From assembly GCA_018242605.1 (NCBI GenBank), contig JAFEBP010000004.1, positions 287,655-351,654 on the forward strand: DNA of 64,000 bases. The letters run 5' to 3'. Positions 1 through 64,000 of this stretch are shown in pieces; the first letter of the stretch is position 1, and each line of letters opens with the position of its first letter. The translations under genes were made by a program, and so were the position numbers. This stretch comes from Planctomycetota bacterium (GTDB lineage Bacteria > Planctomycetota > Phycisphaerae > Phycisphaerales > UBA1924). The notes below the pieces were generated by a model that was not told the origin of the DNA, did no database searches, and saw only the letters and a list, made by a program, of their open reading frames with translations.

Positions 1-1116
1 GACGTGGACGGCAGCCACATCCGCTCGCTTCTGCTCACGTTCCTGTTCCGGCAGATGTCGGAACTGATCCGGCGCGGGCACGTGTACATCGCCCAGCCCC
101 CGCTGTTCCAGATCACCAAGTCGGGCTCGCGCTCCAAGAAGGGCACGTACGTGCTGAACACCCGCGAGCTTGACGACGCGCTCATGGACATCGGCCTGGA
201 CGGCGCGGCGCTGGTCGTCCGCGAGATTCCCGAGGGCGGGGGCGACGAACGCGGGTACGAGGCAAAGGAGATCCGCCGCATCGAGGGCCAGGCGCTCAAG
301 CGCGTGATCCATTTGCTGCGGCGCCTCGCCGAGCTCGCGGAGATCGCCGAACGCCGCGGCGTGACCTTTGCCGACCTGCTGCGGGCCGCCGAGCGCGACC
401 CAGCGGCGGGCCATCGCCTGCCGACGCACCGCGTGTCGTGGCGCGCGGGCGACGAGTATGCGTGGTCCGAGGCCAACGCGCTGGACATCATCGCCCGGCG
501 TGGCCTGTATCTGGCTGATCACGCGCACAACGAAGAGCCCAAGCCCGCCGGCGAGGCCAACGGCACCGCGGCGGACCGGGCCGACGGCAAAGCCGTGGTG
601 CGCGAGCTGCACGAGAACCGCGAGCTGGACCGCTTGTTCGTGGAACTGGGCTCGCTGGGCGTGCCCGTGACCGCGACGACCTACGCGGATGCGCAGCGTG
701 AGGCGATCACGGGTGAGTCGATGCCCGCTCGGTTCGCGTGGCTCACGGCCCGGCAGGCCAAGTTGGAGCTCCAGCCACGCACCGAAGAAGAGGGCAGCGA
801 CGAGGGCACCCCCACCGCTCCGCGGTCCACATCCAACGTCGTCGAGTGCGCCAATATCCCGGCGATCCTCGACGGGCTGCGTGAACTGGGCCGGCGCGGA
901 CTGGACGTGAAGCGATTCAAGGGGCTGGGCGAGATGGATCCCGAGCAGCTTTGGGAAACCACGATGGACCCGACCCGCCGGACGCTGCTGAAGGTGGGCA
1001 TGGACATGGGCGGCGACGCCGACCAGTTGTTCTCGGTCCTGATGGGCGAGGAAGTCGAACCCCGCCGCCGCTTCATCGAAGAGCACGCGCTCGAGGTCAA
1101 GAATCTGGACATCTAA
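1..1116 (+). CDS. gyrB: DNA gyrase subunit B, C-terminal part (5' end outside window)
   Basis: This is the ATPase/TOPRIM subunit of the type II topoisomerase that introduces negative supercoils; GyrB works in an A2B2 complex with GyrA. The frame is open from base 1 and begins inside the TOPRIM metal site ([14 protein letters not shown]), so the true start lies upstream. Later come the conserved [12 protein letters not shown] segment and, near the end, [20 protein letters not shown], both hallmarks of GyrB/ParE. Roughly 170 residues separate these two blocks, so this is the long form with an inserted region in the tail domain, as in Gram-negative GyrB. It ends in NLDI, as many GyrB proteins do. 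ParE cannot be fully excluded without the N-terminal half, but the TMDP motif and the length favour GyrB. Confidence 0.93.
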
Positions 1117-1155
1117 TCCGTTCGCGCGGGCGCGATAACACTCTGACATCGCATG

Positions 1156-1175
1156 GTTGACACCCGGGTGTCAAC
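1156..1175. promoter_or_regulatory. perfect 20-bp palindrome, candidate operator
   Basis: The sequence GTTGACACCCGGGTGTCAAC is a perfect dyad with no loop. It lies 40 bases after the gyrB stop and 94 bases before the ATG of the PilZ/response-regulator gene. An uninterrupted palindrome of this size is more typical of a binding site for a dimeric DNA-binding protein than of an RNA hairpin. There is no T-run after it, so a terminator is unlikely. The role is inferred. Confidence 0.45.
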
Positions 1176-1269
1176 GTTGTCGCCGCGCTCGCCGATGGTG
1201 CTCCGTGGCGTTGTACAGGGCGCGATCGCTGCCGCCGCCCCACACGCCCGTTTCAGGCACGGAGCAAAC

Positions 1270-2415
1270 ATGGCGATCGGAACAACGTCCAAGACCGACA
1301 ACTCGACCCACGGCCGCGTGAACACGCTGGGGATCCAGCAGCGCGACCTGGAGATGCTCCTGGAAGAGCTCGACCGAACGCAGTCGGACGACTGCAACCT
1401 GCGGCGGGAGTTCATCCGCCGTCCGTTCCGGCGCGCCACGATGCGGATGCACATTCTTCCGCAGGGCGGGCCCAAGCTGGAGATCAAGGTCGCGTGCCGG
1501 AACCTCTCGGCGGGCGGGGCGAGCATCCTGCACTCGGCGTACCTGCATTCGGGCACCAAGGTCATTGTCTTCCTGCCGCACCCCACCATGGGCGAGATCG
1601 AAGTCCGCGGCCAGATCAAGCGCGGGTGCCACATCTCCGGCATGATCCACGAGCTGGGCGTGAAGTTCGACAAACCCATCAAGGTCCGCGAGTTCGTGCA
1701 GATGCACGCGCTGGACAACTGCTTCTCGCTGGAAGCGGTGAAGCCCGAGCAGCTCAAGGGCACGCTGCTGTACGTGGAGGATTCGGTGCTGGAGCAGCGG
1801 ATCGTCAAGCACCTGCTGACGCAGACGCAGCTCAAGCTCAAGATCGCGGAGAACTTCGACGACGGGATCCGCATGGCGGCGGAAGGGTGCGACCTGATCC
1901 TGTCCGATCTGCATCTGAACGACAGATCGGGCGTCGACCTTGCCGCGAGGCTGCGTGCCGAGGGGATCGAGACCCCGATCATCCTGGCCACCGGCGATGT
2001 CACGGCGGAGGCGCGCGAGGCGCTCGCCAAGCGGACGATCGACTCGCTCATTTCCAAGCCTCTGCAGCAGCAGGTGCTGCTGCGGGCCCTGGCGGAGTTC
2101 ATGACCGCGGGTGTCGCCCCCAGCGCGATGGCTTCAACGTTGCCCAAGGACCATCCCAACTACCACTTGGTCCCGGCGTTTGTGGAGACGCTGCGAGACT
2201 TTTCCAAGCAGCTCACCGAGGCCGCGGCGAAGAAGGACCCCACGGCCTGCCGGAACATCGCCGTGCGGATCCGCGGTGTGGCTCCCTCGCTCGGTTTTGA
2301 GTATCTGAGTCGACTGGCGGGGGAAACGACCAAGGCCCTGGACGCGGACATCATGTCCGACGCGGTGCTGCAGCGCGTGTCGGCACTCGCCGGTGCATGC
2401 CGGCACGCCAGGTAA
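1270..2415 (+). CDS. PilZ + response-regulator receiver protein with degenerate HPt-like tail
   Basis: This is a 381-residue cytoplasmic signalling protein. Residues about 45-147 form a PilZ domain with both c-di-GMP contacts visible: the RxxxR arginines (R50/R54) and N-x-S-x-x-G (N78, S80, G83). Residues about 163-279 form a receiver domain with acidic pair E170/D171, phosphoacceptor D213 (LSDLHL), T241 and K263. Residues about 294-380 resemble a histidine phosphotransfer helix (AVRIRGVAPSLG), but the position of the phosphorylated histidine is Val332. The start was chosen at the ATG with GGAG 6 bases upstream; the frame is open further upstream (to 1153), but that stretch has no good ribosome site. 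It probably combines a phosphorelay input with c-di-GMP sensing. There is no output domain, so it likely acts by protein-protein contact. The partner kinase is not in the window. Confidence 0.85.
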   Translation: MAIGTTSKTDNSTHGRVNTLGIQQRDLEMLLEELDRTQSDDCNLRREFIRRPFRRATMRMHILPQGGPKLEIKVACRNLSAGGASILHSAYLHSGTKVIVFLPHPTMGEIEVRGQIKRGCHISGMIHELGVKFDKPIKVREFVQMHALDNCFSLEAVKPEQLKGTLLYVEDSVLEQRIVKHLLTQTQLKLKIAENFDDGIRMAAEGCDLILSDLHLNDRSGVDLAARLRAEGIETPIILATGDVTAEAREALAKRTIDSLISKPLQQQVLLRALAEFMTAGVAPSAMASTLPKDHPNYHLVPAFVETLRDFSKQLTEAAAKKDPTACRNIAVRIRGVAPSLGFEYLSRLAGETTKALDADIMSDAVLQRVSALAGACRHAR

Positions 2416-2441
2416 CCTCTTTGGTTATTGCAGGGGAAAAG

Positions 2442-2515
2442 GGTGACCAACGGGATTTGAACCCGCGACCCCGAGGATCACAACCTCGTGCTCTACCAGC
2501 TGAGCTATGGCCACC
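2442..2515 (-). tRNA. tRNA-His (anticodon GTG)
   Basis: The minus strand folds as a complete cloverleaf. The acceptor stem is 2508-2514 with 2443-2449 (one G-U pair), and the T arm contains GGTTCAAATCC. The anticodon stem CGAGG/CCTCG encloses the loop TTGTGAT, which places GTG as the anticodon. An extra 5' G (base 2515) faces a C discriminator (base 2442), the G-1:C73 identity pair specific to tRNA-His. CCA is not encoded; a short T-run follows. It is a solitary tRNA between two plus-strand genes. Confidence 0.96.
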
Positions 2516-2695
2516 GACTTGAGGCGATAGTGTATGCGGATCAATACGAATCGCCAAGATGCCGCGCGCTGCAACCGTTGCTGATACCCACACCCGACCC
2601 AAACACGCGGTTTCATCCTGCCGCTCCGTGACCCACTACCATCCGCCCGCGAAGGCCGCCCCTGCCGGGCGGAGTTGGAGCGTCAAAGGGTCTGA

Positions 2696-3601
2696 ATGAG
2701 CCAAGCCGGTGCGATCGCAACGAGAGTGGAAGCGGACGGAGAAGCGATGGCTGCGTCGCGCTCATACTGTGAGCGCACCACGCGGGAGGCGGCCAAGAAC
2801 TTCTATTACGGCCTGCGGCTGCTGCCAGAGCCCAAACGCTCTTCGATGTACGCCCTGTACAGCTTCATGCGGGTGATCGACGACATCGTCGACGAGGAGG
2901 CCGGAAGGCCCAAGGAGCACCGGGAGGCCGATCTGCATCGCATGCGGGCCGCGACCCAGGCGGCTCTGGCCACCGGCGTCTGCCCAGACGACCGCCCCTT
3001 CTGGCCGGCCTTTCTGGACATGGTCCGCCGCCACGAGGTGCCCCACCGCATCTTTGAAGACGCCATCGACGGTCAGGCCCGGGACCTCTCCACGGCCCCG
3101 TTCGCCGACTTCCCTGCTCTGGAACACTACTGCTACCTAGTCGCGGGCACGGTCGGTCTGGCCAGCGTCTATGTCTTTGGATTCACAGGCGGGCAGGACG
3201 TTGAAGCGTTGGCGATCAAGCGGGGCTTGGCGTTCCAGCTCACGAACATCCTCCGCGACCTCCGCGAGGACGCGGGCCGGGGGCGCGTCTACCTGCCGGA
3301 GAATGAAATCCGTGCCGCGGGGCTCACCGCCGCCGACCTGACCGGCGCGAACCAGTCCCCGGCGCTGATCGAGTTCCTGCACGCACAATCCCGGCGCGCC
3401 GAGTCGTTCTACGAGCAGTCCGCACCGCTCGAATCGCACATCGAGCCCGACGCCCGGCCGACCCTGCGGGCCATGACCGACATCTACCACGGCATCCTCG
3501 ACCAGATCCGGGCCAATCCGGCCCGTGTGCTGCGAGAACGGGTGTCGCTCTCGCTCCTGGCCAAGCTGCGCATCGGCTGGCGTGCGGCGCGATCTCGCTG
3601 A
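2696..3601 (+). CDS. hpnD: squalene/phytoene synthase family, probably presqualene diphosphate synthase HpnD
   Basis: This is a 301-residue trans-isoprenyl diphosphate synthase of the head-to-head type. In hopanoid producers HpnD condenses two farnesyl diphosphates to presqualene diphosphate, which HpnC and HpnE turn into squalene. Both aspartate-rich Mg-binding motifs are present: DDIVDE at 62-67 and DLRED at 188-192 followed by GRGRVYLP. The NFYYGLRLLPEPKR stretch at 35-48 is closer to HpnD/phytoene synthase than to HpnC. An alternative start at Met18 would still keep all motifs. The transporter and cyclase genes nearby make a hopanoid role more likely than carotenoid synthesis. HpnC and HpnE are not in the window. 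It converges on the hpnN-like gene with only 21 bases between the stops. Confidence 0.75.
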   Translation: MSQAGAIATRVEADGEAMAASRSYCERTTREAAKNFYYGLRLLPEPKRSSMYALYSFMRVIDDIVDEEAGRPKEHREADLHRMRAATQAALATGVCPDDRPFWPAFLDMVRRHEVPHRIFEDAIDGQARDLSTAPFADFPALEHYCYLVAGTVGLASVYVFGFTGGQDVEALAIKRGLAFQLTNILRDLREDAGRGRVYLPENEIRAAGLTAADLTGANQSPALIEFLHAQSRRAESFYEQSAPLESHIEPDARPTLRAMTDIYHGILDQIRANPARVLRERVSLSLLAKLRIGWRAARSR

Positions 3602-3622
3602 GGTTCCACGCTTATCCGGTGT

Positions 3623-6340
3623 TCAACCGTGGCGCATCCGCCGCAGAATCGGCCGCAGCACCACCACCGCCGCGAGGTAGATGCACCCGACGCCCAACGC
3701 CATCACGAGGCCCAGGCTCTTGAGCCCCTGGTGGTGCGAGACGGCCCAGAAGAAGCCGAAGGCTGAGCAGGTGGCGAAGGCGCACAGGCACAGGGCCCGA
3801 TCGCTCACATCCCACGCCCGCCAGACTCGCCGCGGGTGCGCCACGGCCTCCAGATGTCTGTGCACCAGGAAGACGCCGTACTCATGGCCGGCGCCGATGA
3901 GGATGGGCAAGCCGAAGAAGTTGGCAAAGTTCCAAGACACTCCCAACAGCCCCATCACCGCCACCAGCATCGGCAGCCCCAGGGCGATGACGCTGAACGC
4001 CAGGACGGTCGGCCGCAACCGCCGGAAGTCCAGGATCACCAGCAGGAAGATGAGCCCCAGCGCCAGGCCAGTTGAAGCGAAGAAGGCGTCACGCACGGCG
4101 CCGGTGACATGGTAAATGTTCGACGCGATGCCGGTGGCCCGCGGGGCCCCGGGTACCGCCGCGAGCATTGCGTCCACCTCGTTCATGAACGCCGCGAGGT
4201 TGGACTGCACCCACAGGTCCGCCTTGGGGTAGACGTACAGCGCGTAGGTGCCGTCGGCGCTGACTAGATGGGTCCGCAGTTCCGCGGGGATCGCCGACGC
4301 GTCGACCGGCGGTGGAGCGAACTGCGCCAGTGAGTCGCGGAGCACGCCGACGAACCCTGCCTGCCACGCGCCGAAGCGGGGGGCGTCCGTGGCGGCGAGG
4401 GGGTGGGCTTGCAACTCGGCCGCCGCGGCGTGAAGGGCCTCGCGATCCGGCCCGGTCGCCTGCTCCGCCGCTGCGAGGTACCGCTGCGCCAACGCCGCGG
4501 CACGCTTCGCGATGGAGGTGACCGCCTGCTCGGTCAGTTCCGGGGGCTGAGCCCATTGGACCGTCGGGAGCAACTTGCTGCGCTCCTGCAACAACCGCTG
4601 GTTGTCGAGGGCGTCCAGAATGCTCTCGGTCCGGTCCACCAAGGCCGAACCGCTCAGGGCATCGCGGCATCGACGCAGCATGTCCAGATCTTTTGAAAGC
4701 ACCGCGGCGGACCAGGTCTCCAGCCGATCCACCAGTTGCACCGATTCCAGGTTCGCCGCCTGGAGGTTGATCAGGCCGGGGTCAAAGCGCGATCGCAGCG
4801 CGAAGGGCAGGCCGATGAGCAGCAGGGTGCACCACGCGGCGGGTCCGAGCCACCAGGGCGGTATCCACTTCGATCCGCCCGACACCGCGCCACCCGATTT
4901 AGCGTGAACTGCGCTGGACCGCGGAGCAACCAGTTGGGTGGACGCGGCGCCGCGACGCGCCCGCCACCTTCCGGAGAGCGTCAAGATCGCCGGCATCACG
5001 GTGTAGCCCGCCAGCAGGCAGAGGAACAGCCCACCACCCGCGATGATCCCCAGTTCAGACGCTCCGCGGAAATCCGTGAGCACAGACACCGCGAACGCCC
5101 CCGCGGCTCCGGCGCATGTGGTATTGATGGGAGCCGCGATGTGCCGGAAGACCGCTACCCAGAGCCGCTTGGAATCCGTGTGCTTGGCCGCCTCGTGCTT
5201 GTACCGCGAGACGACCTGGATCAGGTAGTCGATCCCGATTCCGATGAGGGCGAGCAGGAACACCATCGAGAGCAGGTTCAACTCCCCCACCGTGGCCGTC
5301 GCCCAGCCGAACGTCCAGCCGATCCCGAAGCCCAGCCCGATCATGGCCACGAGCGCGAGCCAGATCGAACGCAACAGCGCGATCAGCCCGACGAAGATCG
5401 CGATCATCGCGAGCGTCTCGGCGATGCGGGCATCGGCGTCGGTGGTGTGCAGTTCATCGGCCTCCATCGCGGGCCGCCCGGTGACGCCCGCGGTGAACTC
5501 GGGGAACTCGCGCATCACCGCGGCGACTTGCGCACGCACCGCCGCGACCGACTCGGACAGGGCGGTCATCGAGGCAAAGTCCCGGTGCGGGTACACCCGC
5601 ACGAGCAGCACGGAACGCGAGGCATCCCGCTTGTCGGGCACGTAGAAATAGCCCAGCCTGGAAGGGTCGGACGCGTCCAACTCGGCCAGGTCCGGCAGCG
5701 TGCTCCCGACGGTGAGTGGCGCTTGCGGCCGCGAGAGCGCGAGATTCCAAGAGCGGGCCAGCAGCGCGACGAACCGGGCGGTCTCCGCGTCCGCCGGCGC
5801 CAGCATGAGCGCCGCAAGGAATCGCTCGGCGGGGCTCTGGCCCAGCAGCGCCGTCGCCGCGTTCTGGCCTTCACCCCACATCTTCGCCAGCGGGATGAAC
5901 CTCTTGACGTCCGCGAGCGCGGACTCCACGCGCTGGCGTGAATCAAACGCCAGCCCTTGCACGCCCATCTCCCGGGGGGACACGCGGTGTTCCATCAGCC
6001 GCACGTGCTGGTCGAGCCCGCGGAGTCTTTCGGCGATCGCCTCGGCCGCCTGCACCCATCTGTGCACCGGGGGCTTCTCGTTGCCGCGGGCCTCCACGAG
6101 CACGTACGCCGCTTCGTTCTCGGGGAATTTGGCGATGAAATCAAGGTATTGGCGGAAGACGGGGTTTCGATCCGAGAACTGTTTGTTCTGGTCGGTCGAC
6201 ACCTCCAGCCCGAGCCTGGCGGCAACGATGCTCCCGGCCAACGCCACCACGGCCACGAGCAGCGTGCCCCAGGGGTTCGCGACCACCGACAGCACCGCTC
6301 GCAACAGGACTCGGCGAAGACCGCCGCGCCGGCTTGCCAT
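3623..6340 (-). CDS. hpnN: RND/MMPL-family exporter, HpnN-like hopanoid transporter
   Basis: This is a 905-residue inner-membrane transporter with the RND layout: one N-terminal membrane helix (about 15-38), a large periplasmic loop, a bundle of helices around 'IAIFVGLIALLRSIWLALVA' and 'VFLLALIGIGIDYLIQ', a second large periplasmic loop, and a second helix bundle at the C-terminus. The internal duplication is visible: GIGIDYLIQ in the first half is mirrored by GAGHEYGVFLVHRH in the second. HpnN proteins move hopanoids to the outer membrane in Rhodopseudomonas (known). The assignment here rests on family and on neighbouring hopanoid genes. The start is the ATG sharing one base with the stop of the aminotransferase upstream (TAATG), implying translational coupling. 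The frame runs further upstream inside that gene, but this is a shadow. Confidence 0.75.
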   Translation of the reverse strand: MASRRGGLRRVLLRAVLSVVANPWGTLLVAVVALAGSIVAARLGLEVSTDQNKQFSDRNPVFRQYLDFIAKFPENEAAYVLVEARGNEKPPVHRWVQAAEAIAERLRGLDQHVRLMEHRVSPREMGVQGLAFDSRQRVESALADVKRFIPLAKMWGEGQNAATALLGQSPAERFLAALMLAPADAETARFVALLARSWNLALSRPQAPLTVGSTLPDLAELDASDPSRLGYFYVPDKRDASRSVLLVRVYPHRDFASMTALSESVAAVRAQVAAVMREFPEFTAGVTGRPAMEADELHTTDADARIAETLAMIAIFVGLIALLRSIWLALVAMIGLGFGIGWTFGWATATVGELNLLSMVFLLALIGIGIDYLIQVVSRYKHEAAKHTDSKRLWVAVFRHIAAPINTTCAGAAGAFAVSVLTDFRGASELGIIAGGGLFLCLLAGYTVMPAILTLSGRWRARRGAASTQLVAPRSSAVHAKSGGAVSGGSKWIPPWWLGPAAWCTLLLIGLPFALRSRFDPGLINLQAANLESVQLVDRLETWSAAVLSKDLDMLRRCRDALSGSALVDRTESILDALDNQRLLQERSKLLPTVQWAQPPELTEQAVTSIAKRAAALAQRYLAAAEQATGPDREALHAAAAELQAHPLAATDAPRFGAWQAGFVGVLRDSLAQFAPPPVDASAIPAELRTHLVSADGTYALYVYPKADLWVQSNLAAFMNEVDAMLAAVPGAPRATGIASNIYHVTGAVRDAFFASTGLALGLIFLLVILDFRRLRPTVLAFSVIALGLPMLVAVMGLLGVSWNFANFFGLPILIGAGHEYGVFLVHRHLEAVAHPRRVWRAWDVSDRALCLCAFATCSAFGFFWAVSHHQGLKSLGLVMALGVGCIYLAAVVVLRPILRRMRHG

Positions 6341-7725
6341 TATGCCATCACCGTCCGCTTGGCCAGGCCCATCACGGTCTCCCACGCCGACCCGGGCACG
6401 CGGAGCGTGTCGGCGAGCACGTCCTGCATTGCGTTCAGGAACCAATCCGCGTCGGCCTTTGACATCACCAGCGGCGGGAGGAACTTGATCACCTCGGTGT
6501 GATAGCCGGCCACCTGCGTCAGGATCTTGTGCTTCTGCATGAGCGGGATGACGATCATCTGCCCGAAGACGCCGAAGTTGAGCTTGTGCAGCATGTCCCA
6601 GGCCATCTTGAGCTTGAGGGATTCGGCGGGCCTGTGGAAATCGATGCCGAACATCAGGCCCTTGCCGCGAACTTCCTTCACGAACGGGCACGAGGCGCCG
6701 ATCTCGCGCAGCCGCTGCTGCATGTACTCGCCCATGATCGCGGCGTTCTCCACCAGCCCTTCGCTCTCGATGGCGTGCAGCGTGGCCAGCGCGGCGACCA
6801 TCGCCATGTCGTTCTGGCCGAACGTGCTGCTGTGCACGACGCACCGTTCGAGGGAGTTGAAGACCGCGTCCATGATCTTGGGGCGGGTCACCACGGCCCC
6901 CACCGGCACGAACCCGCCCGAGAGCGCCTTGGAGACGCACACGATGTCGGGCTCGATGTTGGGCCAGTGCTGGAAGCAGAACCACTTGCCCGTGCGACCG
7001 AGCCCGCACTGGATTTCATCCGCGATGAGCAGCGTGCCGTGCTTGCGGCAAAGCCGCTGGGCTTCCTCGAGGTACCCGTCGGCCACCACTTCGCAGCTCT
7101 TGCCCTGCACCGGCTCCAGAATGAACGCCGCGACGTTCCTGGTGGAGAGTTCCTTCTCCAGCGCGGCAAGATCGTTGAACGGCACCGCGCGCGTGCCGGG
7201 CATGAGATCACCGAACCGCTCCCGGAAGAACTGCGCGCCGTTCACGGAGAGCGATCCGAGCGTGAGCCCGTGGAAGGAGTGATCGCAGTAGACAACGCCG
7301 CTGCGGTTGGTGGCGGCACGGGCGAACTTGAGCGCCCCTTCGACCGCCTCGGTGCCGCTGTTGGTGAAGAACACCCGCGACAACCCGGCGCCGGTCACGC
7401 TCGTGAGTTTCTCAGCCACCAGCCCGGAGAGCAGGGAGCAGTTCATGCGCACCAGGTTGGGCATCTCCTGGTCCAGGTACTGCTTGAGCATTGCCTTGAC
7501 CTTGGGGTGGTTGCGCCCCAGCGCGAAGACTCCCCAGCCGGTCAGCAGGTCCAGGTATTTGTTCCCGTCCTCATCCCAGAGATAACACCCTTCGCCGCGG
7601 ACGTACCGCTTGTCGAACCCGATCGCTTTGAGCATCTTGACGAACGCGGTGTTCACGTGCGTCGCGTGAAGGTCGTACTCGCGGCCCTCGTGCTCGGCCA
7701 GATATCCGATGAAGTCTTCGTGCAT
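6340..7725 (-). CDS. hpnO: class III PLP aminotransferase, HpnO-like
   Basis: This is a 461-residue fold-type I aminotransferase of the acetylornithine/ornithine transaminase class. The PLP-binding lysine is K266 in VSKALSGGF, preceded by the cofactor-contacting acid in LLIADEIQCGLGRTG. The N-terminal GVFALGRNHPKV and FFTNSGTEAVEGALKFARAAT segments are also typical. In Rhodopseudomonas, HpnO makes aminobacteriohopanetriol (known). Position next to the HpnN-like transporter, with overlapping stop/start, suggests the same tailoring of hopanoid side chains here; this is inference, and ordinary ornithine or beta-alanine transamination cannot be excluded. The ATG at 7725 has no strong Shine-Dalgarno, but the family similarity begins right after it. 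Confidence 0.7.
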   Translation of the reverse strand: MHEDFIGYLAEHEGREYDLHATHVNTAFVKMLKAIGFDKRYVRGEGCYLWDEDGNKYLDLLTGWGVFALGRNHPKVKAMLKQYLDQEMPNLVRMNCSLLSGLVAEKLTSVTGAGLSRVFFTNSGTEAVEGALKFARAATNRSGVVYCDHSFHGLTLGSLSVNGAQFFRERFGDLMPGTRAVPFNDLAALEKELSTRNVAAFILEPVQGKSCEVVADGYLEEAQRLCRKHGTLLIADEIQCGLGRTGKWFCFQHWPNIEPDIVCVSKALSGGFVPVGAVVTRPKIMDAVFNSLERCVVHSSTFGQNDMAMVAALATLHAIESEGLVENAAIMGEYMQQRLREIGASCPFVKEVRGKGLMFGIDFHRPAESLKLKMAWDMLHKLNFGVFGQMIVIPLMQKHKILTQVAGYHTEVIKFLPPLVMSKADADWFLNAMQDVLADTLRVPGSAWETVMGLAKRTVMA

Positions 7726-8023
7726 GAATCTTGAAAGACCACCCGGGCTGCGGGTGTCTCCTCGTCGGTAGGCGGGTCGCGTCCTGCTACGAAAAGGGAT
7801 GGCGGCGCCAACGTGCACCGCACAACAAAGTCCAAACTCAACGGCCCCGTCCGTGGCCTTGATTGTAGCGAGTCGCGGAGCGCGCTTATCCTTGTGTCCC
7901 GCAGGCCCGGCGCCCGACCGCGGGCAGCTACACAGTTCCCCGAGGCTCGCGCCCCGGAACGACAGGTCGTCAACCGCCGCCGCGGAACCGCACATCCGTA
8001 CCGCCACAAGGAACCCCGCAGAG
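7726..8023. promoter_or_regulatory. divergent intergenic region between hpnO-like and shc
   Basis: This stretch of about 300 bases separates two divergent hopanoid genes and must hold both promoters if they are transcribed from here. I could not pick a convincing -35/-10 pair on either strand. An AAGGA lies about 10 bases before the shc ATG. Its role is inferred from gene orientation only. Confidence 0.35.
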
Positions 8024-9976
8024 ATGCCATCGACGAACGCGACCACACTCCCCGAGCCGCACGCCAAGTCCGCGCGCCGCGCCGAACCGCACGCCGAACC
8101 GCTCGACCTGGCCATCTCTCGCGCCGCCGAGGCTCTGCTGGCGAAACAGGCCCCGGAGGGCTTCTGGTGCGGAGAACTGCAGGGCGATAGCATCCTGGAA
8201 TCCGAGTACCTGCTGCTCATGTGGATCCTGGGAGAGGAGTCGCACCCGGACCTTCCCGCCATTACCAACTACCTGCGCCGGCTCCAGAACGCTGACGGCG
8301 GCTGGAGCCTCTTTCCGGGCGGGCCCCCGGACATCTCCGGCACGGTCAAGGCCTATTTCGCCCTCAAGCTCATGGGAGATGATCCCAACGCCCCGCACAT
8401 GCAGGCCGCCAGACGCGTCTGCCTGGAACTCGGCGGAGCGGCGGCGGTCAACTCCTTCTCCAAGTTCTATCTCGCGGCCCTGGGCCAGGTCAGTTACGAC
8501 CAGTGCCCCAGCATCCCCCCGGAGATCGTCTTCCTCCCCAAGTGGTTCTACTTCAACCTGTACAACGTCTCGGCGTGGACGCGGACGATGATCCTTCCGC
8601 TGTCGTACGTGGTGACCAACCGCCCGGTGCGGAAACTGCCGGACGCGATGGACATCGCCGAGCTCTTCCTCCCCGGCACCCGCGACCGCACGATCTCGGA
8701 CGGCGCCCCGCTCATCCCGCGTTCGTGGAAGCAGTTCTTCCTGAGCGTTGACCGTTTCCTCAAGCGCTACGACAAATCGCCCATCGAGCCGCTGCGCGAG
8801 CGAGCCTGGGCCAAGGCCCAGGAATGGCTGCTGCACCGCATGGACAACAGCGAGGGCCTGGGCGCCATTTTCCCCCCGATGGTGTACATGCTGATCGTGA
8901 TGCGGCTGGTGTGGAAGTGGCCGGCGGATCATCCCCGGGTTGTCAAGGCCCACCAGGAACTGCGGGACTTTTACATCCGCGAGGGCGACACCATCCGGCT
9001 GCAGCCGTGCCTTTCCCCCGTCTGGGACACCGGCATCGCGATGCACGCGCTGGCCGAGACCGGTCTCACCGAGGAGAGCCGGGGCGCCAAGATCGCCACT
9101 CGCTGGCTGCTCGACAAGGAATGCACGGTCGCGAGCGACTGGCAGAAGAACTGCAGCCCCACTCACCCCGGCGGCTGGTTCTTCGAGTTCGTCAACCCCC
9201 ACTACCCCGACGTCGACGACACCGCGATGGTCGCGATGTCGCTCACGCGGCTGGGCGGGCCCGGGGCGGACCCCGCCTGCCGGCGCGCGGTGAACTGGCT
9301 GCTGGCGATGCAGAACTCCGACGGCGGCTGGGCGGCGTTCGATCGCACCACCGACCGTCCGATCCTTGAGCAGATTCCCTTCGCCGACCACAACGCGATG
9401 CAGGACCCCAGTTGCCCGGACATCACCGGTCGCACGCTGGAATGTCTGGGGCACCGCGGCTTCCGCGCTTCGGAGCCGCTGGTGCAGCGCGCGATCAAGT
9501 TCATCCAGACCCGGCAGTACGACGACGGGTCGTGGTTCGGCCGCTGGGGCGTCAACTACGTCTACGGGACTTGGCAGGTGCTGGCCGGCCTGGCCGCGGT
9601 GAACGAGGACATGTCCAAGCCCTACATCCGCCGCGCCGCCGCGTGGCTCAAGAGCGTTCAGAAGCCCGACGGCAGTTGGGGCGAATCGTGCGCCACGTAC
9701 GAAAACCCCAGCCTCAAGGGCAAGGGCGAGAGCACGGCGTCGCAGACCGCCTGGGGCGTGATGGGGCTGCTCGCGGCCAATGGCCCCACCGACCCCGCGG
9801 TGCAGCGCGGCGTCCGGTGGCTCATCGACCATCAGGCCGCGGACGGCGCGTGGGATGAAGCCCCGTTCACGGGCACCGGGTTCCCCAAGGTCTTCTATCT
9901 CAAGTACCACCTGTATCGCCATTACTTCCCGCTCATGGCGCTCGGCCGGTACCGGCGCCTTTGCGAGCAGGTCTGA
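8024..9976 (+). CDS. shc: squalene-hopene cyclase
   Basis: This 650-residue enzyme cyclises squalene to hopene/hopanol, the first committed hopanoid step, on the inner membrane face. The catalytic DxDDTA motif is intact at 396-401 (DVDDTA; D398 corresponds to the proton-donating Asp376 of Alicyclobacillus). Several QW repeats are readable: LQNADGGWSLF near the N-terminus, MQNSDGGWAAF, IQTRQYDDGSWFGRWG, VQKPDGSWGES and HQAADGAWDEA. Length matches the family (about 630-660). The start was chosen at the ATG after AAGGA; the open frame extends 75 codons upstream without similarity. Together with the hpnD-, hpnN- and hpnO-like genes it defines the hopanoid locus. Confidence 0.95.
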   Translation: MPSTNATTLPEPHAKSARRAEPHAEPLDLAISRAAEALLAKQAPEGFWCGELQGDSILESEYLLLMWILGEESHPDLPAITNYLRRLQNADGGWSLFPGGPPDISGTVKAYFALKLMGDDPNAPHMQAARRVCLELGGAAAVNSFSKFYLAALGQVSYDQCPSIPPEIVFLPKWFYFNLYNVSAWTRTMILPLSYVVTNRPVRKLPDAMDIAELFLPGTRDRTISDGAPLIPRSWKQFFLSVDRFLKRYDKSPIEPLRERAWAKAQEWLLHRMDNSEGLGAIFPPMVYMLIVMRLVWKWPADHPRVVKAHQELRDFYIREGDTIRLQPCLSPVWDTGIAMHALAETGLTEESRGAKIATRWLLDKECTVASDWQKNCSPTHPGGWFFEFVNPHYPDVDDTAMVAMSLTRLGGPGADPACRRAVNWLLAMQNSDGGWAAFDRTTDRPILEQIPFADHNAMQDPSCPDITGRTLECLGHRGFRASEPLVQRAIKFIQTRQYDDGSWFGRWGVNYVYGTWQVLAGLAAVNEDMSKPYIRRAAAWLKSVQKPDGSWGESCATYENPSLKGKGESTASQTAWGVMGLLAANGPTDPAVQRGVRWLIDHQAADGAWDEAPFTGTGFPKVFYLKYHLYRHYFPLMALGRYRRLCEQV

Positions 9977-10048
9977 CCCCCCACGCTCGGGTTCCCCCGG
10001 GCGGGGTTGCAACCGCGCCCCGCCGCGCCTCCTCCTACCCTTGAGCCC

Positions 10049-10303
10049 ATGCGGTTCTTCAGGTTCCGGTCCAAGGATGACTTCATCGAAGCGGGCGAAC
10101 TGGCACGCCAACAGCATTCCGCGTGGCTGACCAGAGCAATAGGCGACGGACCGGAAAAGCCCTATCCACGAATACCGATCCGACCGATTGTGACCGGCGG
10201 ATTCTCCCGCTTGATGACAACTCAACACGGCCCCCAGTTGGCCGAACAGTGGTGGAAAGCCGCATTCAATCGCATGGAGCGCGTTGAAAACGACCTGACC
10301 TGA
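10049..10303 (+). CDS. small hypothetical protein
   Basis: This is an 84-residue protein, MRFFRFRSKDDF..., with mixed charge, several tryptophans (AEQWWKAAF) and no signal peptide or membrane helix. It begins 72 bases after shc and ends 27 bases before the next gene on the same strand, so it may be cotranscribed. I do not recognise the family. The ATG at 10049 is preferred to the one at 10007 because the intervening residues (proline/arginine rich) look non-coding. Confidence 0.6.
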   Translation: MRFFRFRSKDDFIEAGELARQQHSAWLTRAIGDGPEKPYPRIPIRPIVTGGFSRLMTTQHGPQLAEQWWKAAFNRMERVENDLT

Positions 10304-10330
10304 ACCGAACTCTTCACTGACGAACTTCCC

Positions 10331-11218
10331 ATGAGCGAATCCACCCCAACCCCCGCCGAGACAGACACCGCCCCCGCCGAGCCGGTTCGGTCCAGCGCCA
10401 CCGTCACTTCGCTCAATCGCAAGTGGGTGATCAAGATGGCCGCGATCATCCTGGTGCTCGACCTGTTCGGGCTGTGGGCGCTGTACGACGCTCTGTGGGC
10501 GTATCCCAAGCGCGGCGCCAACGCCAGCGAGTACCTCGAGTACCAGTTGCTGGACCTGCTCGCCAAGAACAAGTCGAACAGCGACCCCTCGATCCCCGAC
10601 CCGGCTCAACGTCTGACGCAGCTCAAGAAGCAGCTCAACGAGACCGGCAAACTCGACGAGGCTGATGGCCTGCGGGTGCGGTGGCTCGAGAGTCTGCAGC
10701 TCATCTCGCACCTCAACGCCAACGCCACGTCCATCCCGCGCGACGACTTTCGGGGCGCCAAGGTGACCACCGCGGCCGAACGTCTCGACACACTGACCAA
10801 GAAGTGGACGCGAGATCAGGGCAAGGTTGATCCGCCGAAACCGCTCTCCGCGTTCGACATCCCCTCGCAATGGGCGATTCTGGCGATCTGCTGGTCCATC
10901 TCCGGATGGGTGGCGGTCACACTCGCCGCCTCGGCCGGCAAGAAGTTCCGCTGGAATGAAGCCACTCAGACCTTGACGCTCCCCGGGGGGGCCACGCTCA
11001 TCCCGTCGCAGATCGCGGAGTTCGACAAGCGAAAGTGGCACAAGTTCTACATCGCGCTGCACGTCAAGCCCGATCACCCCACCCTTGGCGGCAAGACGCT
11101 GGAGTTCGACCTGCTGCGTTATGAGCCCCTCGAGCAGTGGGTGCTCGACATGGAAAAGACGGCGTTCCCCGAGTCGGCGCAGGATTCGACGCAACCGCAG
11201 CCCGTTCCCGCCCAATGA
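10331..11218 (+). CDS. hypothetical membrane protein, two TM helices
   Basis: This is a 295-residue protein of unknown function. It has a low-complexity, Pro/Thr/Glu-rich N-terminus (1-20), a membrane helix at about 32-54 (MAAIILVLDLFGLWALY) and a charged region of about 120 residues with predicted helices. A second membrane helix follows at about 181-201 (WAILAICWSISGWVAVTLAA), then an 80-residue domain rich in beta-type residues containing LTLPGGATLIPSQIAEFDKR. The last part resembles a PH-like or membrane-associated beta domain, but I cannot name it. It ends 7 bases before the DUF456 gene, suggesting one transcript. Confidence 0.7.
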   Translation: MSESTPTPAETDTAPAEPVRSSATVTSLNRKWVIKMAAIILVLDLFGLWALYDALWAYPKRGANASEYLEYQLLDLLAKNKSNSDPSIPDPAQRLTQLKKQLNETGKLDEADGLRVRWLESLQLISHLNANATSIPRDDFRGAKVTTAAERLDTLTKKWTRDQGKVDPPKPLSAFDIPSQWAILAICWSISGWVAVTLAASAGKKFRWNEATQTLTLPGGATLIPSQIAEFDKRKWHKFYIALHVKPDHPTLGGKTLEFDLLRYEPLEQWVLDMEKTAFPESAQDSTQPQPVPAQ

Positions 11219-11225
11219 CACAGTC

Positions 11226-11741
11226 ATGAACTGGCAGGAGATTACCGCCGCGTCGGTCCTCACGATCGCGTGCATCGCGGGGATCGCCCTTGCCGCCATC
11301 ACCCTTCCCGGCGCTTGGATCGCACTCGCGCTGGCGCTTCTGGCCAAACTGTGGCAACCGCAGATGTTCTCGTGGTGGACGCTGGGCGCGGCATTGGCGC
11401 TGGCGCTTCTGGGAGAGGCCGTCGAACTCGTCGCCTCCGCCGCCGGCGCCTCCAAGGGCGGCGCGAGCAAGAAGGGCGCGTTGGGCGCGATCGCGGGCTC
11501 GCTGATCGGCGCCGTGGCGGGCGCTCCCTTCATCTTCCCGATTGGTTCCATCGCGGGCGCCGCTATCGGAGCGGGCGTGGGCGCCCTGCTGGTTGAGCGT
11601 GCCATCGCCGAGCGCACCTGGGGCCAGTCCGCCAAGGCCGGGGCCGGGGCGGCCGTCGGACGGCTGGTCGCGACCATGGCCAAGACCGCCATCGCGTCGG
11701 GTGTGGCTCTGATAATCTCCGTTGCCGCGTGGGTGCCGTGA
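11226..11741 (+). CDS. DUF456-family membrane protein
   Basis: This is a 171-residue, strongly hydrophobic protein with a DUF456-type arrangement. Two N-terminal membrane helices are followed by a glycine/alanine-rich segment (SKGGASKKGALGAIAGSLIG and AAIGAGVGALLVERA) and a final helix. The glycine-zipper-like GxxxG spacing is conspicuous. No enzymatic motif is present, and the function of DUF456 is unknown. The ATG lies 7 bases after the stop of the preceding membrane protein, so the pair is probably cotranscribed. Confidence 0.75.
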   Translation: MNWQEITAASVLTIACIAGIALAAITLPGAWIALALALLAKLWQPQMFSWWTLGAALALALLGEAVELVASAAGASKGGASKKGALGAIAGSLIGAVAGAPFIFPIGSIAGAAIGAGVGALLVERAIAERTWGQSAKAGAGAAVGRLVATMAKTAIASGVALIISVAAWVP

Positions 11742-11825
11742 ACGTCGTTCGGCGCCGGACCCGGTGATTCCCGCATTTCATCCGCGAACGCCCGAGTCTT
11801 GGCCGCGGCCGCTGTACACTCACCG

Positions 11826-14039
11826 ATGCTCCGCCTCGAAGGCCTTTCCAAACTCACCGGCGCCGAGCGCTACGCCGACGACATGCCCCTGTGCGACTTC
11901 CTCTGGGGCATGACCGTCCGCAGCCAAAGCCCGCGCGGACGCATCGTCGACATCCGCTTCGACCCGTCCGTTGACTGGTCGCAGTTCACGATCGTCACGC
12001 ACCGCGACATCCCGGGGTGCAACGAGGTGTACCTCATCGAGAAGGATCAGCCGATCCTCGCCGCGACGCACACGCGCCACATCCACGAGGCCGTCGTGCT
12101 CCTGGCACACCCGGATCGCCAGGCCCTGCGCCGCGCGGTGGGCAAGGTCAAGGTGATCGTCGACGAACTCCCCCCGGTTTTTGACCCCCGTGCCCCGCTC
12201 GCCCCGGAGCAACTCCAGCACGGAACCGAAAACGTGTTCAAGGCGCTGGAGATCCGCAAGGGCGACGCCGCGGCGGCGCTCACGGCGGCGCCGGTGGTGG
12301 TCGAGGGGGAGTACGCCACGGGCGCGCAGGAGCACGTCTACATCGAGCCCAACGCGATGATCGCCTGGACCGACGAGGCGGGCGTGATCTGCGTCCGGGG
12401 CAGCCTGCAATGCCCCTACTACGTCCTCAACGCCCTCAAGCACGCCTTCGCACGCGAGGCCGACGGCGTCCGCGTCATCCAGACGCCCACGGGCGGCGGG
12501 TTCGGAGGCAAGGAGGATTACCCGTCGATCATCGCCGTGCACGCCGCGCTGCTTGCGCACAAGAGCGGCAAGCAGGTCAAGATCATCTACGACCGGGACG
12601 AGGACATGGCCGCCACCACCAAGCGGCACCCCTCGATCGTCCGCCACCGCACCGGCGTCACGAAGGACGGCCTGCTGCTCGCCCAGGACATCGACATCAT
12701 CATGGACGGGGGCGCGTACGTCACGCTCTCGCCGGTGGTCCTCTCACGCGGTCTCATCCACGCGGCGGGGCCGTACTCGTGCGCCAACGTTCACGTCCGC
12801 GGGCGGGCGGTGCTCACCAACTGCATCCCCCACGGCGCGTTCCGCGGCTTCGGAGCGCCGCAGACCCACTTCGCCAACGAACGGCACATGGACCGCATCG
12901 CCGCACACCTGGGCATGAGCCCTGTTGAGCTGCGCCGCCGCAACCTGCTCAAGAAGGGCCAGACCACCTCCACCGGCCAGGTGATCCGAGACGGCGTGGA
13001 CCGGTGCGAACTGCTTGACGCCGCCCTCGATGCCGCGCGGTACGACGCTCGCCGCCAACGGCACGCCGAGTTCAACAGAGCCCACCCGTATCTTCGCCGC
13101 GGCATGGGCGTGGCGACATTTCATCACGGCGCTGGGTTCACCGGCAGCGGCGAGGACTATCTGGCCAGCAAACTCGCCGTGGCCGCCCGCTCAGACGGCC
13201 GGGTGGAAGTCCGCAGCGCCAGCACCGAGATGGGCCAGGGCACGCTCACGGTCTTTACCACCATCGCCGCGGAAGCGCTGGACATTCCCGCCGACCGCGT
13301 CGTGGTCGCGAACCCCGACACGCACCTGGTGCCCAACAGCGGACCCACCGTCGCCAGCCGCACGGCCATGGTCGTCGGCCATCTCATCGAGCGGGCGTGC
13401 GACGACATGGCGGGGCAACTCGGCGCGGCACGGGGCTTGTCGTCTGCGCCGAGGGGCGGGGCGTTCCTCGCGGCGCTCGATGCGTGGGGCCGCGAGAATC
13501 CCGGCCGCGAACTCGTGGGCCGCGCCCAATACAAGAAGCCTGAGTACGTGCAGTGGTACGACAAGACGTATCAGGGCGACGCGTACGCGACGTTCTCCTG
13601 GGGTGCGTATGTCGCGGAGGTCGAGGTGGATCTGCGAACGTTCTCCACGCGGGTCACGGACTTTGTCGCTGTGCAGGACATCGGCCGGGTGCTCAACGAC
13701 ACGCTCGCCGCCGGGCAGGTGACGGGGGGAGTGGTGCAGGCCATCGGCTGGGCTCTCATGGAAGAATGCGTGTGGGAGCGAGGCGCGATGAAGAACAACC
13801 AGCTTACCAACTACATCATCCCCACCTCGTTTGACGTGCCGGAGATCAACGTGAAGTTTATCCAGTCTCCATACGCCCACGGCGGCGGCGGGGCCAAGGG
13901 CGTTGGCGAACTGCCGATGGACGGCCCGGGCCCGGCGATCCTCAACGCCGTGGCCGACGCCACCGGAGCCGACCCCTGCGAACTCCCGCTCACCCCGGAA
14001 CGGCTCATGCGCCTGATCCCGAGCGGAGACGCGCCATGA
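11826..14039 (+). CDS. xanthine dehydrogenase-family molybdenum hydroxylase, large (Moco) subunit
   Basis: This 737-residue subunit binds the molybdenum-molybdopterin cofactor and the substrate in the xanthine oxidase/CO dehydrogenase family. The cofactor loop TPTGGGFGGKEDYP and the arginine-bearing PHGAFRGFGAPQ are present, as is EMGQGTLTVFTTIAAEAL. The catalytic base is E695 in AKGVGELPMDGPGPAILNAV. The N-terminus LEGLSKLTGAERYADDM is the usual first strand of the large subunit. The active-site loops do not let me decide between xanthine, aldehyde or N-heterocycle oxidation. The start is the ATG at 11826. The stop overlaps the next gene (ATGA). Confidence 0.88.
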   Translation: MLRLEGLSKLTGAERYADDMPLCDFLWGMTVRSQSPRGRIVDIRFDPSVDWSQFTIVTHRDIPGCNEVYLIEKDQPILAATHTRHIHEAVVLLAHPDRQALRRAVGKVKVIVDELPPVFDPRAPLAPEQLQHGTENVFKALEIRKGDAAAALTAAPVVVEGEYATGAQEHVYIEPNAMIAWTDEAGVICVRGSLQCPYYVLNALKHAFAREADGVRVIQTPTGGGFGGKEDYPSIIAVHAALLAHKSGKQVKIIYDRDEDMAATTKRHPSIVRHRTGVTKDGLLLAQDIDIIMDGGAYVTLSPVVLSRGLIHAAGPYSCANVHVRGRAVLTNCIPHGAFRGFGAPQTHFANERHMDRIAAHLGMSPVELRRRNLLKKGQTTSTGQVIRDGVDRCELLDAALDAARYDARRQRHAEFNRAHPYLRRGMGVATFHHGAGFTGSGEDYLASKLAVAARSDGRVEVRSASTEMGQGTLTVFTTIAAEALDIPADRVVVANPDTHLVPNSGPTVASRTAMVVGHLIERACDDMAGQLGAARGLSSAPRGGAFLAALDAWGRENPGRELVGRAQYKKPEYVQWYDKTYQGDAYATFSWGAYVAEVEVDLRTFSTRVTDFVAVQDIGRVLNDTLAAGQVTGGVVQAIGWALMEECVWERGAMKNNQLTNYIIPTSFDVPEINVKFIQSPYAHGGGGAKGVGELPMDGPGPAILNAVADATGADPCELPLTPERLMRLIPSGDAP

Positions 14040-14506
14040 GCCATGACACCATGCACATCGCCTTCACGCTGAACGGCAAAGCCGTGGAGATTGACGTGCT
14101 CCCCCACGAGCGACTGCTCGACACGCTCCGCTACACGCTGGGCCTCACGGGCGCCAAAGAAGGCTGCGGCGAGGGCGAGTGCGGCGCTTGCACCGTCCAC
14201 CTCGACGGCCTGCCGGTCAACTCGTGCCTGGTGCCGACGTTCCAGGTCCGCGGCCGCGACGTTCGCACCGTCGAGCACCTGAGCCCGGCGCTCCTCGCGC
14301 CCCTGCACGAATGCGGGGCTACTCAATGCGGAGCGTGCACGCCCGGGGTCGTGATGGCCGCGGCGTGGATCCGCGACAACTCGCACCTGCTCTCGCGGTT
14401 CTCCATCCGCGAGCTCATGGCCGGCAATCTGTGCCGGTGCACCGGGTATGACGGCATCGTGCATGGCGTTGAACGCCTCGTCGCTAGCGAACAGGGGGCC
14501 GCGTGA
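14036..14506 (+). CDS. molybdenum hydroxylase [2Fe-2S] small subunit
   Basis: This 156-residue electron-transfer subunit carries two [2Fe-2S] clusters between the Moco and FAD sites. The plant-type ferredoxin cluster ligands are C44, C49, C52 and C64 (GCGEGECGACTVHLDG); the second cluster, in the helical C-terminal domain, uses C98, C101, C133 and C135 (QCGACTPG and GNLCRCTGYDGI). All eight cysteines are intact. Its ATG overlaps the large-subunit stop by 4 bases and its own stop overlaps the FAD-subunit GTG by 4 bases, so the three subunits are translationally coupled. Confidence 0.93.
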   Translation: MSHDTMHIAFTLNGKAVEIDVLPHERLLDTLRYTLGLTGAKEGCGEGECGACTVHLDGLPVNSCLVPTFQVRGRDVRTVEHLSPALLAPLHECGATQCGACTPGVVMAAAWIRDNSHLLSRFSIRELMAGNLCRCTGYDGIVHGVERLVASEQGAA

Positions 14507-15327
14507 AAGTCGCCTGCCCCACCACGCTCGCAGAAGCAATCTCGCACAAGGCTTTGGGCTTCACGCCCGTCGCGGGCGCGACCGATCTGTGGGCCCATTG
14601 GCCCGTCCGCACGGCGAATCATGATCTGTCTTACGTCGACCTCTCCGGGCTGCACGAGCTGCGGGGGATCGCTTGGTCCGCCGAGCACTTGACGCTGGGC
14701 GCCCTGACGACGTACTGGGACACGATGCAGGATTCCCGCGTGAACGCCGAGTTCCCGCTGCTCATCGCCGCCGCGAGGTACGTGGGGGCGATCCAGATCC
14801 AATCGCGGGGCACGTGGGCGGGCAACATCGCCAACGGCTCTCCGGCAGCGGACGGAGTTCCGGCGCTCATGGCCCTGGACGCGCGGGTGCGACTGGTCGG
14901 AAGCAACGGCGAGAGAACGGTCCCGCTCGATCGGTTCTACACCGGCTATCGCGCCACGGTCATGGGCGTGGATGAACTCATCACCGCCATCCTGGTGCCG
15001 CGGCGCACCTATTCGTTCACGGCGTTTGAGAAGGTGGGCCCCCGCCGCGCTCAGGCGATCACCAAGGTCGGTTTCGCCGTCGCACACTCGGCGGATGGTT
15101 GGCGGGTCGTAGCCAACAGCATGGCGGCCACCGTCCGACGCTGCCCGTCGCTCGAAGCCATCTTGAACGCGTCGCACCCCAACCCGCCCGCCGAACCCGA
15201 CCTCCGCGCCGCCGCGTCCAAGGACCTTGCCCCCATCTCCGACATCCGCTCTACCGCCGAGTACCGCACCGAGGTCTTCGCCCGGCTCCTGCGGAGCACC
15301 CTCGCAACAATGACCGCTCGGCCATAG
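14503..15327 (+). CDS. molybdenum hydroxylase FAD-binding medium subunit
   Basis: This is a 274-residue FAD subunit of the CoxM/XdhB type, which hands electrons from the iron-sulfur subunit to the final acceptor. FAD-binding features are seen: AGATDLWAH near residue 25, the IQSRGTWAGNIANGSPAADG loop around 100-120 (family: RNxGTIGGNIxxASPxxD) and FEKVGPRRAQAITKVGFAV. It starts with GTG in a GTGA overlap with the preceding gene. No XdhC-type maturation factor or molybdopterin synthesis gene is in the window. Confidence 0.88.
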   Translation: MKVACPTTLAEAISHKALGFTPVAGATDLWAHWPVRTANHDLSYVDLSGLHELRGIAWSAEHLTLGALTTYWDTMQDSRVNAEFPLLIAAARYVGAIQIQSRGTWAGNIANGSPAADGVPALMALDARVRLVGSNGERTVPLDRFYTGYRATVMGVDELITAILVPRRTYSFTAFEKVGPRRAQAITKVGFAVAHSADGWRVVANSMAATVRRCPSLEAILNASHPNPPAEPDLRAAASKDLAPISDIRSTAEYRTEVFARLLRSTLATMTARP

Positions 15328-15381
15328 TCGGTACCGGCACCGGCTTTTTGTTTTATCCTCCGCCCAACTGGCCTCACTCCC

Positions 15382-16527
15382 ATGATTCTTCCCCGCCTCC
15401 TCATCTCCCTCGCGTCGCTCACCCTTGTTCCCAGCCCGGCCTGGGCGCTGGCCCCGGCGCACTGCGCGGCGGACCCGGACGCGAAGTTCCAGATCGAGAG
15501 CATCCTGCGGGAGATGGCCGCGGCGTGCACCGCCGGCGACACCGATGGCTACCTCGCCCACGTCTCTTCCGCCGACCGGGAGTTCCGCAACGAGCAGAAG
15601 TACTTCGCCAACGACCTCAAGAAGAAGCCCGCGGCGGAGTGCGCATTCACCGTCGGCGAACTGAAGATCGGAGACGGCCTGGCCGAGGGGCCGTTCACCA
15701 TGCAGTGGACCATGCCGGGCAAGAAGGAACGCAGCCTCACGTTCGATGCCCGGTTCCTGCAGGAGGACGGGGTCTGGAAGTTCGCGGGTGAAACATGGGA
15801 CAAGCACGAGGCCCCGGGGGTCTTGGTCCTGTGCGATCCCGGGCTGGACGAACTCGCCGGGCGCGTGATCGAGGCGTTCAACGCCATCCGCGCCCACGTG
15901 GAAGAGGGGTTCATGCTGCAGGAGGCGGCGCTCCCGAAGCGCACGCAGAAGATCAAGCTCTACGGTTCGATGAAGCACCTGCAGGCCAGCATCTGTCTGA
16001 GCTACAGCGACGGCCTCTCGGGATGGAACGAACCGGGCGAAGCGGTCAAGATCCTGGCCAATACGAAGTCAGGCGTGCAGCAGCTGCGGCCGCTTTTGGC
16101 GCACGAGTACGGGCATGTCGCCACGTTTGAACTCGGCCCCAAGTCCAACCACATGCCGTGGTGGGTGCTCGAGGGTGTCGCGGACCTCTCCGCTGAGAAA
16201 TGGGGCAGCAAGCCCGACGGCATTGTCAAGGCGTGGGCCAAGGCCAAGAAACTCGCCGCGTGGAACGATCTGGCCGATTTCGAGACCGTCGAGGGCAAGT
16301 GGCGTGGCCACGTCTACAAGCAGGGCCAGTCCATGCTCGATTACGTCTCTGACCGCTTCGGCCGCGAGGGGCGCGTGAAGTGGCTCACCGCGATGTCCCA
16401 GGGCGACACGCTCGACGACGCGACCAAGAAGACCCTGGGCCTGTCGTTCGAAGAGCTCGACAATCAATGGCGTGCGGAAGTGGAGCGGGCGGCGAACGAA
16501 GCGAGTCCTCCGGAAGGCGCGAAGTAA
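15382..16527 (+). CDS. secreted HExxH metallopeptidase with NTF2-like N-terminal domain
   Basis: This 381-residue protein has a cleavable-type signal peptide (about 1-23, ending PAWALA). Residues about 32-140 resemble an NTF2/SnoaL-like fold (AAACTAGDTDGYLAHVSSAD...). Residues about 150-360 form a gluzincin peptidase domain of the MA-like type: HEYGH carries the two zinc histidines and the catalytic Glu, and the downstream WWVLEGVADLSAE supplies the third zinc ligand (Glu). The substrate is unknown; it should act outside the cytoplasm. It follows the molybdenum hydroxylase after 54 bases, though nothing links them functionally, and converges on the wecA-like gene with 7 bases between the stops. 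Confidence 0.78.
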   Translation: MILPRLLISLASLTLVPSPAWALAPAHCAADPDAKFQIESILREMAAACTAGDTDGYLAHVSSADREFRNEQKYFANDLKKKPAAECAFTVGELKIGDGLAEGPFTMQWTMPGKKERSLTFDARFLQEDGVWKFAGETWDKHEAPGVLVLCDPGLDELAGRVIEAFNAIRAHVEEGFMLQEAALPKRTQKIKLYGSMKHLQASICLSYSDGLSGWNEPGEAVKILANTKSGVQQLRPLLAHEYGHVATFELGPKSNHMPWWVLEGVADLSAEKWGSKPDGIVKAWAKAKKLAAWNDLADFETVEGKWRGHVYKQGQSMLDYVSDRFGREGRVKWLTAMSQGDTLDDATKKTLGLSFEELDNQWRAEVERAANEASPPEGAK

Positions 16528-16534
16528 CTGCGGA

Positions 16535-17926
16535 TCAGGTCTTGGAGCCCGCCGGTTCCATCGCGGGCTGCTGGGCTGCTTCGCGGGCCGCCCGGGCTGC
16601 ATCGAACGCCGCGGCGGCCGCCTCGATGCTCTTCTTGCGTGCCACCTTGATCGCGATGACGCCGATGAACGCCGCGAGCATCAGCGTCAGCACGTAGACG
16701 AATCTTGCACGCAGCAGGGTGATGCTGGCCCCGAGCGTCGCGAACATCGCGGCGATGGCGTAGAGCGAGAAGACCGCGCTCTTGACCCCGCCCGTGGCCC
16801 GCTTGATCATGTGGTGCAGGTGCTGGTCGTCGGCCGCGGAAATCGCCTTGCCCTCCATCTTGCGACGGACGATCGCCAGGGCGGTGTCCATGATCGGCAG
16901 GGCGTACATGATGAGCCCGGCCAGGACGATCCACGTCTTGCCCGTGTCGCCGAGCGTCAGGATGATGGCGCAGGTGCAGAACCCCAGCATCAGGCTCCCG
17001 GCGTCGCCCAGGAAGATCGTCGCGGGGTTGAAGTTGTGCGGCAGGAATCCCAGGCACGCCCCCAGCAGCGCCAGGCAGAGGACGATGCGTTGGGCGTCGC
17101 GCATGCCGTCGTCGACGAGCGCCAAGCCGAGCGAGACCACCAACAGCCCCGCCGCGGTGATCGCCGTGGTGCCGCTGAGCAGGCCGTCGAGCCCGTCGAT
17201 CAGGTTGCTCGCGTTGCACAGGCCCAGCACCGAGAACGCGATGATGCCGGTGCCGACCCAGTACACAAAGTCGATCGGAATATGGTCGATCCCCGGGATG
17301 CCCAGCGGCAGCGGGATGTTCAGCAGCACCGTCTCGTACCCCTGGTGCATGGCGATCGGGATTCCGATCGTTCGCGCCACGGGCAGCATCAGGCCCGCGG
17401 CCAACTGCACGCCGACGTTGTCCACCGCCAGCGCCGCAGCGGCGATCAACTGCCCGCCGATCTTCACGCGCGGGCTGATCCCGGAAACGTCGTCGATCAC
17501 GCCCACGAGCATGATGACGGTGAGCCCAAGAAGGATCGAGAGCGGGACCGGGGCGTGGATGCCCTCCATGCTCAGGAACTTCGTGGGGTGCCACTGGATG
17601 AGCAGGTTGTCAGTCTTGACCGCCACGTACGAATAGAAGATGCCCGCCAGGATGCCCAGGTACACCGCCACGCCGCCCAGGTAGGCGATGGGCATTCGGT
17701 GGACCTTGCGGGACTCGCTGGGACGATCGATCACGCCGTTGGCCACGGCCATCCGTCGCATGATCGGCGTGCAGATGAGCGACACGAGGAAGGCGATGAC
17801 GAGCACCCCGATGTACCCCTCGAAGATCGAGAGCCGCGAGGCCGGCTCGGCCTTGGCCGGGGATTCCGCCACCGTGTGCGCTGAAGGTTCCAGCGGGAAG
17901 AGGGATTGGAGGAGAGTCAGAATCAA
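16535..17926 (-). CDS. WecA/MraY-type polyprenyl-phosphate sugar-1-phosphate transferase
   Basis: This integral membrane enzyme (463 residues from the TTG) transfers a sugar-1-phosphate from a UDP-sugar to a polyprenyl phosphate carrier, the first step of a lipid-linked glycan. Family motifs are clear: VGVIDDVSGISPRVKI (Mg-binding DD), ASNLIDGLDGLLSGTTAIT, NFNPATIFLGDAGSLMLGF, and the cytoplasmic HLHHMI histidine motif. About ten membrane helices are visible, plus an alanine-rich cytoplasmic tail. I prefer the TTG at 17926: it overlaps the upstream stop as TTGA and has GGAG 8 bases before it. A GTG at 17992 would add 22 residues and overlap the epimerase by 70 bases. It is the last gene of the exopolysaccharide operon and may start its glycan. 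Confidence 0.85.
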   Translation of the reverse strand: MILTLLQSLFPLEPSAHTVAESPAKAEPASRLSIFEGYIGVLVIAFLVSLICTPIMRRMAVANGVIDRPSESRKVHRMPIAYLGGVAVYLGILAGIFYSYVAVKTDNLLIQWHPTKFLSMEGIHAPVPLSILLGLTVIMLVGVIDDVSGISPRVKIGGQLIAAAALAVDNVGVQLAAGLMLPVARTIGIPIAMHQGYETVLLNIPLPLGIPGIDHIPIDFVYWVGTGIIAFSVLGLCNASNLIDGLDGLLSGTTAITAAGLLVVSLGLALVDDGMRDAQRIVLCLALLGACLGFLPHNFNPATIFLGDAGSLMLGFCTCAIILTLGDTGKTWIVLAGLIMYALPIMDTALAIVRRKMEGKAISAADDQHLHHMIKRATGGVKSAVFSLYAIAAMFATLGASITLLRARFVYVLTLMLAAFIGVIAIKVARKKSIEAAAAAFDAARAAREAAQQPAMEPAGSKT

Positions 17927-18987
17927 CGCTTCGTCTCCGGGTGCGACACGGCACGCCAGTCGATGGGCGAGCCCTTGCCCCCCGATATCCACGATGCCAC
18001 GTCCGCGATCGTCTGCTCCAGCGTGATCGAAGGCTCGAACCCCACCGTTTCACGCACCCGCGTCAGATCGGGCTTGCGACGCAGCAGGTCCTCGAATCCC
18101 GCGGCGTAGGCATCACTGTATCGGATCATCGCCACTCGGGATTTGCTCGCGGTGATGCGGATCACGGCGTGGGCCAGTTCGGCGATCGTAAGCACACGGT
18201 CTGATCCCACGTTGAACACCCGCCCCCTCGCCGCCGGGCTGGCCATGAGCGTCGGCAGGATCGCGGCCACGTCGCGCACGTCGCAGAAGCACCGCGACTG
18301 CGAGCCGTCGCCGTACACCTCGATGGGGGCGTGCGCCAGGGCCCGCTCCACGAACCGGGGCAGCACCATCCCGTGCTCGCCCACCTGGCCGGGGCCCACC
18401 GTGTTGAAAAACCTTGCCACCACGATCGGCAGCCCGCGCTGCTGGCCGTACGCCAGGGCGAGGTGCTCGTCCAACGCCTTGCTCATCGCGTAAGACCAGC
18501 GAGATTTGGTCGTAGGGCCGTACACGACATCATCGTCCTCGCGGAACGGGATCGCCGTGGACTTGCCGTACACCTCCGAGCTGGACGCGATCAGCGTGGG
18601 CGCCGGCGCGCCCCCGGGCCCGCGCTCCGCCGCGAACCGCAGTAACGCGGACGTCTGGCTCACGTTCGTCTCGATCGAGGAGATCGGGTCGGCGATGATG
18701 AGCGACACCCCCACCGCGGCGGCGAGGTGGTACAGCTCATCGAACGTCTCGCCCTTGCCGAACGCGCCCAGCGCGTGGGAGAGGTCGGCCTCGATGAACC
18801 GCAGTTGCTCGTGGAACTCGGGGAGGTTGATCCGCCGTCCGGTGGAGAGGTTGTCGACCACCGTGACGTGGTCTCCGCGAGCGAGCAGATGGCGCACGAG
18901 GTGCGCACCGATGAACCCGGCGCCCCCGCTGACGAGGCAGCGGCGACGCCTGGACGGCTGGGGGTTGGCCGCTGACGCGTGGGCCAT
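17923..18987 (-). CDS. NAD-dependent sugar-nucleotide epimerase/dehydratase
   Basis: This is a 354-residue extended short-chain dehydrogenase. The NAD-binding GGAGFIGAHLVRHLL is at about 20-34, VVDNLSTGRR follows the second strand, and the catalytic S/T...YxxxK is SSSEVYGKS then YAMSK. FFNTVGPGQ and the YGDGSQSRCFCDVRDVA segment are typical of UDP-glucose 4-epimerase and UDP-glucuronate decarboxylase relatives; the exact substrate cannot be fixed. It should supply an activated sugar to the exopolysaccharide made by this operon. It overlaps the wecA-like gene by 4 bases, and 12 bases separate it from the BY-kinase gene. Confidence 0.85.
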   Translation of the reverse strand: MAHASAANPQPSRRRRCLVSGGAGFIGAHLVRHLLARGDHVTVVDNLSTGRRINLPEFHEQLRFIEADLSHALGAFGKGETFDELYHLAAAVGVSLIIADPISSIETNVSQTSALLRFAAERGPGGAPAPTLIASSSEVYGKSTAIPFREDDDVVYGPTTKSRWSYAMSKALDEHLALAYGQQRGLPIVVARFFNTVGPGQVGEHGMVLPRFVERALAHAPIEVYGDGSQSRCFCDVRDVAAILPTLMASPAARGRVFNVGSDRVLTIAELAHAVIRITASKSRVAMIRYSDAYAAGFEDLLRRKPDLTRVRETVGFEPSITLEQTIADVASWISGGKGSPIDWRAVSHPETKR

Positions 18988-18999
18988 CTGGGACGCAAC

Positions 19000-21204
19000 T
19001 TACGCCTTGGCGTACTCCGACGCCGTGCGGATGTTGCCCTTCATGTAGCCGCCGCTGGAGGCGCGGACACCGTTGACGACAACGCCCAGGAAGTCGCTCT
19101 TGGCGCTGGCGAACTCGTTGCTGATGCGGGCGACCATGCCGCGCTTGTCGCTCATCGCACGGACAACCAGGATCGTGGCGTCCACGCGCTGGGAGATCGC
19201 CACGGCGTCGCCCGCGACGACGGCGGGGGCCGCGTCGTAGAGCACCACGTCGTAGTGGGCCTTGGCGTAGTCGTTCAGATCGCCCTTGGCCTGCGCCGCC
19301 AGACGCTCGACGACGCGCAGTTCCTTGCTGCCCGCCGAGATCAGATCCACGTTGGGGGCGCTGGTCTTCTGGATGACGTCCTGGATCACCTTCTGTCCCA
19401 TGAGCACGTCGGCGATGCCGGGAGATTCCTGGAGGCCGAAGACCCGGTGCAGCGAGGGACGCCGCAGGTTCGCGTCCACCACGAGCACGCGCTTGTCCGC
19501 CGCGGCGAGCGCGAGGGCCAGATTCGCGATCACCGAGGTAGCGCCCGCGCCGGGCATGCCCGAGGCGATCATGATCGTCTTGTGGCCGGCGTGTTCGATG
19601 CGCTTGAGCACGGCCGAACGCAACTGGCGGTACGACTCGGCGACCACGCCCTTGGGCCGGTCGCGGAAGGCCGTCTCGGCGGCGCCCTTGCCCTCGGGAT
19701 CTTCCGCCGCGTCGGGCACCCAGCCCAGCAGGCGGCCCTTGGGGATGAGGTTGATGTCCGAAGGGCCCTTGATGCGCTGATCGGCGATTTCGCGGAGCAC
19801 CACCACGCCGCCCACCAGACCCAGGCCCATGATGATCCCCAGCGGGATCATGAACTTGAGCTGCGGGAAGGAGAGTTCCTGCGGCACCTTCTCACGCTGG
19901 TATTCCACCACGCGGTTGGAAGTCTGGAGGTTCGAGACCGTGATGATCTCCTGCAGGCGGCCGTTGTTGTCGGCGCGGGTCTTGAGAAGATTGTCCACCT
20001 GCAGATCGATGTCCTTGATTTCGCTGGCGATGCTGGTGATCGTGACCAGTCGCGTGCGGGCTTCGTCGAGCTTGCGGTTCAGGTCGTTTTCCTGCGCCTG
20101 CAGGCTGTCGACGTTCTTGCGCAGGGTGTCTAACCGCGCGTCGAAGAGCTTGCGCTGCACCTTGACGAGCGTGTCGTCCAGGTTCTGGCGGGCCCCGTCG
20201 ATGCGGGCCTTCATCGCCTGGTATTCGCGGTGATCCCGCGTCCGGGTGGTGAGCATCGCCTGCAGTTCGCTCTCCATCCGCGACAGGGTGGTCCGCATGT
20301 CCAGCACGGTGGGATCGCGCTCGGCCTCGGCCTTGATCTCGTCGTTGAAGTTGAATCCCTCGGGGTTGGAGATGTCCGCCGCCATGCCGTTCTTCTGCGA
20401 GAGCGTGGCGGTCAGATCCTGTCGGGTCTTGATGATTTCCTCCTGCAGCCGCTGCACCTGCTGCTGGGCCGCGCCCTGGGATTGCTCGATCGACTCGAGG
20501 CTGTTCTTATCGATCAAGCTCTTGCGGCGGGTCTGGAGGTCGGCCACTTCGCGTTCCACGCGGGCCAGCGCGTCCCGCAACGACCTGGTGCGGTCGTCCT
20601 TCTGCGAATCGCCGTCGGCGGCGATCTTGGCGAGGTACTTCTCACGCACCAGCCCCACGATCGCCGTTGCGTCTTCTCGGTTGCGGTCGCTGTACGACAA
20701 CTCAAGCAGCGTCGTGTTGGGGTAGTTGCGGACCGAAACGTCGTCGCGCAGCGCCCGCAGCGCCCGGGCGGAGTTGTACACCTCAGCGCCCGTTCCCGGG
20801 TCCTTGCGCGAGTAGTACTTGCACCACGCGGGGGCCAGCTTGGGGAGCTGGGGATCCTCCACCACCTTCTGCAGCACGGTGTCGGAGGTCATGATCTTGA
20901 TCTGCGTCTGGATGAACCGGTTCATTTCTTCCGGGTTCACCATCGCCGTCTGGCCGATGGTCTCCATGGGCGGGTTGCAGTTGAACACCGCGATCGGCCG
21001 CCACCTGGGGTACATCGACTCCAGAGCGAAGTTCGCGCCCGCGCCGAACAGCGCGCCGGAAGCGGCGCCGGCCACCAGCAGCCATTTGTGGCGGTTGAGC
21101 AGCTTCACGGGGTCGATCGACGCGCCCGAGACCGGGGGGCCGACCGTCATCGCTTGCCGGGGCGGGCCCATCACGGCCGGGGGAGTTGTGGGGACTGTGG
21201 TCAT
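19000..21204 (-). CDS. Wzz/BY-kinase fusion for exopolysaccharide export, Walker A degenerate
   Basis: This 734-residue inner-membrane protein combines a chain-length regulator with a cytoplasmic bacterial tyrosine kinase domain. The Wzz part has a first membrane helix at about 43-63, a long periplasmic coiled coil (roughly 195-440) and a second helix around LKFMIPLGIIMGLGLVGGVVVL. The kinase-like part runs from about 515 to the end: SYRQLRSAVL, then GMPGAGATSV at the P-loop, VLVVDANLRRP at Walker A' and DVVLYDAAP at Walker B. The P-loop lysine is replaced by Ala555, and the second Asp of Walker A' by Asn. Only two tyrosines occur in the last 20 residues, where active BY-kinases usually carry a cluster. 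It may be a pseudokinase that still regulates chain length. Confidence 0.87.
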   Translation of the reverse strand: MTTVPTTPPAVMGPPRQAMTVGPPVSGASIDPVKLLNRHKWLLVAGAASGALFGAGANFALESMYPRWRPIAVFNCNPPMETIGQTAMVNPEEMNRFIQTQIKIMTSDTVLQKVVEDPQLPKLAPAWCKYYSRKDPGTGAEVYNSARALRALRDDVSVRNYPNTTLLELSYSDRNREDATAIVGLVREKYLAKIAADGDSQKDDRTRSLRDALARVEREVADLQTRRKSLIDKNSLESIEQSQGAAQQQVQRLQEEIIKTRQDLTATLSQKNGMAADISNPEGFNFNDEIKAEAERDPTVLDMRTTLSRMESELQAMLTTRTRDHREYQAMKARIDGARQNLDDTLVKVQRKLFDARLDTLRKNVDSLQAQENDLNRKLDEARTRLVTITSIASEIKDIDLQVDNLLKTRADNNGRLQEIITVSNLQTSNRVVEYQREKVPQELSFPQLKFMIPLGIIMGLGLVGGVVVLREIADQRIKGPSDINLIPKGRLLGWVPDAAEDPEGKGAAETAFRDRPKGVVAESYRQLRSAVLKRIEHAGHKTIMIASGMPGAGATSVIANLALALAAADKRVLVVDANLRRPSLHRVFGLQESPGIADVLMGQKVIQDVIQKTSAPNVDLISAGSKELRVVERLAAQAKGDLNDYAKAHYDVVLYDAAPAVVAGDAVAISQRVDATILVVRAMSDKRGMVARISNEFASAKSDFLGVVVNGVRASSGGYMKGNIRTASEYAKA

Positions 21205-21284
21205 GACTTGCGTTCCGGGTTCTCGTCGGGCGTGCAGGGCACGCCGGATCGTGTGGGTTTCGATTCCTGATTCACGGCCGCCGC

Positions 21285-24200
21285 TTAACGCTCGGCTTCC
21301 TTGCGGACAGCCTCATAGCCGGCCTTGGCCGCATCACTGATCTTGGTGGGGTCCTGGTCGATCGCCTTGCGGATTTCCTTGCACGCATCTCGGGCCGAGG
21401 CCTTGTCTTCGAGTTTCAAGTGCGCCTGGACGACCCGCGTCGCGAACCGCACGGTCTGCTCCGGGTTGCTCGCCAGCAGCAGGGCTCGCTTGTAGTAGTT
21501 GAGCGCGTCGGCGTACCTCTTGTTCGCCATCATCACCGTGCCGGCGGTCTCCTGCACGTCGGCCACCGCGGGCGCCAGTTTCACGGCCTTCTCGGCCAGT
21601 TCCACTGCGTCCGCGGCGTTGTCGAGCTTGTCGGCCAGCACGAACGCCATGTTGTTGTTCATTTCCACGTCCTCGGGGAACACGCCCAGGCCTTCGCGCA
21701 TCACGCGAGCCGCTTCGGCGTACTCCTCGGACGCGATCAGCGCCGAACTCACCGCCCGGAACAGCAACTGCCGGATCGAGGCGTCCTTGGCCTTGGCCAA
21801 CAGGTCGCGGGCCGGCTGCACCGCCGCCTTGCGGGTGTTCACGTCGTCAAGGTTCGCCACCACGCGGAAGTACTCGATCCACTCCTGCGCCTGCGACGCG
21901 GCGGCCATCCGGCCCGTCTCGTCCAGGTACGCCAGCAGCGTCTCCTTCTTCGTGATCAGGCGGCGCAGGTCGTTGAACCACGCCAGCATGATCGTCGGCT
22001 CGTCGGTCCGCAGCAGCTTCAGCGCGTCACGCGCCGCGGCCGCCGCCTCGACCTGCTTGCCTTGCCTCATGCTCAGCTTGGCCACCGCCATCAGGAATCC
22101 GGGGTTCGTCTTGATGCGATCCGGGCCCATCTTGGTCAGCACGCGCGTCGCCTCGGCGGTGTCCGCGCCCTGCCCGATCAGCAGCGAATCGAGGTATCGC
22201 TGCGCGATCCGATCGTTGGGGTCGATGTCGAACGCCTGTTTGTAGAACCGGCATGCGTCCTGGTGATCGTCCGAACTGGCGAAGATCTGGCCGATGGTGA
22301 TCATCGCGTTCACGTCCCGGGGCCGCTGCGCGATCGCCTGGTTCGCCACGTCCAGCGCGTCGGCCGTGCGGCCCAGCCGCACGAAGTCAGCCACCAGGCC
22401 GTAGAGCAGATCGTCGTTGCCGGGGGCCAGCTTCAGAGCCTGCCGCAGATCACGCACACCGTCCTCCACCTGGTCGGCGGAGACGTACGCCGCGGCACGC
22501 AGCCGGTACGGCTGCCAGAGGTCGGGCCGCAGCTGGATCGCCTTGGTGAAATCGGCGATGGCGTCGCGAGCGAACTTGGGGTCCGCGAGCATCGCCTGCC
22601 CGCGCTTGATGAACACGGTCGCGTCGCCCGGGAACTTGGCCACCGCCAGGTCCAGCAGTTCTCGTTGGCCGCGGGCGTCCTTGAGCCCGGCCTTGCAGTC
22701 GGCCAGCAGCAGGAGGTTCGTGACGTCGGAGTCCTTGCCGGCGTTCATCGCCTCCAGTTCCTTCTGCGCTTCGGCGAAGTTGCCGACCTTGATCAGGCAC
22801 TCGGCCATCCGCTGGCGGTACACGTTGTCGGGGTCGGCGCCGGCGGAGATGATTCGCCGGCAGACGTCCACCGCCGCCTCGTTGTTCCCCAGCCGCATCT
22901 GAAGGTCAACGATCGACTTGTCCGCCTCGGCGATCTTGGGGTCCTGCAGCGCGCGGGCCTTGTCGAGCACCGCGCCGGCCCCGTCAAAGTCCTTACGCTG
23001 CACGAGGAACCCTGCGTACTGCAGCAGCGGGCCGACCGTGGGCTTGTCCTTGTTGATCTTGGCGATGTACGCCTCGATGATCGAGCGGGCCTTCTCGCGC
23101 TCGCCCTGCTCCCAGTTCCACGCCGCGTCCAGGCCCACGACGTCCAGACCTTCCTGGAGCTTCGCGGCTCGATCGATCAACGGCCGGGCCTTGGCCCAGT
23201 TGCGTTCCTCGATGTACAGGTTCGCCAAGATGAGGAGGTTCTCGCGGTCGTTCGGCGAGTTCTTCGACATCGTTTCGCGCCGCTCGATCGCGGTGGTCTT
23301 GACGCCCACCGCGGCCTCGAGGCCCAGCCAGATGTTGATGAAGTTCACATCATCGCGGCCGTACTTCTCGCTCTCGCGGGCGAACGTCAGCGCCTCGTCT
23401 TTACGTCCCAGCGACACCAGCGAGGTCAGCAGGTCGTTGATGGCGCCGATCTCGCCGGGCCGCAACTGCACGGCCCTGCGGAACGATTCGGCCGCGTCCG
23501 CGGGCTTGCCCGCGAACCGCTCCATGCGGCCCTTGAGCCGCCAGGTTTCGGGCAACGCGCCGCCCTTGGCCACCGCCGCCTCCATCGCCGCCACGGCCTC
23601 GGGGTAGCGGCCCTCGGCGGCGTGCAATCGGGCCCGGAATGTGAGTCCGTCGGCCTCGTCGGCGTTCTGCTTGGCGGCCTGATCCGCGAGCGTCTGGGCC
23701 ACGTCAAACTTCTTGTCGTCGATGGCGTCCAGGAACCGGAACTCGATGACTCGCTTGTCGTCTGGCGCCGCCTTCACGGCGAGCTCGAGTTCGTCGCCCG
23801 CCTCCTTCAGCTTGCCCGCGCCGCGGTACGTCGCGTACCGGGCGAGGATCTTGTCCAGGTCCGCGACTTGACTCGCGTTGATCTGGGCGATGCGGGCCGA
23901 GAGCGGGTCGTCGCTGCTCGCCGCCAACTGGTAGTCCTTGAGTTCCTTGGATTCGGGGTACTTCTCGATCGCCTTCTTCACCAGGTCCAAGGCCTTGGCC
24001 TTGTCCCCGGCCCTCAAGTAGGCGTTGCTCAGCGACACGACCAACCGCCAATCCAGGTTGTTCTTGACCACCTCACGCTCGAGGAACGGGATCAGCTCCT
24101 CGGGACGGGCCTGCTGTCCCGGGGGCGGGTTGAGCATGCGGTCGGCTTCCACGAGCACTCGCTGGATCGGGTCCACCGCGGCGTCCTTCTTCACGACGCC

Positions 24201-25859
24201 CTCGATGCGCTCCTTGCGCGCCTTGAGCTCGGGGTTTTCGGGCATGATCTGCAGAAGCCGGTCGTACAACTCCAGCGCCTTGTCGTAGTTCTGCAGGCGG
24301 GTCTGAACGTCCGCGAGCACGAACGACGCCTCGAGCTTGTTCGGGGCGATCTTCAGCAGCTCCTCCAGGCGGTCTCGCGCGAGGCCCAGCTGATTGATCT
24401 TGTCCGCGATCATCGCCGACAGGAACAATGCGTCGGGGTTGGGCCGCTTGCTCGTGGCCTTGATGTACTGGTCAAGCAACCGGTTGGCCTTCGCCAGATC
24501 ATTCTCGGCGAAGGCGAGGTGGCCGTCCACCAGCAGCATCTCGGGCGCGTCGGACTGGTACACGCCCGCCAGACGCGAACGGAACTCCTTCGCCAGCGCG
24601 ATCGCCTTGGCCTGCCCGGCCTTGTCCGACTCCTTCACCAACTGAAAGGCCTTGCCCGCGTACAGCGCCTGGAAATACAACGCGTTGTTCTTGATCGGGA
24701 ACAGCCTCAAGCCCTTGAGAGACGTCGTCGGGCGAGGAAGGTCCGCGATCTTCTGGAGCTGGTCGATCGCCGCCGAGTAATCGCCGCGAGTGGACATGAT
24801 CTCCGCCCTCGCGCCCATCAGCTCCGCGTCGTCGGGGCGCTTCTCAAGGGCGATGCGGCAGATCTCCTCCACCCGAGCGCCGCGGGAGGCCGGGTCCACC
24901 AGTTCCTCGATGCGCCTGAACTGCATGATGAGCAGCGTCGTGAGCCGCGAGGCGTCCGCGGCCTTGGCGAGCTGGAGCACCTGGTCCAGTCGCGGCTTGG
25001 CGATCTGCTCGAGCTTCTTGACTTCTTCCTTCTGCTCGTCACGCGTCATCTTGGACGTCGCGAGCTTCTCCTGGAAATCCACTTGCCACTTGTTCAGATC
25101 CCGCATGAGCGCCATGAGCTGCATCAGCGGGTCCTGGGGGTTCTTGGTGGCGTACTCCGTGACGAGGGCTTCGGCCTTGGCCCGCAGCGCCTTGGCTTCA
25201 TCCATCGCGCTCTTGGCCGCCGCGCGGTCCGCCATGATGGAGTACAGCGCCTGGAGCGTCGCGATTGACTCGGAATCGGTCGGGTCCGCGGCGATCGCCG
25301 CCAGCAGGTCGGCCTCAGCCTCCTTGGCCGTTTCGATCTTGGCGTCGGGGGTCATCGCGAACGCCTGCTGCTTCGCGTGGCCGCGGAAGCGCCGGATGGC
25401 GTCCCACTTGCCGCCCTTTTCGTCCGCGGCGTGCAGGGACACGACCATGTCGGACTCCGACACGTACGAATCGACGCTCTCGGTATCGCGGATGATTTCC
25501 AGGTACTCGGCCTGCGTCTTGAGGTCATCCTTGCGGACGCGGGCCAGCTGGCGCGTGGCCATCTTGTACTGGTCAAAGTAGTTCTTGTACTGCACCGGAG
25601 TGTCGGCCGACACTTTCTTGAGCGTGTCCCGCCACTTCTCCAGGTTGATCGTGTTCGTCTGCTCCTTGTTCACCGCCTTGGAGTAATACTCGATCGCCTT
25701 GGGGAAATCGCTCGCCGCCACCGCGCGGTCGCCGGCCTTCGCGAGGTCCTTCGCGGAGTTCTTCAGGAGGTAATACGCCGAGCCGGCCACCACGCCGAAG
25801 GCCAGGAACAGGCCCACGGACAGCGACACGACAAACTGCTTATTCACACGACCGGCCAT
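21285..25859 (-). CDS. giant TPR-repeat membrane-anchored protein of the exopolysaccharide operon
   Basis: This 1524-residue protein has a single N-terminal membrane anchor (about 8-31, VVSLSVGLFLAFGVVAGSAYYLL) followed almost entirely by tetratricopeptide-type helix pairs. Repeats such as ALELYDRLLQIMPENPELKA, AIADFTKAIQLRPDLWQPY and ALNYYKRALLLASNPEQ are easily read. Its topology is periplasmic if the positive-inside rule holds. It resembles in place and build the TPR protein PrsT of proteobacterial exosortase/EPS loci (known), though it is larger; orthology is inferred. The ATG at 25859 has GAGGAG 7 bases upstream; a TTG two codons earlier is less likely. A likely role is scaffolding of the secretion or assembly machinery. 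Confidence 0.88.
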   Translation of the reverse strand: MAGRVNKQFVVSLSVGLFLAFGVVAGSAYYLLKNSAKDLAKAGDRAVAASDFPKAIEYYSKAVNKEQTNTINLEKWRDTLKKVSADTPVQYKNYFDQYKMATRQLARVRKDDLKTQAEYLEIIRDTESVDSYVSESDMVVSLHAADEKGGKWDAIRRFRGHAKQQAFAMTPDAKIETAKEAEADLLAAIAADPTDSESIATLQALYSIMADRAAAKSAMDEAKALRAKAEALVTEYATKNPQDPLMQLMALMRDLNKWQVDFQEKLATSKMTRDEQKEEVKKLEQIAKPRLDQVLQLAKAADASRLTTLLIMQFRRIEELVDPASRGARVEEICRIALEKRPDDAELMGARAEIMSTRGDYSAAIDQLQKIADLPRPTTSLKGLRLFPIKNNALYFQALYAGKAFQLVKESDKAGQAKAIALAKEFRSRLAGVYQSDAPEMLLVDGHLAFAENDLAKANRLLDQYIKATSKRPNPDALFLSAMIADKINQLGLARDRLEELLKIAPNKLEASFVLADVQTRLQNYDKALELYDRLLQIMPENPELKARKERIEGVVKKDAAVDPIQRVLVEADRMLNPPPGQQARPEELIPFLEREVVKNNLDWRLVVSLSNAYLRAGDKAKALDLVKKAIEKYPESKELKDYQLAASSDDPLSARIAQINASQVADLDKILARYATYRGAGKLKEAGDELELAVKAAPDDKRVIEFRFLDAIDDKKFDVAQTLADQAAKQNADEADGLTFRARLHAAEGRYPEAVAAMEAAVAKGGALPETWRLKGRMERFAGKPADAAESFRRAVQLRPGEIGAINDLLTSLVSLGRKDEALTFARESEKYGRDDVNFINIWLGLEAAVGVKTTAIERRETMSKNSPNDRENLLILANLYIEERNWAKARPLIDRAAKLQEGLDVVGLDAAWNWEQGEREKARSIIEAYIAKINKDKPTVGPLLQYAGFLVQRKDFDGAGAVLDKARALQDPKIAEADKSIVDLQMRLGNNEAAVDVCRRIISAGADPDNVYRQRMAECLIKVGNFAEAQKELEAMNAGKDSDVTNLLLLADCKAGLKDARGQRELLDLAVAKFPGDATVFIKRGQAMLADPKFARDAIADFTKAIQLRPDLWQPYRLRAAAYVSADQVEDGVRDLRQALKLAPGNDDLLYGLVADFVRLGRTADALDVANQAIAQRPRDVNAMITIGQIFASSDDHQDACRFYKQAFDIDPNDRIAQRYLDSLLIGQGADTAEATRVLTKMGPDRIKTNPGFLMAVAKLSMRQGKQVEAAAAARDALKLLRTDEPTIMLAWFNDLRRLITKKETLLAYLDETGRMAAASQAQEWIEYFRVVANLDDVNTRKAAVQPARDLLAKAKDASIRQLLFRAVSSALIASEEYAEAARVMREGLGVFPEDVEMNNNMAFVLADKLDNAADAVELAEKAVKLAPAVADVQETAGTVMMANKRYADALNYYKRALLLASNPEQTVRFATRVVQAHLKLEDKASARDACKEIRKAIDQDPTKISDAAKAGYEAVRKEAER

Positions 25860-25916
25860 TCGCAAACTCCTCGTTCGATCGTGCGGGAACAGGGCCGAGC
25901 CCCGACCCGCGCGTCG

Positions 25917-26846
25917 TCATTTGATCTTCTTGTCAACCGCCGATGATGCACCAGGTGCCTTGAGGGGGTTATCGGGTGGATATTCGCCCGACTCCACTTT
26001 CACCCAATCGGGTGTGCACCGCATGATCTCGGGGAAATACTCGTCCAGGAACGCCGCCGCGTATTTCGCCAGTTCTTCCGGCGATTCGACGTTCTGGCTC
26101 TTGAACTCGACCTTCATGTAGTAGGAATACGTGTCTCGCAGGTTGAACGCCAACAGGCGAACCTCCTCCGCCCGCGATACCAACCCGCCGTTGGCGATGA
26201 AGAAGTACCCCGCGTAGATCGGGTGCGCCCCTTCGCCTGAGAACTTCATCACCCGCAGCTTCACCTTGTCCGCGTCTCGCGGCAGTCGGACATAGGTCCC
26301 TTCCAGATCCGTGTACCTGGGATTCGGGTTGGTCGCGTCGGGGTTGTTGTACTGAGTCTTGGCCCTGTACACCTTGCCGCGGCCGTGCACACCCGGGGTG
26401 TCGTCCTCGAGCCAACGCGAGGTATCCACGGGAAGGGCGATGTCGCCGATGACGGACTCCAGTTGCAGACCGGCCCCGACCATGCAGCGGTCGGGCACGT
26501 GCGGGACGGTGTCGATCATCCCGGTGTAATACGCCGCGTGGAAGTCCAAACGCACCGGCTGCTGGCCCTTGGCGGGTACCTTCTGTTCGTACACGCGCGA
26601 CACGTAGTTGGTCGTGCCGAGCACTTCCTCGATCTCCGGGGCCATGCGGTAATCGGCTCCAAGGCGGATCCACGAAGGGCTCTCGGACGGGATCGCCGAG
26701 GCCTGCCGCCCGCCCTCGGCGTAGATCTTCTCCTTGCGCAGGTACAGCTTGAAGTACTTGATCCCCGCGCTCATGCCCAGCGCGGCCGATCCCAGCACGC
26801 ACAGGGCAACGAGAAACGCCGGACGCCGCAGCACGCCGAGGCTCAT
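25917..26846 (-). CDS. EpsI-like exosortase-associated protein
   Basis: This 309-residue protein has one N-terminal membrane helix (about 9-30) and a globular periplasmic domain. The segment YYTGMIDTVPHVPDRCMVG, the later PIYAGYFFIANGGLVSRAEEVR and the LRDTYSYYMKVEF stretch fit the EpsI/DUF3485 family, which is encoded beside or fused to exosortases (known). Its ATG overlaps the stop of the exosortase gene by 4 bases (ATGA), so the two are made together. The molecular role of EpsI is not established; a part in processing or polymer export is inferred. The C-terminus is lysine rich (VDKKIK). Confidence 0.68.
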   Translation of the reverse strand: MSLGVLRRPAFLVALCVLGSAALGMSAGIKYFKLYLRKEKIYAEGGRQASAIPSESPSWIRLGADYRMAPEIEEVLGTTNYVSRVYEQKVPAKGQQPVRLDFHAAYYTGMIDTVPHVPDRCMVGAGLQLESVIGDIALPVDTSRWLEDDTPGVHGRGKVYRAKTQYNNPDATNPNPRYTDLEGTYVRLPRDADKVKLRVMKFSGEGAHPIYAGYFFIANGGLVSRAEEVRLLAFNLRDTYSYYMKVEFKSQNVESPEELAKYAAAFLDEYFPEIMRCTPDWVKVESGEYPPDNPLKAPGASSAVDKKIK

Positions 26847-27805
26847 GCGGCACCCCCGGCCTTGGCCTTGGGATCATCCTGTTCGTCCACGATCCGGTTG
26901 AGCGCCCACACCACCGCCATGAACAATCCCAGGCTCGGGAAGAGCAGCAGCGTGCCGATGAGCATGTGCGCATCGCCCGCCGCGAAGTTCATGTTGATCA
27001 GGCCGAGCAGCCCCAGGGCCGCGACCCGCACCACGTTCATCAGGATCGCCACCGGCCCGGCCAGCAGCATCAGCGCGATACGCTGCCACCAGTGCCTGCA
27101 GCTCAGCAGGGCCACCGCGCCGGCGAGGGCGAAGAACGCCACGACCATCCGCATGCCGGAGCACGCCTCCGCCACGTTCATCTTGTTGCCCGCCACGGTC
27201 AGCGTGTTGCCGGATAGCTCCACGACGAACCCGAAGATCGACCCGATCACGCTCAACACCAGCCACGCGCCCTTGGAGGCCATCAGCTGCAGTTGAAACG
27301 TGATCTTGATCATGATCTGCTCGGCCAGCGTGATGCTGAACAGCAGGTACGCGATCGGCAGGAACAGGTGCCTGAAGATTCCCGTGCCCACCAGCAGCAG
27401 CGTCATCGCTCCCAGCGTGAGGACCATCGCCGCGCCCTGGAGCATGTGGTTGGGCACGCCCACCACGAAGAAGAAATAGCACATCACGCCCAGCATCATG
27501 GGCGCCAGAGCGGGCCAGAATGTCCGCGGCTGCTCGCGCAGGATCGCGTCACGCGACTTCCAGATGAGCGCCGCGCTGATCAGCGGGATCACGTACGCGT
27601 GCCCCCAGTCCTCCATCTTTTCCGAACTGTGCTCGTGCTGCTTCCAGATCCACCTGAAAAACAGCGCGATGAACGCCACGCCCAGCAGCGCCATCCCCGC
27701 CCACGCTTCGGCCGACACCCCGGCCCGCGCGGCACGCGCCCCCGACGCCGTCCTTTGGAGGGGCGCCTTCGCGGTGGTGTTCTGCTCTGTCGCGGCGGTG
27801 CTCAT
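26843..27805 (-). CDS. exosortase/archaeosortase family protein
   Basis: This is a 320-residue polytopic membrane transpeptidase-like protein. The three catalytic positions of the exosortase family are present: C215 in NVAEACSGMRMVVAF, R260 in MNVVRVAALGLL, and H280 in AAGDAHMLIGTLL. About eight membrane helices are visible after a hydrophilic N-terminus of about 30 residues. Exosortases remove C-terminal PEP-CTERM-type signals and probably attach the protein to a surface polymer (known for the family). No classical PEP-CTERM protein is encoded in the window, so its substrates are elsewhere or carry a variant signal. It is cotranslated with the EpsI-like gene. Confidence 0.9.
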   Translation of the reverse strand: MSTAATEQNTTAKAPLQRTASGARAARAGVSAEAWAGMALLGVAFIALFFRWIWKQHEHSSEKMEDWGHAYVIPLISAALIWKSRDAILREQPRTFWPALAPMMLGVMCYFFFVVGVPNHMLQGAAMVLTLGAMTLLLVGTGIFRHLFLPIAYLLFSITLAEQIMIKITFQLQLMASKGAWLVLSVIGSIFGFVVELSGNTLTVAGNKMNVAEACSGMRMVVAFFALAGAVALLSCRHWWQRIALMLLAGPVAILMNVVRVAALGLLGLINMNFAAGDAHMLIGTLLLFPSLGLFMAVVWALNRIVDEQDDPKAKAGGAA

Positions 27806-27918
27806 AACTCTTGCGGGATCCCCGGCATCCCTTCTTTCAAGTACGCGCCCCACGCCCCCGGGTTCGGGCGTACGGCGATTCCACCATTCCTGATGAACAC
27901 CGGCGGGGCTCGCCCGCC

Positions 27919-29547
27919 TTAGTTCTGGCGGACCGCCTCGGGCGGCGGCCCGAAGATGTCGTTGCCGAAGTTCCTGTCGATCACCAGGCCCCAGCCGTAG
28001 TTCACGCGGAACCCGTTGCGGATCACCGCCAGCGGGTACGCCCAGAAGTTGGTGCCGATGTTCACCCGGTCGTTGGGCTTCAAGTACACGTCCGGCTGCT
28101 GGCGCTGCGAGATCGCGCGGATGTCCAGGCGGATCGTCGCTTCGCGGTCCGTGCCGAGCATGCGGGTCAGATCGACCTTCGTCGGGATCGCGATGTCGCC
28201 GGGGCCGCCCGCGGCGTCGATCGCCCGCAGCAGCGTCATCCCGCCCGTCGAGGGAAGCTGGATCGGACCCGGACGGCCGATCTGGCCGGCCATGTACACA
28301 AAGCCGGTCGGCGGCTGGGGGATCCGGATCACATCGCCGGAGCGCACGATGATGTTGTACGCCTGATTGCCGGCCAGAAGTTGCTTGACCGGCACCTTGA
28401 TCACGCGCTGCGCCATCAGGTCCTTGGCCTTCATCGGCCCGCCCGCCGCCGCGCTGTCCGCTGCCGCCTTCGCGGCGTTGAGCTGGACCCATTTGCCGTT
28501 CAGGAACACCCAGGAGTTCGCACCGCCCGGCTGCGTGGGCGTCTTCGCGGCGGGCACGTCCACCAAGTCCACCGGCGGTGGCGCCATGTTGTCGGGCCCG
28601 GCCCGGACGGCGTATCGCACGCCCCCGCCCCCGGCGGGCATGACGCCCGGCGACGGTTGCTTCGGCGGTGCGGTGTCTTTCGCGCCCGGCCCTGTGATGT
28701 CGTTGATGACATCCAGAATGTCCTGGCCGGACTTGGGCGGCGTCTGCTGCGCCGGGAGCGGCGCGGGAGTGTTTCCGTTGGGATTCATCGGCGCCGGCGT
28801 GCCGCCCTCGGGCAACGGCCGGTCTGTCGCGGAATCGGTGAGGGCGACCTGTCGGATGACGTATATTTCGGAGACGCTCTCGTCGAACCGTCCGCCGGCG
28901 GTGATGGCCTCAAGCAAGCGGAAGTTGGAGCCCGGCACCACGTACTGCCCGCTCCGCTCGACGTTGCCCACGATGTAATACGTGTTGCCCCGTCCGTTCA
29001 CCACATTGATCTGCGCCAGCGGCGAGTTCACAAACGCTCGCATCGCCTGTTGAATGTCGTTACGGGCCTGCTCCAGCGACTTGTTGCCCACCTGCACGCG
29101 GCCCAACTGCGGCAGGTCCACCATGCCGCGGGCATCGACCACCACCTCGTAGTTCTCGGGGCGATCGGTCACGATCATGTCGTACAGCGTGATGGTCAGA
29201 GCGTCGCCCGCCGTGATGATGTACGAGGACGGCTGAGGCAAAAGGTCCTCGGCCATCGGCTCGGTGGCGGAACCAACTCCGGTGTCGTCCTCCTCGATCG
29301 CGGCGATGCGGTCCAGCACCGGCACGATCGTCGGTGTGTTTTCCCAGTTGCCGACGATGCTGGGGTTCATGAACGAATCGCGGCACCCCCCCATCAGCAG
29401 CGTCAAACCCGCCAGCGTTCCTGCCGCGGCGCGCAACGCCAACCGCCGATGGTCGCCTCGAGGCCGGGCGTCAAGGCCGGCGGGCTGATGCTCTGAGAAC
29501 CGTCCATCCGCAATCGGCTCTTTCTGCATGGCACAACTCACTGACAT
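27919..29547 (-). CDS. polysaccharide export lipoprotein, Wza-like with SLBB domains
   Basis: This is a 542-residue outer-membrane export protein. The N-terminus is arginine rich and ends in a lipobox (LTLLMGGC, Cys near residue 54), suggesting lipidation. A Poly_export domain follows (YIITAGDALTITLYDMI ... VDLPQLGRVQVGNKSLEQAR). An SLBB segment comes next (YYIVGNVERSGQYVVPGSNF), then a long Pro/Ala-rich insertion (about 255-370) and a second SLBB-like segment (FVYMAGQIGRPGPIQLPSTG). It forms the channel through which the exopolysaccharide leaves the cell. The ATG at 29547 is preferred: GAGGG lies 7 bases upstream. It is the first gene of the minus-strand operon, so the leader before it may control the whole set. 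Confidence 0.86.
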   Translation of the reverse strand: MSVSCAMQKEPIADGRFSEHQPAGLDARPRGDHRRLALRAAAGTLAGLTLLMGGCRDSFMNPSIVGNWENTPTIVPVLDRIAAIEEDDTGVGSATEPMAEDLLPQPSSYIITAGDALTITLYDMIVTDRPENYEVVVDARGMVDLPQLGRVQVGNKSLEQARNDIQQAMRAFVNSPLAQINVVNGRGNTYYIVGNVERSGQYVVPGSNFRLLEAITAGGRFDESVSEIYVIRQVALTDSATDRPLPEGGTPAPMNPNGNTPAPLPAQQTPPKSGQDILDVINDITGPGAKDTAPPKQPSPGVMPAGGGGVRYAVRAGPDNMAPPPVDLVDVPAAKTPTQPGGANSWVFLNGKWVQLNAAKAAADSAAAGGPMKAKDLMAQRVIKVPVKQLLAGNQAYNIIVRSGDVIRIPQPPTGFVYMAGQIGRPGPIQLPSTGGMTLLRAIDAAGGPGDIAIPTKVDLTRMLGTDREATIRLDIRAISQRQQPDVYLKPNDRVNIGTNFWAYPLAVIRNGFRVNYGWGLVIDRNFGNDIFGPPPEAVRQN

Positions 29548-29987
29548 AAGTAACCCTCTCGCCCGAGAAAACACCCGAACCCGGGTCGGGCGCAGTTTAG
29601 ACCGATAACACAAACCCCGTCCCTGAACGGGTGCGACAAGGGTAGCAACCTTCCAAACAGAATACTCCCGGCATGGCCGGCGAAGGTGGAACTACACATG
29701 CCGGGAACATCCTTGGTTCCCGGACGGTCTGCATCGACCGAGAAGGTAGGGCGCAATGAACGGGAAGTGAGATTTTCGCGCTGCGCCGCAGCCCCTTGAT
29801 CAAGCCAGATTCCGCCGGGATATTGGACTCACCGGGCTATGGTGTCCTGCCCTCTCTCCGAAAGCCCACCTACGTCGGTGGCACCGAGATTGTTTGGATA
29901 ACCGCCGAATAGGCGGGTGAATTCCTCAACTACGAACCGACGGGCTCGCCATCCAAGTTGGTGCCACGCGTTCCCTACCATTCCTCG
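29548..29987. promoter_or_regulatory. 440-base divergent region with structured leader of the exopolysaccharide operon
   Basis: This gene-free stretch separates the minus-strand exopolysaccharide operon from lipA. On the minus strand it carries two overlapping perfect hairpins. One pairs 29701-29708 with 29716-29723 (8 bp); the other pairs 29666-29675 with 29697-29706 (10 bp). They share bases 29701-29706 and cannot form together. A third hairpin (5 bp, CCCGT/ACGGG around 29617-29633) lies nearer the gene. I saw no canonical promoter pair and no match to the c-di-GMP riboswitch consensus. A regulatory role is inferred. Confidence 0.5.
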
Positions 29988-31112
29988 ATGACGCCCCCGA
30001 ACGACCAGACCATTGCCCGGGTTCTTGCCCGGCACCCGCGCCCGCTGGGGGGCGATCCGCTCCGCGTCGTCGACCCGCCGATCGTGAGCCTCAGTGGCAT
30101 GATCCTCAATAATACCGGAGAGAAGGACCAGATCGCCGTGAAGCGCAAACCTTCATGGCTGCGAGCCAAGGTCCCCGGCGGCGCCGAGTACTCCAAGCTC
30201 AAATCGGTCCTGAACGACAACCGCCTTTTCACAGTCTGCGAAGAGGCCGGCTGCCCCAACATGGGTGAATGCTGGTCCCGCGGCGTCGCCACCATCATGA
30301 TCCTGGGCGACACCTGCACCCGCGCTTGCGGTTTCTGCAATGTGAAGACCGGCCGCCCACCCACTCTGGACAAAGACGAACCCCGCCGCGTCGCCGAGAG
30401 TCTCGCGATCATGCAACAGGGCGCCGGGCTCAAGCACATCGTCATTACCAGTGTCAACCGAGACGAACTCCAGGACGGGGGCGCGGGCATCTGGGCGGAG
30501 ACCATCATCCGCGCCAAGGAAGCTTGCCCGGGAATGAGCATCGAGGTGCTCATTCCGGACTTTGAGGGCAACTGGGGCGCTCTCCAGATGGTCATCGACG
30601 CTCGGCCGCACATCATCAACCACAACCTTGAGACCGTGCGGCGGATGTACCCCGCCGTCCGACCCAGCGCCAAGTTCGACCGGTCGCTGGAACTGCTCCG
30701 CCGCGTGAAGGAGCAGGGCCTGGTCGCCAAGACCGGCATCATGGTGGGTATCGGCGAACGCGACGAAGAGGTGCTGGCGCTGCTCGACGAGGTGCAAGCC
30801 AGGACCGCGGCGTCCAACGGTCAGCAACCTGTCTGCGATGCCGCGAATACCCAGACAAGCCAGGGCGCGTCCATGAAGACCGATTCGTGCGATATCCTGA
30901 CGATCGGCCAGTACCTGCAGCCCACGAGAAACCACCTGCCCATCGACCGCTGGGTCACCCCCGAGCAGTTCGCCCACTTCAAGGAAGAAGGTCTGCGGCG
31001 CGGCTTCAAAGTGGTCGAGAGCGGGCCGCTCGTCCGCAGCAGCTACCACGCCGACCATCAGGCGGATGTGCTCACCGAGATCGGCGCCGAGCGCGACGCG
31101 GCCCGCGTCTGA
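29988..31112 (+). CDS. lipA: lipoyl synthase
   Basis: This 374-residue radical SAM enzyme inserts two sulfurs into octanoyl groups on lipoyl carrier domains. The SAM cluster cysteines are C110, C114 and C117 (CTRACGFC); the auxiliary cluster cysteines are C84, C89 and C95 ([12 protein letters not shown]). The C-terminal RSSYHA supplies the serine ligand. Family blocks such as [16 protein letters not shown] and [15 protein letters not shown] are intact. An insertion of about 25 residues (roughly 271-300, Asn/Gln/Ser rich, with an extra cysteine) splits the usual loop before [12 protein letters not shown]. The N-terminus is extended by about 50 residues compared with short LipA proteins. It may serve with lpdA (52 kb) in 2-oxoacid dehydrogenase function. 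Confidence 0.95.
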
Positions 31113-31315
31113 TCAACGCCACATTCTTTTTTTCTCCGGTATCAGGGTGAGTAGACCCCGCCTCATTACCTTGGGGTCCGGAAGTGGCCGCTCCCGAACC
31201 CACGAAGTCCCGCACAGACTGCCGGTCGATTCACTCGCCGCATGCGTTCGGCGCACACATCTACTGCTCGCGTCGGGCTCCACACCCCCGCCGCGGCACG
31301 AAAGAGAGAACTCCC

Positions 31316-33268
31316 ATGCAACACCCGCGCTCCCCGTTCCTCGTCGCGTTGGCGTCCGTATGCGCGCTGTCGTGCGCTGCGCTCGCTCAGACCGGCTACT
31401 CAATTACAGGCGGCCTGAGCAACTTTGACTGCGGAAACCACTGCGATGATCCGTGCGACGAGTTCGAAATCGAAATCGAGGGCATTCATCCAGAGGACGT
31501 CACCGGTTGCTATCGCAACGGCAACTACGGCTCGCCCCGCGTTGTGCTCTCCTCCGACGGCACGTTCACGATCATCGACTATCGCAATCCCATGCACCTG
31601 ACCGCCGTCGGCGCCATCGAGCACTTCGGCGTGCAGTTGCGTGGCCTGAGCGCCTCGAACGCCATCAGAGTCCGCTGGATGCGAGGCGGCGCCCCGGCCA
31701 CCGTCAACGGCCGCGTGCCTGTCCCCGGCGGCGGCAGCGCCCCCGCGACGCAGCCGATGCTCCCTTCCATCACCGCGGACATGACCACCGCGAGCACGGG
31801 CGGTGACGGCATCGCATTCTCCGTCACCAACAACGACCCGGCCCAGTTCATCTGGATCAAACGCCGCGCCCGCATCATGGCCGGCGTCAACGTGCCGCTC
31901 GACGCGCTGATGACCGGCGATCCGGTCGTCACGCAGAGCGTCCCGATCGACACCGCCCCGTTGCTGCTGGGCCCCGGTGAGACCGCCACCATGGTCTCGG
32001 ATCTCGTGGAGGTTGAAGACAACCAGAGCGCGGTCTTCGCGGCCCAGTACTTCCAGGACCTGGGCAACGTGGGCCCCTTCAACAACTCGCACACGCTGGG
32101 CCCCGAGCTCGGCAATGTCATGACCGCCGCCATCGCCAGCCCCGGCACAGGGTGCGAGTTCTCCAGCCCCGTCATTTTGGTGCAGCCCGTCACCACCGAC
32201 GCGCCGGCCGGCCGCAGCGTTGACCTTCGCGTCGACGCCGACGGCAACGACATGACTCTGTTGTACCAGTGGATCAAGGACGGGCAGGAACTCACCAACG
32301 ACAGCCAGTTCCACGGCGTCACCACCGACGAGCTCTCGATCGACTCGCTCAACGCCGCGACTGAAGGCTTTTACGCGGTCCGCATCAGCAACGCGTGCGG
32401 TACCGTGCTCTCCGATTCGGCCCTGGTCTTCATCACCGGCCACAACTACATCGCCGCGCCGCTGGGCGCCAGCGCAACGCCCGCGGCGCAAACAATCTTC
32501 CCGGGCGACTCCATCTACCTCTCGGGCACCGGCGCCTTGGTGCCCGCGGGCACCACCTATCACTGGAAGCACAACGGCGTGCTCATCAACGAAGGGGCTC
32601 ACGGCGCCTCGGGCGGCGGGGGCGACGTCATCGGAGCCTCCGGGCTGGTCAGCAACCTGCCGGTGGACCTGGTGATCGACAGCGCCCAACTCAGCGACGG
32701 CGGCGAGTACGTGCTGATCTTCAGCAACCCCAGCGGCACCGCCTCCAGCAGCCCGGTGACAGTCACTGTGAGCGATCAGTGCGGCCCGGTCTACTCGGCC
32801 CAGCCGGCATCCTTCACCACCTGCTCCGCGGGCATCGGCTACTTCGCGGTCTCCGCCACCGGCGCGGGCACGCTCAACTACGAATGGCAGATCGAGAACA
32901 CGCCGGGCGCCTGGTCGCCCCTGGGCGACACGCCGGTCGATGTGAGTTGCGAGAGCGGCGGCGGATCGCTGGCCTTCGCCGTCCCCTCCAACTCTCCGGA
33001 GATCCTGGTGGGCGTCGGCACGTGCGCCGGGTCCTTCAACGTCCGCTGCGTCGCCTCCGATGATTGCGGCGCCACCGCCAGCGACCCCGCCACGCTCACC
33101 GTCTGCCTCGCCGACTTCAACTGCGACGGCGGCGTGGACGGCGCCGATGTCGAAGCGTTCTTTACCTCCTGGGAAACCGGCGACACCACCGCCGACCTGA
33201 ACGCGGACGGCGGCGTCGACGGCGGCGACGTTGAGTTCTTCTTCACCCGCTGGGGCGGCGGCTGCTAA
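31316..33268 (+). CDS. secreted Ig-like protein with GC-type dockerin tail
   Basis: This 650-residue protein has a signal peptide (1-24, ending CAALAQ). The following region is rich in beta residues and cysteines (NFDCGNHCDDPCDEFEIE), then come two or three Ig-like repeats; LLYQWIKDGQELTNDSQF and TYHWKHNGVLINEG each carry the WIKDG-type core. The C-terminal 55 residues form two calcium-loop repeats, DFNCDGGVDGADVEAFFTSW and DLNADGGVDGGDVEFFFTRW, and the chain ends in Gly-Cys. This is the GC-type dockerin anchor known from planctomycetes. Function is probably as a surface or extracellular protein; there is no enzymatic motif. The ATG at 31316 is chosen for its signal peptide and the GAGAG upstream. 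Confidence 0.82.
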   Translation: MQHPRSPFLVALASVCALSCAALAQTGYSITGGLSNFDCGNHCDDPCDEFEIEIEGIHPEDVTGCYRNGNYGSPRVVLSSDGTFTIIDYRNPMHLTAVGAIEHFGVQLRGLSASNAIRVRWMRGGAPATVNGRVPVPGGGSAPATQPMLPSITADMTTASTGGDGIAFSVTNNDPAQFIWIKRRARIMAGVNVPLDALMTGDPVVTQSVPIDTAPLLLGPGETATMVSDLVEVEDNQSAVFAAQYFQDLGNVGPFNNSHTLGPELGNVMTAAIASPGTGCEFSSPVILVQPVTTDAPAGRSVDLRVDADGNDMTLLYQWIKDGQELTNDSQFHGVTTDELSIDSLNAATEGFYAVRISNACGTVLSDSALVFITGHNYIAAPLGASATPAAQTIFPGDSIYLSGTGALVPAGTTYHWKHNGVLINEGAHGASGGGGDVIGASGLVSNLPVDLVIDSAQLSDGGEYVLIFSNPSGTASSSPVTVTVSDQCGPVYSAQPASFTTCSAGIGYFAVSATGAGTLNYEWQIENTPGAWSPLGDTPVDVSCESGGGSLAFAVPSNSPEILVGVGTCAGSFNVRCVASDDCGATASDPATLTVCLADFNCDGGVDGADVEAFFTSWETGDTTADLNADGGVDGGDVEFFFTRWGGGC

Positions 33269-33422
33269 ATCAGCCACTTCCGGCGAACCTATCCCACATC
33301 CGCGCCCTGTGCTGCGACTCTTGTTGCGCCGGGGCGTGGTTTTTTTGCCCTCGGGAAGCGCGTTTCTCGCATCTACAGTCGTACGAACGCTCCGCCACCG
33401 CCCCTCGTCCCAGACCCCTCGC

Positions 33423-33839
33423 GTGCATACACCCCTCACAGACTCAGAGTTCCTGGACCGCTTCGACTCTGCGCGGCTCCCCGGCCCCGACTGGACGCAC
33501 GAAGCCCACGTCCGTGCCGCCTGGCTCTACCTGCGACAACACCAGCTCGACGAAGCGCACATTCTCATCCGCGTTCGCATCATTCGACTTAACGCGTTCC
33601 ACAACCTCAACGAAACCCCGCAGCACGGCTACCACGACACCCTGACCAGAGTCATGCTCATGCTCGTCCGCCACGCCATGGCCGGAGATCCCAGCGCGGA
33701 CTCGCTCACGTTTGCACGCCGCCACGCCGCGGCGATCGGAAAGGAGGCCGTGCTGCGGCACTACTCGCGGGACCTCGTCAACTCCGCCGCCGCGAGGGCC
33801 AGATTTATCGAACCCGACCTCGCCCCGCTCCCCACCTGA
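33423..33839 (+). CDS. conserved hypothetical protein (WTHEAH...GYHDTLT type)
   Basis: This is a 138-residue protein of an uncharacterised helical family that I recognise only by pattern: PDWTHEAHVRAAWLYLRQH near the start, RIIRLNAFHNLNETPQHGYH in the middle, then DTLTRVMLMLVRHAM. The conserved histidines and tryptophan suggest a small metal- or ligand-binding fold, but this is speculation. It has no signal peptide. The GTG start is used because the frame upstream of it reads as low-complexity arginine/proline sequence. The HD-GYP gene begins 20 bases downstream, so they may share a transcript. Confidence 0.65.
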   Translation: MHTPLTDSEFLDRFDSARLPGPDWTHEAHVRAAWLYLRQHQLDEAHILIRVRIIRLNAFHNLNETPQHGYHDTLTRVMLMLVRHAMAGDPSADSLTFARRHAAAIGKEAVLRHYSRDLVNSAAARARFIEPDLAPLPT

Positions 33840-33859
33840 ACCGCGTTACCCTTCCTCTC

Positions 33860-34516
33860 GTGGACCCTGAAATCGTCGAAGCTCTCGTCGGCGTACTCGA
33901 GGCCAAGGACCTGTGCACCGCGGCGCACTCCTGGCGGGTGATCCTCTACGCCCGCGCCATGGCCGAGGCCGCGGGACTGGATCACGCGATGATCCTGCGC
34001 ATCACCTACGGCGCGGCCCTGCACGACGTCGGCAAGATCGATGTCCCCGACGAGATCATCCTGAAGCCCGGCCCGCTCACCGACGCCGAGTTCACCGTGA
34101 TGAAGACCCACGCCGCCCTCGGCCACGAACGCCTCGTCCGCATGGGCGAAACCGACGACGTCGTGCTCTCCCTGGTCCGCCACCACCACGAACGCTGGGA
34201 CGGCAAGGGTTACCCCGACCAACTTTCCGGCGTCGACATCCCCATCGCCCCGCGCATGTTCGCCGTCATCGACAGTTTCGATGCCATGACCAGTGTGCGC
34301 CCCTACCGCACCGACATCGGGCCCGACGCCGCCAAACGCGCCATCGACGAGCTCGCCGCCGGCGCGGGCACCCGCTACGCCACCGACGCTGTCACCCTTT
34401 TCACCGCGCTCTTCAGCCGCGGCGGGCTCAACTGGATCCTCGAGTACTTCAACGACACATGCCCGGTGCCGGATTACAGCGAACTAGCCGCCCTGGAAAA
34501 AATCCGTGGCGGCTAA
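33860..34516 (+). CDS. HD-GYP domain protein, probable c-di-GMP phosphodiesterase
   Basis: This 218-residue protein is made of essentially one HD-GYP domain, with no visible sensor or receiver. Metal-binding residues are intact: H55/D56 in GAALHDVGKIDVPDEI, H84 (MKTHAALGHE), H108-H110 in HHHERWDGKGYP, and D137 in IDSFDAM. The GYP triplet is at 117-119. HD-GYP enzymes hydrolyse c-di-GMP (known). It pairs conceptually with the PilZ protein at 1.3 kb and with the exopolysaccharide genes, but no direct link is shown. It starts with GTG. It converges on the second dockerin-tailed gene. Confidence 0.88.
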   Translation: MDPEIVEALVGVLEAKDLCTAAHSWRVILYARAMAEAAGLDHAMILRITYGAALHDVGKIDVPDEIILKPGPLTDAEFTVMKTHAALGHERLVRMGETDDVVLSLVRHHHERWDGKGYPDQLSGVDIPIAPRMFAVIDSFDAMTSVRPYRTDIGPDAAKRAIDELAAGAGTRYATDAVTLFTALFSRGGLNWILEYFNDTCPVPDYSELAALEKIRGG

Positions 34517-34648
34517 CGCGGCGTGGCGCGCGTGCCTGCGGTCCCAAGCAGTCATCTGACCGGCCACGCCGCCGAGCGCACCATCCCGCCAGATCCGGCC
34601 GGTATTTCCGTTCAGACACACGCTCGTCGCCGACGCACGGTCGGCCGC

Positions 34649-34687
34649 CGGCGGCCATCGGGGGGAGTGTGCCGCCGATGGCCGCCG
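34649..34687. repeat. 13-bp inverted repeat between convergent genes
   Basis: Bases 34649-34661 are a perfect reverse complement of 34675-34687, with a 13-base loop between. The repeat sits in the 225-base gap between two convergent genes (HD-GYP and a dockerin-tailed protein). No T-run follows on either strand, so it is not a canonical intrinsic terminator. It may still act as a bidirectional transcription block or mRNA 3' stabiliser. Confidence 0.6.
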
Positions 34688-34741
34688 TGCAGCGCCGACT
34701 TTGGCTCGCGGCGGCCTTGATCACCAAGTCCGAGCGGCGTC

Positions 34742-36952
34742 TCAGCAGCCGGCTTCCCAATGGCTGAAGAATGTCTCGACATCCCCGCCATCGATCCCGC
34801 CGTCTTGATTGAGATCGGCTACGGATTGACCGCCCGACCACGCCATGAAGAAGCTCTCGACATCCGCTCCGTCGATCCCGCCGTCCTGGTTGAAGTCACC
34901 GATGCACCTGGGGGCCACTTCGTCCAGCGTGACGGTGAAGGTCGCTCGCTGGCTGAAATGCGTGGCGACCCGGATGAAGTACGTCGTGCCCGCCGTCGCC
35001 TCGAAATCAAGGTCGTTGGTCGTGCCCTGAACCGGGACGTTGACGCACGCGATATCGGTATCCGTTCCGGGCGCACACGTGTTGTAGACCGCGATGGCCG
35101 GGGTCTCGAGCCCGCTCGTGCGATCAACGTGCACGTGCAGATCGCCGGACCGCTCCGGCGAATAGGAGTACCAGACGTCCCAACTGGTGTTGTCGCAACG
35201 TGAAATGTCGGCACCGGAAGCGCCGTAGGTGGTTCCCGCGGCGGGCGTGGCGAGCGACAACGGCCGAGCCCCCGTGCACTCGTTGTTGTCGGGCACCGGC
35301 GCCGCCGGGCAGGACGAACTGCTGGTGGTGCACGTGGACCCTGCACCCACGAAGGTGCCGCCCGCGGCGGTGCAATCGACTTCGAGCAGGGTCGAGCAGA
35401 GCCCGTTGGGCAGACAGCACGCCCCGAAGTTCTCCGAGAACACATCGAGGCGGAATGGACCCGCGACGATGCTGTCGCCGCTCCCGGCACGGGCGACGCG
35501 GATGAGGTAACTCACCCCTGCGTTCATCGGCACGGCGAAGAGCGTGGACGGGCCGCCGCCGATGAAGGAGCCGCAACTGTTGGAGGAGCACGCCAGCGAC
35601 AGCCCGCTCAGATTCGCTCCTTCGGCCGGGCAGGTGTCGAAGATCGTCAGGTTCGTCGCCGTGCCTGTGAAGAGCCCCGGGGCCGTGACGCTATTGCAGG
35701 TCGAAACGGTGTAGTAGCCGAGCTCCGTCGGTGTGAAGGAGTACCACACATCGCGGCTGGTTCCTGAGGAGCCGGTGTTGGTGGTGCACGTCGTGCCGAC
35801 CAAACTGATGGGCGTGGCCGAAACAAGGTTGCCGGTGGCGCTGGCGAAGAATGGGATTGGTCCCGCCGGGATGACCTCGGCGTTCACGCATTGGTCATTC
35901 GCCGGAGGCGGCGGCGCGACAATCAGTGAGGCCAGACCGGTTCCGATCCGGCCCATTGAATCGCCGGCGCGAATCACCAGGGCGTAGGTGCCCAGAGGCG
36001 CCGCCGGCGCGGGCGGGATGGTGTAGAGGTACGAGTACACACCGTCACCCGCCGCGGCGTCGCCCTGGGTGCCATCGTCGTACATAGTCTGTCCGGCCGA
36101 TCCGCCCACCGGCGAGAGATCGATGGACACGGACTGGATGGTGCCGCCGCACGCGGACTGCCCGGACGTGAACAGCACCGTCTGGCCCGCGAAACCGGTG
36201 GTGGTACCCCGGCCGGTTTGGCCCGTGACCTGCGTCTTGGCGCTGACCGCGGGCACGTCAACGGCCCCCGTGTACGCGCTGTTGCGGGGAGGCCGCCCCG
36301 TGCTCGTGAAGTCGGCGAAGTTGTCGTTGGTATCCTGCAGACCGCCGCACAGACGCAGCACCGATGTCGTACCGATCCCGCCCGCAAACGCCCCCGGCAG
36401 CGGGATCAGCGCGAGAGCCGAGCCCTCCTTGCACCCGGTGGTTGACGCGGTGGTGGACCAGGAGACCATGTCGAGTACGTGCGTCGCGTCGGCGCCGCTG
36501 CAGCCGTTCGTCGTGAACTGCGTGGTTGTGTCGGCAAGGACGACCTTGCCCGCCGAGTTGGTGAATGTGACGGTCGTGTAGGTGCCGTTGAAGCCCAGCC
36601 GGTTCTGATCTGCGACAAAGTGCAGACCGAACCCCGCGGTGGGGTCCGGCCCCGCGTTGGTGGAGGTCAACCGAACCAACCAGTACTTGCCTGGTTGAAT
36701 CACGCCTTCCAAATCCAGCTTGGCCCAGCCTGCTCCGGCCGACGAGCTCGCCCATTGCAACGACTTGCCGGCCAGCGAGACCGCCTCGGTACCCGCGTTG
36801 AACAACTCCACGTAGTTGCCGTTGTATGCGTTGGGGTCCAAGCCCGACCCCTTTCCGACCTGGCTGATCCGAACCTGCCCCGCAGCCATGGCGGTGAGCG
36901 CGGCGAGGCCGACCAACGTCGAAGTGGTCCTGACGTGCGATGAAACTGCCAT
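34742..36952 (-). CDS. secreted lamin-tail/beta-sandwich protein with GC-type dockerin tail
   Basis: This 736-residue protein has a signal peptide (about 1-25, ending AMAAGQ). A lamin-tail-like domain follows: VRISQVGKGSGLDPNAYNGN then YVELFNAGTEAVSLAGKSLQ. The middle holds a beta-sandwich segment with TMYDDGTQGDAAAGDGVYSY and two copies of a pattern with NDQCVNAEVI/NNECTGARPL followed by DVWYSFTP/DVWYSYSPERSG, separated by a cysteine cluster (GACCLPNGLCSTLLEVDC). The C-terminus carries dockerin-like repeats DFNQDGGIDGADVESFFMAW and DLNQDGGIDGGDVETFFSHW and ends in Gly-Cys. This is a probable surface protein without an enzymatic motif. The start at 36952 has GGGAG 8 bases upstream; the in-frame ATG five codons earlier lacks one. 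Confidence 0.82.
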   Translation of the reverse strand: MAVSSHVRTTSTLVGLAALTAMAAGQVRISQVGKGSGLDPNAYNGNYVELFNAGTEAVSLAGKSLQWASSSAGAGWAKLDLEGVIQPGKYWLVRLTSTNAGPDPTAGFGLHFVADQNRLGFNGTYTTVTFTNSAGKVVLADTTTQFTTNGCSGADATHVLDMVSWSTTASTTGCKEGSALALIPLPGAFAGGIGTTSVLRLCGGLQDTNDNFADFTSTGRPPRNSAYTGAVDVPAVSAKTQVTGQTGRGTTTGFAGQTVLFTSGQSACGGTIQSVSIDLSPVGGSAGQTMYDDGTQGDAAAGDGVYSYLYTIPPAPAAPLGTYALVIRAGDSMGRIGTGLASLIVAPPPPANDQCVNAEVIPAGPIPFFASATGNLVSATPISLVGTTCTTNTGSSGTSRDVWYSFTPTELGYYTVSTCNSVTAPGLFTGTATNLTIFDTCPAEGANLSGLSLACSSNSCGSFIGGGPSTLFAVPMNAGVSYLIRVARAGSGDSIVAGPFRLDVFSENFGACCLPNGLCSTLLEVDCTAAGGTFVGAGSTCTTSSSSCPAAPVPDNNECTGARPLSLATPAAGTTYGASGADISRCDNTSWDVWYSYSPERSGDLHVHVDRTSGLETPAIAVYNTCAPGTDTDIACVNVPVQGTTNDLDFEATAGTTYFIRVATHFSQRATFTVTLDEVAPRCIGDFNQDGGIDGADVESFFMAWSGGQSVADLNQDGGIDGGDVETFFSHWEAGC

Positions 36953-37130
36953 GCGCAATACTCCCATTGTGTGTGTTCGTAAAAAAGACGGATGTCAATC
37001 GAGGTGACCGAATGCGCCCGCAAAGCAGGTGATTTCAAGCCTTTGCGCTGCCCGTCCGCTCTCTACCTCGTCAAGATACCAACCGTGCAACGAGGTGTCA
37101 AGAAGTTTCATACTAGTTTAGAACTTTTTC

Positions 37131-37159
37131 TTGCACGAATTCACTCTGTCGGTTACAAT
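37131..37159 (+). promoter_or_regulatory. candidate sigma-70-type promoter
   Basis: TTGCAC (37131-37136) and TACAAT (37154-37159) are spaced by exactly 17 bases in a locally AT-rich stretch, unusual for this GC-rich window. The -10 box matches 5 of 6 consensus bases, the -35 only 3 of 6. A start of transcription near 37166 would leave a very short leader before the ATG at 37184. Confidence 0.45.
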
Positions 37160-37183
37160 CATGAGGTGGACCTTCCTTCCATA

Positions 37184-38446
37184 ATGCGAACACGCCTAGC
37201 CTTGGACACCGACATGATCCGCACGACACCCCCGCCCGCCAAGAGAGGTCCGAGCTTCGAGCAGGCCGCAACCGCCGTCCTCGACCGATTGCAGCACGCG
37301 CTCGCCGCTCTGATCGCCTCGGGGCCCGCCGACATCCGCAAGGCCGCCGATGTGGAGCGCGCATTTGGAGTGGATCACCGCCTGGGATGGCAGGTGTATC
37401 GCATCGCAAACGCCAAGCACCCCCTCGCCGCCGGCGCCCATGTGCCCGCCCGAGTGTCTCTCGACCGGCTCGTTCGAGTCGCGGCCAAACGCGGCGTCGC
37501 GGAGAGCGTGTTGACGGAAGTGTCCGCGGCCTTCGACGCGTTCGAGGCGATCGTGCTGCAGTACGCCGGCAGTCGCGCGGAGTTTGACGCGCTCATCTCT
37601 TCCGCGATTCCGGAAGAGCACGAGCGTGTGAGTCTTGAGAGCCGCGAACTGCTCTACCAGGCATCCCGAACACTCCGCGGCGCGGCGATGCGCACGGCTC
37701 TCTTCTCGCACATCGTCTATCCCAATGCCCAGTCCCCCGAGTTGCTGGACGAGTGCAACATCATGGGGAACTTCGGGGTGCACCGCATCCGCAGAGCGTC
37801 GGTGATCGAGACCTCCGCCGCGTTTCGCGACGCGGCAGGCTCGCGGATTCAGACCATCGACGGCCGGGCCATCACGGGCACCACGGATGTCACGCTCGCC
37901 AAGTTCTGTTCACAGCCCACGCCCGTGCTCGTCCCCAGACCTGGTGAGCGTGAGACCAGATTCGTGCTGGAAGGCGATGATGTTGGATTGAAGGCCGCCG
38001 TGGACTATGTCTTCGCCGACTATCTCCCCGCGGGGCGAAGCCGATTCGCCACGCCGCAGCGACAGTTGATCGGCGCGGCGTTCATCCCTGATGTTCCCGC
38101 CCAGCGACAGATCGTGGACCTATTGGTGCACGACGAGTTGATCCCCGTTGAAACCCAGGCGCACGCCGCCGTGTACGACATTGTCCCACGCGGGCACCTG
38201 GAGCGCGTGCCGGACCCGGATCGGGAGTTGGACCGTGTTGACTTCACACCCTCCGTCCGCGTGCTGCATCAATCACCGGCGGAGCTGCGTTCGTTGCACC
38301 TGCCCACCTACCAGGAGATCGTCCGCACCGTCTGCGACGCCAGAGGATGGGACATCCAACGGTTGAGAGGCTATCGGGTTGAGATCGAATACCCCGCGTA
38401 TACATGGCAGACACTGCTAACGCTGCCGTTGCCCCCCAAGCCGTGA
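37184..38446 (+). CDS. uncharacterised protein with HTH-like N-terminal region
   Basis: This is a 420-residue protein that I cannot assign. Residues about 50-80 (ADIRKAADVERAFGVDHRLG) look like a helix-turn-helix or short helical domain. The rest is a mixed alpha/beta soluble region without signal peptide or membrane helix. LFSHIVYPNAQSPELLDECN and DVPAQRQIVDLLVHDELIPV stand out as structured blocks. A candidate promoter lies 25 bases upstream. Two ATGs are possible (37184 and 37214) and neither has a clear Shine-Dalgarno. It is divergent from the dockerin-tailed gene across 231 bases. It could be a regulator; this is only a guess from the N-terminal helices. Confidence 0.6.
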   Translation: MRTRLALDTDMIRTTPPPAKRGPSFEQAATAVLDRLQHALAALIASGPADIRKAADVERAFGVDHRLGWQVYRIANAKHPLAAGAHVPARVSLDRLVRVAAKRGVAESVLTEVSAAFDAFEAIVLQYAGSRAEFDALISSAIPEEHERVSLESRELLYQASRTLRGAAMRTALFSHIVYPNAQSPELLDECNIMGNFGVHRIRRASVIETSAAFRDAAGSRIQTIDGRAITGTTDVTLAKFCSQPTPVLVPRPGERETRFVLEGDDVGLKAAVDYVFADYLPAGRSRFATPQRQLIGAAFIPDVPAQRQIVDLLVHDELIPVETQAHAAVYDIVPRGHLERVPDPDRELDRVDFTPSVRVLHQSPAELRSLHLPTYQEIVRTVCDARGWDIQRLRGYRVEIEYPAYTWQTLLTLPLPPKP

Positions 38447-38557
38447 TGCCCGGCCTGCCCTCTTGGCCTCCCATGGGCGGCCAGGGACGGGCCGCACAGC
38501 CAGTGGCCGTCGGCACACAACCCCAACCCCGAGCACTTTGCGGCCCCGTGGCGCCCC

Positions 38558-38586
38558 TTGACCCGGCTTCGCCATTAGTATAGTAT
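38558..38586 (+). promoter_or_regulatory. candidate promoter of the lipoprotein gene
   Basis: TTGACC (38558-38563, 5 of 6 consensus) and TAGTAT (38581-38586, 4 of 6) lie 17 bases apart in an AT-rich patch, about 45 bases before the ATG of the lipoprotein gene. TATAGT at 38579-38584 is an overlapping alternative -10 with a 15-base spacer. Confidence 0.45.
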
Positions 38587-38632
38587 TTACTAACTTGTTG
38601 CCTTCGGGCGGCATGTTCCAAGGAGACCGCAC

Positions 38633-39268
38633 ATGCTCACCATCCTGCGCATCGTTCTTGTCTCGTTCATCGCGCTCGCCGCGGGCTGCACGCCCCGATT
38701 CCTCAATCCGCCCATGGCCAAAGAGTCGATCCTCGCCAAGCCCGCGATCGTGGGATCCTGGCGCTGCGACCACGCTGGAGCGGAAGAGCCAGTCGCCTTC
38801 ACCGCGGCGGAAGACCCAGATCTCGCCGCGGCAGAACTCAAGGGCATCTACAAGCTCACGGTCACTTTCAGCCCCGGAAAGGACGCCGCCGCGAAGCCCA
38901 GTTCAACCGGAGAGTTCCTCGCCGCGTTCACCGACATCGCCGGCCACACGATCGTTACGCTGACGTCCGACAGCCGGGCCATCGAGAAAGGCGCGGGCAA
39001 GAGCGGCATGCTCACGACCTCCACTTACATCATCGCGCGCGTGGCGTTCACCGGCCCGGACTCGTTCACCTTCGAGCAACTCAGCGACTCCTGGCTCGAT
39101 GAACTGCTCAAGAAGGACGACGCCGCCCTGCCGCACGCCCACCAGGATGAAGGGGGCCTCATCGTCACCGCCTCGACGCAGCAGGTCCGCGACTTCTTCA
39201 CCAAGCACGCCGGTGAGGCCGACGCCTGGAAACCCGCCGTCGTCTGGACGCGTTCCCCCGCGAAGTAG
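38633..39268 (+). CDS. hypothetical lipoprotein
   Basis: This 211-residue protein has a classic type II signal: MLTILRIVLVSFIALAAGC, with the lipidated Cys at 19. The mature part (GSWRCDHAGAEE..., GLIVTASTQQVRDFFTKHAG) has no motif that I recognise; it looks like a small alpha/beta domain with a repeating strand pattern. AAGGAG lies 8 bases before the ATG. It converges on the EVE-domain gene with only 3 bases between the stops. The function is unknown. Confidence 0.75.
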   Translation: MLTILRIVLVSFIALAAGCTPRFLNPPMAKESILAKPAIVGSWRCDHAGAEEPVAFTAAEDPDLAAAELKGIYKLTVTFSPGKDAAAKPSSTGEFLAAFTDIAGHTIVTLTSDSRAIEKGAGKSGMLTTSTYIIARVAFTGPDSFTFEQLSDSWLDELLKKDDAALPHAHQDEGGLIVTASTQQVRDFFTKHAGEADAWKPAVVWTRSPAK

Positions 39269-39271
39269 GCC

Positions 39272-39697
39272 CTACAGCCCCGCCCACTCGCGCAGCACCG
39301 CCGCGAGCGGCTCTTCCACCGGCATTACGCTCAGGCGCCCCTGCGTCACCAGCGCGAAGTTCTTGAACTTCGCGTCATCCTTGATCCGCATCAGCGGCAC
39401 CGGAGTCTTCGCGGCCTTCACCGCCGTCATGTCCACCACGGCGAACTTGGGCTCTCCCTTGGCGTTGAGCCCTGGGCGCTGCGGGTCCTCGTACGGCGCG
39501 CCCGCCACCCGCGCCAGCCCCACCACCGCCCGTTCGTCGCCCGTGTGATACACGAGCACGTCGTCACCCTTGCGCATGGTCCGCAGGTGCAGCAGCGCGG
39601 TGTTGTTCGAGACCCCGCTCCACATGCACCGCTTCTGCTGCACGAGTTGCGCGAACGAGTATTCGCCCGGCTCGGTCTTGACCAGGAATGTCGCCAT
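39272..39697 (-). CDS. EVE-domain protein
   Basis: This 141-residue single-domain protein is of the EVE (PUA-like) family. Typical features are MATFLVKTEPGEYSF at the start, MWSGVSNNTALLHLRTMRKG, GDDVLVYHTGDERAVVGLAR, and FALVTQGRLSVMPV near the end. EVE domains bind modified bases in DNA or RNA in some systems (known), but for stand-alone bacterial members the role is open. No restriction or modification partner is nearby. It starts 26 bases after the stop of the next minus-strand gene, so the two could share a transcript. Confidence 0.88.
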   Translation of the reverse strand: MATFLVKTEPGEYSFAQLVQQKRCMWSGVSNNTALLHLRTMRKGDDVLVYHTGDERAVVGLARVAGAPYEDPQRPGLNAKGEPKFAVVDMTAVKAAKTPVPLMRIKDDAKFKNFALVTQGRLSVMPVEEPLAAVLREWAGL

Positions 39698-39723
39698 GAA
39701 TGACTGTACCCGCCTGTCCCCGC

Positions 39724-40470
39724 TCAGTGTCCCCGCTCGGCGCCGCACTCGGGACATCGCGCCATGTTCCCCACTTCGTAGCGGCATCTGGGGCACACCC
39801 CCGCCGCCCACATCGCCCGCCTGCGCCGCTGCGCATACCCCGGCAGAGCGCACAGCGCGCCAACGTACACGAGTCCCGCCGCCAGCATGAGCGCGTTGTT
39901 GAGCACGCCCGGCCACGCCACCTTCACCGCTCTGATCCGGCCGTCGCGTGCCAACCGCTCCAGCAGCGTCACATCCAGGCCCCGCGACGCCACTTCCGCG
40001 ATGTACGCACGCGCGGGCTCCGCGGATTCCTCGGCCGTCGCGCCCCGCCCCACCGTCATGTTGAACACGTTGAACCGCCGCTCGTGCCGCACCCACACCG
40101 GAGACCAGAGCCGTGCAACCTCCGGCGCGCCGCCGCAGCCCACGGAGAAGATCGTGGCGTTGCGGCTCGCCAGCGGCAGTTCCCAATCCTCGAACGTGCC
40201 CGACTCGGTGTGCACCACCCGGGTCCCCGCCGCTTCTCGCACCACGAAGACCTGCTCCTCGGCCGGCCACCCGCGCGGCGCTTCGCACCCGCTCACCAGC
40301 ATCGACTGAAACCGCTCCGCCACGCCCCGCGGCCATCCTTTCACGAACGCCACCGGCATCAGCAGCGCGTTGAGGGCGATGAACGCCGAAGCCCCTCCCA
40401 GCGCGAGCGGGTGCGTCATCGCCCGCGCCCAGCGCGCGAGGCGTCCGGAGTTTTCACCGCTGTGCGTCAC
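39724..40470 (-). CDS. hypothetical membrane protein with C-terminal zinc ribbon
   Basis: This 248-residue protein has a membrane helix near the start (about 23-45, LGGASAFIALNALLMPVAFV), an extracytoplasmic region of about 130 residues, a second helix (GVLNNALMLAAGLVYVGALCAL), and a short cytoplasmic zinc ribbon CPRCRYEVGNMARCPECG. Terminal CPxC...CPxC ribbons on membrane proteins are common in planctomycetes. The function is unknown. The GTG at 40470 is used; an ATG at 40419 would drop 17 residues and still keep both helices. Confidence 0.7.
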   Translation of the reverse strand: MTHSGENSGRLARWARAMTHPLALGGASAFIALNALLMPVAFVKGWPRGVAERFQSMLVSGCEAPRGWPAEEQVFVVREAAGTRVVHTESGTFEDWELPLASRNATIFSVGCGGAPEVARLWSPVWVRHERRFNVFNMTVGRGATAEESAEPARAYIAEVASRGLDVTLLERLARDGRIRAVKVAWPGVLNNALMLAAGLVYVGALCALPGYAQRRRRAMWAAGVCPRCRYEVGNMARCPECGAERGH

Positions 40471-40495
40471 GCCGCAATCGTTGGGGCCTTCACGA

Positions 40496-41851
40496 TCACG
40501 CGAACTTGGTCTTGCCGGGCACCGCCACCTCGGGCGTGGGCAACGGGCCCATCTCCAGGTGCTCGGGCACCAGCGATTCCTTGCTCTCCCAGGCCTGCTT
40601 CCACGAGATCGTCTGCCCTGTGTACGCCGCCATGCGGGCCATGAGCGCCAGCATCGTGCTGTTGGCGCCGCGCTCGCCGTCGTTGATCGGCGTGCCCGCG
40701 CGGATGCTCTTGAAGAACTCGTCGTGCTCGTTCTGGTACATGTCCCGGTCGTTGGGGCCCGTGTACTTCCAGGTTTCCTTGCCGGAGCGGTCCTTGATTT
40801 GGTACGTCGGCACCCAGCCGTTGATCGTCGCCGAGCCCTTCAGGCCGTAGACGTAATCGGTATTGTCGTTGGGGCACGCGTCGATCTGCCGCGTGGTGTG
40901 GAAGGCGCGCATGCCGCCCTCGTACTCGTACACGGCCGCGAAATGGTCGAACACGTTGCCGTGCTCCGGCCCGTTGCGCGCCGCACGCCCGCCCAGGCAG
41001 ATGACTTTCTGCGGAAGCCGATCGCCCAACGCCCACGAGAGCCGGTCGATGCTGTGCACCGCCTGCTCCACGATGTGATCGCCGCTCACCCACGTGAAGT
41101 GCCACCAGTTGCGGAGCTGGAACTCGGTATCGCTCCATCCCGGCTGCCGCGGCCTCTTGCCCAGCGTCGACGTGTGGTATGTCGTGTGCGCCGTCACCAC
41201 CTCGCCCAGGCCGCCGTTGGCGATCTCGCCGAACGTCGCCTTCATCCCGTCGTTGTACCGCCAGCAGAACCCCACCAGCAGCCCCAGGTTCTTTTCCTTG
41301 GCCTTCCGCGCCGATTCCACCACGCTCCGCAGGCCGGGCGCATCCACCGCGAGGGGCTTCTCGGCGAACACGTGCTTGCCCGCCTCAACCGCCGCCCGCA
41401 GGTGGGCCGGCCGGAAGGCGGGGTACGACGTCAGCAGCACGACATCCACGCCCGAGTCGATCACCTTCTGGTACGAATCAAAGCCCAGGAACCGCTTGTC
41501 CTCGGCCACCTGCACCTGCGCGGCAGCCTTGTCCCCCATTTCCTCGGTGATCCCCTTGAGGCTGCTCTTGAGGCGATCATCGAACACGTCGCCCATCGCC
41601 ACGAGCACGGTGTCCTTGTCGGCCTTGAGCGCCTGCGTCGCCGCGCCGGTGCCTCGCCCGCCGCAACCGATCAGGCCGATACGCAGTTTCTTGCCCGCCT
41701 CCGGCTGCGCCGCCCGCGCGTGCGACGGCACGAGCAGACCGCCGGCCATCACCGGCAACGTCGCCGCCGCGCCCGCGACGCGTACGAACTCACGCCGCGT
41801 CAGCGCATCGCCGCCGGTCCGACCACTTTCACGAGATTGGTTCATGTTCAT
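40496..41851 (-). CDS. Gfo/Idh/MocA-family oxidoreductase, Tat-exported
   Basis: This 451-residue NAD(P)-dependent sugar oxidoreductase-type protein has a twin-arginine signal ([20 protein letters not shown]) within the first 45 residues. The Rossmann motif GLIGCGGRG and the EKPLA loop are intact, and [19 protein letters not shown] is the usual segment containing the catalytic-region histidine. Exported members are abundant in planctomycetes and are thought to work on glycans (known abundance; substrate inferred). Its ATG overlaps the stop of the FGE-fold gene by 4 bases, so they are translated together. Confidence 0.87.
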
Positions 41852-42804
41852 TTGGAAGTGTCCAGTGTCTTCTTGTCGGGAACCGTTGCGGGCTTGGCCG
41901 CGCCGGGCGTTTCTTTCTTCTCTTGCGGCTTGGCACCCTGCTCCTTGGGAGCCGGGCCATCGCACACCACCCTGAATCCAACGAACGGCCCGTCGGCCAG
42001 CCACCATTTGCTCTTGGGCACCTGCGGATCACTCGCGTTCCACGCGGAGGACTGCTCCTTAGAGGCCGCGCTCGTCACACCCGGGGCTTCGTCTCGGAAC
42101 GACCCGCCCCGCGTGACGCCCTTGCCCTCCGCGCCGACGCACCACTCGGCCACATTGCCATGCATGTCGAACAGGCCCCACGGGTTCGCCTTCTTCGCGC
42201 CCACCGGGTGCGTCGTGCCGTCCGAATCACCGTCGAACCACGCGTACTCCGCGAGCTTTTCCGGCGAATCGCCGAAGGAGTACGCCGTCGTTGTGCCGGC
42301 GCGGCACGCATACTCCCACTCCGCCGCCGTCGGCAACCGGTAGTTTCGCCCGCTTTTCTTGCTCAGCCACACGCAGAACTCCTGCGCGTTGTGGAACGAC
42401 ACGCAGATCGCCGCGTACCCCTCGTGCCCGAACCCGCGGTCCGGCGGCAGGTACGGCTTGGTCGGCCGTGTCACCGCGTCGGCCTTTTCCGCGTTGTCCG
42501 CTTTCTCCTTTTCCGCGGGGTCCGCAGGCTTGTCCAAGCCGTAGACGTACACGTCGAAGGCGTCCCACGTGATCTCCGTCTTGGACATGTAGAACGGCTT
42601 GATCCCCTTCCCGGCATCCCCGGGTATCGGCAGCATCTCGAACTTGTACGCCGCGGACGGCACTTCCTGCATGAACGCCGTGCGCCCGTCATCGGCGGCC
42701 GTCGCCGCAGGTACCATCGCACCGATGACCGACCCGGCCACCGCGAAACACGACCACCGCCAGCCCCGGCCCGCCCCGATCGCTCGCATCCCGTTCATAC
42801 GCAT
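41848..42804 (-). CDS. FGE/SUMF1-fold protein, secreted, catalytic cysteines absent
   Basis: This 318-residue protein has a signal peptide (about 1-36, ending AATA) and a formylglycine-generating-enzyme fold: [52 protein letters not shown] and VTRGGSF. True FGE enzymes carry two cysteines just after RGGSF (known); here that segment reads [16 protein letters not shown], with none. It therefore probably binds a ligand or partner instead of making formylglycine. The C-terminal 40 residues are Lys/Pro rich. It is translationally coupled to the exported oxidoreductase. No sulfatase gene is in the window. Confidence 0.85.
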
Positions 42805-43789
42805 CACTTCTTTCGTTCTTCTATCGAACTGCACGCGGACCTGGAACGTCCGCGTTTCGCCGCTCGCGGCGGTCCTCGTCGCATTCCTGACGCTTCTCGC
42901 CCCGGGATGCACAGGCCGCGGCTCGCTGCAGCGTCACGAGTTTACAAGACTCTGCATGGGCGTTCAAGCCAGAATCGTCCTCTTCGCGGAAAATTCCCAG
43001 ACCGCTTCCTCCGCCGCCGCCCTCACGTTCCACCGCCTCGCCGAACTCGACGGCTGCATGAGCGACTACCGCCCCGCCTCCGAACTCATGCAACTCTGCC
43101 GAAACGCGGGCCAACCACCCACACCGGTCAGCCAGGACCTCTTCGACATTCTCTCGGAAGCGTTCCAGATCAGCCGCGCCACGGGCGGCGCTTTCGACCC
43201 CACCATCGGACCGTGCGTCGCACTCTGGCGAGCCGCTCGCCGCTCCGGACAGCCACCCACGCCCGAAGAACTCCAAATCGCACACTCCCTGGTGGATTGG
43301 CGGCTCCTCGAACTCGATGCCAACGCCTGCACCGCCCGCCTCGCCAAGCCCGGCATGAAGCTCGATCTGGGCGGCATCGCCAAGGGATTCGCCGCCGATC
43401 GGGGCGTTCGCTTCCTGCGTACGCAGGGCATCGACCGCTGCCTCGTCGCTCTCGCCGGTGACATCGCCGTCGGCGACCCCCCGCCCGACAAGAAAGGCTG
43501 GAGCATCGAAGTCCCCGGGCTGCCCGTGCCGTTGATCCTCCGCAACTGTGCCGTGTCCACCTCCGGCGATGCTGAACAGTCATTCGATTCCCAGGGCCGG
43601 CACGTCTCACACATCATCGATCCTCGCACCGGAGTCGGCGCTCCCTACCGCCGCCAGGCCACCACCGTCGCCCCCAGGGGCGAATGGGCGGACGCACTCT
43701 CCACCGCCGCGTACCTCCTTGGGCCCAACGAAACCCCTTCGCTAGAGCAGGCCTTCCCCGGCACGCACTTCACGATCATCGATCATTAA
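42725..43789 (+). CDS. apbE: FAD:protein FMN transferase (ApbE), putative lipoprotein
   Basis: ApbE attaches FMN covalently to a Thr/Ser of Rnf/Nqr-type or other exported flavoproteins, in the periplasm. Family motifs are present: [29 protein letters not shown] and [11 protein letters not shown] hydrophobic stretch ending in LLTLLAPGC-like sequence ([13 protein letters not shown]) looks like a lipobox. No ATG/GTG/TTG lies immediately before this stretch; the nearest in-frame ATG (42725) gives a 354-residue protein with an odd 45-residue lead and an 80-base antisense overlap with the FGE-fold gene. The start is therefore uncertain. No obvious flavinylation target is in the window. Confidence 0.82.
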
Positions 43790-43873
43790 GACCAACCGGC
43801 CGCCGCCCGATCTCCACGCACCGCGCCGCGCCCACGCCTTACAATCCGGCAACGCAACACGCCGGAGCCGAAC

Positions 43874-44623
43874 TTGCCCAGTGACCCAGCCAACACGACC
43901 CCCGCCGAGCCCGCCGGCGATGAATCCCTTCCGCTCGACTCCACCGAGCGTGAAATTCTCGTCCTCAAGCGCCGCTTGATCCGCGAGGCCACGCTCGCGA
44001 TCTCGATGCTCGAATCCGCCCTGGTGGCTCTCTGGGCCCTGGACGCCGAGGCCGCCCGCGCCGTGCGGCTCACCGACGACAACGTCGACATGGAAGAGGT
44101 GCAGATCGAACGCCGGGCACAGGAGTTGCTGGCCCTGCACCACCCCTTCGGCCGCGACTTCCGCGTGCTCATCTTCATCCTCAAGGTCAACGCCGAACTC
44201 GAGCGCGTCGCCGACCACGCATCGGGCATCGCCAAGCAGGTCGCCAAGATTCAAACAGCCCTGGGAAGCCGCACCGCCCCGCGCTGGCCCACCGCCCTGT
44301 TGGAACTCGGCGAGCGCGTCCCGGAGATGTGTCACCGCCTCATCCGCGCCGTGCTGGATGAAGACACCGCCGCCGCCCGCCGCATCGTCGCCGACGACGC
44401 CGTCATCGACCAACTCGAAAAACGTCTCTTCGATGAAGCCCAGGAACTCATGAAGCTGCACGGCCGCGACGACGCGGCCCTCACCGTGGGGATGCTCATC
44501 TACCGCATCGGCCGCGAACTCGAGCGGGTCGGCGACCTGATGGCGGGCGTCGCGGAAGACGTGGTATACGTCGCCACCGGCGAGATCATCCGGCACGAAA
44601 AGCGGCACAAAAAGGCCTCGTAA
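43874..44623 (+). CDS. phoU: PhoU-family phosphate regulator
   Basis: This 249-residue cytoplasmic all-helical protein has two PhoU repeats (about 30-125 and 140-235). Each has the metal-contacting pattern, seen in VNAELERVADHASGIAKQV and YRIGRELERVGDLMAGVAED. PhoU restrains Pho-regulon signalling and phosphate uptake by the Pst transporter. No pst or phoB/R genes are in the window. The TTG start has GGAG 6 bases upstream and lies directly before the first conserved region; the N-terminus is acidic and low complexity. Confidence 0.88.
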   Translation: MPSDPANTTPAEPAGDESLPLDSTEREILVLKRRLIREATLAISMLESALVALWALDAEAARAVRLTDDNVDMEEVQIERRAQELLALHHPFGRDFRVLIFILKVNAELERVADHASGIAKQVAKIQTALGSRTAPRWPTALLELGERVPEMCHRLIRAVLDEDTAAARRIVADDAVIDQLEKRLFDEAQELMKLHGRDDAALTVGMLIYRIGRELERVGDLMAGVAEDVVYVATGEIIRHEKRHKKAS

Positions 44624-44641
44624 CGCCGCCAGCCGAGCTGA

Positions 44642-45736
44642 TCACTTCGCGCCCGCGGGTTTCGCAGCCACCAGATCGATCACCTGCGCCTTGTGGTCGC
44701 CCGCCCACAGGTCGCGCACCTCGTACCCCACGGCCCGCAGAGATTCGCCCAGGTACGCCTGATCGATGGGCACCGTGGGCAGCCGCCGCGGCCAGCTCAA
44801 CGCCATCCCCCGCCCCGCGTCGTCGTACGCATGGCGCATGTCGCCCACCAGCGTTCGGATCGATCGGCTCCCCCGGGGCGTGTTGAAATCGCCCACGACC
44901 AGATCGGGTTTCGGGAACCCGTTGCACGCCGGCTCTTCCTCATCCAACTCCGCCCGGTTGCGCGTGTACGCCGGGCCCCGAAAGCCCGTCACCACCGCCG
45001 CGGCCTGCGCGAACATGTCCGCTCGCCCGATATTGAGGTCGCTGGGCATGTCGACCACCCACATCACCGTCGTCTTACCCAGGTCCTCGCGCGTATCCAG
45101 TTCCACGAACAACGCCTCGCCCCGGTCGACCGTGAGTTCTCCCCCGCCTTTCCACGTGTTCATCCGCTCCTTGGCTCCCTTCACGCCCAGCGAGGTGCCG
45201 CCCCAGCGGATCACCCGAAACCGGCTCACCAGCGAGAGCCGCCCGTAGCGGATCATCGAACCCTGCCCCCCCACCGCCGTGCGGATTGCTTCCCACTGGG
45301 TGTACGCGGGCCGATTCGCGATGGTCACCACCTGCGGCTGCACGTGCGCCACGCGCACCGCGAAATCGTCCATGAAATCAACCGCCGGGTTCCACGCCAG
45401 CACGCGGATCGCCCGCTCCTGCGCGGCCACCGCCGGTCGCACGTACCGGTCCACCCGCCACTCGTAACACGACCGCACCAGCACGATCGCCAGCAGCGCC
45501 ATCAGCATGCGCCCGGGCCACCGTGACCTTTCCTGCGGAGGAGTCAACACCTCTCCCAGCCAGCCGATAAACAGGCACACGAGCGCCCCGGCGATGGCCA
45601 GGTGCGACGGGATCCAGTACAGAAACTGGCTCCACCACCACGCGTCGTTTATGACTCGTCCCACGATCCACGCCGCCAACCCCGCGATCCCGCACAGCAG
45701 CACTACCCGCGCCACCCCCCGCGCGAACCGCCTCAT
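44642..45736 (-). CDS. membrane-anchored endonuclease/exonuclease/phosphatase-fold protein
   Basis: This 364-residue protein has three N-terminal membrane helices (about 8-27, 36-60, 75-92) and an EEP-fold domain. The C-terminal active-site blocks are readable: LVVGDFNTPRGSRS, WPRRLPTVPIDQAYLG and the final GDHKAQVIDLVAA. The N-terminal part of the EEP domain is weak (VLAWNPAVDFMDDFAVRV), lacking the usual Asn-Glu pair in clear form, so activity is uncertain. EEP proteins of this build often act on phosphodiester or lipid-linked substrates. The ATG overlaps the flippase stop by 4 bases (ATGA), linking it to polysaccharide assembly. Confidence 0.8.
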   Translation of the reverse strand: MRRFARGVARVVLLCGIAGLAAWIVGRVINDAWWWSQFLYWIPSHLAIAGALVCLFIGWLGEVLTPPQERSRWPGRMLMALLAIVLVRSCYEWRVDRYVRPAVAAQERAIRVLAWNPAVDFMDDFAVRVAHVQPQVVTIANRPAYTQWEAIRTAVGGQGSMIRYGRLSLVSRFRVIRWGGTSLGVKGAKERMNTWKGGGELTVDRGEALFVELDTREDLGKTTVMWVVDMPSDLNIGRADMFAQAAAVVTGFRGPAYTRNRAELDEEEPACNGFPKPDLVVGDFNTPRGSRSIRTLVGDMRHAYDDAGRGMALSWPRRLPTVPIDQAYLGESLRAVGYEVRDLWAGDHKAQVIDLVAAKPAGAK

Positions 45737-47493
45737 GCCCGTCCCGCCCCGTCGTCAAGTCGCAGCCGCATCGCCAGCGACAGCGGCCTGGCGAACCTCG
45801 CCGGCGCCACGGCCAGCATGTCGCGCAGATCGTTCGCGAGGAACAGGCGTGCCAGCGTCAGGAAAGAACCTGCGCACACGGAACCGGCCACGAGGATCTG
45901 GGCAGTGTCCGCGATCCGCATCATCCAAAGTTCTCGCGCTCCTTCGCCCACTTTCGACAGCACCCAGTGGGAAAGCGCCGTGTTCCCCATGATCGCATGG
46001 TTCAAGCCCAGCCGGTCGTCCACGAACCTCGCGATCGCGAACGCGGCCAGTGCGACCAGCCACGCCGGGAACAGCGCGACGCTCGTCGCCCGCGCCGACG
46101 TGCCCATCTTGTAGAACACGTACCAAGTCCCCACCACGCGGCTGAACATCACCCAGCCGCCTGTCCACCACGCGATGCCGCTCACTGTCGGTGAGAACGT
46201 CGCAGCGGCAGCAGCGGCGGCCATCAGCCCTACGCAGTCGAACGCCGAGAGCACGGCCAGCCGGCGGAACGCGCCCTGGGCCATCAGCACAGATGTGCAT
46301 AACCCGAACGTGATCCGCCACGGGTAGAACGCCCCGAAGATCATCACCGCCGGCACGCTCGCGTCGTACTTGCCGTGCCACAGGATGTGCTCCAGCGGGC
46401 CCATCACCGTCGCCAGCCCGATGCTCGCGATCGAGCCGCCCATCATGAGCGTCCGCAGGGCCCGCAGCGAGGCCAGCCGCTGACGCTCGGGATCGTTCTT
46501 CATGCGTTGCAGCGCGGGCACCAGCACCACCACGCTCGAATACGCCAGCATCACCCCTATCTGCGCCGTGATCTGGTACGCGAAGAAGTAGTACCCCGTC
46601 ACGTCATAGGCCGCGGAGCTCGCCGCCTTGAACGCCTCCGCGCCCGACTGGGCAGCCGTCTTGAACCCGTTGAGGCTCCAGACCAGGATCGGGCCCATGA
46701 GCAGGAAGGGACCGAAGTCCATCGCGAAGTTGGCCAGTGAGTTGACCATCAGCCACAGCGCCTGGCGGACCATGTCGCCCCAGAGCCGGAACGCGGGCGG
46801 CCGCATCCAAGCGCTGTCGCGCGTCAACCACCAGCACGCCACCGCGTCGAACAGCGTGTAGAACAGGATCGGCCACGCAAAACTCATGGGCCCCATGCCC
46901 ATCCGCGCGCACACCACCATCGCCAGTTGCCGCACGATCGCCGACCAGGCCTGCTCGATGCTGAACGCCCGGAACTTCATGTCCAGCCGCATCCGCGCGA
47001 ACAGCACGTTGCCCACCGCCCCCAAAGGCAGGGCCGCGGCCATCACCCACAGCATCGGGGCCAGCTCCGGCTCGTGGTACACGCGCTGGGCCAGCGGAAC
47101 GGCGATCACCGCCGTAATCCCCGCCACCGACACGTTGTACGCCATCGCGATCCAGAACGCCGGGCCCGCCAGTTCGTTGTAGCTCTCGCGCCCGCGCTGC
47201 ACCAGCAGGTGCCCGGTGGCCATGTCGCGGCACACCATGATGAACCCGGCGATGCTGGTCGCCGTCGCGTACAGCGCGAAGTCCTTGGGCAGCAGCCATT
47301 TGCCCAGGAGGATCTGGGCCAGGAATGTCACCACACGCGTCAGCACCATCGAGACGACCATCCAAGTCATCCCGCCGCCCACCGCGCGGCCCATCGCCGT
47401 CGCGCCGGCCGCCGACCGCCCGCCCGAAGCGCCCGAACCGTCCGCGCGGCTCACGCCTCCAGCCGAGCTGTCTATCGATACATCAACGTTCAT
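45733..47493 (-). CDS. polysaccharide flippase, Wzx/MATE-like
   Basis: This is a 586-residue polytopic protein with about 12-14 membrane helices in the MOP flippase layout, including LLPKDFALYATATSIAGFIM near the start. Such proteins flip lipid-linked oligosaccharides across the inner membrane (known). The first 40 residues are low complexity (Gly/Ala/Ser) and cytoplasmic. AAAGG lies upstream of the ATG at 47493. It is coupled to the EEP protein. Together with the SGNH, MBOAT and fucose-synthase genes on the other strand it suggests a second surface-glycan locus; none of these is next to a glycosyltransferase in the window. Confidence 0.83.
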   Translation of the reverse strand: MNVDVSIDSSAGGVSRADGSGASGGRSAAGATAMGRAVGGGMTWMVVSMVLTRVVTFLAQILLGKWLLPKDFALYATATSIAGFIMVCRDMATGHLLVQRGRESYNELAGPAFWIAMAYNVSVAGITAVIAVPLAQRVYHEPELAPMLWVMAAALPLGAVGNVLFARMRLDMKFRAFSIEQAWSAIVRQLAMVVCARMGMGPMSFAWPILFYTLFDAVACWWLTRDSAWMRPPAFRLWGDMVRQALWLMVNSLANFAMDFGPFLLMGPILVWSLNGFKTAAQSGAEAFKAASSAAYDVTGYYFFAYQITAQIGVMLAYSSVVVLVPALQRMKNDPERQRLASLRALRTLMMGGSIASIGLATVMGPLEHILWHGKYDASVPAVMIFGAFYPWRITFGLCTSVLMAQGAFRRLAVLSAFDCVGLMAAAAAAATFSPTVSGIAWWTGGWVMFSRVVGTWYVFYKMGTSARATSVALFPAWLVALAAFAIARFVDDRLGLNHAIMGNTALSHWVLSKVGEGARELWMMRIADTAQILVAGSVCAGSFLTLARLFLANDLRDMLAVAPARFARPLSLAMRLRLDDGAGRA

Positions 47494-48202
47494 CGGCGCC
47501 TTTATCGTCACCGGCCCGCTCACGCGGTCGGCCCTGACCCTACAACGTAGCCACGCAGCGTTGGTTCGATCTTGCACCCGCCGACGCGACAAGGCGAAAT
47601 CCGGCGGACGAGGCGTTGATTCGCCACACCAACAGGGGAAGCACCGGCGCATCCGCCGAGCATCTCCTCAAACCGGCGCGGCTGAACAGTCGCTACATCG
47701 TGGCGACTCTGCGAATCATTGCATCGAACCTTCTCGCGGATCACAACAGAAAATTCCAGCCTGTTCCGGCCGCGGCATCCCGAACACCCTGCTCCGGATG
47801 AGAACAGAACCAGAACTCGAACCTCTCGTACTCCTTTCGCGGTTCTCCGGTTCGCCGTTTTCCCGACTTCGCACCCCCCCGGGGTGCCGTACCGCGGCAT
47901 CTTCTTCGCATCTTCATGCGTTCTTGAAGATGTCCGAGGCCCCGTCACCTCCGGTTCCACCGCCCTCATTCCAGATGGCTCGAAGGCACTTTCGCGGAAG
48001 CTTCAATCGAGATTCATGGCCTGGAAACTCCGAAGTCGTTGCATCCTCCGGGAGCCGTCGCCCGATGCAGATCGTCGGGCGGAACCACCGCTGTATGGGA
48101 ACCGGTCCGACCCGCAGAACGCTCGGATCGTGAGCCATCGTCCGCTGTACCGCGCCGTTCTACCCTGCCACCCGCCATTAGCCGATATCCCGGCGTCCAC
48201 TT
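47494..48202. other. 709-base gene-free region between flippase and SGNH gene
   Basis: I found no convincing gene here; the short open frames are rich in arginine and cysteine and lack conserved features. Two short perfect hairpins lie at 47871-47887 (7-bp stem, 3-base loop) and 47909-47932 (8-bp stem, 8-base loop), and another at 48059-48081 (7 bp). It must contain the promoters of two divergent transcripts. No riboswitch or terminator was recognised. Confidence 0.4.
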
Positions 48203-49261
48203 ATGTCCGCACCCTCCCCACCATCTCCCTCAGAGATCCCCTTCGCCAAGGATTACTCTCCCACCAAGGCCTTCGCCCACTGCTTCCTGCCGGTGGTCGT
48301 CGGCCTGGCGGTCGCGCTGGGCGTGCACATGCGCTTCGTGCTGCCACGCCTGGGGACGGGCTCGCCCGACCTCAACCGCATGATCCAAATGGGCCACCGC
48401 CTTGACACGCCCCTCTCAGACGCTCCCACCCTGGTATTCGTCGGCGACTCAGTCACTGTCGAGGGCATCGACGCCTCGATCGTCGCGAAAAATGCCCCGT
48501 CGGGGTGGCGAGTCTTCAACTTTGGCATCAACGGCTGCGACCGCGCCGAGCTCGATGTGGTCTTGCCCAAGGTCGCCGACGCCAAGCCGCGTGCAGTCTG
48601 CATCGTGCTCCGCGCCCTGAGCATCGGCCGCCCGCCCGATGTCGAAGTCGACGGGGCGTACGCCTACAACCTCGGCGGCTTCCCCGCCGCTTGGCCGCCG
48701 GGATGGATGGAGTCCGACACCCCCGGCGTCCCCCCCGAAAAAGTCGAGATGCTCCGGGCCTCGCGCTTCAAGGCGGAGGTTCACTTCCGCACCGCCTTCC
48801 AGCAGCTGATCAACAACGGCCTGCGGGCCCGCTTCCGCTCCGGCATCAAGGTGGCCCGCAGCGATGACTGGAGCGCGCCCTTCAACATGACCGCCTCCAT
48901 CAGCGGCTCCACCCTCGATAACCACATCAACGTCCTGGGCGAGGAAGTGCGTGAAGCAACCGCCGACGGCACGCAGCGCCAGGAACGCGACCTCGAGAAA
49001 CTCATCTCTCTGCTTGCGTCCAAGGGCGTCACGCCCGTCCTGATCATTTCGCCCACGCACCCGCGACTGCGCGAGACCTTTGGCCCCACCAACGCCCGCC
49101 TCAAGACCGTCGCGCAGGCCTGGGCCGCGCAGTACCGCGGCGTTTACGCCGACGCCAGCGAGCTCTTCGACGGCTCCGGATTCGCCGACGGCCAGCACCT
49201 CAACGAGAAGGGCCGCGGCCTGCTCTCGCAGTTCGTCGGGAGCAAACTCCCCGCCCCGTAA
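48203..49261 (+). CDS. SGNH/GDSL-hydrolase-like membrane-anchored protein
   Basis: This 352-residue protein has one N-terminal membrane helix (about 28-48) and an SGNH-like domain. The GDSx nucleophile block is LVFVGDSVTVEGID, the Gly/Asn blocks lie around FGINGCDRAELDVVLP, and the Asp/His pair is in FADGQHLNEKG near the C-terminus. Partners of this type work with MBOAT acyltransferases in polysaccharide acetylation (AlgX/AlgJ in alginate; known). The MBOAT gene starts 37 bases downstream, so a similar O-acetylation pair is inferred. Confidence 0.78.
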   Translation: MSAPSPPSPSEIPFAKDYSPTKAFAHCFLPVVVGLAVALGVHMRFVLPRLGTGSPDLNRMIQMGHRLDTPLSDAPTLVFVGDSVTVEGIDASIVAKNAPSGWRVFNFGINGCDRAELDVVLPKVADAKPRAVCIVLRALSIGRPPDVEVDGAYAYNLGGFPAAWPPGWMESDTPGVPPEKVEMLRASRFKAEVHFRTAFQQLINNGLRARFRSGIKVARSDDWSAPFNMTASISGSTLDNHINVLGEEVREATADGTQRQERDLEKLISLLASKGVTPVLIISPTHPRLRETFGPTNARLKTVAQAWAAQYRGVYADASELFDGSGFADGQHLNEKGRGLLSQFVGSKLPAP

Positions 49262-49298
49262 CCCGCCCGATCAACCAGACCCCAGCCACACCACACGC

Positions 49299-51050
49299 GT
49301 GCTCTTCCAAACCCCCGAGTTCCTGGTCCTCTTCATCGTCAGCGTCATCGGCGTGGCGATCCTGCGTCGCAACAGGCACCAGCACCTGTTCATGGCGCTC
49401 CTTTCCTACGTCTTCTACGCGTGGCTCGACGTCCGCTTCCTCATCCTCCTGCTCATCACCTCGATGGTCGACTACGCCGCGGCCCTGGGCATGGACGGCA
49501 TCCAGCTCCCCTGGCGCAAGCGCTGGGCGCTCTCTCTCTTCACCGTTGTCGGAGCCATCCTCACCCTGGGCTTCAACTGGCCCATGCTCCAGGGCGCCGA
49601 GTACGCCCATGTCCCGTTCTCCTGGGAACTGGCCTTCCGCCCGCTCACCCACGGCGACTGGGTCTCCCCGGCCGCCACCGGGAACGCATCGCACGCCACG
49701 TACGCCGCGTGGCTTTCGCTCGCCGCCGTCGCCGCCTTCGCCCTCATCTGGCCGCCTGTGTACGAGTGGCTCTTCCGCGCGTACGACGGCGAACGCCGCC
49801 GCAAGGCCTTCCTGGTCACCAGCGTCATCTCGAACCTCACCGTGCTGGGGTTCTTCAAGTACTTCAACTTCTTCATCGACACCGTCGCCACCGCCACGCA
49901 CAATCTCGGCGTCGACTTCACCCGCCCCCATCTTGAGGTGCTGCTGCCCATGGGCATCAGCTTCTACACCTTCGTCTCGATGTCCTACACCATCGACGCC
50001 TACCGCAAGCTGCTCCGTGCCGAGACCTCGTTCCTGCGTTTCAGCCTCTTTGTCTGCTACTACCCCCACCTCGTCGCCGGCCCCATCATCCGCCCCGAGA
50101 ACTTCCTCCCCACGCTGCACGACCGCTGGCGGTTCCGCCCCCAGAACGTCATCTCCGGCTTCCACCTGTGCCTCAACGGCTTCTTCAAGAAGGTCCTGAT
50201 CGCCGACACCGTCGCGCCGCTCGTTGAGCAGATGCTCGGCAACCCCCAGGGCAACGGCGCCACCAGCCTCGTGGTCATGCTCGGTGCGTTCTTCTTCGCC
50301 GTCCAGATCTACTGCGATTTCTCCGGCTACTCCGACATCGCCCGGGGCGTTTCCCGCATGTTCGGCCCGGAACTGCCGCTCAACTTCGACTACCCCTATT
50401 TCGCCACCTCCATCATCGACTTCTGGCGTACCTGGCACATGTCGCTCTCCACCTGGCTGCGCGACTATCTCTACATCCCTTTGGGCGGCGGCCGCGGCTC
50501 GCTCCCGCGAGTCTACTTCAACCTCATGGCCACCATGGTCCTGGGCGGCCTCTGGCACGGCGCATCCGCGAACTTCGTGCTGTGGGGTTTCTACCAGGGC
50601 GCGCTGCTTTGCCTCAACCGCTTCTTCCGCTGGGTCGTCGCCAAGATCCCGGCGCTGGACGCGTTCCTCAAGACCGTCCCCGGCACCGTCATCCGCTGGG
50701 CGGGCACCATGTACTTCGTCCTCCTGGGCTGGCTCATTTTCCGCATCAACAACCCCAAGGACCCGTACGACTTCTCCGACCTGGCCTACTGCCTCAAGAA
50801 GTTCGTCTTCTTTGATTTCAACTTCGGCCTGGCCGCGCTGGGCCTGGGCAAGAAGGCCCCGTTCCTGGCCGCCACCTGGGCGGGCGTGTTCATCCTCGCC
50901 CACGCGGTGAGCTTCTTTACCGGCCGCATCCACGACCGCATGGACCGCTGGCCCCGCTACCTCCTGCCCGCCGTGTACGCCACGCTCGCCGCGATCTTCT
51001 TCTACTTCTGGCCCAACACCAACGCCGCGTTCATCTACTTCCAGTTCTGA
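49299..51050 (+). CDS. MBOAT-family O-acyltransferase (AlgI-like)
   Basis: This 583-residue polytopic enzyme of the membrane-bound O-acyltransferase family typically acetylates surface polysaccharides or other glycans with acyl groups delivered from the cytoplasm. The near-invariant histidine is in [18 protein letters not shown], and the conserved block [20 protein letters not shown] carries the second family histidine. About ten membrane helices are visible. The GTG at 49299 is used because similarity starts at once ([12 protein letters not shown]); the open frame upstream is a shadow of the SGNH gene. It is cotranscribed with the SGNH protein and probably with the fucose synthase. Confidence 0.9.
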
Positions 51051-51085
51051 TTCTCCGTTCCCGATACGCCCGCCAACAATCACCC

Positions 51086-52057
51086 ATGCCCTTCTCCTGG
51101 TCCAACAAGCGCGTCATCCTGACCGGCGGCGCCGGTTTCCTCGGCCGCGTCGTCAAGGCCCGCCTTCTCGCCCGCGGCGTCGCCGAGTCCGACATCTTCA
51201 TCCCCCGCCGCCGCAACGTCGACCTCACCAGCGAGATGGACGTCGCCCGCCTTTACCACGACGCCTTCAAGCCCAACAAGGCCGACGTGGTCATCCACCT
51301 CGCCGCTGAAGTCGGCGGCATCGGCGCCAACCGCGCCAACCCCGGCCGCTACTTCTTCGCCAACATGGCCATGGCCCTGCACCTCATCGAGCAGGCACGG
51401 CTAGACAACCTGCACCTCCGCGGCGGCAAGTTCGTCCAGGTCGGCACCATCTGCGCCTACCCGAAGTTCACCCCCGTGCCGTTCAAGGAAGACGACCTCT
51501 GGAACGGCTACCCGGAGGAGACCAACGCCCCCTACGGCGTCGCCAAGAAGGCCGCGTGGCAGATGCTCGACGCGTACAAGCTTCAGTACGCCTTCAAGAG
51601 CGCGTACGTCCTGCCGGTCAATCTGTACGGCCCCCACGACAACTTCGATCTCAACAGCAGCCACGTCATCCCGGCCCTGATCCGCAAGTGCGTCGAGGCC
51701 CAGAAGGCCAACGCCAAGGAGATCGTCTGCTGGGGCACCGGCGGCGCTTCGCGCGAGTTCCTGTACGTCGATGACGCCGGCGAGGGCATTGTCCGGGCCG
51801 CCGAGGTGATGGACGACCCCGACCCGATCAACCTGGGCGCGGGCTTTGAGATCAAGATCAAGGACCTGGTCGAACTCATCGTGAAACTCACCGGCTTCAA
51901 GGGCGGCATCACCTGGGACTCCACCAAGCCCGACGGCCAGCCCCGCCGCTGCCTGAGCACTGAGAAGGCCTCGCGCCTCCTCAACTGGAAGGCCCAGGTG
52001 GGCTTCGAGGAAGGCCTCAAGAAAACCATCCAGTGGTACCGCGACAACGCGAAGTAG
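51086..52057 (+). CDS. fcl: GDP-L-fucose synthase
   Basis: This 323-residue epimerase/reductase converts GDP-4-keto-6-deoxymannose to GDP-L-fucose. It has [11 protein letters not shown] at the NAD(P) site, the active-site cysteine in [17 protein letters not shown] for the Tyr/Lys pair, and the second acid/base region [32 protein letters not shown] is a distinguishing block of this family. It starts 36 bases after the MBOAT gene on the same strand. GDP-mannose dehydratase, the preceding enzyme, is not in the window. It probably feeds the glycan assembled by the flippase/MBOAT group. Confidence 0.9.
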
Positions 52058-52272
52058 CCGCCGGCTCTGGCACTCAACCGAACTGGGACACAACGCGCAG
52101 CTACTCGCGCCCGGCTTTTCCCCTGCGCTGTTCTCGCCCGATTCGGTAAACACGATATAGGCCTCGCCGCCGACCCCGCGTCATCGGCAGTTGTTAGCGC
52201 CGGGCCAATCCCATACCCGCGAGACACCTTTCCCCTCTTACCCTACACTCGCCCCCCACACAGGAAACTCCA

Positions 52273-53826
52273 ATGTCTGACACCCACTTCGACGTTCTCG
52301 TGATTGGCGGCGGACCCGCCGGCTACGTCGGCGCCATCCGCGCCGCTCAACTCGGCTACAAGGTCGCCTGCATCGAACGCGCCAAGCTCGGCGGCGTCTG
52401 CCTCAACTGGGGCTGCATCCCCAGCAAGTCCCTGCTCGCCAACGCCGAGCTCGTGGAGAAGATGAGCAAGGCCGATGACCAGAAGTTCTGGGGCATCAAG
52501 ATCAACTCCCCCGTCGAGCTCGACTGGGACCGCATCATCGGCCGCTCCCGCGAGGTCGCAGGCAAGTTGAACGGCGGCATCGGGTTCCTCTTCAAGAAGA
52601 ACAAGATCACCCACATCGTCGGCAACGCCAAGATCGTCGGGGCCGCCACCCCCGCCAACGGCAACAAGTGCAAGGTCGAGGTCCAGGAGTGCGAGGTCAA
52701 GGAAGAACTGACCAGCGCCCCCGCCAAGCCCGGCAAGACCACCCAGACGCTGACCGCCGACCACGTCATCGTCGCCACCGGCAGCGTCGCCCGCGACCTG
52801 CCCTTCGCCAAGTTCGACGGCGACCGCATCTGGGGCGCCCGCGAGGCGATGTTCAACAAGGAAAAGCCCAAGAGCCTGGTCGTCATCGGCGCCGGCGCCA
52901 TCGGCATGGAGTTCGCCTACTTCTACTCCACCATGGGCACCAAGGTCACCATCGTGGAGATGCTCGACCGCATCCTCCCTGTTGAGGACAAGGACGTCGG
53001 CGACGCCATGGGCCGCCTCTACAAGAAGCACGGCATGGAGATCCTGACCTCCACCACCACCACCGCCGTGGAGAAGACCGCCACCGGCGTCAAGGTCACC
53101 GTCGCCCCCTTCGTGAACGGCAAGGCCGACGAGTCCAAGAAGCAGGTCCTGGAAGCCGACCGCGTCCTGCTCGCCGTCGGCGTCGTCGGCCGCACCGACG
53201 GCCTCTGCGACCCCTCCCTGGGCCTCAAGATCGAGAAGGGCCACATCCAGACCGACTACCTCCCCGGCAAGACCCGTAACGAGACCATTGACTACAAGAC
53301 CAACCTCCCGGGCATCTACGCCGTCGGCGATGTCATCGGCCCCCCGTGGCTCGCCCACGTCGCCAGCGAGGAAGCTGTCACCTGCGTCGAGCGCATCGCC
53401 TGGCGTCAGAAGAAGACCAGCCACGAACCCCACCCCATCGACTACTCCATCATCCCCGGCTGCACCTACTGCCTCCCGCAGGTCGCCAGCGTCGGCTTCA
53501 CCGAGCAGAAGCTCATCGAGATGGGCAAGGTCAAGGGCAAGGACTACGAGGTCGGCAAGTACGGCTTCACCGCGCACGGCAAGGCCATCGCCGCCGCTCA
53601 CACCGACGGTTTCGTCAAGATCATCCGCGGCCTGCCCCGCGGCGAAATCCTGGGCGCCCACATCATGGGCGACCAGGCCACCGAACTCATCGCCGAGATG
53701 ACCCTCGCCCGCCGCCTCGAGGCCACGAGCGAAGAACTCATCTGCACCATGCACGCCCACCCCACCATGCACGAAGCCATCCACGAGGCCGCCCTCGCCA
53801 GCGAAGGCCGCGTCATCCACGCATAA
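52273..53826 (+). CDS. lpdA: dihydrolipoyl dehydrogenase
   Basis: This FAD-dependent disulfide reductase (517 residues) is the E3 component of pyruvate/2-oxoglutarate dehydrogenases and the glycine cleavage system. FAD site VIGGGPAGYVGAIRAAQLG; redox disulfide C43/C48 in GGVCLNWGCIPSKS; NAD site VIGAGAIGMEFAYF; C-terminal acid/base HAHPTMHEAIHEAAL. The protein is about 40 residues longer than usual, mostly from an insertion at about 140-160 (VQECEVKEELTSAPAKPGKT) between strands of the FAD domain. No E1/E2 genes flank it. The start is the ATG at 52273, with AGGAAA upstream. Confidence 0.94.
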   Translation: MSDTHFDVLVIGGGPAGYVGAIRAAQLGYKVACIERAKLGGVCLNWGCIPSKSLLANAELVEKMSKADDQKFWGIKINSPVELDWDRIIGRSREVAGKLNGGIGFLFKKNKITHIVGNAKIVGAATPANGNKCKVEVQECEVKEELTSAPAKPGKTTQTLTADHVIVATGSVARDLPFAKFDGDRIWGAREAMFNKEKPKSLVVIGAGAIGMEFAYFYSTMGTKVTIVEMLDRILPVEDKDVGDAMGRLYKKHGMEILTSTTTTAVEKTATGVKVTVAPFVNGKADESKKQVLEADRVLLAVGVVGRTDGLCDPSLGLKIEKGHIQTDYLPGKTRNETIDYKTNLPGIYAVGDVIGPPWLAHVASEEAVTCVERIAWRQKKTSHEPHPIDYSIIPGCTYCLPQVASVGFTEQKLIEMGKVKGKDYEVGKYGFTAHGKAIAAAHTDGFVKIIRGLPRGEILGAHIMGDQATELIAEMTLARRLEATSEELICTMHAHPTMHEAIHEAALASEGRVIHA

Positions 53827-53905
53827 CACCTGACCCGTAAGACCGTTGGTGAGGCCGTCCAGACCATCGACCGCCAGCTCCACGCCCAATACAGGCAGGC
53901 CGCCA

Positions 53906-55075
53906 ATGCCAACGGCGCGAACCACACGCCATCGTCCGACATGGATCCGATGGGCCCCCGCGGCACTCGCGGCCTGCCTCCTGCAACAGTCGGCCGCCTC
54001 TGCACAGCCGGCCTGGCAGCCCATCCCTATGGGCCCAGACGACCGGGCCCTGGACATCACCGGCCTGTCGGCCGACGGCGTCACCGCCATCGGTCTCTCT
54101 ACGTCCACGGGCTTCCGCGGCTACACATTCTCTGTCTCGACCGGCCGCGTTGATTTCGCGGACCGCAACACGCTTCCGTACGCCATCTCCGCCGATGGCA
54201 CAACCGTGGTCGGGATCGATCAACGCTTGGCCAGCGGCGGGCCTCAGTACTGGCGTGCTTTCCGTCAGAACGTCGGCGACGACCCGCACGTCATCGGCCC
54301 GGAACTACCTTGCTACGCCCGCGCCGTCAGCGGTGACGGCGGCGTGGTCACCATTCAGCAGCAGGTGTTTCAGGAACAGTCTGTCCGGTCCATCGCGATG
54401 CGCTGGACCCTCGCCACCGGCCCGGTGCCCCTTGACCCCTTGGGCGCGTTCATCGACACGACATGCGGCGGAATCTCTCGCGACGGCGCGATCGTGGTCG
54501 GCTCCGCGAGCGATGGCGTCCGCCCCTTCCGCGGATACCGATGGACGGCACGCTGCGGCATCGAGCTGCTCGACTTGGCGGAGCAGCGCGTCGAATCCTC
54601 CGCCGACGCCATCAGCCCCGACGGCCGCGTGATCGCCGGCGCGATGTATGACCCCAGCGGCCGGGGTTTCGCCACGGTCTGGCGCGACGGCGTCCCCGCC
54701 GAGATCGGCCCCTCCGCCGGGATCACCGCCACGGTGGTGACACCTTCCGCGTCCGTCTATTTCAGCGGCTGGCTCGAGTCCACCATCGCCATGCGCTGGT
54801 CCGCCGCCACCGGCATGACGCCGCTGAACGATTATCTCCAGTCCCGCGGCGTCACGATACCCGACGGTTGGACGATCAAGGAATGCGTCGGCGTGTCCGA
54901 CTCCGAAGATGTCTTCGCCCTCGCGGCGATCCGTCCCGACGGCGTCTCACAGCCGGTCATCGCGGTGATTCCCTCGGCCGCCTGCTACGCGCCATTCGCA
55001 ATTGCCGGTTTCACATTAACTCGCCGAAGGCGCCATCGGCCCGTCGCACGCGACCCGATCCCCTGTGCACCTTGA
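53906..55075 (+). CDS. secreted HAF-repeat protein
   Basis: This 389-residue protein has a signal peptide (about 1-34, ending AASAQ) and a series of HAF-type repeats: DITGLSADGVTAIGLS, YAISADGTTVVGI, GGISRDGAIVVGSAS and DAISPDGRVIAGAMY. These repeats form a beta-propeller-like or solenoid structure of unknown function, common in planctomycetes and myxobacteria. The C-terminus has a short hydrophobic stretch followed by an arginine cluster (CYAPFAIAGFTLTRRRRHR), reminiscent of a sorting tail but shorter than a PEP-CTERM helix. There is no enzymatic motif. Confidence 0.78.
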   Translation: MPTARTTRHRPTWIRWAPAALAACLLQQSAASAQPAWQPIPMGPDDRALDITGLSADGVTAIGLSTSTGFRGYTFSVSTGRVDFADRNTLPYAISADGTTVVGIDQRLASGGPQYWRAFRQNVGDDPHVIGPELPCYARAVSGDGGVVTIQQQVFQEQSVRSIAMRWTLATGPVPLDPLGAFIDTTCGGISRDGAIVVGSASDGVRPFRGYRWTARCGIELLDLAEQRVESSADAISPDGRVIAGAMYDPSGRGFATVWRDGVPAEIGPSAGITATVVTPSASVYFSGWLESTIAMRWSAATGMTPLNDYLQSRGVTIPDGWTIKECVGVSDSEDVFALAAIRPDGVSQPVIAVIPSAACYAPFAIAGFTLTRRRRHRPVARDPIPCAP

Positions 55076-55153
55076 GAGGTACCAGGTCGCTCCATGCCTT
55101 TTGGCATGCCGCGCTGCGCCATGCACGACGCTATCCCGTACCCTCCCCCCGCC

Positions 55154-56407
55154 ATGCCCACCCCGCCCCCCGGCTCTGAACTCGCCCGCCACTGGACGCT
55201 CGACCCCGCCACCTGCTTCCTCAACCACGGCTCCTTCGGCGCCTGCCCGCGCGAGGTTCTCGCGGCACAGTCCCGCGTCCGCGAGCAGATGGAATCCGAG
55301 CCCGTCCGCTTCTTCGTTGAGGAGTTCGAATCGCTCGTGGACGCCGCCCGTCGCTCCCTCGCGGCGTTCCTCCACTGCGATTGGCGCGACTTGGCGCCCA
55401 TGCCCAACGCCACCAACGCCGTCGCCACCATCGTCGAGAACTTCGCGGATTCCGGCCGCCTCGCCCCCGGCGATGAGATCCTCACCAACGACCACGAATA
55501 TCCCGCCTGCCAGAACAACCTTCGCCGAGCCGCCGCACGCGCGGGGGCCAGGATCGTCGTCGCCCCAGTTCCCTTCCCCTGCCCCTCCCCGGATGCCGCG
55601 GCGGACGCCATCCTCTCTCACGCCACCAAGCGCACCCGCCTGGCGCTCATCAGCCACGTCACCAGCCCTACCGGCCTGGTCTTCCCCGTCGAGCGGGTCG
55701 TCCGCGAACTGGAAGGCTCCGGCATCGCAACGCTCGTTGACGGCGCCCACGCCCCGGGCATGGTCCCCACGCTCGATCTCACCACCCTGGGCGCATCCTT
55801 CTACACCGCCAACTGCCACAAGTGGATCTGCTCTCCCAAGGGCTCGGCCTTTCTCTACGTCCGCAAGGACTACCAGGAAGGCGACGCCCCCATCCGCCCG
55901 CTGGTCCTCTCCAACAACGCCGAAAAGCCCAAGCCCGGGCGCTCCCAGTTCCTGACCGAGTTTGATTACATCGGCACCAACGACTACTCCGCCTTCTTCA
56001 CCATCCCCGACGCCATCCGCTGCATGGGCGCGATGCAACCCGGCGGCTGGCCGGGCGTGATGCAGGCCAACCACGACCTGTGCCTCGCCGGACGCGACAT
56101 CATCTGCCGCGAACTGGGCATCACCCCCACCGCCCCCGACGGCATGGTCGGCTCCATCTGCACCATGATCCTGCCGTCGCACGATGAAGCCCGCCGCCAG
56201 CGCCTCGCCCAGCGCCCCAGCCGCTACCACGACGCGATCCAGGACGCCATCCTGAAGAAGCACCGCATCCAGGTCCCCTTTTGGGGCCTGGCGGCAAAGC
56301 CCGAGCGTTTCCTCCGCATCTCCGCGCAGTTGTACAACTCGCTCGATCAGTACAAGTACCTCGCCGCCGCGGTGCGCGAGGAACTCGCCATTGAATCCAG
56401 ACTCTGA
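55154..56407 (+). CDS. class V PLP aminotransferase, isopenicillin-N epimerase-like
   Basis: This is a 417-residue fold-type I PLP enzyme of the CefD/class V group. The PLP lysine is K223 in NCHKWICSPKGSAFL, and the phosphate-binding and aspartate regions are seen in NATNAVATIVENF and LVDGAHAPGM. The N-terminal FLNHGSFGACPREVL is diagnostic of isopenicillin N epimerase-like enzymes, most of which are not involved in antibiotics (known). The substrate is unknown; cysteine desulfurase-like, epimerase or lyase reactions are all possible. Two upstream ATGs exist; the one at 55154 directly precedes the conserved region. Confidence 0.85.
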   Translation: MPTPPPGSELARHWTLDPATCFLNHGSFGACPREVLAAQSRVREQMESEPVRFFVEEFESLVDAARRSLAAFLHCDWRDLAPMPNATNAVATIVENFADSGRLAPGDEILTNDHEYPACQNNLRRAAARAGARIVVAPVPFPCPSPDAAADAILSHATKRTRLALISHVTSPTGLVFPVERVVRELEGSGIATLVDGAHAPGMVPTLDLTTLGASFYTANCHKWICSPKGSAFLYVRKDYQEGDAPIRPLVLSNNAEKPKPGRSQFLTEFDYIGTNDYSAFFTIPDAIRCMGAMQPGGWPGVMQANHDLCLAGRDIICRELGITPTAPDGMVGSICTMILPSHDEARRQRLAQRPSRYHDAIQDAILKKHRIQVPFWGLAAKPERFLRISAQLYNSLDQYKYLAAAVREELAIESRL

Positions 56408-56427
56408 TCCCTCACCCGCACCCACCC

Positions 56428-57513
56428 ATGCCCCCCACCCCCACCCGCAGCCACGCGGCCACCATCTTCTCCTTGCTCGGGCGTCTGGGCCCGTTGCTGG
56501 CGCTCATATTGCTCATCGCCCTCGCCACCGCGCTGGACCAGAACGGCTCGTTTCTCTCGGTCCAGAACTTCACCAACATCCTGCGCCAGAACTCGTTCGT
56601 CGGCATCATCGCCCTGGGCATGACCGCCATCATCGTCCTGGGCGGCATCGACCTCTCCGTGGGCTCCATGGTCGCTCTCGTCGGCGGCGTCGGCATCATC
56701 GCCATGAACAGGGCCGGAGCCGCCGGCTGGCCCACCGCGGCGAGCATCGGCGTCGGCGCCGCGACGATGCTCCTGCTGGGAACCGCCTTGGGCGCGTTCA
56801 ACGGGTTTGTGGTCGCCGCCGGCCGCATCCCGCCCTTCATCGCCACGTTGGGCGGCATGGCCATCTTCCGCTCGCTCTCCCTCCTGTTCGCCAACGGCGG
56901 CGAGTACCGGGCCTCGGTCCCCGGCTTTGAGAAGATCGGCGGGGCCTCCTGGACGCTGCCGATCAGCTACACCCCCGCCGGCGCCGACGCCGCGGTCCAG
57001 TTCGTGAACCTCCGGTTCGACCTGCCCACCTGCGTCTTCCTGGGGCTGGCCGCGGTGCTCTCGATCATCATGTCGCGCACCACCTACGGCCGCCACGTCC
57101 ACGCCATCGGCGATAATGAGCACGCCGCGCACTACGCCGGCATCCATCTGGGCCGCATGCGCGTGGCGACCTACGCCCTCATGGGCCTGCTCTGCGCCGT
57201 CGCCGCGCTGCTCGTCTCCTCACGCATGAACTCCGTCTCCAGCGCCCAGACCGGCTCGATGTACGAACTCGACGCCATCGCCGCCGTCGTGGTCGGCGGC
57301 GCTTCGATGCGGGGCGGCCGCGGCGGCATGTGGGGCACCGTCGTCGGCGTCCTCATCCTGGGCGTCATCAACAACATGCTCAACATGATCTCCAGCACCG
57401 AGACCCTCAAACGCCTGGGCATGGAGGGCATCAACATCGCCCACCTCCAGGGCCTGGTCAAGGGCCTCATCGTGATCGCCGCCGTTCTCGTCCAACGCGG
57501 CCGCACCGCCTGA
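56428..57513 (+). CDS. RbsC-type sugar ABC transporter permease, orphan
   Basis: This 361-residue inner-membrane permease of the ribose/monosaccharide importer family has about 8-10 helices, with the family's ALGMTAIIVLGGIDLSVGSM near the start, IPPFIATLGGMAIFRSL, and the permease loop RHVHAIGDNEHAAHYAGIHL. It should partner with an RbsA-type ATPase and a periplasmic binding protein, but neither is in the window. It starts 20 bases after the aminotransferase stop and is followed by the MoxR gene after 21 bases, so the three may be cotranscribed. Confidence 0.87.
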   Translation: MPPTPTRSHAATIFSLLGRLGPLLALILLIALATALDQNGSFLSVQNFTNILRQNSFVGIIALGMTAIIVLGGIDLSVGSMVALVGGVGIIAMNRAGAAGWPTAASIGVGAATMLLLGTALGAFNGFVVAAGRIPPFIATLGGMAIFRSLSLLFANGGEYRASVPGFEKIGGASWTLPISYTPAGADAAVQFVNLRFDLPTCVFLGLAAVLSIIMSRTTYGRHVHAIGDNEHAAHYAGIHLGRMRVATYALMGLLCAVAALLVSSRMNSVSSAQTGSMYELDAIAAVVVGGASMRGGRGGMWGTVVGVLILGVINNMLNMISSTETLKRLGMEGINIAHLQGLVKGLIVIAAVLVQRGRTA

Positions 57514-57534
57514 TACCCTACCTTCACGCTCCCA

Positions 57535-58569
57535 ATGCCCACGGACTCCACACCGCAATCCCCGCAAGAAATCCAAGCCGCGGCACAGAAGTTCCGCGAT
57601 GACTTCGCCGCCGTCACCGCCCAGATCGCCAACGCCGTCGTCGGCCAGGCCGACATCGTCCAGTCCATCCTCACCTGCCTCTTCGTCGGCGGTCACGCGC
57701 TGCTCGAGGGCGTTCCGGGCATCGGCAAGACGCTGCTCGTCCGCACCCTCGCCCGCGCGGTGGACCTCTCGTTCTCGCGCATCCAGTTCACGCCCGACCT
57801 GATGCCCGCCGACATCTCCGGCACGACCGTCGTCATGGAGATCGAGAACGAGAGCGGCCGCCGCGAGCGCCAGTTCCGATTCCAGCCCGGCCCCATCTTC
57901 GGCCAGATCGTCCTTGCCGACGAGATCAACCGCGCCACCCCCAAGACCCAGTCCGCCCTTCTGGAAGCCATGCAGGAGCGCAGCGTCACCGTCGGCGGTG
58001 TCTCGCACGCCCTGCCCGAGCCCTTCATGGTGCTCGCCACGCAGAACCCGATCGAGCAGGAAGGCACCTACCCGCTGCCCGAGGCACAGCTCGACCGCTT
58101 CTTCTTCAAGGTCCTGAGCCTGCCCCCCAACCGCGCCGAACTCAGCGAGATCCTCAACCGCACCACCACAGCCGCCAACGCCGCCGTCTCTCCCGCCATC
58201 GACGGCCCCACGCTGCTGGCCCACCAGCGACTGGTCCGCCGCGTCGCGGTGGCCCCCAGTATCCAGGATTACGCCGTGCGCCTTGTGCTCGCCACGCACC
58301 CCACCAACCGCGAGTTCGCAACGCCCATGGTGGGCAAGTACATCCGCCTGGGCGCATCGCCCCGCGCCGCGCAGTCAATCCTGCTCGCCGGCAAGTGCCG
58401 GGCCCTGCTCAACGGCCGCGCCGCCGTCAGCACCGAAGACCTCCGCGCCGCCGCACTCCCCGCGCTCCGCCACCGCCTCATCCTCAACTTTGAGGCCCAC
58501 GCCGAGGGCGTCACCGCGGACTCCATCATCGCCAACATCACCGACACACTCCCGACCGATGCTTCCTGA
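57535..58569 (+). CDS. MoxR-family AAA+ ATPase
   Basis: This 344-residue AAA+ chaperone-like ATPase has Walker A in LLEGVPGIGKTLLV, Walker B in IVLADEINRATPKTQSALLE, and sensor segments NPIEQEGTYPLPEAQLDRF and MVGKYIRLGASPRA. MoxR ATPases usually work with von Willebrand A or DUF58 proteins encoded next door and help mature or activate envelope complexes (known). Here the next gene is a lipoprotein, not DUF58, and overlaps by 11 bases (the ATG of the lipoprotein lies within its last codons). The partner may be that lipoprotein or an unlinked protein. Confidence 0.93.
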   Translation: MPTDSTPQSPQEIQAAAQKFRDDFAAVTAQIANAVVGQADIVQSILTCLFVGGHALLEGVPGIGKTLLVRTLARAVDLSFSRIQFTPDLMPADISGTTVVMEIENESGRRERQFRFQPGPIFGQIVLADEINRATPKTQSALLEAMQERSVTVGGVSHALPEPFMVLATQNPIEQEGTYPLPEAQLDRFFFKVLSLPPNRAELSEILNRTTTAANAAVSPAIDGPTLLAHQRLVRRVAVAPSIQDYAVRLVLATHPTNREFATPMVGKYIRLGASPRAAQSILLAGKCRALLNGRAAVSTEDLRAAALPALRHRLILNFEAHAEGVTADSIIANITDTLPTDAS

Positions 58570-60289
58570 ATCCCGGCCCCATCTACGAGTGCCTGCAGCG
58601 CCCCTCGCCGCGTGCTCACTATCCGCCCTGCTCTTTCTCAGCGCCTGCGACTCGGCCCCGCGCGAGCAGCGAGAGTCCGCCGCCCGCGCCTCCGCCGTCA
58701 CCCTCTCCGCCTGGCCCATCCCCGCTCGCATCGACGCTTTCGCCGGCGAGCCCACCGTCCTGCCCCTCCCCGCCGACACGCCCCCGGGCGTCCCTCAAGT
58801 CCGCCTTGACGACGGTGTTGAACTCCGCGCTGCGCAGGCTTTCCTCAGCGTCACACAGGCCAAGCCCGACGCCTGGCTCGGCCCCATCGGCGATTGGCAG
58901 GCCTCGCCCTCTCCGACGCCCGGCGCACTGCGAGTCCTCATTTTCACGCTCCCACCGCAGGCCAAGGGCCAGGGAATCTGGATCAACCAGACCCGCCACG
59001 ATGTGCAGTGGCTCCTTTCGCCGCGTGACATCGCGGGCGATTCCCCCGCCGCGTGGCAGCCCACGCTCCCCAACTTCGCGGCCGGCAACGCCAACGCCCT
59101 CGCCCGCCTGCGGGACGCCGCTCGCAACCCCCTGGACCGCTGGCGCGTGCGCCTCCTGCTCGACGGCATGGCGGCCGACGTGCCCCCGACCCGCTTCGAT
59201 GACCCCACCATCGAGTCCTTCGCGCTGTACATCGAGCAGCGGTGGCGCGTCGCCCTCGCCCGCGTGTACCGCGAAGACCCCGCCGCCTGCCTGCGCTTCA
59301 AACAGCGCCTCTCGGCCCTCGTCGAGTTTTCGAAGACGTCCATCCTCCCCGCCTGGCCCACCGACCGCCCCGGCCTGGAACGCCTCGTGAACGATCTGCT
59401 GGGCGCCAAGCCCGGCGCGGTCACCCTCCGCGTCGAGCAGTTCCTCGCCGAGCAGCCGCAAGGTGTGGTGTGGGTCGCCGACGACTGCGCTGTCCTCGCA
59501 GCCGATTCCCAGCCCCTGCCCACGATCGGCATCGCCAACCTTTCAGGCAAGGATGCCCTCGCCCGCGCCGCGCTGGGTGAGGAACTTCCCAGCACAGAAC
59601 TCACGCCCATCCCCGCCTACGCCGCGCGGCTGCTCACCGTCGCCGGCGGCATGCCCCAAACCCCCGACGCCACGCCCAAGGTCTCGGTCGCGCTGGGCAA
59701 GTGGACCGCCGCGACGCCCGTCGCGGCCAAACCCATCCCCGTTGAGCCCCCCGGCCTCATCGTCGGCCCTTTGCTCCCCGATCTCTCCATGCAGCGCTGG
59801 CTTGCCGCGCAGGTCGGAGCACCCGCCGCCGACCGCTCGCTCAACGCGCTGGTCTTCCGTCCCGCCGCCGATGCCGAGGGCCGCCGCCGGTGGAGCATCC
59901 TCATCGAGTGCCACACGCCCCCAGGCGAGGCCCCTTCCGCCGCCGACCGCGTGAGCATTTACTTTGGGCCCCCGGGCGCCCCCAACGGCTACCTCGCGAT
60001 CGACGCCACCGGCCGCGTCTCGCGCGATCCCCGCGAGAGCGTCATCGAAGGCCCCCCGATCATCATCCACGTGCAGCGTGCCGAAGACCGCTGGACCTGC
60101 ATCATCCCCCTCCCCGACAACGCCATCGAACGCAAGGGCCTGCTCCGCCTAGGACTCACCCGCCGCGACTGCTCCGGCGCTCGCGCGTCGTGGCCCCGGC
60201 CGCTTCTGCCGTGGCAAGAGTTTCCTTCCCGGGCCTTGCTCAACCTGGATGCATGGACCGGCTTCCCCGAGGCCGTCAAGGAGCGCTGA
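58559..60289 (+). CDS. large lipoprotein with CBM9-like C-terminal region
   Basis: This 576-residue protein has a type II signal ending in LLFLSAC (Cys about residue 30). The middle is a large alpha/beta region without recognised motifs (PPTRFDDPTIESFALYIEQR; LARVYREDPAACLRF). The last 110 residues, from SIYFGPPGAPNGYLAIDATG through IIPLPDNAIERKGLLRLGLT to SRALLNLDAW, resemble a family 9 carbohydrate-binding/DOMON-like sandwich (moderate confidence). The ATG lies inside the last codons of the MoxR gene, so translation is coupled and this may be the MoxR client. Confidence 0.75.
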   Translation: MLPESRPHLRVPAAPLAACSLSALLFLSACDSAPREQRESAARASAVTLSAWPIPARIDAFAGEPTVLPLPADTPPGVPQVRLDDGVELRAAQAFLSVTQAKPDAWLGPIGDWQASPSPTPGALRVLIFTLPPQAKGQGIWINQTRHDVQWLLSPRDIAGDSPAAWQPTLPNFAAGNANALARLRDAARNPLDRWRVRLLLDGMAADVPPTRFDDPTIESFALYIEQRWRVALARVYREDPAACLRFKQRLSALVEFSKTSILPAWPTDRPGLERLVNDLLGAKPGAVTLRVEQFLAEQPQGVVWVADDCAVLAADSQPLPTIGIANLSGKDALARAALGEELPSTELTPIPAYAARLLTVAGGMPQTPDATPKVSVALGKWTAATPVAAKPIPVEPPGLIVGPLLPDLSMQRWLAAQVGAPAADRSLNALVFRPAADAEGRRRWSILIECHTPPGEAPSAADRVSIYFGPPGAPNGYLAIDATGRVSRDPRESVIEGPPIIIHVQRAEDRWTCIIPLPDNAIERKGLLRLGLTRRDCSGARASWPRPLLPWQEFPSRALLNLDAWTGFPEAVKER

Positions 60290-60356
60290 GCCCCGCCGCT
60301 GGTCCCGGCCCCCCATCGCTCTTACTATTTCGGCCCCTTATCTCGGAGCCCGAACC

Positions 60357-60761
60357 TTGGCCAAGAAGTCCTTCAAGTGCAAACTGGTCACCCCCGCCGC
60401 CGCCCTCCTCGAGGCCGAGGTGTCCTACGCGAGCGTTCCCGCCTGGGACGGCCTGATCGGGTTTTTGCCGGGTCGCGCCGCGTTTCTCGGCAAACTGGGT
60501 GTTGGTGAACTCCGCCTCGACATGGCCGACGGCTCCGGAAAGGGCGGCCACCGCTCGTTCATGGTTGACGGCGGGTTTATCAAGATGGCCGACGATGTCA
60601 TGACCATCTTGGCCGAGCGGGCCATCGCCGCCGAGGACATCGCCCCCGGCGCGGCCGAGGCCGAGATCAAGGCGATCCCGGCCGACGCCGACTCCACCAA
60701 GCGTTTGCACGCCAAGGCCCGCGCTTCGACGATGGCCAAACTGGCCAGTTCCAAGCACTGA
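60357..60761 (+). CDS. atpC: F1F0 ATP synthase epsilon subunit
   Basis: This 134-residue subunit of the ATP synthase central stalk has the N-terminal beta-sandwich, KCKLVTPAAALLEAEVSYAS followed by the hallmark [19 protein letters not shown], and HRSFMVDGGFIKMADDVMTI with ILAERAIAAEDI. A short helical C-terminal domain follows (about 90-134). Epsilon couples rotor rotation and inhibits ATP hydrolysis. The TTG start has CGGAG 7 bases upstream. No other atp gene is in the window, so the gene seems split off from the main ATP synthase operon. Confidence 0.88.
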   Translation: MAKKSFKCKLVTPAAALLEAEVSYASVPAWDGLIGFLPGRAAFLGKLGVGELRLDMADGSGKGGHRSFMVDGGFIKMADDVMTILAERAIAAEDIAPGAAEAEIKAIPADADSTKRLHAKARASTMAKLASSKH

Positions 60762-61085
60762 CCCCTCCCGCCTCGCCGATTCCCCTGGAAGTCCTGGGCT
60801 ATCACTGCGCGTCCGGTACACTGCCAGCCCCCTGGAATCGTTTTCATTTTTTGTGCGCATTTTGTCACCGCGGATCGTCCGAATTTCGCATTAACTCTTA
60901 CACAGCACGACATTGGCCCTGTCGCCGCCGGGATCGTCCCATCGGCAACACGGAACGAAAGGTCGGCATCGGAGGTAAGCGAGTAACAACGGGCGACAAA
61001 CACCGCCCCACCCGCAACGCCCGGCCCGCCGAACCACACACTCACTCGTAGGGATCGCCCGCCCAAAGCGGGCGGAGGTAGCGCC
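60762..61085. promoter_or_regulatory. 324-base gap and 5' region of the beta-helix gene
   Basis: No gene is seen here. The first 130 bases are T-rich in patches (near 60840-60865). Just before the next gene a 7-bp hairpin (61054-61060 with 61066-61072) abuts a strong Shine-Dalgarno (GGAGG from 61072), about 9 bases before the ATG. The stem ends inside the ribosome site, so folding could limit translation. Promoter elements could not be fixed. Confidence 0.4.
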
Positions 61086-61619
61086 ATGCTTCACCGCAGC
61101 ACCATCACGGATCGAGTCATGAAAAAGAACGCCGGCAAGCCCACCCCTCGCGAACAGCACGCCCAGGCCACCACCAACCGTCTCGCCGGAATGATCTCCG
61201 GCGTCACGCCCCTCTCCGCGCTCCGCGGCGACGATCACGCCATCATCGTCATCACCCAGCCCGGCGCGTATGTTCTCACCGCCGACCTCCGCGCCGTCGC
61301 GGGCAAGGCTGGAATCCGCATCGACGCGGACAATGTCACCCTCGACCTCGGCGGCCACACCCTTCACGGCGTCGAAGGCTCCCTTGACGGCGTCACCGTC
61401 ACCACCGTCGCCGCGAACATCACCGTTCGCAATGGTGACGTTCGCGGCTGGGGCCAGGACGGCGTCGACCTTTCCAACGCCATCGGCTCCTGCGCCCAGA
61501 ACTTGCGCCTCTTCGACAACGGCGGTTTCGGCCTGCTCGTCGGCAGCGGCGCACGCATCACCGATTGCACCATGGATCGCAACCGCGGCTACGGCGGCGC
61601 GGCCTGGAATCACAACTGA
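61086..61619 (+). CDS. small right-handed beta-helix protein
   Basis: This 177-residue protein shows the repeating rungs of a pectate-lyase-like beta-helix: IRIDADNVTLDLGGHTLHG, NITVRNGDVRGWGQDGVDLS, and CAQNLRLFDNGGFGLLVGSG, ending DCTMDRNRGYGGAAWN. It has no signal peptide and no clear catalytic residues. An in-frame Met12 offers an alternative start, but the upstream ATG has GGAGG. It stands as a single transcription unit, closed by a strong terminator 45 bases downstream. Function is unknown; at about six rungs it is short for an enzyme of this fold. Confidence 0.72.
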   Translation: MLHRSTITDRVMKKNAGKPTPREQHAQATTNRLAGMISGVTPLSALRGDDHAIIVITQPGAYVLTADLRAVAGKAGIRIDADNVTLDLGGHTLHGVEGSLDGVTVTTVAANITVRNGDVRGWGQDGVDLSNAIGSCAQNLRLFDNGGFGLLVGSGARITDCTMDRNRGYGGAAWNHN

Positions 61620-61663
61620 CACACACGCCGCGGCGCACGAGGAGAGACGCCGCGAGACGCCCC

Positions 61664-61700
61664 CAGGCCCCGGTCCGCACGCCGGGGCCTGTGCTTTTTT
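61664..61700 (+). terminator. intrinsic terminator
   Basis: A perfect 10-bp GC-rich stem (61664-61673 with 61682-61691) with an 8-base loop is followed after three bases by six Ts (61695-61700). This is the clearest Rho-independent terminator in the window and ends the beta-helix gene transcript. Confidence 0.92.
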
Positions 61701-61912
61701 GTCCTTCCGCCACCTTTCCCACCCCCTTCTTAATATACTAACAAACTACGTACTAATGTAACAAACGCTTCGCAACTCGCGCCGAACCGCACGAGTTTCA
61801 TGCGATCCCGCCACTTCCGCTTGCTCCGGGGCACAATGCGCTGTAATCTGTGCCCTGTGCGGCGACGCGATCAATCGCGCTTCACGCCGCCCTTCAACAT
61901 TCGGAGCAACTC

Positions 61913-62191
61913 ATGGCAAAGAAGAAGTCCAAGAAGAAAGCCTCGAAAAAGAAGGTGGCCAAGGCCATCCGCAAGCCCGCCCCTAAAGCCAAGTCCAAGG
62001 CGAAAAAGCCCGCGACCAAGCCAGCGAAGAAGGCCCCCAAGAAGAAGGCCCGTCGCGCCATGAAGCCCCGCGCGAAGGCCGCGGCGCCCGCGCCCGTCGC
62101 GGCCGCACCCGCTCCGGCCCCCGCGCCCGCTCCGGAACCCGCCCCCGCGCCGGCCCCCGCGCCCATGGAAACCGCACCTCCGGCTCAGTAA
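61913..62191 (+). CDS. lysine/alanine-rich histone H1-like tail protein
   Basis: This 92-residue, low-complexity protein starts MAKKKSKKKASKKKVAKAIR and continues with KPA-type repeats to about residue 50, then changes to an Ala-Pro/Ala-Glu-Pro tail with no charges except a few Glu. The basic half resembles bacterial histone H1-like (Hc1/AlgP) nucleic acid-binding tails. GGAG lies about 7 bases before the ATG. It is probably a DNA- or RNA-binding protein with a flexible tail. No other domain is visible. Confidence 0.75.
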   Translation: MAKKKSKKKASKKKVAKAIRKPAPKAKSKAKKPATKPAKKAPKKKARRAMKPRAKAAAPAPVAAAPAPAPAPAPEPAPAPAPAPMETAPPAQ

Positions 62192-62209
62192 GAAACGCTT
62201 CAACCAACA

Positions 62210-62851
62210 TCACGAACGGGCCAGCAACCGCACCTTGCGTGCCATCTCCTCGGCCGCGCGAGCACGGTGGCTGGCCCGATTCTTTTCTTCGCTCGTCAGT
62301 TCCGCGCCCGTCCGCTCGAACCCCGGCGCGACAAGAAAGAGCGGGTCGTACCCGAACCCGTTCGCACCCGCCGGCACCCGGGGCGGCACTCCGATGCGTC
62401 CCTCGAACGTGCCCCGCGATCTCGCGATGATCTCTCCGGGCTTCGCCAGCGCCATCACGCACACGAACCGCGCCCCGCGCTGCTCCCCCGCCACACCGCT
62501 CAACTGCGAGAGCACCAGCGCGTTGTTCGCCTCGTCGCGCTGCGCCCGCGTCATCCCCTCCTCGCGCCCGCCCGTGCAGTAGTGCGACGAGATGACCCCC
62601 GGCCGCCCCTGGAGCGCATCCACCTCCAATCCCGAATCATCCGCGAGACACCACCGCCCGGTCTGCGCCGCGTACCCCAGCGCCTTGATCCCCGCGTTGG
62701 CCTCGAATGTCGCGCCGTGCTCGTGCGGTTCGTGAAACGCTGCCCCGAGATCACCTAATCCAAGCAACTCAACCCCGGGCGCCAACCCAGAGAAGATCGC
62801 CCTGATCTCCTCGACCTTGTGCGGGTTTCCTGTAGCAATGACAATCTCCAT
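62210..62851 (-). CDS. rdgB: RdgB/HAM1-type non-canonical purine NTP pyrophosphatase
   Basis: This 213-residue housecleaning enzyme hydrolyses dITP, XTP and ITP to monophosphates. The nucleotide-binding N-terminus MEIVIATGNPHKVEEI, the ADDSGLEVDAL metal site, the GFGYDPLFLV block and the C-terminal SHRARA are intact. The length matches the family. It is convergent with the lysine-rich protein gene (18 bases between stops) and divergent from the following plus-strand gene across 90 bases. Confidence 0.95.
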   Translation of the reverse strand: MEIVIATGNPHKVEEIRAIFSGLAPGVELLGLGDLGAAFHEPHEHGATFEANAGIKALGYAAQTGRWCLADDSGLEVDALQGRPGVISSHYCTGGREEGMTRAQRDEANNALVLSQLSGVAGEQRGARFVCVMALAKPGEIIARSRGTFEGRIGVPPRVPAGANGFGYDPLFLVAPGFERTGAELTSEEKNRASHRARAAEEMARKVRLLARS

Positions 62852-62941
62852 TGTGAACCGTAGACGCTTTCACCGCGCGGAATTTCGATCCGGGAAGCAA
62901 CGGCCCGTCCTCTCCCCGCGATAATCCCGCCGGAGGATTCC

Positions 62942-63517
62942 ATGGACCCCAACGCGGCCTACCTGCCCGCCACCATCGAAGACTTCGTCAAGGCCACGCG
63001 CTGGGGCGGCGATGCCCCGCCCCACGGCCCTGTGCTCGACGCGATGCGCCGCGCCTTTGATTTCTTCAAACGCTCCGTGCCCCGCAACGTCCTGGCCGAT
63101 CGTGCCACTCAGTTCGACATCGGCCCCAACCCCTGGGGCCTCACGCTCAGCGGCCGCGTCACACGTCTGTGCGCGTGGATGCAGGCCATCCGTTTCGAAA
63201 ACGGAGTCAACGACTGCTTCCACATTGATAAGTCCTACAAACTCGTCGCCTTCCGCGATCCCGGCGACAAGCAGTCCTACGGCAACTGGTACACCTTCAC
63301 TTCGACCGATCCACAGACCCTCGCCATCCTCAAGGGTCAGTCCCAACCCCGCTTCTTCCGAACCACCTGCGCCTTCACCTGCCTGCGCAGCACCGCCTCC
63401 GACACCTTCGCCATCTGGGGCATCCCGCAAGGCAAGCCCGCACAGTACAGCGCGGGCGGAGGCAACCAACTCTTCATCCCCAACTCGCGGAGCGTGCTGG
63501 AACTCTGGACCAAGTAA
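62942..63517 (+). CDS. hypothetical protein
   Basis: This 191-residue soluble protein of unknown function has no signal peptide or membrane helix. Distinct segments are VLDAMRRAFDFFKRSVPRNV, CFHIDKSYKLVAFRDPGD and NWYTFTSTDPQTLAILKGQS, with several cysteines (TTCAFTCLRSTA). The start ATG follows GCCGGAGGATTCC, giving GGAGG at a good distance. It converges on the partial gene at the window end with 16 bases between stops. The coding pattern is clear, but the family is not recognised. Confidence 0.7.
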   Translation: MDPNAAYLPATIEDFVKATRWGGDAPPHGPVLDAMRRAFDFFKRSVPRNVLADRATQFDIGPNPWGLTLSGRVTRLCAWMQAIRFENGVNDCFHIDKSYKLVAFRDPGDKQSYGNWYTFTSTDPQTLAILKGQSQPRFFRTTCAFTCLRSTASDTFAIWGIPQGKPAQYSAGGGNQLFIPNSRSVLELWTK

Positions 63518-63533
63518 CTCCGGCACCATCCGT

Positions 63534-64000
63534 TCACTTCGCCGTCCACTCCAGCGTGCGTGCCGGCCCGGGCGCTGCGCTCTTCACCACCGGCGGCACG
63601 AACTCCTCCACGCGCCCATCCGCCCGCTTCACCGCCAAACGATCCACCAGCACAATCCGCCCGTCCACCCCGATGCAGAACGGCACCGCTCGCTCCCACG
63701 AGATGCGCGAGCCCCCGGCCGCATCCGCGTTCCCCGCGAACGCCAACGGGTACGACACCCCTCCCGCATCCACCGCACGCACCGCCGGCGGATTCCAGAA
63801 GTCCAGTTGCGTGCAATGAACATCATTGCGCCGGTATGCCTGCTTGATCATCGCCTCGACCGTCGACTGCGAACCGGTCCACCCAAGCAGCCCGACATCA
63901 AACAGCAGCCTCCCCGTCGCCGCGGCTCGAAACTCATCCTTGAACGCCACGAACACCGCATCCTTGGGCGGGTTCGGCACCCGCGCCACCAAATCAGCCA
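63534..64000 (-). CDS. hypothetical protein, 5' end outside window
   Basis: The minus-strand frame is open to the right edge of the window (the visible part begins ADLVARVPNPPKDAVFVAFKDEFR), so only the C-terminal 155 or so residues are seen. Clear segments are LLFDVGLLGWTGSQSTVEAM and YRRNDVHCTQLDFWNPPAVR, followed by a beta-rich stretch ending RTLEWTAK. No catalytic motif could be named. A TTG at 63992 could be a start but has no upstream support; continuation past the window is more likely. Confidence 0.6.
   Translation of the reverse strand, partial: ADLVARVPNPPKDAVFVAFKDEFRAAATGRLLFDVGLLGWTGSQSTVEAMIKQAYRRNDVHCTQLDFWNPPAVRAVDAGGVSYPLAFAGNADAAGGSRISWERAVPFCIGVDGRIVLVDRLAVKRADGRVEEFVPPVVKSAAPGPARTLEWTAK

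Follow-up and report, generated by a model that had tools for sequence, protein, structure and literature searches.

The window (the whole stretch of 64,000 nucleotides analysed here) contains the gene of a 734-aa Wzc-like PCP-2a protein (19000..21204, minus strand), the core gene of this study, whose BY-kinase domain is degenerate: an alanine stands at the position of the Walker A lysine. This raises the question of whether the gene is damaged, whether it encodes a kinase with an unusual handling of nucleotides, or whether it is a conserved pseudokinase.

The protein and its motifs

The gene frame starts with ATG at 21204 and ends with a stop at 19000. The motifs named in the first-pass annotation were all found, while the strand of the gene had to be corrected to minus, the plus-strand frame at 19000-21204 being a chance by-product. 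The Walker A motif SGMPGAGATS (residues 548–557; 19534..19563, minus strand) indeed has A555 at the lysine position. Walker A', VLVVDANLRRP (residues 573–583; 19456..19488, minus strand), reads D577-A578-N579, with N579 at the second-Asp position, and thus departs from the DxD of canonical BY-kinases. Other features of the domain remain, as was suggested at first pass: Walker B, YDVVLYDAAP (residues 651–660; 19225..19254, minus strand), with the invariant D657; the octamerisation motif EX2RX2R formed by E523, R526 and R529 (19618..19638, minus strand); and matches to the BY-kinase/ParA-MinD superfamily at about residues 516–719 (Pfam, NCBIfam). The last 28 residues have only two tyrosines, Y720 and Y731. 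Both are invariant and belong to the C-terminal tail GGYMKGNIRTASEY (residues 718–731; 19012..19053, minus strand), together with K/R722 and N724.

The score by TIGR01007, the model for polysaccharide biosynthesis tyrosine autokinases, is 118.4 bits, exceeding the curated cut-off of 108.05. TIGR03018, the XrtA-associated tyrosine autokinase of NCBIfam, describes the same domain in an exosortase setting, and here the protein is far below the cut-off (119.5 bits vs 230.65). The Pfam Wzz match is weak (residues 34–116, 19 bits, under the cut-off). The nearest solved sequences found by sequence search are BceF, CapAB and Wzc.

A single-chain structure model based on 7 sequences (mean pLDDT 74, pTM 0.40) features membrane helices at 40–64 and 447–476, long arms at 176–430 and the kinase-like domain. 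The latter aligns with CapAB (Z 28.4, 230 residues, 2.4 Å) and with the Wzc kinase domain (Z 28.2, 236 residues, 3.0 Å), whereas the rmsd of the full-chain model to Wzc K540M is near 15 Å, the domain orientation being unreliable. As modelled, the layout is that of a PCP-2a (Wzc-like) protein, with two transmembrane helices around a periplasmic helical domain and a C-terminal BY-kinase fold; the PCP and the pseudokinase domain are fused in a single 734-aa frame. The layout of two transmembrane segments, helical arm and BY-kinase, the EX2RX2R motif and Walker B are common to this protein and E. coli Wzc. However, Wzc has K540 and an intact Walker A', and about five tyrosines of its tail are phosphorylated; in the family considered here the lysine position is occupied by A, T, V, S, G or C, Walker A' is DxN, and most members have two tail tyrosines.

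Loss of the lysine in related proteins

We searched 61 relatives, nearly all of which yielded a long match, and added samples from sister orders and from the phylum. The resulting alignment of 163 kinase domains comprises an order-level, Phycisphaerales-like clade of 67 proteins lacking the lysine, to which the window protein belongs, a sister lineage from the same class (54), conventional DxD kinases of the phylum (31), and 11 other domains. The latter, including paralog L002 from the same genome, are divergent P-loop proteins with the lysine intact.

In the lysine-less clade six small residues replace the lysine at position 555: A in 26 proteins, T in 21, V in 7, S and G in 5 each, and C in 3. 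N579, Gly554, Thr/Ser556, D657, E523, R526, Y720 and Y731 are present in all 67 proteins, the first Asp of Walker A', D577, in 60, and R529 of the octamer motif in just 48. The conventional kinases have the lysine and the second Asp of Walker A' in 31 cases out of 31, and 4–11 tail tyrosines; two tail tyrosines, rather than a canonical tyrosine cluster, are found in the window protein and in 53 of the 67 clade members. The loss of the lysine is real and not a chance event, since the lysine is absent from all members of the clade and from none of the 31 conventional relatives. The lysine is absent clade-wide, whereas both tail tyrosines, Walker B, the octamer-motif core and the fold itself are invariant; the sequences thus lend support to the conserved pseudokinase proposed at first pass. 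It had also been suggested that orthologs with an intact GK[ST] would overturn this reading. No such protein exists among the 67 of the clade, and there the objection fails; it holds for the sister lineage, where the lysine is mostly present.

Indeed, residue 555 in the sister lineage is K in 37 proteins, R in 15, T in one and C in one. N579 (54/54), Y720 (53/54), Y731 (54/54) and Y728 (53/54) are conserved, so that the Walker A' Asn and the GGY...Y tail are common to both groups. Hence the Asn, taken at first pass as a sign of inactivity, does not prove it: lysine-bearing sister proteins with otherwise strict motifs have DxN as well.

Several other positions changed together with the lysine. 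S548 occurs in 37/37 lysine-bearing sister proteins and 24/67 members of the lysine-less clade; P631, in 37/37 and 4%; Y728, in 36/37 and 2/67. The conventional kinases, too, are strict at S548 and P631, and have Y728 in 21/31, their tails being poorly aligned. This relaxation of S548, P631 and Y728 alongside the lysine suggests lost catalysis. At that, the tail of the lysine-less clade has acquired new constraints, K/R722 (66/67, compared to about 35% in the lysine-bearing sisters and about 6% in the conventional kinases) and N724 (64/67), and therefore seems to be re-purposed around two tyrosines rather than simply degenerating. Four or five tail tyrosines are still seen in L049, L058, L059, L061, L062, L064 and L066 from this clade, consistent with a gradual loss after the lysine had gone. 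In L036-L040 and L051, also from this clade, the first Asp of Walker A' has disappeared too (VGAN or VGGN), which is a further step of decay.

The phylogenetic tree was constructed after removal of the lysine, Asn and tail columns; it is unrooted, comes from a quick search and has weak support at many forks, but the SH-aLRT support of the lysine-less clade is 98. It requires three origins of the lysine-less state, the clade itself, L081 and L156. Arginine at the lysine position occurs in one supported family of twelve proteins and three scattered ones. The family (L138, L141, L151, L154, L157-L159, L161, L164, L166-L168), from the sister lineage, has GEGRTT and retains the third tail tyrosine; it is a possible intermediate. 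When all DxN proteins were constrained to be together, the likelihood was better than that of the quick tree without constraint, and the constraint was not rejected by the AU test (p 0.81). Every lysine replacement seen is in a DxN protein; the 31 DxD proteins have none. On the simplest account, the Asn and the GGY...Y tail had a single origin and preceded the loss of the lysine. The DxD form is general among BY-kinases, and since it is taken as ancestral in this unrooted tree, the order of decay apparently was the Walker A' Asn first, followed by K555, S548, P631 and Y728.

Genomic context

The gene lies in an operon with the following neighbours, all on the minus strand: a Wza-type polysaccharide export protein (Poly_export and SLBB; 27919..29613), identified by its family match and conserved as a neighbour of the PCP gene; an exosortase of the EpsH family (26843..27805, 320 aa from ATG at 27805); an EpsI-like protein (25917..26846; DUF3485 with 23.1 bits, below the cut-off of 26.1); a TPR protein of 1526 aa that resembles PrsT but scores well below the cut-off of the PrsT model (21285..25865); an NAD-dependent sugar epimerase/dehydratase of the SDR type (17923..18987); and a WecA/MraY-like polyprenyl-phosphate glycosyl-1-phosphate transferase (Glycos_transf_4; 16535..17992). 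Matches to Wza, the exosortase and EpsI flank the gene in every examined locus of 15–20 kb, both lysine-less and lysine-bearing; the exception is L179, ended early by a contig end. In the same loci the TPR gene is usually present beside the PCP gene, and the SDR and glycosyltransferase genes were detected mainly in the lysine-less clade. In L183, L186, L187 and L189 the exosortase and EpsI-like matches are in one open frame of 610–753 aa, so that these genes, which are distinct in the window, appear to be fused there.

The genome has two exosortases, about 35 PEP-CTERM signals that exceed the cut-off and, elsewhere, three Wzy_C-type proteins. From these families we infer that the operon assembles and exports a polysaccharide and that this is linked to the sorting of surface proteins. 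Chain-length control by the window protein itself, mentioned in the first-pass annotation, would follow from its family by analogy.

It had been proposed to check the genome for a second, intact BY-kinase. No protein other than the lysine-less one exceeds the TIGR01007 cut-off in this genome, which is about 87% complete, so that the absence is provisional. A single match is also seen in many genomes of the clade, among them G001 and others that are nearly complete. Because of that, an active partner BY-kinase provisionally does not seem to be generally available. A 760-aa Wzz/P-loop protein (L002/L172; G000:C32:129652-131373) is encoded at the second exosortase locus. It has an intact GDGKT and a Walker A' of the form DFD-LVGR, lacks both EX2RX2R and the tyrosine tail, and is below the BY-kinase cut-off; it is a second kind of non-canonical PCP. 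Proteins L072, L074 and L076-L080 from the relatives resemble it. LMW phosphatase genes were considered as a marker of the phosphorylation cycle and dropped: they are present in 61 genomes out of 61 and hence uninformative.

Possible roles of the lysine-less protein

We consider it rather probable that the window protein is a pseudokinase relative of Wzc that acts as an octameric, phosphorylation-independent export scaffold, a naturally occurring counterpart of the laboratory mutant Wzc K540M. This is the best reading because the lysine is naturally absent, and the rest of the pocket and the tail are conserved. Wzc forms an octamer when its tail is unphosphorylated and situated in the active site of the neighbour, and phosphorylation dissolves the octamer. 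The lysine-less domain would be unable to transfer phosphate efficiently, and the protein would stay octameric and non-phosphorylated, as Wzc K540M does, with the GGY...Y tail of each protomer docked in the pseudo-active site of the next one. Such an octamer could keep the helical arms in the periplasm poised for Wza, providing a scaffold for export and chain length that does not depend on phosphorylation. The assembly would then be controlled by partner binding, the level of synthesis or the nucleotide state, and not by a kinase/phosphatase cycle. The pocket may still hold a nucleotide as a structural ligand, probably MgADP or MgATP.

Several observations on known proteins bear on this mechanism. 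The K540M mutant of Wzc forms stable octamers and still binds MgADP (PMC8285477), and was used to isolate the stable Wza–Wzc channel (PMC12881504). ADP-Mg was present in the crystal of CapA1B2 K55M although none had been supplied (PMC3795738). Pairing of the P-loop lysine with the Walker B Asp helps to hold the open, inactive state (PMC8517177); because of this pairing, loss of the lysine may favour the closed, octamer-compatible state. EcpK, a BY pseudokinase, is required for exopolysaccharide (PMC12004946).

Other observations speak against the scaffold. The pocket does not look simply decaying, as Gly554, Thr/Ser556, Walker B and, in 60 of 67 proteins, the first Walker A' Asp are retained. 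Further, phosphorylation cycling is considered necessary in E. coli, so that an octamer which never dissociates would have to be released in some other way. Finally, R529 is found in 48/67 proteins, and the single-chain model has pTM 0.40.

The same invariance of Walker B, Gly554 and Thr/Ser556 is what a kinase or ATPase that is still active, if unorthodox, would exhibit, in which the nucleotide is handled by other basic residues or, in trans, by K/R722 of the neighbour's tail. The rise of K/R722 in the lysine-less clade, with N724 appearing alongside, fits this reading, as do the isolated lysine losses of the sister lineage, L081 and L156, which also have K or R at 722. However, this co-occurrence amounts to two or three independent comparisons, without statistical support; the relaxation of S548, P631 and Y728 in the same clade suggests lost catalysis; judging by the sequence, R477 is close to the membrane, and conventional kinases often have R682 too. 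Hence we regard an unorthodox enzyme as unlikely. Altered nucleotide use, the second alternative of the first-pass annotation, may still be entertained, given the invariant Gly554, Thr/Ser556 and Asp657 and the retention of MgADP binding by the lysine-to-methionine mutants of Wzc and CapB (PMC8285477, PMC3795738).

The switch could also be kept if another cellular kinase phosphorylated Y720 and Y731 in trans. Both tyrosines are present in 67/67 proteins, and L002 of the same genome has an intact GDGKT. However, the features of L002 listed above are not those of a BY-kinase, several lysine-less genomes have no second match, and the sister lineage likewise conserves Y720 and Y731 fully or almost fully, Y728 being the further conserved one; structural docking is a simpler explanation, and trans phosphorylation seems quite improbable. 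Still less plausible is that the P-loop lysine has moved to the tail, so that K/R722 of GGYx[KR]xN would enter the neighbour's site and the octamer would complete a shared nucleotide-binding or weakly catalytic site. As for relocation within the same chain, the alignment of the lysine-less clade contains no new invariant basic residue near the P-loop in sequence. A decaying gene or sequencing error, which a lone genome with Ala at the lysine position could have simulated, is hardly conceivable, given that the frames and the operon are intact and that 67 proteins, spread over many genera and families, are alike in lacking the lysine.

Pseudokinases of the BY type are established for EcpK and proposed for HfsB (PMC12004946). 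EcpK/EpsV of Myxococcus xanthus and HfsB/HfsA of Caulobacter are similar to our case in that a BY fold without catalytic residues is a proposed scaffold for PCP-2 (PMC12004946). However, EcpK and HfsB are separate proteins partnering PCP-2, whereas the window domain is fused to its PCP; EcpK has neither Walker motifs nor tail tyrosines, and HfsB lacks both the catalytic residues and a Tyr-rich tail (PMC12004946). In the window family the loss of catalytic residues is partial: Walker B, most of Walker A and A', and the two invariant tyrosines are kept. Fused PCP-2 BY pseudokinases, e.g. SMc01795, Mlr8439 and VV1_2305, all proteobacterial, were described by Cuthbertson et al., as cited in PMC12004946; going by that description rather than by sequence, they too have the PCP and the pseudokinase in one polypeptide. 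CapB1 of S. aureus and PtkB of B. subtilis are also inactive BY-kinases with a proposed pseudokinase role (PMC3795738), but they accompany an active paralog (PMC3795738), and none was found in the genome considered here. Thus the family differs from the known BY pseudokinases in its phylum, the fusion within an exosortase operon, the partial, stepwise degeneration and the invariant tail tyrosines. Our literature search found no paper describing a lysine-less PCP-2a family in Planctomycetota.

Annotation based on TIGR01007 would mislabel this apparently inactive protein as a tyrosine autokinase. Current models of export by Wzc-type proteins are built on cycles of phosphorylation. An entire clade in which the machine persists and the reaction has apparently been dropped suggests that such cycles can be dispensed with or replaced, and since the sister lineage holds intermediate states, the loss of the lysine can be studied stepwise.
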